From contig JABJHO010000020.1 in the NCBI GenBank assembly GCA_018661775.1, positions 1 through 37,935 on the forward strand: a DNA stretch of 37,935 bases, given 5' to 3'. Position 1 is the first letter of the stretch. The number at the start of each line of letters is the position of its first letter. A program made the translations under genes and the position numbers. The notes under the pieces were generated by a model. The model searched no databases. It saw nothing but the letters and a program-made list of their open reading frames with translations, and was not told the DNA's origin. Source of the stretch: Candidatus Magasanikiibacteriota bacterium (GTDB lineage Bacteria; Patescibacteriota; Patescibacteriia; Magasanikbacterales; UBA922). This document shows positions 1 to 37,935 of the stretch, piece by piece.

Positions 1-148
1 CACACTTTGCTTGCGCCCCAGGACCACGTACTGATGGGGCGGCAATAAACGCAAGACCACTTGCAATAAGCAGGGCAGCTGTTGCAAGTGCCAGTTTTGT
101 GTTGGTGGAGGTTGCTGACTGCACCTTCACCATGGCTTTTCTTGGCAT
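1..148 (-). CDS. Partial CDS, N-terminus of a secreted or membrane-anchored protein (runs off window start)
   Basis: Minus-strand ATG at 148 reads MPRKAMVKVQSATSTNTKLALATAALLIASGLAFIAAPSVRGPGAQAK without a stop; basic N-terminus plus hydrophobic segment resembles a signal peptide. Confidence 0.6.
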   Translation of the reverse strand, partial: MPRKAMVKVQSATSTNTKLALATAALLIASGLAFIAAPSVRGPGAQAKC

Positions 149-180
149 AGATTTATATTAAATAATAAAAGATATATTGT

Positions 181-1317
181 TTAAGTGGACCACTCACTGA
201 CAACTGCTTCTATGTCGCTAACATCTACCGACAACAGTCCTTTTTGCGCCAGCACATCTTCTTGTTGTTCTCGTTGTTCTATTAATAATTGTTTTTCTGG
301 TGGGTTGGTGGCGTGAGAGATTTGCTGGTCTATTATCTGTATCTTTTCCCAAATTTGTTGAATGTCTGGGTGTTTTTTTATAACCGCATCACATAAAACG
401 AGCTGCACGGCTTGGTTTATATGTGAAACACGAACAAGAGAGGCAGCTTCGTCTATTGCATCAATTGCTTTATCTGGAAGGGTTCGTTTTTTAATTTTTT
501 GATGTGTCAGGGTAATTGCTTTTTTGAGCGCTTCGTCGGTAAACTGCACTCTGTGGTGACACTCGTATTTTTCTTTAATACCTTTGAGTATTTCATAGGT
601 TTCTTTTTGTGTTGGCGCTTTTATCTCTACTGGCTGAAATCGTCGCTCTAGAGCTGGGTCTGTGGTAATATATTTAGCATATTCATCTGTGGTTGTGGCA
701 CCAATCAGTTGCAGCTCTCCTCTGGCGAGGGCTGGTTTTAAAATATCACCAAAATTTACTGCCCCTTCTGTTCCTTGGGATTGAATCACAGAGTGAAGTT
801 CGTCAATAAACAAGATAACGGTTCGATCTGTTGATTTAATTTCTTCTACGAGTTTTTTTGCTCGTTCTTCAAATTCTCCTCTGTATTTTGTACCCGACAA
901 AAGATTGGCAACATTCAAAGAAAGGACTCGTTTTCCTTGAATAGTTTCTGGTACATTTCCTTTTGCAATTTGTACGGCAATACCTTCGGCAATAGCCGTT
1001 TTTCCTACTCCTGGTGCTCCAACGAGGACGGCATTATTTTTTCTTTTTCTAGATAAGATTTGTGCGAGTCGTATTATTTCTTTTTCTCTTCCAATAACTG
1101 GGTCTATTTTTCCGAGTTTGGCAAGTTCTGTAAAGTCTACGGTAAAAGAATTAAGAATAGGTGTACCACCCCCACCTGTTTTGAGCTTGCTAAATAAAGA
1201 AGACGCAAGCATGGATGGTTTTTTGACTGTAATAAATTGATACAGAGCAAAAAGAAGGAGCGCGCCAATAATGTAATACACATTTGGCGGTTGAAGGAGC
1301 GATTGGATGGAATCCAT
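181..1317 (-). CDS. ClpA/B/C-type AAA+ ATPase, single NBD1 module with N-terminal transmembrane helix
   Basis: Walker A GAPGVGKT, Walker [21 protein letters not shown] and TTTDEY motifs of Clp NBD1; N-terminal hydrophobic stretch [17 protein letters not shown]; no second ATPase domain. Confidence 0.85.
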
Positions 1318-1371
1318 ATGATGTAAATTATAAGTAGATAGTAATAGTATACCACAATAGTAATATATTAA

Positions 1372-1402
1372 AAAATCACAGAGATTTTTCCGTGATTTTT
1401 TT
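1372..1402. terminator. Bidirectional intrinsic terminator
   Basis: AAAAATCAC-agagatttttcc-GTGATTTTTTT inverted repeat with T tract between convergent/adjacent genes. Confidence 0.5.
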
Positions 1403-1441
1403 GTGGACAGATCGCTTTTTTTTACAATACAATATGTTATG

Positions 1442-3259
1442 CTACACCGAAACTACTTCTTTTTTTTCTAGGTATTCAAGAATTTTTCCCAAAAATAATG
1501 CACCATATTGTTCAAACTTTTTTTGCCCAATACCACCAACTCTCATCATCTGTTCGGCTGATGTTGGTTGTGTTTCAGCAAGTTCTTTGAGTGTGGCGTC
1601 ATGAAAAACAATATAGGCTGGCTTGTTCTCTTCTTGCGCTATGTCTTTTCGTAGCTTTCGCAATTCATCAAAGAGTTGTGACGCTTGTGGAGATATAATA
1701 GTATTTCTAGCGCTTCGTGAACGGTGCGTTTTTGTTCTTTCGGCAACATGTGCCGCGTCTACAAGAGATACTTGTGTTTTTCCAAGCAATACATCACGAC
1801 CAAGAGAGGTGAGTGAGAGTGTTCGGCCTCTGTCGTACGCAATATGGATAAGACCAGTGTTGAGCATTTGGAGTATATATTGCTCCCAATATGGTGGTGT
1901 TATATCTTTCCCGGCACCATATGTTTTTATTGTGTGATATCCACGAGAAATAATTTCGTGTCTACTTGACCCACGAAGCACGTCAATAAGGATTTGAGAG
2001 CCAACTGACTCTTTGAGCCGTGCAATTGCAGAGAGTGCTTTTTGTGTAATAATGGTGCCATCAAAGACATGTGGTGGGTTTTTACATACATCACAGTTAT
2101 TACAATTTGCGGCAAGAGATTCATTGAAATACGTCAGAAGTATTTTTCGTCTACACGTAACCGCATCAGCATAGTGTTGCATGCGCTCTAGTTTTGTCAT
2201 TTGCACATCCTTTTGTCCACTAGATTCTATAATATCACGCAACAACATAACGTCTGCAAAACTATAAAATAGTACAGCTTTGCTCGGAAGCCCATCTCTG
2301 CCGGCTCGTCCAATTTCTTGGTAATATGCTTCTATGTTTTTTGGGAGATTGTGGTGAATAACCCAGCGAACATCTGGCTTGTCTATGCCCATGCCAAACG
2401 CAACAGTGGCGCAAATAATATCTATACCACCAAAAATAAACCGTTGTTGAGTAGTTTCTCTCTGCTTTGCGCTCATTCCTGCGTGGTATGATTCGGCATT
2501 ATAGCCACTATTTCGCAAAGAGAGGGCAACTTTTTCGGTAGATTTTCGACTAAGGCAATATATTATGCCAGATTGCTCTGAGTGGGAGGCAACAAACTCT
2601 TTTATGGTGGCAAGTTTTCCTCTTCCTGGAAGAACAGACAGTGAAATATTTGGTCTATCAAAAGAGGATATGCATATTTTTGGCTGCACCAGTCCAAGTT
2701 GCATAATAATGTCTTGGCGGGTCATTTTGTCTGCTGTGGCAGTTAGGGCAATGCACGGAATGTCTGGAAATTGTTCACGAATTCTTCCAAGCTGTGTATA
2801 TTCTGGACGAAAATCATGACCCCAGGAAGAAATACAGTGGGCCTCGTCAATGGCAAACATATTTATTTGCACGCGGTCAAGAAAATGTAAAAATCCCTGA
2901 GAAACAAGTTTTTCAGGAGAGACATATAACAGGTCAAGAGTTCCTTTTATTGCTTTGGCTTCAATAACATCTTGTTCGTCTGGAGTTTGGGTGCTATTGA
3001 GGTAGTTTGCTTCCACACCATTTGCTTGCAGGCTGTCTACCTGGTCTTTCATAAGTGAGATAAGTGGAGATACAACAATACACACCCCAGGTTTAAGGAT
3101 GGCTGGAATCTGGAAGCAGAGCGACTTTCCTCCGCCAGTTGGCATGAGTACGAGTGTGTCTTTTTTTTCAAGAATTGATGTGATAATGTCCTCTTGCATT
3201 GGGCGAAAGGTGCTGTATCCAAAATATTTTTGTAAAACAGAGTGTGGTGTGTGGGGCAT
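1442..3259 (-). CDS. recQ: ATP-dependent DNA helicase RecQ
   Basis: [74 protein letters not shown], Cys-containing zinc-binding region, C-terminal HRDC-like segment. Confidence 0.95.
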
Positions 3260-3382
3260 GGTAGTAATAGAAGTAGAGGTAATAACAGTAACGTCTAAAG
3301 TATATCATCTCTAATCCAATTTATTTTCATTTTTTTGTGTATATTCTGTGAACAACTGCATTTTTTTGCTAAAAATAAGGGG

Positions 3383-3412
3383 TTGACAATAGAACGTTCG
3401 TTCTAATATACT
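3383..3412 (+). promoter_or_regulatory. lexA promoter with overlapping LexA (SOS) box
   Basis: TTGACA (3383-3388), GAACGTTCGTTC (3392-3403, fits GAAC-N4-GTTC), TATACT (3407-3412), ATG at 3421. Confidence 0.75.
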
Positions 3413-3420
3413 ATAGATAT

Positions 3421-3987
3421 ATGAGTACAACATATTTCACACAAATTATAGACTTTTACAAAGCACAAAAACGCATGCCAACATACACCGAAATCATGAA
3501 GATCACTGGACTTAAGTCAAAAGGTGCGGTGGCATACGTGGTCAATCGTTGTGTAGAAGAAGGGATATTGTCCAAAGATAGCACAGGGAAACTGATTCCA
3601 GAAAAAATCACTTCTGGTGTGCCAATGTTAGGAAGTGTTGTTGCTGGATTTCCGACCACAGAAGAGCAAGAGGTTTCAGAAGCTATAACATTAGACGAGA
3701 TGCTAATTACAAAAAAAGATGATACTTTTTTGTTGCGAGTAAAAGGAGATTCTATGAAAGGAGAGGGGATTAAGGGTGGTGATTTGGTTCTTGTAGAAAA
3801 AACAAATAATATTGCCCCGGGCGACATTGTGGTGGCTTCGGTTGATGGAGAATGGACGGTAAAGTTTTTGCGCAAGAACAAAGGTGTTGTGTATCTTGAA
3901 GCAGCAAATCCGGCATATCCTCCAATATATCCAGACCAAGAGCTTCATATTACACTAGTGGTAAAAGCGGTAATTCGCCAGTACTAA
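3421..3987 (+). CDS. lexA: LexA repressor
   Basis: N-terminal wHTH-like region; cleavage-site context VVAGFPT (Ala-Gly); catalytic Ser in GDSMKGEGI and Lys in WTVKFL. Confidence 0.93.
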   Translation: MSTTYFTQIIDFYKAQKRMPTYTEIMKITGLKSKGAVAYVVNRCVEEGILSKDSTGKLIPEKITSGVPMLGSVVAGFPTTEEQEVSEAITLDEMLITKKDDTFLLRVKGDSMKGEGIKGGDLVLVEKTNNIAPGDIVVASVDGEWTVKFLRKNKGVVYLEAANPAYPPIYPDQELHITLVVKAVIRQY

Positions 3988-4124
3988 TAGAGATTTTTGT
4001 TTTTATGGGAAGCGTTACTATGTTTCTGTATATTGTCTGTACAACGATATACAGTCTTGACAAATGTCTTATTTTGTGATAAGGTAAAAAAGCCTATATT
4101 AACACACACAAAAGGAGAAGTGAT

Positions 4125-4496
4125 ATGGCTGTTCATTTTCATCATGAAAAAATTCCTTCAACTCACGGTTCTGTTACAGAAGCAGCAAAACATTTGGTCA
4201 AATTCATGTTGTGCTTGCCATTGGTGAAGCGACTAAGTCTTGGTACAATGGGGAGAACAAAAAAATCCTCCAACGCAGGAAGGAGGGCAAAATTTGTCTC
4301 TATGAAATATAATACATGTGGCTTTAGAATTGTGTTTCTCAGTAGTCAATCAAAACAAGAGTTCTTTGTCCACTGTACCGACCCAAAAGATATTTCAAAA
4401 GTACAGAAGCAGCTTATGGATAATTTTGTTCCACACAAAAAGCGGGGTATTCAGTTTTCTGGGGATGAGTTTTGTTGTGAAGAGGTATTTGCATGA
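4125..4496 (+). CDS. Hypothetical protein
   Basis: ORF of 123 aa with upstream AAAGGAG; followed by an intrinsic terminator. Confidence 0.6.
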   Translation: MAVHFHHEKIPSTHGSVTEAAKHLVKFMLCLPLVKRLSLGTMGRTKKSSNAGRRAKFVSMKYNTCGFRIVFLSSQSKQEFFVHCTDPKDISKVQKQLMDNFVPHKKRGIQFSGDEFCCEEVFA

Positions 4497-4520
4497 AAAG
4501 ACCTAATGAAAGGTCTTTTT
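4496..4520. terminator. Intrinsic terminator
   Basis: AAAAGACCT-aatga-AAGGTCTTTTTT. Confidence 0.6.
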
Positions 4521-4693
4521 TATATATATGTTTTTGGCTTTGGAGATGTCTGTGTTTTGGTATACTGGGCTTCTGTTTTTGTGGTGTCACTATCAAGAAT
4601 GTCTGTGCTATTGTGATATAAACCAGAAGGGTCTTGGTCTATACAAGAGTCTATGATATCGTCGTATCTTTGTTTGTTTGTGCGATGTACCAT
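4520..4693 (-). CDS. Small hypothetical protein (57 aa)
   Basis: Minus-strand reading MVHRTNKQRYDDIIDSCIDQDPSGLYHNSTDILDSDTTKTEAQYTKTQTSPKPKTYI, preceded by AGGAGAT; directly downstream of the phosphomannomutase gene. Below the ORF-track size cutoff. Confidence 0.5.
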   Translation of the reverse strand: MVHRTNKQRYDDIIDSCIDQDPSGLYHNSTDILDSDTTKTEAQYTKTQTSPKPKTYI

Positions 4694-4718
4694 ATCTCCT
4701 TATTATATGATACTTCTA

Positions 4719-6146
4719 TTATATTAAACTTTCTTTGTTTACACAAATAGCGTGACTCCAATCCACTTCTTCAAACGTGTGTAACAGTGTGTTGATGTAG
4801 TTTTTGAGTGTGACATATTGCTCTTCAGTTTTTCCTTCAAATTTTATTGTAATGTATGGGCCATTTTGAGAATAGCGAATAACAAACATGGAATCTGGAA
4901 GCTCCAGTCGAATACCATCTCCCGCGCGTTCATCGTCTATAATCTCTGCATTTGGATAGTCTGACTCAAGTACTGGTTTGATTTTTCCAATAAGTGCCAC
5001 TTTTTTATCTTCAGCACAATAGAGTTTTATTTCTGGACTAGAAATATATTGTGGCAACGCAGCAATTTCTTCACTGAGTGTTTTTCCTGTTTTTGATAAG
5101 TAGTTCAAAAGACGGAGCGTGGCGTAACACCCATCATCATGATTGTAGAAATCTTTTGAGAAGAAAAAGTGGCCAGAAAGTTCTCCAATAAAAGGTGCAC
5201 CAACTTCTTGGTTTTTTTTCTTTAAAAATCCATGTCCAGTTCGCCACATAAAAGGTTTTCCACCTTCGGTAATAATAGTGTCTGACACAAGTTTAGAACA
5301 CAGTGTGTTGTACATGATAGGGGAGTTTGGGTATGTGGCTAAAATATCCTTAGCAAATAGTGCAACCAACACATCATTCCAAATAATTTGACCAGTTTCA
5401 TCTACTATGCCAATTCTATCTCCGTCTGCATCATAAGAAAACCCAATGTCTGCCTTGTGTGCCACAACACCTTCGGCCAATCGTTTTGCCACAACCTCTT
5501 CGGTTGGGTCGGCCACACCAAGTGGAAATTTTCCACTTACTTCACAATTTTGTTCTATAACAGTGCACCCAGCTTGGCGTAAAAGGTTTGGAATAATGGC
5601 TCCTGCAGTGGTACAGCTTGGGTCAACCACCACCGTAAAAGGTTTTGAGACAGCACACCTTCCAATAAGGTTGGTAAAATATGTTTCTGTAATATCCTCT
5701 TCTTTTCCTGTGCCATGAGTTTCTACCAGACTGTAGTCTTCTTTTTCTACTATGTCTGCCATATCTTGTAGCTCTTCTGCAATCATGGATTCAGAAAAAT
5801 CGCTTGCAAGTTTTATACCATTGAATTCCCTTGGGTTGTGTGAGGCTGTGATCATCGCGGCTCCTTTAGTTTTAAAGTGGTATTGAGCCCAATACACTCG
5901 CCCAACCAAGACCATACCAATGTCTATGGTGTTGAGCCCGGTTTCGTGAATACCACGAATGAAGGCAGTTTTGTACACATCACTTGTCTCTCTGCAGTCG
6001 GCACCAACAATTACTGTGGTCACATCATTCTTCTTCATAATTGTGCCATATGCTCTACCAAAGTGAGTATACAGCTCTTCGGATAAGTCTTCTCCAACTA
6101 TCCCACGAATATCATAACCTCGTATAATGTGTCTATTAATGTTCAT
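4719..6146 (-). CDS. Phosphomannomutase/phosphoglucomutase family protein
   Basis: RGYDIRGIVGEDL N-terminus, catalytic serine loop TASHNPREFNGIK, metal-binding DADGDRIGIVDE, GELSGHFFF. Confidence 0.93.
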   Translation of the reverse strand: MNINRHIIRGYDIRGIVGEDLSEELYTHFGRAYGTIMKKNDVTTVIVGADCRETSDVYKTAFIRGIHETGLNTIDIGMVLVGRVYWAQYHFKTKGAAMITASHNPREFNGIKLASDFSESMIAEELQDMADIVEKEDYSLVETHGTGKEEDITETYFTNLIGRCAVSKPFTVVVDPSCTTAGAIIPNLLRQAGCTVIEQNCEVSGKFPLGVADPTEEVVAKRLAEGVVAHKADIGFSYDADGDRIGIVDETGQIIWNDVLVALFAKDILATYPNSPIMYNTLCSKLVSDTIITEGGKPFMWRTGHGFLKKKNQEVGAPFIGELSGHFFFSKDFYNHDDGCYATLRLLNYLSKTGKTLSEEIAALPQYISSPEIKLYCAEDKKVALIGKIKPVLESDYPNAEIIDDERAGDGIRLELPDSMFVIRYSQNGPYITIKFEGKTEEQYVTLKNYINTLLHTFEEVDWSHAICVNKESLI

Positions 6147-6352
6147 ATAGTGCTAAATTAAATAAATATGCGTATATATATTGTATAGCGAATTCCACAA
6201 AAATGAAAGAGTATAAGGGTTTCCCAGAAGACATGCGCCAAAACCTTTACAAAACAATAGCTTTTTGATAGAATATGCGCTACCAATCCACTGCAATATT
6301 TGTGTTGTGTGGTAAAGGTATTTTTTTCGCTCTTTAAAAGGAGGACGCTATA

Positions 6353-6655
6353 ATGCCCCAAAATCTTTCTGTTGTAATGAATATTTTTGTAATACTATTT
6401 GTCATATTACTATTGACTTCGTGTTTTTTTGTTAGAAGGGGGGCTAAAAACAAAAGGATAGAATTTATTAATTCTTGTTTATTTATTATCCTGAGCTTTG
6501 GTTTATTTTTACTTACACAACTACTAGCAGTTAATGTTGGCGGTTTTTCAGGTGGGTTTTTACATATTTTTGGATTTGCTGCTTTCGGTGTTCTGGTTTT
6601 AGGTGAGTTGCTGAACTCAAAACTGTCTAATGAGGGGATTTCTTTTAAAGGTTGA
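6353..6655 (+). CDS. Small multi-pass membrane protein, paralogue of 9440-9757
   Basis: AAAAGGAGG upstream; hydrophobic segments; VNVGGFSGGFLHIFG motif shared with 9440-9757. Confidence 0.65.
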   Translation: MPQNLSVVMNIFVILFVILLLTSCFFVRRGAKNKRIEFINSCLFIILSFGLFLLTQLLAVNVGGFSGGFLHIFGFAAFGVLVLGELLNSKLSNEGISFKG

Positions 6656-6729
6656 CTTTTTTCTTATTTCTGATAGGCTAGAGATGTTCGATTTTTCTTT
6701 TTTACATGTTACACCAAAGGAGGTGTTTA

Positions 6730-7047
6730 ATGACAGATGAACAAATTCCCTCGGCCCTGCAATCGGAACCACAAAAATGCGCCCTTGCTTCTCTTGATGA
6801 GATGATCAAACGCATGGAAAGGTATCATTTCTTGGATGATGAGATTTCTGTGTTCATGCCGTTTTTGGAGGAGTACGCTGAGGGTGTACTTGAACAAGTC
6901 TGTTCTTTTTTTATTCTCATTGAGCAGTGTGTACGGTTTTGCAAAGAAAAGATAATAGATTCCAAAATCTGTTTTCAACATGTATTGGCCTGCATATTTG
7001 CCACAGAAGAGGATAAAGTACTGTTCCAAGAGTGTTTGGAAGGGTAG
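6730..7047 (+). CDS. Hypothetical protein
   Basis: AAAGGAGG followed by ATG at 6730 (MTDEQIPSALQ...); terminator follows. Confidence 0.6.
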   Translation: MTDEQIPSALQSEPQKCALASLDEMIKRMERYHFLDDEISVFMPFLEEYAEGVLEQVCSFFILIEQCVRFCKEKIIDSKICFQHVLACIFATEEDKVLFQECLEG

Positions 7048-7056
7048 CAGATTTGC

Positions 7057-7083
7057 ACCGAACCATGTAGGTTCGGTTTTTTA
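7057..7083. terminator. Intrinsic terminator
   Basis: ACCGAAC-catgta-GTTCGGTTTTTT between convergent genes. Confidence 0.65.
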
Positions 7084-8610
7084 TTACATGATTTTTTGGT
7101 TTTGCAGAGTAATCGCGCGGTCGCAATGTATGTGTTCTACAAAATATCTATCATGAGAAATAAGTAGTATGGCACCAGTAAATTCTTTTATGGCCTGCTC
7201 TATAACTTCTTTTGTTTTAATATCTAAATGGTTTGTTGGTTCATCCAAAATAAGAAAATCATATTTTTTTTGTGCAAAAACCACAAAACTGAGCCTTGCT
7301 CGCTGCCCAGGGCTTAGTTCTTGAATGGTGTAATTTTGTAAATGTTTTGGAAAAAGAAATTTTTCTAGCGCACCAAATGAGCGACTAAAATCTATATTAG
7401 TTTCTTCTATAATATATTCTCGAACAGTTTTATTTTTTGGTAAATGGCTTTGGTCTTGGGAAAAGTATGCCCAAGAAATACTTTCACCAATCCTAATGGT
7501 GCCACTCGTTGGAAGTATGTTTTTTTGATCCTGCTCTGCTGAGCTTCCAAGAATAAGTTTTATGAGTGTGGTTTTTCCAATACCATTTTTTCCATAAAAC
7601 CACACCTTTTCATTTCCATATATAGTAAAATTTGTATCAATTAACAATGGTTCTGATTTTGGGTAAGCAAAAGATAGGTCTGAAATATCTAGCACCAGTT
7701 TTTTATTATGCATTGCGCTTTCTATATTAATATCTTTTAGTTTCTGTTCTTCGTATGCGGTTATTTCCTCTGTTTTTACCTCTCTTTCAATTCTTTTTTT
7801 TGCTGATTTTACCGCTTTTCCTCGCTTGTCTCCGCTTTTAATGCTTCTTGCTGATTTTAGAAGTTTTTCCAAGTGTTCTCGTTTTTTTTCTTGAACCGAA
7901 AATGCTTTTTCTCTTTTTTCTATCCACCCAACTTTTTGTATTACATAATCATCGTAATTACCGGTAAATATATTAAGCTTTTTTTCGTCAATTTCAAAAA
8001 TAGTATTGGTGGTATTGTTAAGAAATTCTCTATCATGAGAAATAATAATGCAAATTCCACCAAACGCTTGTATAAATGTTTCAAACCATTCTATCCCTTC
8101 TATATCCAAATGGTTTGTGGGTTCATCAAGCAAAAGAATGGTGGGTTCGGTTACAAGAATTTTTGCTAAATAGAGTTTCATTTTCTGGCCATCACTTAGT
8201 GTATGTATTGCCAAAAATTCATCAATCAACCCTTTTCTGTGTTTTTGTGTTTCTGGATCACCAACATAGACACCAAGTGACGCAAGTATTTTGTCTACTT
8301 TCCATTTTTCTGAGTACACATCTTCCACAAGGGATTCTATCCATTCACCAACAAATAATTCTTTATCTTCTCCAGAAAAGACATCTCTGGTAAAAGAAAA
8401 TTCTTGTGGTAAATAGGCTATTTTTTCATGCGTCAAATCGACAGTTCCGCCATCTTGTTTTTCTACCCCTGCTATAATTTTCATTAACGTTGTTTTTCCA
8501 CAACCATTAAGTCCAACCAGCCCAACTTTTTCTTTATTTCCAAGCAAAAAAGAGATGTCTGTAAACAGAACATCCGAAAAGCTCATAGACAGGTCTTTTG
8601 CTTGAATCAT
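7084..8610 (-). CDS. ABC-F family ATP-binding cassette protein
   Basis: Two ABC cassettes: GLNGCGKTTLMK with LSDGQKMKLYLAKIL and LLLDEPTNHLDIEG; GKNGIGKTTLIK with LSPGQRARL and LDEPTNHLDIKT; no TM domains. Confidence 0.93.
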   Translation of the reverse strand: MIQAKDLSMSFSDVLFTDISFLLGNKEKVGLVGLNGCGKTTLMKIIAGVEKQDGGTVDLTHEKIAYLPQEFSFTRDVFSGEDKELFVGEWIESLVEDVYSEKWKVDKILASLGVYVGDPETQKHRKGLIDEFLAIHTLSDGQKMKLYLAKILVTEPTILLLDEPTNHLDIEGIEWFETFIQAFGGICIIISHDREFLNNTTNTIFEIDEKKLNIFTGNYDDYVIQKVGWIEKREKAFSVQEKKREHLEKLLKSARSIKSGDKRGKAVKSAKKRIEREVKTEEITAYEEQKLKDINIESAMHNKKLVLDISDLSFAYPKSEPLLIDTNFTIYGNEKVWFYGKNGIGKTTLIKLILGSSAEQDQKNILPTSGTIRIGESISWAYFSQDQSHLPKNKTVREYIIEETNIDFSRSFGALEKFLFPKHLQNYTIQELSPGQRARLSFVVFAQKKYDFLILDEPTNHLDIKTKEVIEQAIKEFTGAILLISHDRYFVEHIHCDRAITLQNQKIM

Positions 8611-8721
8611 ATGGTTTTCACTATATCAGGGATTTGAGAGTGGGGCAAGTTGACAAAAATGCAAAAGTATGGTTTAATGTATGGGTCTTTTATTGTCTTA
8701 ACCAAAAAGGAGAAGATTGAC

Positions 8722-9270
8722 ATGTTACAAGACACAGTACAATTTGCGGACACAATGCCGCACCACCCAAAAGAGTTTCGTATTCCTCATTACGCACTTC
8801 CAGATACATTTGGGAGAATGGAGGATGAAGAGGTTGCTGCTCGGATTATAGAGCACTGTAAGCAAAAAGGTGAATGGTGCAGGATTGAGCTTGATCCATT
8901 TCTTTCTGGTATTGAACTTGAGTATTTGGCCATAAGACAGGATTGTAATACGCTTGATGAATTGTTGGAATACAATAGACGATCTAAGGCAGTCTACAAA
9001 AAAAACATGTTTTTGTATCGCTTAAAGATGGCCACAACTCTTGGTATGTATCGTTTTTTTGGCAATCGCCCTGTAACCCCAAACGTTAAAACAGTTCCCA
9101 AGCATTATCTTCCGTTTACTGGCGCAATATTTGGTATACGCCATGTGCACGAAGGTATTCGTGGATTGGTCCAAAAAGATGCGATTCAGATTGATGTTGC
9201 TCAAGGCAAGCATTGGATTGTTCCCACCTCAAAACTCTTAGAACCTCTTTCAAGGTTTCGTGTAAGCTAA
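8722..9270 (+). CDS. Hypothetical protein
   Basis: AAAAAGGAGAAG upstream of ATG at 8722 (MLQDTVQFADT...); TTGACA promoter-like element near 8651. Confidence 0.6.
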   Translation: MLQDTVQFADTMPHHPKEFRIPHYALPDTFGRMEDEEVAARIIEHCKQKGEWCRIELDPFLSGIELEYLAIRQDCNTLDELLEYNRRSKAVYKKNMFLYRLKMATTLGMYRFFGNRPVTPNVKTVPKHYLPFTGAIFGIRHVHEGIRGLVQKDAIQIDVAQGKHWIVPTSKLLEPLSRFRVS

Positions 9271-9296
9271 CCAAGTATCTCGCTCTTTTTCTACCC

Positions 9297-9326
9297 ACTC
9301 TTACTTTGTAAGAGTGTTTTTTTTAT
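9297..9326 (+). terminator. Intrinsic terminator
   Basis: ACTCTTAC-ttt-GTAAGAGT followed by T8. Confidence 0.65.
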
Positions 9327-9439
9327 AGGGGTTTGTGGAAGGTGTTGACAAAAGACACATGTCTTGGTATGGTATGTGGGTGCCGCACCACAAACATATT
9401 GTTGGTGCACTGTTCTTTGTTATATGGTATGGAGGTATT

Positions 9440-9757
9440 ATGTTATCATCTCTTTTGTCTGCGTCGATTAATACTTTGGCTATTTCTTTTTTACTCCTGC
9501 TTGCGTGCTACACGTTCTTGACACAAAGTAAGTCTAAGAATGTTGAGATAGTGTTTGTTTCCCGGTGTCTATTTGCGGTCTTCACAATAAGCACTTTAGC
9601 GCTTATTCAATTTATAGCACTTGATGTTGGTGGCATGCCTGGCGGCATTCTCCATGTATATGGGGTGGTAGTCCCGGCGATTATGGTTAGAAACGACCTA
9701 AAGAGAAATCTGCCGCAGCATGAAAAGGTGGCGGATACTGGACCTACTATCCCTTAA
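9440..9757 (+). CDS. Small multi-pass membrane protein, paralogue of 6353-6655
   Basis: GGAGG 5' of ATG at 9440; promoter-like TTGACA at 9344 argues against the longer ORF start; LDVGGMPGGILHVYG matches VNVGGFSGGFLHIFG. Confidence 0.65.
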   Translation: MLSSLLSASINTLAISFLLLLACYTFLTQSKSKNVEIVFVSRCLFAVFTISTLALIQFIALDVGGMPGGILHVYGVVVPAIMVRNDLKRNLPQHEKVADTGPTIP

Positions 9758-9778
9758 GTTTTTTGATGTAAAAACCAG

Positions 9779-10054
9779 CTATACGCTGGTTCTTTTATTA
9801 TGCTCTTTTACTACTTCGACTACAATCAGCTGGTAGATTTTTGTAATAAGACTTGGGTTTAGTGTTAATTTTTTTGCTTTTACTTCAAGGCCTTCTAATT
9901 GCACCCCCTCTCTTTTGGTATCTTTTGGTGGAAGACGGTGCACATGCTTCAGCTCACCAATTTTTCTGGTGAGAGAAAATCTTTTTGCGAGTAAAGAGAG
10001 TATTTCTGTATTTATGTTATCTATTTCTTTGCGCAATGTGTGTAATTCTTTCAT
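9779..10054 (-). CDS. Chorismate mutase type II-like domain protein
   Basis: LRKEIDNINTEILSLLAKRFSLTRKIGELKH is characteristic of the AroQ-type helical fold. Confidence 0.75.
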   Translation of the reverse strand: MKELHTLRKEIDNINTEILSLLAKRFSLTRKIGELKHVHRLPPKDTKREGVQLEGLEVKAKKLTLNPSLITKIYQLIVVEVVKEHNKRTSV

Positions 10055-10068
10055 ATACTTTTTGGGAA

Positions 10069-11712
10069 TTACAATGTCTCTCCAATTTTTTTATCTTTCA
10101 TTTTATCTCGAAGTCCGGCAAATTTGGTATCATGCCAAAACATAAGACAGCCGTTACACCCTTTTCCACAACAGGCGTCGGTGCCAAATTTTGGTTTTTT
10201 TGTTTTGGGAGAATTGTCGGATTCTGGCATCTCTTTTTTTTCTTTTTTGCAACACACATCAGTTTTTTTAGATTTGTCACAGGGAGATTCGCTGGTGCCG
10301 CAACACGATCCTTGTGCTTCTACCGAAAAACTGTGCATATCTCTTTTTAGTCTTTCTGGATCCGCAATAATACTTTTTTCTTTTCGTGCAACCGTATGTT
10401 GTGGTAATAATTCTTTTATGTTTTTTCCTTCAAGCCCAAGAAAAATACTTGCTGGAAGTCGAATAGCCTTGTTTTGTCCTGCCGAAACTGCGTCGGTAAT
10501 TTCTCCGGTTTCTGCGTCAATGCATTCTGTGATTCGGAGGCGAATTGGTTCCCACATGGCAGGGGAGAGGATTTCTATTAAATCTCCGGAGTCAATTCTA
10601 TTTTTTACTTCAAAAATAATATCATCACCATCCCATTCTCGTATGTATCCTGCGTTTTCATATTGTGCTACAGATTTTGCACTATCATAATTATGTGCCA
10701 AGTTGGTAAGTCTATTATTATGGAATGCCAAACTATAGCCACGATTTTGTAGTGTATAGAGTTCTTCTAAAAATGGTTCGTGATCCCAGTTTTCTGGGTC
10801 TTCCACCCACGCATCTATGGCATGTCTGTACGATCGTGCAACGAGCGCAGCATAATAATTTGTTTTATTTCTTCCTTCCACTTTTAAACTATCTATACCA
10901 AGTTCAAGATATTCATTGAGTTTTGGCATAAGACACAAGTCTTTTGCATTTAAAATATAGGCACCACGTTCTGTTTCTTGAATTGGCATAAATTCTCCTG
11001 GTCGAAATCCTTCTTCTAAGAAAAACTCAAACAAGTCTTTATTTTCATCTGTCAGTTGAATTTCTTTGAGTGTACCATCTTTTAATTGCACATGCATTTT
11101 GTATTTCCATCGACAACTTTGTGAACAATTACCTTGGTTTGCGCCACGCTCGGACAAAAAGTTAGAAAGTAAACATCTTCCAGAATATGTCATACACATG
11201 GCACCATGAATAAATGTTTCAAGTTTTGTGTCTGGGCATTTTTCTTTAATTTCTGCGAGCTCTTCAAAACTGACTTCTCGTGCAAGTACCACCAGTTTTG
11301 CTCCCTGCTCTTTCCAGTAGTCCACTGTTAGGTGGCTACAGACATTGGCTTGTGTAGAAATATGCAGTTCCAAGTCTGGTGCATGCTTTTTTACAAAAGA
11401 AAACACACCTGGATCAGCTATAATTACTCCATCTGGCCGCACATCTTTTATGGTGTCTACCAGAGTCTTGAGTTTTGGAATGTCTTTGTTGTGGCTAAAC
11501 AAATTAAGGGTTAAATACACTTTTTTGCCTTTTTTGTGCGCATATTCTATGCCTTCCACCAATTCTTCGAGGGTAAATTGTGCTTTTGTTCGTAAAGATA
11601 GGTCTGGGGTACCACAATATACCGCGTCGGCACCATAAAGAATCGCTGTTTTCATTTTGTGAAGCGACCCTGCTGGCATAAGCAGTTCCGAACGGAGTAT
11701 TGGTTTTGGCAT
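10069..11712 (-). CDS. U32 family peptidase (TrhP/YegQ-like) with Cys-rich C-terminus
   Basis: ELLMPAGSLHKMKTAILYGADAVYCG, THGAMCMTYSGRCLLSN-type block (FIHGAMCMTYSGRCLLSNFLSERGANQGNCSQSCRW), SLKVEGR. Confidence 0.9.
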   Translation of the reverse strand: MPKPILRSELLMPAGSLHKMKTAILYGADAVYCGTPDLSLRTKAQFTLEELVEGIEYAHKKGKKVYLTLNLFSHNKDIPKLKTLVDTIKDVRPDGVIIADPGVFSFVKKHAPDLELHISTQANVCSHLTVDYWKEQGAKLVVLAREVSFEELAEIKEKCPDTKLETFIHGAMCMTYSGRCLLSNFLSERGANQGNCSQSCRWKYKMHVQLKDGTLKEIQLTDENKDLFEFFLEEGFRPGEFMPIQETERGAYILNAKDLCLMPKLNEYLELGIDSLKVEGRNKTNYYAALVARSYRHAIDAWVEDPENWDHEPFLEELYTLQNRGYSLAFHNNRLTNLAHNYDSAKSVAQYENAGYIREWDGDDIIFEVKNRIDSGDLIEILSPAMWEPIRLRITECIDAETGEITDAVSAGQNKAIRLPASIFLGLEGKNIKELLPQHTVARKEKSIIADPERLKRDMHSFSVEAQGSCCGTSESPCDKSKKTDVCCKKEKKEMPESDNSPKTKKPKFGTDACCGKGCNGCLMFWHDTKFAGLRDKMKDKKIGETL

Positions 11713-11816
11713 AAATTTTTTGGTTAATGTGCCTCAATAATACCGGAATTTGGGTAATTTTGCAAGGAGAAGTGGGGTGTGAAGTGTACATAATCGATTT
11801 GTGAATAAGTGTAGAC

Positions 11817-11846
11817 TTGACAGTATTTGTTTCTTGTGCTACTTTG
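11817..11846 (+). promoter_or_regulatory. Candidate promoter of the RT gene
   Basis: TTGACA at 11817-11822 and TACTTT about 17 nt downstream; lies upstream of the inferred ATG at 11891. Confidence 0.45.
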
Positions 11847-11890
11847 TTTTTATAGATCTTTCAAACCAAGAACAGACAAAGGGGCTAAAA

Positions 11891-13261
11891 ATGCCAAGAA
11901 AAAAAACACGTAAGAAAAGTCGTAACATTGCTCGTGGTAATAATTTTGTTACCGTCTTGTCAATGAATGATGATAGACTTGCCAAAACAATCCGCCAAAT
12001 TATCTCATTCCAAAAAGGGGATTGGGATTTGCTTATGGATGTGCTACAGAATAGTTTTGTGTATAGGGTGGAGCGTATTTCAAAAGGAATTGGAAAGCCA
12101 CCGCGCATTGTTCATGCACCGAACGGATTGCTCAAAAAAGTGCAAAGGAAAATACTTAATCGTTTTCTGTCTGAGATTCCCACCCATTCAGCTAGGCATG
12201 GTGGGGGACAGAAAGGGACGAGTAATAAAACTAACGCACTTGAGCATCAGGATAACGCTTATGCGTTTAGTACTGATATCATGAATGCATTTCCATCGAT
12301 CTTACGCAGTCGTGTGAGAGCATGTCTGAAGCCACACTTAAAACGTGTGTTATATCAATTTCGTCCTCTTGTTTTTGAGTTTGAGGAAAAAAGAGACCCT
12401 CGAGAAAAGCCAACATGTGACGGAGACATTGTCCTTGAAGGTCTGATAGACCTTTTGGTGTTTGATGATCGATTACCGCAAGGACCACCTTCATCACCTC
12501 GTTTGCTCGATATTGTGTCTTACAAAATGGATTGTGATTTGTGGCGATTGGCACAAGAGAGCTCTAATTTGGGTGATGAGTATGTGTATACTGCATATGT
12601 TGATGACTTATCGTTTTCGAGTGCGGTTCCAATTCCTGAAGAGGTTCAGCAAAAAATGCTAACCATTGTGAGAGATAATGGTTTTCACCCGCATCATAGT
12701 CCTGAAAAGACGAAATATCATGGCCCAGACACAGGATCTCATCCTGTAATTACCGGTATTTTGATTCGAGATGGTATGATGCATCTTCCGACACGTAAAC
12801 AGAATCAGCTTCGTGCTCGGCTTCATAACCTGAACGTGGCAAAAGAGGCATGGAGCGATAATGAGAGAGGTGAGGCGGCTGGATTGCTCGGATTTATTCG
12901 TCAGATATATCCACTCGATAGTCATCGTAAGCTGCCAAGCAAGCTGAAGGATCAGGTGCTTTTTTCTGAAAACCGATTGCAGCAACGCAAGGTTGTGGTA
13001 TCAGAAACTCCTTTTGGAATTCCGGTCGCAGAAGAAGATGTGATTACTAAGGTTTGTCAGAATAATCCATCAATTAGTGACTTCAACGCTTTGGCAGTGT
13101 CTACCAGGGTTGGTTGGACGTCTCATTCGGGTATTCCATTTACAGGAACTATTACAGAAAGGTTTCCTGATAAGCCGCATCTAGCGCAAGTTACGTACTT
13201 GAGTAAGGGCGGAAAGAGGTGTGGCACAAGATTGAAGTGTCAGAGGCTTGCTGTTTTATAA
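11891..13261 (+). CDS. Retron-type reverse transcriptase
   Basis: KPPRIVHAPNGLLKKVQRKIL, TNALEHQ (retron NAxxH), FSTDIMNAFPSI, LPQGPPSSPRL, YTAYVDDLSFSS (YVDD), HPVITGILI (VTG-like), TRKQNQLRARLHNL. Confidence 0.88.
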   Translation: MPRKKTRKKSRNIARGNNFVTVLSMNDDRLAKTIRQIISFQKGDWDLLMDVLQNSFVYRVERISKGIGKPPRIVHAPNGLLKKVQRKILNRFLSEIPTHSARHGGGQKGTSNKTNALEHQDNAYAFSTDIMNAFPSILRSRVRACLKPHLKRVLYQFRPLVFEFEEKRDPREKPTCDGDIVLEGLIDLLVFDDRLPQGPPSSPRLLDIVSYKMDCDLWRLAQESSNLGDEYVYTAYVDDLSFSSAVPIPEEVQQKMLTIVRDNGFHPHHSPEKTKYHGPDTGSHPVITGILIRDGMMHLPTRKQNQLRARLHNLNVAKEAWSDNERGEAAGLLGFIRQIYPLDSHRKLPSKLKDQVLFSENRLQQRKVVVSETPFGIPVAEEDVITKVCQNNPSISDFNALAVSTRVGWTSHSGIPFTGTITERFPDKPHLAQVTYLSKGGKRCGTRLKCQRLAVL

Positions 13262-13269
13262 TTTTTTAC

Positions 13270-13294
13270 GGATACATTGGTTGGGGGTGTATCC
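13270..13294 (+). other. Hairpin between the RT stop codon and unit 1
   Basis: GGATACA-ttggttgggg-gTGTATCC inverted repeat; occupies the place where the 3' hairpin precedes units 2-4. Confidence 0.6.
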
Positions 13295-13298
13295 TTCT

Positions 13299-13627
13299 CT
13301 ATTATTCCATCATAGAAGTATATGGTTGAGTAATAGGGAACTTCGGTTTTCTAACGTCTTTACTTGCTCGACCATTGCGACGTATGGTTTTTACCACTAC
13401 TAAGTAATACTCGTTTATAGCTGTCTTGTAACAAGATTAGTGAGAGTATGGTCACGTATGGAATGCTTGTGCTTCGGTGCGGTGCACGTTCTCACCCAAG
13501 GTATTATATAATATTATATAATATTATCTTGGGACAATATTATATAATATTATATAACACCTGACTCCGCGCTTCTAACGAAGTAAAGACACAAGAGGTG
13601 TGCTGGTGCATCACCACACACCTCTCT
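13299..13627 (+). ncRNA. Array unit 1: candidate retron msr-msd ncRNA
   Basis: 5' hairpin CTATTATTCCATCATA..TATATGGTTGAGTAATAG; a1-like GTCTTTACTT (13356-13365); conserved core ending GGAATGCT at 13467; variable insert 13468-13576; a2-like AAGTAAAGAC; 3' hairpin AGAGGTGTGCTGGTGCATCACCACACACCTCT. Confidence 0.75.
13499..13562 (+). other. Insert-1 hairpin (candidate msd)
   Basis: Left arm AGGTATTATATAATATTATATAATATT (13499-13525) and right arm AATATTATATAATATTATATAACACCT (13536-13562) are complementary at 26 of 27 positions with a 10-nt loop. Confidence 0.7.
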
Positions 13628-13960
13628 CTATTATTCCATCATAGCTTTATATGATTGAGTAATAGAGGGTATTGATCACACTCTCTAACGTCTTTACTTG
13701 CTCGACCATTGCGACGTATGGTTTTTATCACTACTAAGTAATACTCGTTTATAGCTGTCTTGTAACAAGATTAGTAAGAGTATGGTCACATATGGAATGC
13801 TAATGCGTAGGAGTTTTTACAATGTTTATTACAATTACAACGCTAAGATACATAAAGTAGCTTATGCAATAGTAATAAAATTGTAAAATACCTCTCCGTG
13901 CTTCATTCCAACGAAGTAAAGACACAAGAGGTGTGCTGGTGCATCACCACACACCTCTCT
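13628..13960 (+). ncRNA. Array unit 2: candidate retron msr-msd ncRNA
   Basis: Same conserved elements as unit 1; variable insert 13802-13909 with TTTTACAATgTTTATTAC / GTAATAAAATTGTAAAA complementarity and a basal GGAATG/CATTCC pairing. Confidence 0.75.
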
Positions 13961-14329
13961 CTATTATTCCACCATAGAAGTATATGGTTGAATAATAGGG
14001 AACTTCGGTGTTCTAACGTCTTTACTTGCTCGACCATTGCGACGTATGGTTTTTTACCACTACTAAGTAATACTCGTTTATAGCTGTCTTGTAACAAGAT
14101 TAGTGAGAGTATGGTCACGTATGGAATGCTAGTGGATATTTTAGGACAAAACCTCCGCGTTGCTTCGGCACAGGGCGAGGAAAAAAGTCAAGATCAGCAA
14201 GCTGATTAGACCTCCGGTCAAACTTTTTACCCCCATTTTGTCCGAAAATATCTCCCGCACCTGAGAAAGGTGCGGCCAAACGAAGTAAAGACACAAGAGG
14301 TGTGCTGGTGTATCACCACACACCTCTCT
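13961..14329 (+). ncRNA. Array unit 3: candidate retron msr-msd ncRNA
   Basis: Same conserved elements; variable insert 14131-14278 with GGATATTTTaGGACAAAA / TTTTGTCCgAAAATATCTCC complementarity and inner hairpins. Confidence 0.75.
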
Positions 14330-14372
14330 CTATTATTCCATCATAACGGCATATGGTTGAGTAATAGGGAAC
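14330..14372 (+). repeat. Partial fourth unit (5' hairpin only)
   Basis: CTATTATTCCATCATAacggcaTATGGTTGAGTAATAGGGAAC; matches the first ~45 nt of the units, then diverges just before the MoxR gene. Confidence 0.8.
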
Positions 14373-14424
14373 CATGGCCGGTTTTCTTTTTACAATACAC
14401 AATGCAATAAAAAAGGAGCATGCT

Positions 14425-15537
14425 ATGGCCGATTTACTTCGTATTACTGCAAAGAATCATCCCGCTGGGAAGGGTATTGTTTGGGAGTCTACGGATAGCC
14501 AGTTTCTCAAAACCAAGATTAAGCTTGATACCCAGCCAACAGAAGAAATATGTGAAGGTGATGTGTGGCAGGTGCAGTTTTTAGACAAAACTGACTCAAA
14601 ACCATCAAGTCCTAGTGTTGTTACGTTTAGGCTGGTTGCTAAAGTGCGAGAACTAAAAACTTGGCAAAAAATTACAACACTTGAAGATTTTTGGACCGAC
14701 CCTGATGACTTGCAAGATATTCTTTGCTGGGTTAACGAGGGTCAGGACATTATTTTAATAGGGGAGGCTGGTTCAGGTAAAACCACACTGCCATTTGCAC
14801 TCGCTAGAGCTTTGGGTTGGCAAGAGCCATATAAGGTTGATGTCGCCATGATGAAGAAAGCTCAAGATTTTTTTGGAAAAGGTGGTGCGGCTGATGGAAA
14901 GGCGTTTTTTGCTGAGTCACCGATGATGCAATATATTCGACGTGCACAGATTGCATATGACAACGGTATCGAGAGTCACTTTGTTATTATCCTTGATGAA
15001 CTGAACCGTGTGCATGCGCATACCGGGGATGGCCTCCATGGATTGTTTGATGACACAAGACAAATTAGTATTCCAACATCAGAAGGGGGTTTGGTCATAA
15101 AGCTACCTCCCAATATCCATTTTTTTGGCACCATTAATCAGGGTGGTTCATATGTGGGGACGTTTCAAATGGACCAGGCACTAAAGAGTCGTTTTGCGCC
15201 TATATATGTGCCAGCTATGCCTCGCGATGTGGAGGTCAGAAAACTCACAAAAGAGGTGGGTGTTACAGAAAAGGAGGCTGGTCATATAGTGGACACCGCA
15301 AGAAAGTTGCGTGAAGCATGTGGCGCTGGTCAGCTTGAATTTGCACCTGATTATAGGGTGTGTAGAAGTACGGCATATCTGATTAAAAATGGTAGACCAT
15401 TAAGGCGATCACTTATCAAAGGTCTGTTAGGGTGGTATAATGGGCGTTTTGAGCTTGATCATCGTGGTGAAATTATGGACCCCAATAGTGAGCTTGCAAA
15501 GGCATATTCTGCTATTCGGGCAATTATGGCCAAGTAA
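14425..15537 (+). CDS. MoxR-like AAA+ ATPase
   Basis: ILIGEAGSGKTTLPFALARALG (Walker A), VIILDELNRVH (Walker B), FFGTINQGGSYVGTFQMDQALKSRFAPIYV (sensor 1/Arg finger). Start at 14425 after AAAAGGAG. Confidence 0.88.
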   Translation: MADLLRITAKNHPAGKGIVWESTDSQFLKTKIKLDTQPTEEICEGDVWQVQFLDKTDSKPSSPSVVTFRLVAKVRELKTWQKITTLEDFWTDPDDLQDILCWVNEGQDIILIGEAGSGKTTLPFALARALGWQEPYKVDVAMMKKAQDFFGKGGAADGKAFFAESPMMQYIRRAQIAYDNGIESHFVIILDELNRVHAHTGDGLHGLFDDTRQISIPTSEGGLVIKLPPNIHFFGTINQGGSYVGTFQMDQALKSRFAPIYVPAMPRDVEVRKLTKEVGVTEKEAGHIVDTARKLREACGAGQLEFAPDYRVCRSTAYLIKNGRPLRRSLIKGLLGWYNGRFELDHRGEIMDPNSELAKAYSAIRAIMAK

Positions 15538-15684
15538 AATATTTGTTCTTTTCCTCGACTACAGTCGGGGCTTTTGTTTAAGCGGTGAGGCTACTGACCG
15601 TTGAAACGACAGAAAGAAGCATGTTATGGTACATGTATGTCGAAACATGTTTGTTCATTACATATAAAAAAGAAAGGTATTATT

Positions 15685-17385
15685 ATGCGTGCAACGCGCA
15701 AGAAAAATACGAAACCCGCAATTGATCGACAGGTAGAAATACTTAAGCGAGAGATTCCACGACTGCTTAATGATATTCTTATACTTGTTGGAAAACCAGT
15801 AAAACTTATTTTTGACCCGACAATTGATACTGCAGCCACTGATTGTGTGGCTGAGGTTCGTATGGGGCCTTGGTTTTTTTTAGAAGAAGGGTACCGTATG
15901 GTTGGTTTTGGTACCGCGTACCATGAGTGTGGTCATATCCGGCATTCGCCTTATGGTGTTGACTTACTACAACGTGCACACAAACAAGGTGGGCCAGTTC
16001 GTCAACAGCTTATGAATATTGTTCTTGATAGAAAAGACGATATGCTTACAGCGCAAGATGCACCTGGGTTTGCGCCGGTATTGCGAGATCGATTACAGTA
16101 TATTTGTACCCTTGGCATGAAGGAGCGTTACAAAAAAGAACTAAAAGGGTTGACTCACAAAGAGTCTATCCCATTCTTACGTAAGGTTGTGCCGGAAGAC
16201 ATATACGAAGATTTTTTTATGGTGGCCAAATGGCATAGACGACCAAAAATTCGACGAACCTTTCGGGCAAAAAAATACATGACACGTCGCCAACTCTTGT
16301 CGGCTTCTCCAGATCGACTCTGTTGGCTTGTAGAACAAATCCACAGAGTACTAGGAGATGTTCCGCATGACGGTGAGTGTGGGTCCTATGAATGGAGACC
16401 GTCAGATGATGGGGGTGTAGAAAAAGCTTTTGCACAGATGGCATATATTGCTGCGTGTCAACAAGCGCGGTTTGGTGACCCAGAACACGGTGAAACAGAT
16501 GTGGAGATCCACAATGAGATAGAAAAAATTATCCAAAATAATTTATCACAAGGTCGAGCAGGTTCTTTGCAGCAGTTAGAAAAGTTTCTTAAAACTTGGG
16601 GTATTACACATCCTGGCACACTATCTGTTGGGGAAGTTGATGAGGTCGAGATAAGAAAAATAAAACAACATGCCAAATATACGCAAGAATATCTCACGTT
16701 GCTTGGCCCGGTTCGACATCTTGTTGATCCACTCAAAAAGAGATTGCGATTACTTGATTCTCCAAAGTCTTTTACACTCTACGGTCAGGACGAGGGGGAT
16801 GAAATTGATGATGATGAGGTGGCAAATATTGCACTAAATATTGGTGGTTACTTTATGACCGAGGTTGATGTGCGAGATATTAATGCCGAGATTCATTTGG
16901 CAATTGATTGTAGTGGTTCTATGTCTGGAGAAAAGGTAAAAACTGCCAAGCAGATTGCGATCTTATTTTCTGAAGCCATTCAAACATTTAATACAGCAGA
17001 CTGTGTTGGTAGTGTTTGGGGATACAGTTCAGAAGCGATCTATGATTTTGGCGAAGTGTCGCAATCGTCAGGACTTGTAACACTCGAAGGTGAAGCGGGG
17101 AATTCAGACACCCACCTGCTTCGTCATGTAGGTGCGTGTTTGGCTCGTTCTACCAAGCGCCGCAAGATTTTGTTTGTTCTATGTGATGATGGTCCAGACT
17201 GTATTACAGGGGTGCAGAGAATTTCAAACCAACTCCTTTCTCGTGGCATACTAGTTATTCATCTGCTTGTTGGTGTGCACGCCGCACCAAAGATGTATCC
17301 TATTGAATTGCTTTTTTTAAAAATGGAAGACTGTTTGAAAGAGTTAGGAGATGTCTTAGAAACAGTGCTCAAGCACATGAAGTAG
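15685..17385 (+). CDS. VWA-domain protein with N-terminal HExxH metallopeptidase-like region
   Basis: YHECGHIRHS (HExxH); HLAIDCSGSMSGEKVK (MIDAS DxSxS); immediately downstream of the MoxR ATPase. Start chosen at 15685 after AAGAAAGG. Confidence 0.85.
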   Translation: MRATRKKNTKPAIDRQVEILKREIPRLLNDILILVGKPVKLIFDPTIDTAATDCVAEVRMGPWFFLEEGYRMVGFGTAYHECGHIRHSPYGVDLLQRAHKQGGPVRQQLMNIVLDRKDDMLTAQDAPGFAPVLRDRLQYICTLGMKERYKKELKGLTHKESIPFLRKVVPEDIYEDFFMVAKWHRRPKIRRTFRAKKYMTRRQLLSASPDRLCWLVEQIHRVLGDVPHDGECGSYEWRPSDDGGVEKAFAQMAYIAACQQARFGDPEHGETDVEIHNEIEKIIQNNLSQGRAGSLQQLEKFLKTWGITHPGTLSVGEVDEVEIRKIKQHAKYTQEYLTLLGPVRHLVDPLKKRLRLLDSPKSFTLYGQDEGDEIDDDEVANIALNIGGYFMTEVDVRDINAEIHLAIDCSGSMSGEKVKTAKQIAILFSEAIQTFNTADCVGSVWGYSSEAIYDFGEVSQSSGLVTLEGEAGNSDTHLLRHVGACLARSTKRRKILFVLCDDGPDCITGVQRISNQLLSRGILVIHLLVGVHAAPKMYPIELLFLKMEDCLKELGDVLETVLKHMK

Positions 17386-17399
17386 ATCTTTTTACAAAC

Positions 17400-17421
17400 G
17401 ACCAATGGTCGTTTTTTTGTT
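17400..17421 (+). terminator. Intrinsic terminator after the MoxR-VWA pair
   Basis: ACGACC-aat-GGTCGT followed by T tract. Confidence 0.65.
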
Positions 17422-17479
17422 TTTATAATAAAAGGGAATTTGTGGTATACTTTACGCATAAGAACTACTATTTTTTTCT

Positions 17480-18421
17480 ATGGAATTAGCTTTTATTATT
17501 CTTGGACTCATTGGGCTTGTGGTTGGTGCAGAGCTTATTATAAAAGGTGCGCTGGCATTTGCAGACCACTATAAACTATCCAATGCGTTTGTTGGGTTAA
17601 CAATATTGGCAGTTGGTACTGATTTGCCAGAACTCTTTATTGTTTTAACGGGTTCTTTGTATACGTTAGGTGGGGTAGAAATGTCAGACCTAGTTATTGG
17701 AGAAATAATCGGCAGTGCTATGGCGCAGATTACTATTGTGCTGGGGTTGCTTGGTATATTAGGATTAATATCTACGCAAAAAAAACGCATTATTCGTGAT
17801 GGTGTTATGATGCTTTTTTCCGTACTTATTGTTTTTCTTGCAGGGTTTGATGGCACTATAGACTTTGTGGAAGGAGTAGTAATGGTACTAGTGTATGTGC
17901 TGTATGTTTGGGGACTCTATAAAGGAGAAAAAGTAAACAAAACATTTAGGTTACCTAAAAATATATCATTAATTTGGGCAAGCTTTTATTTGTTTGGTGG
18001 TTTTATTGTATTATTATTCTTCTCAAATATTACCTTAGATAATGCAATCTTATTAAGCACCAGGTTTAATATTCCTCAATATATTGTTGGGTTTCTTGTG
18101 GTGGGGCTGGGAACGAGTTTGCCAGAATTAGTCACTTCACTTATTGCAATAAGAAAAAAGGCGGTTGGGATGGCAATTGGGAATTTATTTGGGAGCAATA
18201 TATTGGATGTGTTGTGTATTGTTGGAATAGGTGCCACAATAGCAGATTTTTCGATTCATCCATCCATTATTCAATTCGATATCCCTTTTTTGTTTGTAGT
18301 TTCTTTGTTTGTTATATTACTCTTCTTAAAGACAAAAAAACTTTCAAGGAAAGGGTCGGTTACACTTGTGCTTATATATGTGCTATTTTTTGTATTAAAG
18401 CTTTCTGCTGCGACACTGTAA
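17480..18421 (+). CDS. Calcium/sodium antiporter, CaCA family
   Basis: Two homologous halves: GLTILAVGTDLPELFIVLTGSL...GEIIGSAMAQ and VGLGTSLPELVTSLIAIRKK...GNLFGSNILDVL; about 10 hydrophobic segments. Confidence 0.9.
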   Translation: MELAFIILGLIGLVVGAELIIKGALAFADHYKLSNAFVGLTILAVGTDLPELFIVLTGSLYTLGGVEMSDLVIGEIIGSAMAQITIVLGLLGILGLISTQKKRIIRDGVMMLFSVLIVFLAGFDGTIDFVEGVVMVLVYVLYVWGLYKGEKVNKTFRLPKNISLIWASFYLFGGFIVLLFFSNITLDNAILLSTRFNIPQYIVGFLVVGLGTSLPELVTSLIAIRKKAVGMAIGNLFGSNILDVLCIVGIGATIADFSIHPSIIQFDIPFLFVVSLFVILLFLKTKKLSRKGSVTLVLIYVLFFVLKLSAATL

Positions 18422-18467
18422 GGTTAAATGAAAGATAACAAAACACTCCTTTCGGAGTGCTTTTTTG

Positions 18468-18554
18468 CGGAGAGACAGGGATTCGAACCCTGGGTGGGTT
18501 TAACCCCACAACGGTTTTCAAGACCGCCGCCTTAAACCGCTCAGCCATCTCTCC
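18468..18554 (-). tRNA. tRNA-Ser (UGA)
   Basis: Minus-strand GGAGAGATGGCTGAGCGG...GGTCTTGAAAACC...GGGTTCGAATCCC...TCTCTCCG; long variable arm; anticodon TGA. Confidence 0.93.
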
Positions 18555-18590
18555 ATAATTGTCTGTGTTAGATTGTATTAAACAATCTTG

Positions 18591-18680
18591 CGGAGAGGGC
18601 GGGATTCGAACCCGCGGTCCGAGTATAACCCGGACAACACATTAGCAGTGTGCCGCTTTCGACCACTCAGCCACCTCTCC
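18591..18680 (-). tRNA. tRNA-Ser (GCU)
   Basis: Minus-strand GGAGAGGTGGCTGAGTGG...CACTGCTAATGTG...GGGTTCGAATCCC...CCTCTCCG; long variable arm; anticodon GCT. Confidence 0.93.
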
Positions 18681-18780
18681 ATTGTTTGTAAATAGTACTA
18701 GTATAATACACGAATTATTGTACATACACCAAAGAGAATGCGGCTGCCGCTGTAGCCTGTCCCGATACAATCGGGAACCC

Positions 18781-18804
18781 CTCAGCCACCTCTCCATTGT
18801 TTGT
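18781..18804 (-). repeat. Duplicated tRNA-Ser(GCU) 5'-end fragment
   Basis: CTCAGCCACCTCTCCATTGTTTGT is identical to 18666-18689, covering the tRNA 5' end plus upstream leader. Confidence 0.85.
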
Positions 18805-18935
18805 TATAGATTGTTTTAGTGCCGTTGTATTACTTTATACGGTCTATAGTATATACAAATATACACCATTCGTCAATATGCGATGTTTACGGTTGTTTAT
18901 TTGTTTGGTATAATAGATGTATTCATATATTTCTT

Positions 18936-19397
18936 ATGTCTTCATCAAAAAAAAATGCATCGGATGTTTTCGCTATGATGCTTGGGTCAGACGTGACACA
19001 AACCCAGGCAAAACGAGCAAAGCATATCGGGCCCAATACAATTAATGCATGGCACACAGACTCCCAAGAAGGGCAGTTGGCGGTTGACGTGGCACAAACA
19101 GAAAAAGATATTGTTGTGGTTTCTACGCTTTCTGGTGCGGTAACAGAAAATCTTGAGGTGTATATTCACGATGACTTACTTACTATTCGGGGAGACAGAA
19201 CGTCACCTATGCGTAATGTAGAAGGTATCTCATATTTCCATAAAGAGTGTTTCTGGGGGAGTTTTTCTCGTACCATTGTATTGCCGGTGCATGTATATGG
19301 TGATCTTGCGGAGGCAGAATACACCAATGGTGTGCTTACCGTGACGGTACCAAAACGAGAAGCAAATAGACAAATACCAATTACTATTATAGAATAA
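18936..19397 (+). CDS. Hsp20/alpha-crystallin small heat shock protein
   Basis: LAVDVAQTEKDIVVVSTLSGAVTENLEVYIHDDLLTIRGDR...ECFWGSFSRTIVLPVHV...AEYTNGVLTVTVPKRE. Confidence 0.9.
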   Translation: MSSSKKNASDVFAMMLGSDVTQTQAKRAKHIGPNTINAWHTDSQEGQLAVDVAQTEKDIVVVSTLSGAVTENLEVYIHDDLLTIRGDRTSPMRNVEGISYFHKECFWGSFSRTIVLPVHVYGDLAEAEYTNGVLTVTVPKREANRQIPITIIE

Positions 19398-19452
19398 CCG
19401 CAACCATACTGTATTAACTGACACTGTGGTCTGTTGGTCACAAATTTTTTAT

Positions 19453-21438
19453 ATGAAAAAAATGAGCAAGAAAATAGGTGAATGTATCACAAGATTCTCA
19501 TGGACAGGAGTCGGGTGGATTTGTGGTACGCTAACACTGCTTTTGGCTGGTTGTTTGGGGGTGTCACTGGTATATGCAAATGGGTTTGATCAAAGAGTAA
19601 TTCCTGGTGTTACGATTGCAGAAACACCAATTGGTGGAATGCATAGAGATGAATTAAAGGACTTTCTTCATTCCATGAATGACCGACTTGTTGAAGCGGG
19701 CGCAAGTGTGCAAATAGACACCAACAACGGAGACACATCATTTACTTTATATCCGGTTATTGTTACCGATGGGGGTTCTGTTGATCTATTTTCAATTGAT
19801 GTGGAAAAGGAGGTTGATGCACTTGTGCATATTGGGAAGCGTGGCGATATATTTACAAGAATGCATAATATTTTTAAAAGTAAATTTAATGGATATAACA
19901 CTTCCTTACAATATGTTTCTGCAAACAAAGAAAAGATAGACGAGGTTGTGGATGAATTTCTTGTAGCGTACGAAACGCCACCAAAAAATGCCCAAATTCT
20001 TTTGAGTGATTCGTCTAGTTTTGCCTATGATATTGAGCCAGAGCAAATAGGTTATGTGTACGATAGAGGTGATATGACAAACCATATTCTCGAGGCGTGG
20101 TCCAAGTTGCAGGTTCCAGAACCAATAGTGCTGTCTAGAGAAACACATGTGCCAGAAATAGTGGTAAAAGATTTGGAACCTCTACAAGAGCAGCTTCAAG
20201 AGGTGTTTGATCTTGGCGATATGGCACTCACACACACAAACCCTCAAACAGGAAAGCCACAATCTTGGAGCATAGAAAAAGAACAATTGGCAGACTGGGT
20301 TTCTACAGAAATGGTTGATGGTGGTACCGTTATTGTATCGCTCGATCGTGAGAAAGTGGCAGCACATGTTGCAGATATTGTTGCACCAGACATAAATATC
20401 ACACCATTGGATGCAAAATTTTCTATGACAGAGGAAGGAAAGGTGACACAGTTTCAGCAGTCTCGTCCGGGTGTGGAAGTAGACGTAGAGCAAACCACCG
20501 AGGCGTTAGTACAAGCATTTGGGCAGCGCAGTCTACACAAAGAAGGCATACAAAATATTATTACTGTTATTACCACACAAAAAGAACCACAAGTCAGCAC
20601 TGGTCAGTCAAATGATTTGGGCATTAAAGAAATTATTGGCGTTGGAAAATCTAGTTATTCTGGAAGTCCGACCAATAGAATTAAAAACATTACCAACGCA
20701 GTAAATAAACTAAACGGTATTCTTATTCCTCCGGGAGAAGAGTTTTCTACAATTGATTTTACAAAACCATATTCAGAAGAAGGTGGGTATTTATCTGAGT
20801 TGGTAATAAAAGGAGATGAAATAAAGCCAGAAATTGGTGGTGGGCTTTGCCAAATCGGCACCACGCTTTTTAGAATGGCCATGATGAGTGGAATGGAAAT
20901 TACAGAGAGACGAAATCATTCTTTGGTGGTTGGGTATTATAATGATGCACGTAACGGGCTTCCGGGTACTGACGCAACAATTTATGACCCTGCTCCAGAT
21001 TTTCGGTTTAAAAACGACACCAGCCACCATGTGCTTATTCAAGCAGCAATGGACACAAAGAACCAAGATCTCGTATTTACGCTTTGGGGGGCGGGAGATG
21101 GAAGAACGGCAACATACTCAAAACCAGAGGTACTCCAGTGGATTCCTCATGGTGAGACCCGTATTGTAGAGACCACCAAAATAGCCCCTGGTGAGCGAGA
21201 ATGTCAACATGCGTTTAAAGGAGCAAATACCAGTTTTACCTACAGTAGAACGCTTGCAAATGGCGTTGTAGAAGATATTGTGTACGAGAGTCACTACCGA
21301 CCACTACCAGAAATTTGTCTTGTAGGTATAGAAGAGGGAGAAAACGCAGAAGAAGAGGAAACTTTGGAGCCAACAGGCGAAACAGAGCTTATAGAAGGGG
21401 TGGATCCAAATAATCCATTTGGTGGGCTTGAATTATAA
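19453..21438 (+). CDS. VanW family protein (membrane-anchored, YoaR-like)
   Basis: N-terminal TM; VIPGVTIAETPIGGM repeats of the PG-binding-4 type; VanW block FSTIDFTKPYSEEGGYLSELVI...EIGGGLCQIGTTLFRMAMMSGMEITERRNHS. Confidence 0.9.
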   Translation: MKKMSKKIGECITRFSWTGVGWICGTLTLLLAGCLGVSLVYANGFDQRVIPGVTIAETPIGGMHRDELKDFLHSMNDRLVEAGASVQIDTNNGDTSFTLYPVIVTDGGSVDLFSIDVEKEVDALVHIGKRGDIFTRMHNIFKSKFNGYNTSLQYVSANKEKIDEVVDEFLVAYETPPKNAQILLSDSSSFAYDIEPEQIGYVYDRGDMTNHILEAWSKLQVPEPIVLSRETHVPEIVVKDLEPLQEQLQEVFDLGDMALTHTNPQTGKPQSWSIEKEQLADWVSTEMVDGGTVIVSLDREKVAAHVADIVAPDINITPLDAKFSMTEEGKVTQFQQSRPGVEVDVEQTTEALVQAFGQRSLHKEGIQNIITVITTQKEPQVSTGQSNDLGIKEIIGVGKSSYSGSPTNRIKNITNAVNKLNGILIPPGEEFSTIDFTKPYSEEGGYLSELVIKGDEIKPEIGGGLCQIGTTLFRMAMMSGMEITERRNHSLVVGYYNDARNGLPGTDATIYDPAPDFRFKNDTSHHVLIQAAMDTKNQDLVFTLWGAGDGRTATYSKPEVLQWIPHGETRIVETTKIAPGERECQHAFKGANTSFTYSRTLANGVVEDIVYESHYRPLPEICLVGIEEGENAEEEETLEPTGETELIEGVDPNNPFGGLEL

Positions 21439-21668
21439 CAATACAGCAAACATAGATACTTTTTTACACATGAAGCGCAGAGACAAGTATTCTGTGCTTT
21501 TTTGTTTATTTGACTACATTAAGGTAAAAGTATGCATATAAAATCAATTAATTATACTATTTACTTGACAAATGGTGTATAATATGGTAAGGTACTCTTG
21601 TTCATTTTTTTGCGGCTCTTAAAGGTCGCTATAACAATTCCCTAACGGGAGAAAGTAGGAGGCCAACC

Positions 21669-22562
21669 ATGGCTGATTTAACCATTCCGCAGATCATGGA
21701 GATCTGCAAAGATTTTCCTAATCCACCAAGCCAAAAAATTCTGGCCAACCAACAATTCTTGGCGATGTATAGAAACTTCGCCAAAGAAACTCTTGTTGCA
21801 CAAGAACAAGAGAAAAAGAGAGAGGCTCAGCAAGTGGTGAAGAAGGGTGAGAGGATCGAAAAGGTTATCTCTATTCTTTCCACCCCCCAAAAGGTCATCT
21901 TCGAGAAGGGTGGTAGCACGCAGTCTAGAGGTAATTCTGTGTTTGAGAAGTTTAAACCACTTTTCGATTCTGCAGAGAACTCGTCCCAGCTCTATTGGCT
22001 GTGTATAGCCATGTATCATGTCTTTCAGAAGGCGGTTGATGTGACCAAGGAGATGGCGGAGTTTAAGGGGTCAACTTGGAAAAAGGATGAGAATTCACGG
22101 AAGGTGGTACGAGGTATCAACTCGTTTACCTCTCCTCTGTATGTTCTCTTCAACACCCTGGAGCAGCAGGGTGGTTTTCGGAGGAAGCGACTAGATGAGA
22201 AAGGGAAGGAGTGGCGGTCGAACTTCAGGTTTATTATTCGGACGCAAGAGATAAAAGAAGAGACTGTAAACAAGGTCTTGGATTTTTTCAAAAGCTCCGA
22301 GGAGGATATCCTGAAGATTCCGGCAAGATTATTTGAGAAGGCAGCATTAATTCGGGAGCAAATGGAGGCGGCAAAAGAAGCGCTTGCGCAAGCTGCCGAA
22401 CAAGATATGTCAGAGATTGAAAAATTGATAAGACGTGATCTTGCGGAGACAGAAAAGGCCAAAAAAGAGGTTTTGCAGATCTGCTCAGACCTTGATGGTG
22501 GTGAACCACCTTCTGAGCCTGGTCTCAACGGTGAAGAGGTCGTACCACAACCCGAAGCCTGA
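21669..22562 (+). CDS. Hypothetical helical/coiled-coil protein
   Basis: 297-aa ORF with GTAGGAGG ribosome binding site and TTGACA...TATAAT-type promoter near 21566; rich in charged helices. Confidence 0.7.
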   Translation: MADLTIPQIMEICKDFPNPPSQKILANQQFLAMYRNFAKETLVAQEQEKKREAQQVVKKGERIEKVISILSTPQKVIFEKGGSTQSRGNSVFEKFKPLFDSAENSSQLYWLCIAMYHVFQKAVDVTKEMAEFKGSTWKKDENSRKVVRGINSFTSPLYVLFNTLEQQGGFRRKRLDEKGKEWRSNFRFIIRTQEIKEETVNKVLDFFKSSEEDILKIPARLFEKAALIREQMEAAKEALAQAAEQDMSEIEKLIRRDLAETEKAKKEVLQICSDLDGGEPPSEPGLNGEEVVPQPEA

Positions 22563-22630
22563 CCATCCCCACTAGCGCGTAATTGGGTCGTACTAGTGGA
22601 AAAACAATTAACCCAAAAAAAGGAGAGGCC

Positions 22631-22655
22631 AGCTATTATATGCTGGCTTTTAAAA
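22631..22655 (+). terminator. Intrinsic terminator
   Basis: GCCAGC-tattatat-GCTGGC followed by TTTT. Confidence 0.55.
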
Positions 22656-22707
22656 TACGCAAATTTTGCTAATTTAAGCCAAAAAAACACGATTATCCAC
22701 AGTGGGC

Positions 22708-23075
22708 CTTGACAAAAAGCTCAAAGTGTGGTATTATTAATTGTTATCTTCTCTACTAAGAAGAGATAACTTCTGTATATTGTGATTGAATTATTGAAGC
22801 ACGAGCGTATATCTAAGACATTAAACGAATGTACCTGTAGACTTCCGAGACAATATACACCCAAAACGCGTTTTTGGTTATAGAATTAGTTCTTATGTGA
22901 TTTGATGGCGATAGATGAACGTAGGAATTATTCTGTATCCACGACAAGCATGGGGATGAACCTTTGGCCCACGCTGGCTTCGGCTCGCTTTTGACCAAAA
23001 GCTCATCTTCTTGGATGCAGTAAAAAAACAATATAAAAAATACCTACCAATGAATTTTGGTAGGTGTTTTTTTTG
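22708..23075 (+). ncRNA. Candidate structured non-coding RNA transcription unit
   Basis: TTGACA-N17-TATTAT promoter-like element (22708-22737), no coding ORF on +, hairpin GTTATCTTCT...AGAAGAGATAAC, GC-rich hairpin GCTGGCttcgGCTCGC, terminator ACCTACC-aatgaattt-TGGTAGGT-T8 at the end. Confidence 0.4.
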
Positions 23076-23080
23076 TTTCG

Positions 23081-23683
23081 TTATTTGTTTATTACTTTGT
23101 CGGCCAATCCATATGCCACCGCTTCTGCTGCAAGCATAAAATTGTCTCTATCACTGTCTTTTTCTATAATACTCATTTTTTGTCCGGTATGTTTTGCTAT
23201 CAAGGTGTTGAGCCGCGCCTTCATGGCAATAATTCGCTCTGCATGGATTTGAATGTCGCTGGCTTGTCCTTGTGTGCCACCCATTACTTGGTGAATCATG
23301 ACTTCACTATTTGGGAGGCAAAATCGTTTTCCTTTTGCTCCAGAACAAAGTAATACCGACGCCATACTTGCTGCCATACCAATGCAAATTGTTGAGACAT
23401 CGGGCTTAATGTATTGCATGGTGTCATAAATTGCCATGCCTGCAGTTACCGAACCACCAGGGGAGTTAATGTATACTTTAATATCTTTTTCTGGATCTTG
23501 GTTTTCCAAAAACAAGAGTTGGGCAATCATGATGTTTGCCACGTTGTCGTCAATAGCGCTTCCCAAAAAAATAATTCTATCTTTGAGGAGTCGAGAATAA
23601 ATGTCATACGCTCTTTCGCCGTATTGTGTTTTTTCTATAACAGTCGGAACAAGATATTGTGCCGTTGTCTGTGTATTGCTCAT
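23081..23683 (-). CDS. clpP: ATP-dependent Clp protease proteolytic subunit ClpP
   Basis: [53 protein letters not shown] (Ser), [12 protein letters not shown] (His). Confidence 0.96.
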
Positions 23684-23745
23684 ACAGGGTAAAATATAGT
23701 AAATATGTACGGTAGTATAACAAAGAAGTGTGTATATGTGAATGG

Positions 23746-24759
23746 CTATGCGACACTTTGTTCTGTTACTGACCCGTCTGGAAACAAGGTTTCGAGTGTC
23801 TCAAAAATGTGGGCAACAGCAGTATCAATTGGTCCAGGCAATACAAAACCTGCCGCCTTTTTGTGCCCTCCGCCACCAAACTGTTTTGCCATATGAGCCA
23901 CATTGACATCATCTCGCGTGGTTCTAAAACTTCCTTTAATTGTGCCGTCTTTCATTTCTCGCACAAGGAGTCCGGCATGGCCGTCTTGTATTGAATTTAA
24001 AAAGTTTACCATCCCCGAGATGTGTGCCTCTTTAATTCCATGTTCATCAATTTCTTGATGCGTTATGTGGGTGTAACACATATTAAGAAGGTGGTGTTTT
24101 TTGAGGCGTTGCATAACTTTTCCCCAAATATGGAGTGCGTGTAATGGGGCTTTTTCATATACCCATTTTTTTATAATCTGCGTGTCACCACCAAGGTTCA
24201 TGAGTTCGCTGGCAGCATATAGTGTTTGTGGTCTGGTTGCGTCATTAGAAAAATTATCTGTATCTGTGATAATTCCTGTGAGCAAGCTGGTTGCCATTTC
24301 GGGGGTAATTGTTGCTGTATTATTTTTGAGACAGCGGTAGAACACTTCACATGTTGATGAACTTTCTGTGTCTACGAGATTATAATCACCAAAATACGTA
24401 TTAGTTGCATGGTGGTCAATATTAATGACGGTTGGTTTGTAAGACAGTGCTTGTATGTGTTTATCGATTCCTGCATACCCAAGGTCACCCGCATCAAACA
24501 CAATAATATGATCGTATGTAATACTTTTCCAGAGTGCTGGGTTTGTGGATAGCTTGGTAACGTGCGGAAGGAATGCGAGTTGTTGTGCATATGTGGTTGC
24601 ACAGTAGATGTGGTAGGGGATGTTGTATTGTTCAAGAAGGTTGGCACAACAAGTGAGACTACCCAAAGAGTCTCCGTCGGGGTTTTTGTGTGGCACAAGA
24701 AGCACATGAGAGGCATGTGTCATGCGTGTGAAGATGGTTTTTTCAAGTTCTGTGTGCAT
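23746..24759 (-). CDS. DHH/DHHA1 family phosphoesterase (NrnA-like bifunctional oligoribonuclease/PAP phosphatase)
   Basis: [42 protein letters not shown]-terminal [13 protein letters not shown]. Confidence 0.9.
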
Positions 24760-24876
24760 AAATATAGCAAATACAGTATAAGTTGGGCAATATACAAGGC
24801 CAATGTGCTGTTTTTGTAATATCTGAGTATACCCCACTTGTGAGCCTGTGTCAAGGGTGTTATACTATTATCCATT

Positions 24877-27800
24877 ATGCATGTTACCAATATTGAGCTT
24901 CACGGATTCAAGTCTTTTGCCAAAAAGACTTCTTTAGATTTCCTTCCGCCAAAAGATGAAAAAAACAGTGTTACCGTTATTGTTGGGCCAAACGGCAGCG
25001 GTAAGAGTAATATCTCAGATGCGATTCGTTGGGTGATGGGGGAGCAAAGCATGCGACAACTTCGTGGAAAAAAAGCGAGTGATATTATTTTTTCTGGCTC
25101 AGAATCAAAAGGAGCAATGAGTGTGGCAAGTGTGTTTATTACATTAGATAACCATGACGGACGAATGCCAATTGACTATGAAGAGGTGGTAATTGGAAGG
25201 CGGATTTACAAAACAGGAGAGAGTGAATATCTTATAAATAATACTGTTGTTCGGTTGATCGACTTACAAATTCTTTTGGCAAAAGCACAGTTTGGTCAAG
25301 GCTCATATTCGGTTATTGGACAAGGAATGATAGACAAACTCCTTCTTCAATCCAACCAAGAGAGAAAAGATTTTTTTGACGAGGCTTCAGGAATTAAAGA
25401 GTTTCAGATTAAACGACACCAAGCACACCTTCGTCTAAAACGTACGACAGAAAATATCGAACAAGCCGAACTGCTTTTGGCAGAAGTTTCACCACGACTC
25501 AAATCGTTATCTCGGCAAGTAAAAAAACTAGAACAACGACAGGAGGTTGAGTTGACGTTACGAGAAACACAAGAACAGTATTATGTCACATTATGGAAGC
25601 ACCATGATACACAAATACAGAAGATTCAGACAGTTGTAGCAGGTCTAGACACAGAACTTCAGGAAGGGCAAAAGAAACTACAAACCATTCAAGAAGAGCT
25701 TGCCTCACTTGCACAGCAACAATCTCGCCAAGAGCTGTTTAAAGAGTTACAAAAAAAACACCAAGCCATTGTGCAAGAGTCTAATGTACTTGAGCGTGAG
25801 CGTGTGATTCTTCAGGGAAAACTCCAAACTGAATATACAAAATCTGGTAATTATCAGATGGGATGGCTTGAAACAAAGGTTGTCGAACTACAAGAAAGAA
25901 AAAAGACTTTTGATTTAGAAATTTCTAATGAACAAACAATTCAGGAAGAAAAACAAAAGGACGTTGACACACTTTCCGAAAGAATGGATGAATTAGTCTT
26001 GTCGCGCACAACACTGCGTAGTGAGATTGGTGCGCTAGAATCTACACTTCTTCGGCTTAAAACAGAGGAGTCTGCGTTTCATATTTCTGGATTTAGAGCT
26101 GTTCAGGCAGTGCTTGAAGCACGGCATAGGCTTGGAAATGTTCGCGGAGTTGTGGCACAGCTCGGGTCTGTTGAAAATGATGTATTACTAGCACTTGATG
26201 TGGCAGCTGGTGGAAGACTTGCCTCAATTGTGGTAGATACTGAGCAGGATGCACGATCGTGTGTTCAGTATTTGCGAGAAGGAAAGTTTGGTGTGGCAAC
26301 ATTTTTGCCACTAAGCAAAATTAGACCTCGCGGACTTCCTGAGTATATTAATGATTATTTGGGCAGAGAAGGAGTATTGGGGTTGGCTCAAGATTTGGTT
26401 GAGCATGATAGGCAATATGCAGAGGTGTTTTCATTTATTTTTGGCAGTACTATTGTGGTAGAGGATTTTGACACAGCAAGACGGCTTGGTATTGGGCGAG
26501 TTCGTATGGTAACGCTTCAGGGTGATCTTTTTGAGACAAGTGGAGAGATTAAAGGTGGGCACAGAAATAAAAAACAACAAGGACTGAGTTTTGCTGATGG
26601 AGATGCAAATAAAAGTGAACAAGCAGTTTCGAGATGTGAGGAAACAATTCTTGAAAAACACAACACGTTTCAGGCACTTGAGAAAGATATAGAAGAGATA
26701 CAAAAAACATTACAAGAAAAACACGCAAACCTTCGCCTAGAGATGCATAAGCAGCAAATAAAAGAAACACAAAAAACAGCATTAGAAGAAGAGCTTGCAC
26801 GACTAGAACAAGAGACCGCACTCCAAACCATGAGTCCCGAGCAGTTTGGTGAAACAATGGAAACAATACGTAAACAAAAAGACACCATAGATAATCAAAT
26901 AGAAGGTATTCAGGTTGAGCGAACAAAGGCGGCAAGAGCAATAGAGTGTTTTAATGAGGAGGAGGAAGAAAAAAAACAACGAGTTTTTGCTCTGCAAGAT
27001 GCAATGCAGGTGCAGCAGGGTATTGTTGGAGGTGGAATAGAAAAGAAAAATACACAGGCAGTAGAATTGGCAAAACTTGAAACAAAACAAGAGGATCTTG
27101 GTCATGAGTTGTATCAAGAAATGCGTCTTTCAATAGAAACTATTTTAGAACGTGGTATTGAAGAAAAACCTATTGAAGAATTAGAAGGACTTCAGGTCAC
27201 GGTTCAGAAACTCAAATATAAACTCAGTCTTATTGGAGGGATAGATGAAGAGGTGGTGCAAGAGTTTGAAGAAACAAAAGCGCGTCATGATGGGTTGTCT
27301 TCACAGCTTGATGACCTGCAAAAAGCAATGAAAGATCTGGATACACTTATAGAAGAGTTGGACGCAGTAATGAAAAAGACAAGAAATAAAGCATTCAAAG
27401 AAATCAAAAAAGAATTTTCACGGTATTTTGAGATGGTGTTTTCTGGAGGGAAAGCAGATTTGGTAGAGGTATATGGCGAAGAAGACGTGGATGAAGAGGA
27501 GCAGGCGGGGGATACTGAGATGGGAGAACAGCATGTGGACCTTGAAGAAGGAAAAGAACAGGCACAAAAAAAGAAGACCAAAAAAGTACTCAAAGGTATA
27601 GATATTGTTGCCTGTCCTCCAGGAAAAAAGATCAAACATATTCAAGCATTGTCTGGTGGTGAACGTACACTTACGTCTATTGCACTGATGTGTGCTATTC
27701 TCAAAACAAACCCATCACCATTTGTTGTGTTTGATGAGGTGGAGGCAGCGCTTGATGAAGCAAATACCAGAAAAGTCGCAGGAATTATACAAGAGCTATC

Positions 27801-27948
27801 ACGTGCGTCACAGTTTATTATTATTTCTCATAACCGCGTAACAATGCATATTGCCGATGCGCTGTATGGTGTGACAATGGGAAATGATGGGATGAGCCAT
27901 TTGTTTAGTGTAAAAATGGAAGAAGTTACTGAGGAGCTCGTTTCTTAA
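24877..27948 (+). CDS. smc: Chromosome segregation protein SMC
   Basis: HGFKSFAKKTSLDF, VGPNGSGKSNISDAIRWVMGE, coiled coils with hinge, LSGGERTLTSIALMCAIL, FVVFDEVEAALDEAN. Confidence 0.95.
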   Translation: MHVTNIELHGFKSFAKKTSLDFLPPKDEKNSVTVIVGPNGSGKSNISDAIRWVMGEQSMRQLRGKKASDIIFSGSESKGAMSVASVFITLDNHDGRMPIDYEEVVIGRRIYKTGESEYLINNTVVRLIDLQILLAKAQFGQGSYSVIGQGMIDKLLLQSNQERKDFFDEASGIKEFQIKRHQAHLRLKRTTENIEQAELLLAEVSPRLKSLSRQVKKLEQRQEVELTLRETQEQYYVTLWKHHDTQIQKIQTVVAGLDTELQEGQKKLQTIQEELASLAQQQSRQELFKELQKKHQAIVQESNVLERERVILQGKLQTEYTKSGNYQMGWLETKVVELQERKKTFDLEISNEQTIQEEKQKDVDTLSERMDELVLSRTTLRSEIGALESTLLRLKTEESAFHISGFRAVQAVLEARHRLGNVRGVVAQLGSVENDVLLALDVAAGGRLASIVVDTEQDARSCVQYLREGKFGVATFLPLSKIRPRGLPEYINDYLGREGVLGLAQDLVEHDRQYAEVFSFIFGSTIVVEDFDTARRLGIGRVRMVTLQGDLFETSGEIKGGHRNKKQQGLSFADGDANKSEQAVSRCEETILEKHNTFQALEKDIEEIQKTLQEKHANLRLEMHKQQIKETQKTALEEELARLEQETALQTMSPEQFGETMETIRKQKDTIDNQIEGIQVERTKAARAIECFNEEEEEKKQRVFALQDAMQVQQGIVGGGIEKKNTQAVELAKLETKQEDLGHELYQEMRLSIETILERGIEEKPIEELEGLQVTVQKLKYKLSLIGGIDEEVVQEFEETKARHDGLSSQLDDLQKAMKDLDTLIEELDAVMKKTRNKAFKEIKKEFSRYFEMVFSGGKADLVEVYGEEDVDEEEQAGDTEMGEQHVDLEEGKEQAQKKKTKKVLKGIDIVACPPGKKIKHIQALSGGERTLTSIALMCAILKTNPSPFVVFDEVEAALDEANTRKVAGIIQELSRASQFIIISHNRVTMHIADALYGVTMGNDGMSHLFSVKMEEVTEELVS

Positions 27949-28059
27949 TGAGCGTCTTAGCTTGACAATTGGGTGTGTGGGTGGTAGAATAAATTCCTAC
28001 AGCAAACATAAGTTGTAGGATTTTTTTTTGTTCTTTTTTGGTGTATAAAGGAGTTTTTT

Positions 28060-28323
28060 ATGTCACAATATACTATAACCATTCATTTGGATCATGCACA
28101 AAACGTACTTGATTCACAAGACCCAAACTGTGCTTTACGATTAGATGCTGGTTGTTATCGTGATCTTTATGTGCCACGCTCTGCTCTTTCTGGCTCTCCG
28201 GAGTCGCTTACGATTACCGGTCCTGTTTTTGAAGTGTGGCCACACAATACACAGCAGCAAATTGGTTCTACTCATGCAGTAGTAGAAAACGGAAATGGTG
28301 TAATCGAGATAAAAAGTAATTAG
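28060..28323 (+). CDS. Hypothetical protein (87 aa)
   Basis: ORF with AAAGGAG upstream and TTGACA promoter-like element at ~27964. Confidence 0.55.
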   Translation: MSQYTITIHLDHAQNVLDSQDPNCALRLDAGCYRDLYVPRSALSGSPESLTITGPVFEVWPHNTQQQIGSTHAVVENGNGVIEIKSN

Positions 28324-28376
28324 AGAGATAATCTCACATTAACTACTCTAGTCTTTTCAAAAGGTACTTATGTGCC

Positions 28377-28409
28377 TTTTTTTAATATATCGTTATTTTG
28401 TGGTATACT
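28377..28409 (+). promoter_or_regulatory. Promoter-like element, copy 1
   Basis: TTTTTTTAATATATCGTTATTTTGTGGTATACT; 32/33 identical to 29329-29361. Confidence 0.6.
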
Positions 28410-28421
28410 TCCTTAACATTA

Positions 28422-29309
28422 ATGAAATACTATTATTTGATTATGACGCTTAATCAAGATACGTACATACCAAAAGAGCACCCAATAGAACCTCTTGTGT
28501 CTGAGCAAGAAGGTGTTTCTGGTTCTATAGATTCAGGTGAGATTCGAGACTCTCGTACCACAGCAGAAGGTGAGCTTGTGCCTGAAGGTGCCGTGAGTAT
28601 TGAGTCAGTAAAAAATACTTTAGATAAAGAAGGGTATGATCTGGTTGGTAAAAGGGGCATGTTGTCTGGTGGTATGTTGGGTCCATTGTATAAGCTACAA
28701 GTAAGAAGCAGAGAGACAGGAGAGGAGGGGTTTTTTACAGAAAAGGTTTTTTCTAGAAATGGCACCCGTTTTGTTCAAGAACGTGTGATGGATGGTGATC
28801 GTGGAGTATTTAAATATGTAACAGTTGATCATTTGTTTAATAAACAAAAAGCAGTTAATGTCTTAAGAGATTTACCGGGCATACCTGAGGCTTTTGCTGT
28901 TTATGATGGTAAAAAAGGTTCTAGCATAGAAGCATATGTTGCTGGTTGTGAGTTGTCGGGTATTTTATCTGAAGATAGTGATCTTAAGGGGGATTTTCAA
29001 TATGAAATTACATCAGAGCAGGAGATTAATGAAATTTATAAAAATATTGAATATACGTATGTGGAGGCAGCGAAAAAAGGTTTTATACTTACTATATGGC
29101 CCAATTCTCTTTCTGGTATAATGGTCGAGACGAACACTTTGCAACCGTATTTTAATGATCTTCATCTCTATGTTGAGGGTGATATTGAGCACGAGGGTCC
29201 TGTTTTAGATAAATTTAAAAAAGGACTGAAGTCTATTAAAGAGCACAAACAGGGAGCACTTGAACAGTTTAATCAATTGCATATTGAGAGGATAAGACAG
29301 GCTATGTAG
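28422..29309 (+). CDS. Hypothetical protein, possibly a degenerate protein-kinase-like fold
   Basis: C-terminal half EAAKKGFILTIWPNSLSGIMVETNTLQPYFNDLHLY resembles the catalytic/metal loop spacing of kinases with key residues lost; speculative. Confidence 0.6.
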   Translation: MKYYYLIMTLNQDTYIPKEHPIEPLVSEQEGVSGSIDSGEIRDSRTTAEGELVPEGAVSIESVKNTLDKEGYDLVGKRGMLSGGMLGPLYKLQVRSRETGEEGFFTEKVFSRNGTRFVQERVMDGDRGVFKYVTVDHLFNKQKAVNVLRDLPGIPEAFAVYDGKKGSSIEAYVAGCELSGILSEDSDLKGDFQYEITSEQEINEIYKNIEYTYVEAAKKGFILTIWPNSLSGIMVETNTLQPYFNDLHLYVEGDIEHEGPVLDKFKKGLKSIKEHKQGALEQFNQLHIERIRQAM

Positions 29310-29328
29310 TTGGTGAAGACGATCAAGG

Positions 29329-29361
29329 TTTTTTTAATACATCGTTATTTTGTGGTATACT
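29329..29361 (+). promoter_or_regulatory. Promoter-like element, copy 2
   Basis: TTTTTTTAATACATCGTTATTTTGTGGTATACT; near-identical to 28377-28409. Confidence 0.6.
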
Positions 29362-29384
29362 ATACATAATATAATATACTTCTT

Positions 29385-31724
29385 ATGCTAAGAGGTGAAA
29401 ATATTGGTTATCAACCAACCATCCCAGAAAGTGATTACAGGTCTAATCTTGAAAATTCTGGTAATCAAGGTACAGGAGATGCTGTGCCTGATTCAGCTGC
29501 AGATTTAGCTTTAGAACCTATGCCAGTTCTAGCTAAACCAAAACCACCAGAAGATGTGGTTATTAACGGACTAGTAGAAAGGGGTAACACTTTAGAAGTG
29601 CCAGTGGCTCGTAATGAGATACCTCCTGCTCCTCTACCTTTACCTCAAAAAAAACCACCTGATACAATAATCCCAAGAAGAAGCAAAAACAGTGGTGCAC
29701 AATTTGAACCCATGCCCCAAATCGTGGTGGAGGAGGAACAGCTTCCAAAAAGTTTGGAAGAAAATCTTGCGGTTCTTCTGAATAAAGCTCAAGATGATAC
29801 ATTTAAAAAAATATATAATAAGTATAACGCGGTTAGTTATGTAGAAAAACAACAAAAACTACTTGCGACCCAAGAATTATTGTCATATATCCAGAAATTG
29901 AAATTTGATACTCAAGATGGAGACGAAGACTTGAGGGTGTCACGTATTAACACCAAAGAACAACTTGCAAATGCTATAAGCAGGTTGGCACAAGATATTG
30001 AAAGTGGTGCAGGTGGTGTCGAGGAGGTTGACACCGTTGTTGCAGGAGACACCAAGAGAGCTGACACTGTTGTTGCAGGAGGAGCTAAGGTTATTGAGAT
30101 TAACAGGTTGGCACAAGATATTGAAAGTGGTGCAGGTGGTGTCGAGGAGGTTGACACCGTTGTTGCTGAGGGACCTGAGGTTATTGAGATTAACAGGTCA
30201 GAGCAAGATGTTATGGCTGATATTTTGGCCAAAGCATTAGAAAGTCGTTTTAGGTTTGGAAGAACTGAGCATGGCGGATCTATAGACGGTGTGTTTGTGC
30301 CTCCTGATCGACTTGATACCGAGTCAAGAGAAATGTTGTCTACAGAAGAGGTGAGGGAGGTGATCAACAAAACCATTAACAGCATAGGTCTGTTGCTTAA
30401 ATTAGAAAATAAAAATAATATAAGTGAAATAATAACTGCGTGCGGAAGTTTTGCTGAGTATATTTATTGGAAAGGTGGTAAAAGGAATAAGATGATAAAT
30501 GATATTATTCGTGGAACTTCTATAGAAAATAAAATACCGGGTGATGCTGATTTTGCGGTAAGAAATAGAAAAGATCTGGATTCTGTGGTGGAGGGGATTT
30601 CAAATATTGTTAAAGAAAACAAACAAGTGTTTGAGAGTATGGGGGTGAAGAATTTTGAGGTTGAGCTGGTAGGGGGTGAGCATGAGGGAAAGCGAATCGG
30701 TATTGACCAGTTGCACAATGTGCCTAAAGATGAAATATATAGTGAATTTCCTGGAGAGCCGGACACAGAGGAGCCGTGTTACCGTTTTGGTTTTTATGTG
30801 GTTTATGATTTTGATGGTAAAGAAATTGAGGTTCCTTGTGAGATTTTTAGTAACACATGGGTAGCTCCACCAAGTGTGTGGAATGAAGGGGGTATTAGTC
30901 GAGAGTCTATTGTACCAACAATGAGTATTAATTCACTTATCGAGTCTTATGGTCGTATTAGAGATTTTGAACACAGTGTTGAGGTTGTTACACAAAATGC
31001 ACTAAACGGTCTTGTTGAGCCGTTAACATTCTCAGTGGGAGGGGTAGAAAAAAATATACGTTTCATGGACATGTTAGATGTTTTGTCAGAAAAGAATCCA
31101 AAAGAAAGACTAGAAGAACTTTTGGGGGAGCCTATTTTTGTTGAACCTGCAGAAGGGGTGATAGTAGAATTTTTACGTGCGGTAAGTGAGGATTTGTACT
31201 CGAAGTTAAACCAAAAGATATCGGGATACTGTTTAGAGTGGGGGATGACACCGAAAGATCTTCTTATGGCATATAAAGGTTTTCGTGAATATTTCTCTAA
31301 TGGTGAGGTGCCACAATTACGTGAGCTGGGTAAACAAGAAAAAGATAAACTTATTAAGCTACTTACTGGATTTAAATCAAAATTACAACAACGATTTGAG
31401 AGCTTGGATCGCCTAAGAAAGCTTTCACATCTTTCAGAGTCTTCAGAGGAATACATAGAACAGCTTAAGGAAAAAAAAGAATCATTGTTAGGTTTGGTGG
31501 AATTAAGTTTGACATCTTTAAGAAATGTTTTTGATAAGGCTGGTCATGTGTTTGGTTCAGAATTAGCAAAAAAGGCACAAGAAGAAGTTCGTGATGGTAA
31601 AAAATTAAACAACCTCTCAGAGCTTTACCAAACTCTTGATTCGGTAAGAGAAGTGACTCCTGAGTTTGCTGAGTGGGCCGACAACTTGAATAATTTTATG
31701 GAATTTTCAAAATCAGTCGCGTAG
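29385..31724 (+). CDS. Hypothetical protein (779 aa) with internal 41-aa repeat and possible nucleotidyltransferase-like segment
   Basis: Pro-rich N-terminus, RLAQDIESGAGGVEEVDTVVA repeated; ACGSFAEYIYWKG...GDADFAVRNRKDLD is reminiscent of a pol-beta-type nucleotidyltransferase. Confidence 0.65.
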   Translation: MLRGENIGYQPTIPESDYRSNLENSGNQGTGDAVPDSAADLALEPMPVLAKPKPPEDVVINGLVERGNTLEVPVARNEIPPAPLPLPQKKPPDTIIPRRSKNSGAQFEPMPQIVVEEEQLPKSLEENLAVLLNKAQDDTFKKIYNKYNAVSYVEKQQKLLATQELLSYIQKLKFDTQDGDEDLRVSRINTKEQLANAISRLAQDIESGAGGVEEVDTVVAGDTKRADTVVAGGAKVIEINRLAQDIESGAGGVEEVDTVVAEGPEVIEINRSEQDVMADILAKALESRFRFGRTEHGGSIDGVFVPPDRLDTESREMLSTEEVREVINKTINSIGLLLKLENKNNISEIITACGSFAEYIYWKGGKRNKMINDIIRGTSIENKIPGDADFAVRNRKDLDSVVEGISNIVKENKQVFESMGVKNFEVELVGGEHEGKRIGIDQLHNVPKDEIYSEFPGEPDTEEPCYRFGFYVVYDFDGKEIEVPCEIFSNTWVAPPSVWNEGGISRESIVPTMSINSLIESYGRIRDFEHSVEVVTQNALNGLVEPLTFSVGGVEKNIRFMDMLDVLSEKNPKERLEELLGEPIFVEPAEGVIVEFLRAVSEDLYSKLNQKISGYCLEWGMTPKDLLMAYKGFREYFSNGEVPQLRELGKQEKDKLIKLLTGFKSKLQQRFESLDRLRKLSHLSESSEEYIEQLKEKKESLLGLVELSLTSLRNVFDKAGHVFGSELAKKAQEEVRDGKKLNNLSELYQTLDSVREVTPEFAEWADNLNNFMEFSKSVA
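29981..30199 (+). repeat. In-frame tandem repeat (123-nt period)
   Basis: 63-nt identical block CAGGTTGGCACAAGATATTGAAAGTGG...GTTGACACCGTTGTTGC at 29981 and 30104; GTTATTGAGATTAACAGGT also repeated. Confidence 0.85.
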
Positions 31725-31806
31725 TGGTTGGAAACCATTATGGGTTGACAAAACATACAATATCTGCTAGTGTAAGAATAACAGACAAATACATAAGGAG
31801 TAAAAC

Positions 31807-32709
31807 ATGTCTGATATCTTTACAGAAGAAGAATTATTTCTAAATAGTTCACTTATCCCATTTTTTAGAAAAGAAAAAGATGCTGCAGCGCTTTGCTGGT
31901 TTGAAAGAAACCACTACAAGGTTTTGTCAGAGTGGATACCATTGAGTAATATGTTTTGTCAGGCAGCATCAGCTTCTGTCATGACAAGATTACCACTGTT
32001 TCTTTTTAACGACAAAGAGCTGCTTGGTCAATTTATTCACTTTTCTCTTCTTTTCTCAACACATGTTCGAGAAATTAACCCCATAACGGTATTTTCTTCC
32101 TTTGAAAGGAAATCTGATTTAGAAGGTCATAATAAGCTGAAAGTAGAGCTGAGGCGAATTGAATACTTTATGAGTCATCCTGTTTTTCAGAATAAAGGAA
32201 GTCCGAATGTATTGGTTCGAAACAAAGAATCCTGTTCAATTAGAGGGTTGCCTGTTTCATGCAAAAAAGATCTTTCAAGAGATCCGCGTTGGTTGCTGAT
32301 TGACAAAATGCAAGATGTGGTCGTGGGTTCAGGACTGTATAAGAAAATACTTGCAGCACAGTTTTTATTTCAGATTCCAAAAAGACGGCTAGATGATTTT
32401 CCAATACGGTCTGTATTTTTAGAACATATTGGTATGTGTATTTTTGTTCATGCTAGTATATTTTCATGTTTACATAATATTCCGGTGTATGAAGAGGTTC
32501 TACGAAGACACAGAGTTCTGTTGGTTTATTTTTGCCAAGATATAGTAGATTTTTTTGAGCAGAGAAAAAGTTTGGATGAGTTGTCAATGGCCCAAGAGCT
32601 CCTTAAGTATCTGGATGATTTTTTCTTTCATAGATATTTTAATAATGTCTTTTGTGAGGAAGGGTCTGACTCAATGTATCAGGAGGCGTTTGATTATGCT
32701 AGGCAATAG
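31807..32709 (+). CDS. Hypothetical protein
   Basis: 300-aa ORF with AAGGAG and TTGACA promoter-like element at ~31745. Confidence 0.65.
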   Translation: MSDIFTEEELFLNSSLIPFFRKEKDAAALCWFERNHYKVLSEWIPLSNMFCQAASASVMTRLPLFLFNDKELLGQFIHFSLLFSTHVREINPITVFSSFERKSDLEGHNKLKVELRRIEYFMSHPVFQNKGSPNVLVRNKESCSIRGLPVSCKKDLSRDPRWLLIDKMQDVVVGSGLYKKILAAQFLFQIPKRRLDDFPIRSVFLEHIGMCIFVHASIFSCLHNIPVYEEVLRRHRVLLVYFCQDIVDFFEQRKSLDELSMAQELLKYLDDFFFHRYFNNVFCEEGSDSMYQEAFDYARQ

Positions 32710-32791
32710 CAGGTCGCACAGTTTTAATAACTGTGTTTTTTATTACCATTTTTTATGATATACTATTGTTATATATAAAACAGTATAGTGT

Positions 32792-33004
32792 ATGGATCAA
32801 TCTAATCTACAACAAGAAGAACAAGAGCTTGATAAGAAAAATAATCTGAATAATGCTGAAAAAGAAATTCAGTCATTAAACAGTGATTACGATAAGGTGT
32901 ACCAACAAATTGCCCCACTTGTTTCTCGGGCAAAAGACCTTCTTTCAGAAGAGGAGTATAATGTACTCTTAGAAGAGTTTAACGCATTATCTTTAGAAAA
33001 ATAA
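32792..33004 (+). CDS. Small coiled-coil protein (70 aa)
   Basis: ORF directly upstream of the PP2C gene (10-nt gap), heptad-like charged composition. Confidence 0.55.
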   Translation: MDQSNLQQEEQELDKKNNLNNAEKEIQSLNSDYDKVYQQIAPLVSRAKDLLSEEEYNVLLEEFNALSLEK

Positions 33005-33014
33005 TTTTTACCTT

Positions 33015-35078
33015 ATGTTTCGTGAACAACATATAGAATCTCTTGTAGCCTCACAAGAAGAGCGTAAAAAAGAGTTACAACAAAAACAAGAAGAGTTAGA
33101 AGAGAGGGTGCTTAAATTAGATGGTAAAACAGAGGGGTTAACATTGTTTGCAAAAAAATTATTATCTTTTATGTCCGCTGATTATGCAAAGAAGAGTGGC
33201 GCAGAGGCAGGGGAGGATAAAAAGATAATAGAAAGTTCCATACTAGAACTTGCGTCTATTAGTACAAAAATAAAAAATATTTCAGAAAATATAGATGTTT
33301 TATCACGTGTTGGAAGTGTTGATCCTGAGACGTCTGATCTTGAGATATTCAAAGATACGCCAATAGCTCCTGAGATAGTAACAGGACAGGAAAACAAAGA
33401 AGTTTCTAGGGGTGGTATACATATATCTATAGGAACTAATGAAGGTGGACCTAAGAGTAAGTATAAGAATAACGAAGACTGCGCTGCCATGGTTGGTACT
33501 GCAGGTGGTGAAAGGATTGGTTTTTTTGCCTTAGATGGCATGGGTGGACATGGGCGTGGGGATGTTGCGAGTCAGGAAGCTGCACGAATTTTAACTGAAA
33601 TATATAGTAGCGATGGCGCTCAAGAAAGTTCCTTGCGTGACAAAATAATACAATTGGGAGAGGAGATGAAAAAAGTTGATACCAGCAGTCTTGGTGTTGA
33701 CAAAGGTAGCGGCCTCACTTTGGCGGCGGTAGATTGTGATATAAACAAGAGAGAGATAGAACTTCTTAGGGTTGGGGATGCTGATTTTTTAACTCTTAGA
33801 ATGAGTCAGTCTGGGGACTATGTTTTGGCAAAAGATGTGCAAGATAGGTTACCACCCCCCCAAAGTCTAGTATCTGTATTGCAAGAATACAACAAAAAAG
33901 ATCCGGGTTTAGCAAAAAAATACATGGATAGCCTTAGAACACAGTTCAACATGTCTGGTGCAAGTGATAACGAGCTGTATAATAAAGCAAAAAATGTAGT
34001 CACCTCTGCTGTGACTTTTGAAGGTGTCAAAGATGTGCAACAGTCAACTGTTATTAATATTGACGACCTTGGTGAGGGCGCTTTAGTGTTTGGGTTTTCT
34101 GATGGAATTGGTGATAACATTATGCCAGAAGAAATGCTTAAAATAGCTAATAATAACAAAGGTAAGGGTGTTGCTGCTATCCGTGAGGCTATTATGCAGG
34201 CAGTAATAGACAGAACCACATCAGGTGAAACCTTTCAGAATGAGTTTGTGTCAGACGCCAAATCCACAAAAGATAATGTTACATTAAATGTTATGGAATT
34301 GAGTGATGAATTTTTTTCGATAAAAAAGGAAGAAGAGCGAAAGAGCGTGGCAAGTGAGTATGTGCATAAACGATTGCATTCTTTGGAAGACGTCGCGCGG
34401 TTGAAAGCACTAATACCCGAAGGCATGTTTTCTGAAGAGGAGATGGAGGTTGCTGAAAAAGTAGTTTCACAAGCAGGTGTGTATGAGATTAGTAGTGCCC
34501 GATCAGGGGGTGCGGATATGTATAATTTGCAACGTTTAGAAGGTTATTCCGGAAATTTACCTGATAAGCACCCTTTAAAAGAGTCTATCTTAACTCTTCT
34601 TAAGGCTGAAAAAAAGAAGGTTAAAGAGCGACTGAAGGCTGATGAAGAGAAAAAGATTCAAACTATTAGAGCGGGTCTGGGTGCTCAGAGCCAAGAAGCC
34701 AAAGGGTTCAGCGAAACTTCTATTCACGAAAAACCAACCCTTATATTTAGGGCTCCTGAATTAAGACAACAAGAACATGAAAAACAAGAGTATAAGAAAA
34801 AATCTTTACTATTTTTAAACAGTTTAGACAAATTAGTTGGTATCACTGGTACTCTTGAGTTAGGTGGTACTAATTACAAGGAATTCCTGGATAAGTATCT
34901 CAGAGGAGGTGAAGACCTCATTGTATCCGATAAAGCGGGATTTGAGCAATACAGAGATAAGATTAAGGAGTACTTTTCTGTGGCTGAGGATGAGTTTAGG
35001 GTATGGATAGATGAACTAAAAATTGAGGAAGTAGAAAAAGAAGTGGCGAAGAAGATGGTTTCTAATCTGGCGACATAG
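33015..35078 (+). CDS. PP2C-family protein phosphatase with N-terminal coiled coil and long C-terminal extension
   Basis: NEDCAAMV, FFALDGMGGHGRGDVAS, LRVGDADFLTLR, GFSDGIGDNI, KDNVTLNVMEL match PP2C motifs. Confidence 0.85.
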   Translation: MFREQHIESLVASQEERKKELQQKQEELEERVLKLDGKTEGLTLFAKKLLSFMSADYAKKSGAEAGEDKKIIESSILELASISTKIKNISENIDVLSRVGSVDPETSDLEIFKDTPIAPEIVTGQENKEVSRGGIHISIGTNEGGPKSKYKNNEDCAAMVGTAGGERIGFFALDGMGGHGRGDVASQEAARILTEIYSSDGAQESSLRDKIIQLGEEMKKVDTSSLGVDKGSGLTLAAVDCDINKREIELLRVGDADFLTLRMSQSGDYVLAKDVQDRLPPPQSLVSVLQEYNKKDPGLAKKYMDSLRTQFNMSGASDNELYNKAKNVVTSAVTFEGVKDVQQSTVINIDDLGEGALVFGFSDGIGDNIMPEEMLKIANNNKGKGVAAIREAIMQAVIDRTTSGETFQNEFVSDAKSTKDNVTLNVMELSDEFFSIKKEEERKSVASEYVHKRLHSLEDVARLKALIPEGMFSEEEMEVAEKVVSQAGVYEISSARSGGADMYNLQRLEGYSGNLPDKHPLKESILTLLKAEKKKVKERLKADEEKKIQTIRAGLGAQSQEAKGFSETSIHEKPTLIFRAPELRQQEHEKQEYKKKSLLFLNSLDKLVGITGTLELGGTNYKEFLDKYLRGGEDLIVSDKAGFEQYRDKIKEYFSVAEDEFRVWIDELKIEEVEKEVAKKMVSNLAT

Positions 35079-35165
35079 TGTCATGTCGTAAGGATAAACT
35101 TGACAACATGTATTTTTTGTGGTACGGTTTTTATATTGTATTGTTCTTTAAAAAAGGAGAGAGAA

Positions 35166-35723
35166 ATGATTACAAGCTATGAAGAAGAGTATCTTGCAGC
35201 AGTCTCAAGTGCATTGAATAGGATTATAACACCGCCCTTTATTTTTTCCAGCGCCTCTGATCGATTGGTTTTGAGAAGGGTAGATATTTCTTCTAAATGC
35301 GAAATATTTTCTTATGCACTTTACCAAACCGGATTGATGTTACTTGGCGACTACATGCAGTACACTAAAGATGAGTATGTTCCAAAAGATGGCACCTTGC
35401 GGCTACATGGCAAAATGATACTAGAAAGAAAACAAAACGAGTATTTTAATGCATTAGACATACTTTACGGCTTATCATCTCCTTCTGCTGGATTTTTGGC
35501 CTTGTTTGAACCAAAGCCACCAACCAAAGAAGAGGTTGATGGTAGTATAGCAGTGTATGAATCTTTTTTGTGCCATGATTTTTTTGATGGTATTTTTGAT
35601 GATTTTATGCCAAGCATTAGGGTGCAAGAAGTGGTAGAGGCTAGAGCTAAACGCAAACGAGAGGGGATTACCCTCAAACCACCTCCTTTGGTGTTTGAAA
35701 CGGACAGTCAGGAGCCCGAATGA
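35166..35723 (+). CDS. Hypothetical protein
   Basis: AAAAAAGGAGAGAG followed by ATG at 35166 (MITSYEEEY...). Confidence 0.6.
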   Translation: MITSYEEEYLAAVSSALNRIITPPFIFSSASDRLVLRRVDISSKCEIFSYALYQTGLMLLGDYMQYTKDEYVPKDGTLRLHGKMILERKQNEYFNALDILYGLSSPSAGFLALFEPKPPTKEEVDGSIAVYESFLCHDFFDGIFDDFMPSIRVQEVVEARAKRKREGITLKPPPLVFETDSQEPE

Positions 35724-35748
35724 ATTTTGTTATTTTTGGTCCAAAAAA

Positions 35749-35777
35749 CACCCCACCAACATACGGTGGGTTTTTAA
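35749..35777 (+). terminator. Intrinsic terminator
   Basis: CCCACC-aacatac-GGTGGG-TTTTT. Confidence 0.65.
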
Positions 35778-35866
35778 TTGACAAAAAAACAGATCTGGTA
35801 TATACTGTCAACCATAATAATCCGTCACAAACGCTCTAAAGGGTTATATATAACTTACTATAAATT

Positions 35867-36418
35867 ATGCTAAGAATTCGACTCCAAAGAATTGGAAAGA
35901 AAAAACAACCGGTATACCGGTTTATTGTGTCTGAAAAAACAAAAGACACGCAAGCTGGAAGCCTAGAAATTCTAGGACAATATAATCCAGTATTAAAAGA
36001 AAAGTTAATCAACATGAATGCAGAACGCATTAAGCATTGGATTTCTGTGGGTGCACAACCTTCTGCAACGGTCAATAACATTCTTATAAACGCAGGAATT
36101 ATTGAAGGAAAAAAGCAAAAGTCTGTAACCATTACCAATAAGCGAAAAGCGAAACTAGACAAGAAGAAAGAGGAAGTAGAAGAAAAGAAAAAAGCAGCAA
36201 AGGAAGCAAAAGAAGCTGAAGCAGTGGCAAAAAAAGAAGCTGAAGCAGTGGCAAAAAAAGAAGCTGAAGCAGTGGCAAAAAAAGAAGCCGAAGAAGCAAA
36301 AGCAGCTGAGATAGCCAAAGCCGAAGAAGCAAAAGCAGAAAAGAAAGAGGAAGTTAAAGAAGAGAAAGTAGAAGAAGAAAAAACAGAAGAACCAAAAGAA
36401 GAAAAGAAAGAATCTTAA
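35867..36418 (+). CDS. rpsP: 30S ribosomal protein S16 with low-complexity C-terminal extension
   Basis: MLRIRLQRIGKKKQPVYRFIVSEKTKDTQAGSLEILGQYNP...WISVGAQPSATVNNIL; then A/K/E-rich tail. Confidence 0.95.
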   Translation: MLRIRLQRIGKKKQPVYRFIVSEKTKDTQAGSLEILGQYNPVLKEKLINMNAERIKHWISVGAQPSATVNNILINAGIIEGKKQKSVTITNKRKAKLDKKKEEVEEKKKAAKEAKEAEAVAKKEAEAVAKKEAEAVAKKEAEEAKAAEIAKAEEAKAEKKEEVKEEKVEEEKTEEPKEEKKES

Positions 36419-36429
36419 TATGGAGTATA

Positions 36430-36453
36430 AAAACCACCAAGACGGTGGTTTTT
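36430..36453 (+). terminator. Intrinsic terminator
   Basis: AAACCACC-aagac-GGTGGTTTTTT. Confidence 0.6.
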
Positions 36454-36568
36454 TGGTAGCAAAGTTATACACAGTAGTTTGATTATGTTTGGCACAATCA
36501 TGTTTTTGTGGTATAGTTGAAGAAGTATAATGCACATTATACGTATTAATTTTTAAGTATCGCACGAT

Positions 36569-36892
36569 ATGGAGAAAGATAAAGAATTTCTTGAATTTCT
36601 GGTGAGAGCAATTGTGAATCACCCAGAAGATGTGAATTCAACAAGAACTGTTGATGAGCGTGGAGTCCTTATTACGCTGGACGTAAATCCAAGTGATATG
36701 GGGTATGTTATTGGAAGACGTGGTATGACAGCGCAGGCAATACGAAGTCTTCTAAAAGTAGTTGGTGCAAAAAATAATGCACGAGTTAATCTCAAAATTA
36801 ACGAACCAGAAGGTGGGCGTGGACCATCTCGTCCGTCAGAACCTTCTATGGATGACATTGACACGAGCGTGGTTGACAATCTAACCATTTAA
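36569..36892 (+). CDS. KH domain RNA-binding protein (KhpA/YlqC-like)
   Basis: EFLVRAIVNHPEDV...VNPSDMGYVIGRRGMTAQAIRSLLKVVGAKNNARVNLKI (GxxG loop); follows rpsP as is typical. Confidence 0.92.
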   Translation: MEKDKEFLEFLVRAIVNHPEDVNSTRTVDERGVLITLDVNPSDMGYVIGRRGMTAQAIRSLLKVVGAKNNARVNLKINEPEGGRGPSRPSEPSMDDIDTSVVDNLTI

Positions 36893-36907
36893 ATAAAATT
36901 CAAAGAA

Positions 36908-36936
36908 ATAAAAAACCCATCATTGTGGGTTTTTTA
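36908..36936. terminator. Intrinsic terminator
   Basis: AAAAAACCCA-tcatt-GTGGGTTTTTT. Confidence 0.6.
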
Positions 36937-37028
36937 TGTACTATATCAATCCACATGACAGGACTTGAACTTTTCTTTCTTTTCTTGTATACTCTACAAC
37001 AGCTTACAATAGGTGCATTTATATCTGC

Positions 37029-37102
37029 GGGTTTATAGCTCAGTTGGTTAGAGCGCCACATTGACATTGTGGAGGTCAGAGGTTCGAATCCTCTTAAACC
37101 CA
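37029..37102 (+). tRNA. tRNA-Val (GAC)
   Basis: GGGTTTATAGCTCAGTTGGTTAGAGC GCCACATTGACATTGTGG...GGTTCGAATCC...TAAACCCA; anticodon GAC. Confidence 0.93.
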
Positions 37103-37114
37103 CAAAACTACAAT

Positions 37115-37188
37115 GGGCATGTAGCTCAGTTGGTTAGAGCGCAACACTGATAATGTTGAGGTCCCAGGTTCGATTCCTGGCATGCCCA
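37115..37188 (+). tRNA. tRNA-Ile (GAU)
   Basis: GGGCATGTAGCTCAGTTGGTTAGAGCGCAACACTGATAATGTTG...GGTTCGATTCC...CATGCCCA; anticodon GAT. Confidence 0.94.
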
Positions 37189-37261
37189 CAAAAACGCAAT
37201 GTCTGCGTTTTTTTGTTGCTTTTTTTATTTTTCCATGCTATACTAGTCCAAAAATTATACT

Positions 37262-37894
37262 ATGTTTAAAGAGGAGATTGAGCAAGACAATGCAAATACC
37301 CAAGAAGACTTTACAGGAGGTTCGAGTACACAGAGCATGGCGTTAAACGCTATTGGTCTATTCTTCTTAGAGGTTATTAAGATAGTAGTGCTAGCGGCAA
37401 TTACGGTTGGTATTGTTCGGTATTTTTTGTTTAAACCATTTTATGTGAAAGGAGAGTCTATGGTGCCAAACTTTCAGCCAAGTGATTATCTTATTATAGA
37501 TGAGCTGAGTTATAGGTTTCGTCCACCACAACGTGGAGAGGCTATCGTATTTCGTGCGCCAATGCAGGTGCAGAAGGACTATTATCTCAAACGTGTGATT
37601 GGATTGCCAGGAGAACGTATTCAGGTAGAGGATAATAAGATTATCGTATTTAATGAGGAGCACCCAAAAGGTGTCCTTGTAAAAGAGGAGTATATTATAG
37701 AAGAAACACCAGGTTCGGTGAGTTACGTACTTGGAGAGGATCAATACTTTGTTCTTGGGGACAACCGTGACGCAAGTTATGATTCTCGTAGATTTGGCCC
37801 TATTCATAAAGACGCCATAGTCGGAAGGACATGGATTCGTGGTTGGCCCATCGATACAGTAGAAATATTTCAACCACCACAATATAATTTTTAA
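37262..37894 (+). CDS. lepB: Signal peptidase I
   Basis: N-terminal TM, VKGESMVPNFQPSDYLIID (Ser), YYLKRVIGLPGE (Lys), VLGDNRDASYDSRRFGPI. Confidence 0.95.
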   Translation: MFKEEIEQDNANTQEDFTGGSSTQSMALNAIGLFFLEVIKIVVLAAITVGIVRYFLFKPFYVKGESMVPNFQPSDYLIIDELSYRFRPPQRGEAIVFRAPMQVQKDYYLKRVIGLPGERIQVEDNKIIVFNEEHPKGVLVKEEYIIEETPGSVSYVLGEDQYFVLGDNRDASYDSRRFGPIHKDAIVGRTWIRGWPIDTVEIFQPPQYNF

Positions 37895-37909
37895 CCTATT
37901 ACGTACCTT

Positions 37910-37935
37910 ATGCCTCCAGCAAAAAAAACAGCAAA
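37910..37935 (+). CDS. Partial CDS start (runs off window end)
   Basis: ATGCCTCCAGCAAAAAAAACAGCAAA, 15 nt after lepB stop. Confidence 0.4.

Follow-up and report, generated by a model that had tools for sequence, protein, structure and literature searches.

A candidate retron type with several clustered template-like RNAs per reverse transcriptase and an adjoining MoxR-VWA gene pair

The window analyzed here, a 37,935-nt stretch of DNA from a Candidatus Magasanikiibacteriota bacterium (assembly GCA_018661775.1, contig JABJHO010000020.1), contains a retron-type reverse transcriptase (RT) gene, a tandem array of three ncRNA units that have the retron order a1-msr-msd-a2, and genes encoding a MoxR-type AAA+ ATPase and a VWA-domain protein. 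We think it probable, at roughly three chances in four, that the locus represents an undescribed retron type, in which one RT recognizes the msr and arms common to several clustered ncRNAs and copies their different msd sequences into DNA. The support at the sequence level is the conserved RT-MoxR-VWA trio, the tandem units, the covarying a1/a2 arms and msr helices, the divergent, folded msd inserts and the retron-type RT. Counting against it are the position of the ncRNAs downstream of the RT gene, an altered catalytic motif in one relative, limited compensatory change in the msd, the lack of an Rfam match and the weak scores of single covariance model matches.

Results

An array of three units between the RT and MoxR genes

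The preliminary description of this DNA had placed three head-to-tail units directly 3' of the RT gene, at 13299-13627, 13628-13960 and 13961-14329, and these are present at exactly those positions, between the RT gene and the MoxR-type ATPase gene. The window units are ~330-370 nt long and every unit is closed by identical 10-nt arms, GTCTTTACTT and AAGTAAAGAC. As had been reported, the two arms are exact reverse complements of each other; they lie at 13356/13581, 13690/13914 and 14018/14283. Comparison of the three window units also bore out the near-invariant cores and the unalignable inserts (13468-13576, 13802-13909 and 14131-14278). The partial fourth unit (14330-14372) fared less well: the sequence is there, but it is the last hairpin A, which lies in the MoxR leader, rather than a unit. 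Paired hairpins, B then A, are found before, between and after the units, the number of B-A pairs being that of the units plus one. The array is present in one copy in the 981-kb genome. The features, all on the + strand, are as follows.

11891..13261, +, RT, 456 aa, with motifs TNALEH (NAxxH), LPQGPPSSP, YVDD and VITG
13270..13294, +, hairpin B0, ahead of unit 1
13297..13342, +, hairpin A1
13356..13590, +, ncRNA unit 1: a1 13356-13365, msr core to ~13467, variable msd ~13468-13580, a2 13581-13590
13407-13454, +, unit 1 core matched by the held-out covariance model
13592..13627, +, hairpin B1
13628..13672, +, hairpin A2
13690..13923, +, ncRNA unit 2: a1 13690-13699, msr core to ~13801, variable msd ~13802-13913, a2 13914-13923
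13741-13788, +, unit 2 core matched by the held-out covariance model
13925..13960, +, hairpin B2
13961..14004, +, hairpin A3
14018..14292, +, ncRNA unit 3: a1 14018-14027, msr core to ~14130, variable msd ~14131-14282, a2 14283-14292
14070-14117, +, unit 3 core matched by the held-out covariance model
14294..14329, +, hairpin B3
14330..14373, +, hairpin A4, terminal hairpin in the MoxR gene leader
14425..15537, +, MoxR-type AAA+ ATPase (AAA_5), Walker A GEAGSGKTT, Walker B VIILDE
15688..17385, +, VWA-domain protein, N-terminal HExxH (YHECGH), MIDAS DCSGS; presumed effector partner of the ATPase

The RT is of the retron type

The assignment of the RT to the retron type held: the NAxxH (TNALEH) and VTG (VITG) motifs are present together with QGxxSSP (LPQGPPSSP) and YVDD (TAYVDDLSFS), and a few relatives deviate from the NAxxH and VTG motifs. 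A profile of the RT matched only retron RTs in the PDB, namely Ec86 (8e-21), Ec67, Kva2, Ec78 and Ec83. The PADLOC retron RT profiles also matched (best 3e-37), as did the NCBIfam retron St85 profile at 2e-38, which falls short of the cut-off of that profile; the cut-offs of the named subfamilies were not reached. In a tree of 36 RTs, which left out group II intron and DRT references and has weak deep forks, the RT grouped with retron-type RTs and apart from those of diversity-generating retroelements (DGRs). The RTs of the present system form one clade (96/96) and the DGR clade is separate (100/98).

The catalytic motifs are kept in nearly all members, the RT of locus L028 having YADN in place of YxDD. 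Unlike other members, the L030 (G198) RT (9631-11184, - strand) has a fused C-terminal RNase H domain (RVT_3, 2e-26), and in L029 (G297) an RNase H gene (11255-11680, - strand) is located just upstream of the RT gene. Known retrons require the RNase H1 of their host (PMC8989520). Predicted structures of the RT and the VWA protein, based on shallow alignments, had pLDDT values of 50 and 39, respectively, and were too poor for use.

The units share covarying arms and an msr core

The order of arm, conserved core, variable hairpin and complementary arm had been read as a1-msr-msd-a2, and this reading is supported by arm covariation, by a common msr structure and by the arrays of relatives. The arms paired in 94.8% of cells versus 59.8% in shuffles, with two-sided change in 8/9 pairs. 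As the second arms in the 94.8% figure had been picked by complementarity, the fair test of the arms is a free search for the partner of a1, in which the 13 nt ahead of the conserved CTTGACC were used and the second arm was not picked beforehand. In 13 of the 18 distinct cases a1 paired better with a segment of its own downstream DNA than with shuffled sequence (p<=0.05). The msr core has one common hairpin plus a GACC/GGTC closing helix across loci, and the hairpin showed two-sided change in 8/14 pairs, with equally good shuffles in 0/500. The units combine two retron hallmarks: an ncRNA beside the RT gene whose a1 and a2 arms are complementary and close it, and a structured msr with a long msd stem between it and a2. 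For the branching guanosine that in retrons adjoins a1 and serves 2'-5' priming, a candidate is a G located 4-5 nt 3' of a1, which is invariant in a nine-unit alignment and is absent from some L030 units.

A covariance model built from seven units of L011, L025, L028 and L029, with the window sequence excluded, matched all three window cores on the correct strand, the matches being singly weak (E 0.1-0.6). Against the 981-kb genome itself at E<=10 the model gave two matches only, both in the array and each weak (E 0.6). Across 381 genomes at E<=0.01 there were 13 matches, all in five RT-carrying genomes. The covariance search suggested in the preliminary description, performed here with a model built from relatives, thus gave significant matches confined to RT carriers. 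The curated covariance models of Rfam had no match to the units. Within L028 (G237; 3873-4226 and 6190-6751) a GTCATCCTTCGA-like repeat lies inside some msr regions and also beside units, a pattern suggestive of a small repeat element having inserted into the msr regions.

Related loci carry arrays

Profile searches found the RT in 11/381 genomes of the bacterial class, which belongs to the candidate phyla radiation (CPR), with the genome of the window counted. RT, MoxR and VWA genes have the same order in all complete loci except that of G605 (L036), where the RT gene has no MoxR gene beside it and adjoins gyrB; this RT is basal (sister) to the whole clade. The close group consists of L011/L026 (Ca. 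Uhrbacteria RIFOXYC2_FULL_47_19), L025/L027 together with L121 (Parcubacteria CG1_02_58_44, split contigs), L028, L029 and L030. The distant group consists of L032-L035, plus L031, which is cut by a contig end. As expected from the preliminary description, the related RT-MoxR-VWA loci carry arrays, with units or repeats between the RT and MoxR genes, between the MoxR and VWA genes, or both; in relatives the ncRNA array continues 3' of the MoxR gene.

Intact units number 27 in the six closest loci, window included: three in the window, six in L011, three in L025 plus L121, five in L028, one in L029 and nine in L030 (24 first listed, one added in L030 and two in L121). L029 has an additional remnant unit that lacks a2. 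In the distant group each locus may have two or three units, as judged by repeats and arm-like pairs in the RT-MoxR gaps; L033 gave no repeat at the length used. Multiplicity of the array recurs in separate genera and families.

For the other retron-type RTs of the class (G123, G112, G136, G194 and G119), no arrays, MoxR or VWA genes were found within the stretches fetched. Loci with other retron-type RTs of the class and without arrays or a MoxR-VWA pair are L012, L013, L091, L093 and L094. A search of genome and viral contigs with the single RT gave no related loci, and a search with an alignment of two RTs gave related loci from genomes only, not from viral contigs. The MoxR gene of Parcubacteria CG1_02_58_44 is divided over two contigs, at the end of L027 and the start of L121, and unrelated DNA, perhaps that of a transposase, opens L121. 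An insertion or a break in the assembly would each account for the split.

The inserts fold and are inherited

Whole window units folded better than their dinucleotide shuffles (z -5.6, -3.9 and -5.0) and so did the window inserts (z -4.7, -5.1 and -5.1). The mean z of insert folding was -4.6. The sister species G125 and G211 have three orthologous units that are 80-91% identical. With the structure of G125 alone as the reference, 21 of their msd pairs were changed and 11 of these were kept, six by two-sided change. Unit 2 is absent from G211, and the duplicated units 4 and 5 and unit 6 of G125 are represented there by a single unit. In L011 units 4 and 5 are tandem duplicates, 99% identical over 300 nt. 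Judged by these alignments, the inserts are inherited, with their shape partly conserved, and units are gained and lost over time, which argues against junk and also against a fast CRISPR-like memory.

A viral origin of the inserts was considered and dropped, as the array had no match in phage records. The msr core and a 21-mer of insert 2 had no exact match in viral sequences, and seven 16-base viral matches of insert 3 were judged to fit chance. A search of the genome itself for second copies of the inserts found none. Hence, neither phage and viral records nor the genome itself gave a source for the inserts.

A MoxR-VWA pair follows the array

The two genes after the array encode a MoxR-type AAA+ ATPase and then a VWA protein. 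The ATPase has an AAA_5 domain and its closest structures are midasin, NorQ and CobS. The VWA protein has a MIDAS motif, weak similarity to CobT and NorD, and an invariant HExxH (protease-type) motif near the N-terminus. The two genes have the layout of a MoxR-VWA pair, with an AAA+ MoxR ATPase adjoining a MIDAS-bearing VWA protein, and such pairs remodel target proteins (PMC9976466, PMC13036017). We infer that the pair functions as an effector module beside the RT, in a tripartite layout. As the remaining genes of the window resemble housekeeping genes in their ORF translations, the RT-MoxR-VWA trio looks like an inserted cassette. One of these ORFs (35867-36418) probably encodes ribosomal protein S16 and has an extended tail of EAEAVAKK repeats (36208-36412).

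Discussion

Comparison with known systems

Ec86 (Eco1), Ec67 (Eco2), Ec78, Ec83 and Kva2 have in common with the present system a retron-type RT, an a1-msr-msd-a2 ncRNA and an effector gene in the operon. The system differs from them in having several ncRNAs per RT with different msd sequences, located 3' of the RT gene and in relatives also 3' of the ATPase gene, in its MoxR plus VWA-HExxH module, and in the absence of an Rfam RNA family match. The usual retron layout is a single msr-msd upstream of the RT gene (PMC6868368). Here several units are downstream instead, the single upstream ncRNA not being a strict requirement of retrons. Retron-Sen1 (Se72) is described as having a hairpin-containing element that is a possible alternative msr (PMC6868368), although unlike the present loci it has no series of complete units that differ in their msd. 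NorQ/NorD, CobS/CobT and RavA/ViaA likewise pair a MoxR AAA+ ATPase with a VWA partner, and here the pair is distinguished by its linkage to a retron RT and by the invariant HExxH in the N-terminal part of the VWA protein. DGRs of CPR bacteria, found in genomes of this kind, also combine an RT with a non-coding template RNA, and differ in RT clade and motifs and in having a variable-repeat target. In a literature comparison made without the Mestre 2020 retron classification, we found no report linking a retron to VWA or MoxR proteins and none of several ncRNAs per retron RT. Its RT and RNA layout would make the system a retron, with the template array and the effector pair as its new elements.

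Alternative explanations

The most serious alternative is an ordinary single-template retron, in which one unit works and the others are decayed leftovers of tandem duplication. The near-identical units 4 and 5 of L011, the remnant of L029 that lacks a2 and the unit lost from G211 all fit such decay. However, arms and msr structure are intact in nearly all units while the insert changes completely, the inserts fold significantly, orthologous inserts are kept between sister species, and multiplicity recurs across separate genera and families; we therefore regard the single-template explanation as unlikely. Tandem structured RNA repeats beside a presumed effector would also be expected of an RNA scaffold array, the units of which would bind the RT or the MoxR-VWA proteins, or inhibit them, in the manner of type III toxin-antitoxin RNAs with no copying into DNA. 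This seems less probable still, given RT catalytic motifs kept in nearly all members, a unit layout that is that of a retron template, and RNase H fused or adjacent in two loci.

Some defense RTs use neighboring ncRNAs and make unusual cDNA (PMC12039810, PMC12483538), and thus a DRT-like or other non-retron RT system could use these ncRNAs for repeat or semi-random DNA synthesis. The PDB matches were to retron RTs only, with no DRT structure among them, and the a1/a2 closure is retron-like, which leaves this a very improbable explanation. A DGR had to be considered given that RTs with DGR-type motifs made up nearly all of the RVT_1 loci fetched from the class. The DGR RTs of the class have LPLGNLTSQ in place of the LPQGPPSSP found here, the RT falls outside the DGR clade, and there is no variable repeat in the genome itself, as the inserts match nothing else there. 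We consider a DGR refuted by these three findings and give it almost no weight.

Proposed mechanism and implications

The multi-template retron proposed in the preliminary description is the reading that the analysis supports. That one RT copies several templates is inferred, and the msr and arms that a template should have are common to all units. A common transcript would be made, from which the flanking A/B hairpins would release single ncRNAs. The RT would bind the common msr and arms, as their covariation suggests, prime from a G just 3' of a1 and copy the insert, the msd being read from its a2 side, and RNase H would remove the template. Production of msDNA and a role in defense are predictions; by analogy, the system looks like a defense system that makes a set of DNA sensors. 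In Eco8, Ec86 and Ec83, msDNA is a latch or sensor of the effector (PMC13158370). By the same analogy, mixed RT-msDNA complexes would hold the MoxR ATPase/VWA-HExxH module inactive and each msDNA would answer to a different phage trigger. If one msDNA were bound, cut or modified, the module would be released and the infected cell would be harmed or halted.

If several templates are copied, one retron RT would drive them at once, a property useful for multiplexed DNA production, and the MoxR-VWA-HExxH module would join the list of retron effectors. A further step, which we hold to be an even bet, is a combinatorial retron in which units are gained, lost and refitted with new msd sequences and each msDNA is a separate tripwire for one MoxR-VWA effector; phages would then have to evade all of the tripwires at once. 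The way in which the sequence of an msDNA determines what its retron detects is named as an open question (PMC13158370). With up to nine msds for one RT and one effector, the loci form a natural series that separates sensor from effector and makes the question testable unit by unit. A DNA motif common to the msds was sought and rejected, since TGACA/TGTCA was mildly enriched and not significant after correction for all 5-mers. Stems containing TGACA/TGTCA recur in the msds of L011, L025, L028 and L030 and in the gaps of the distant loci L032-L035.
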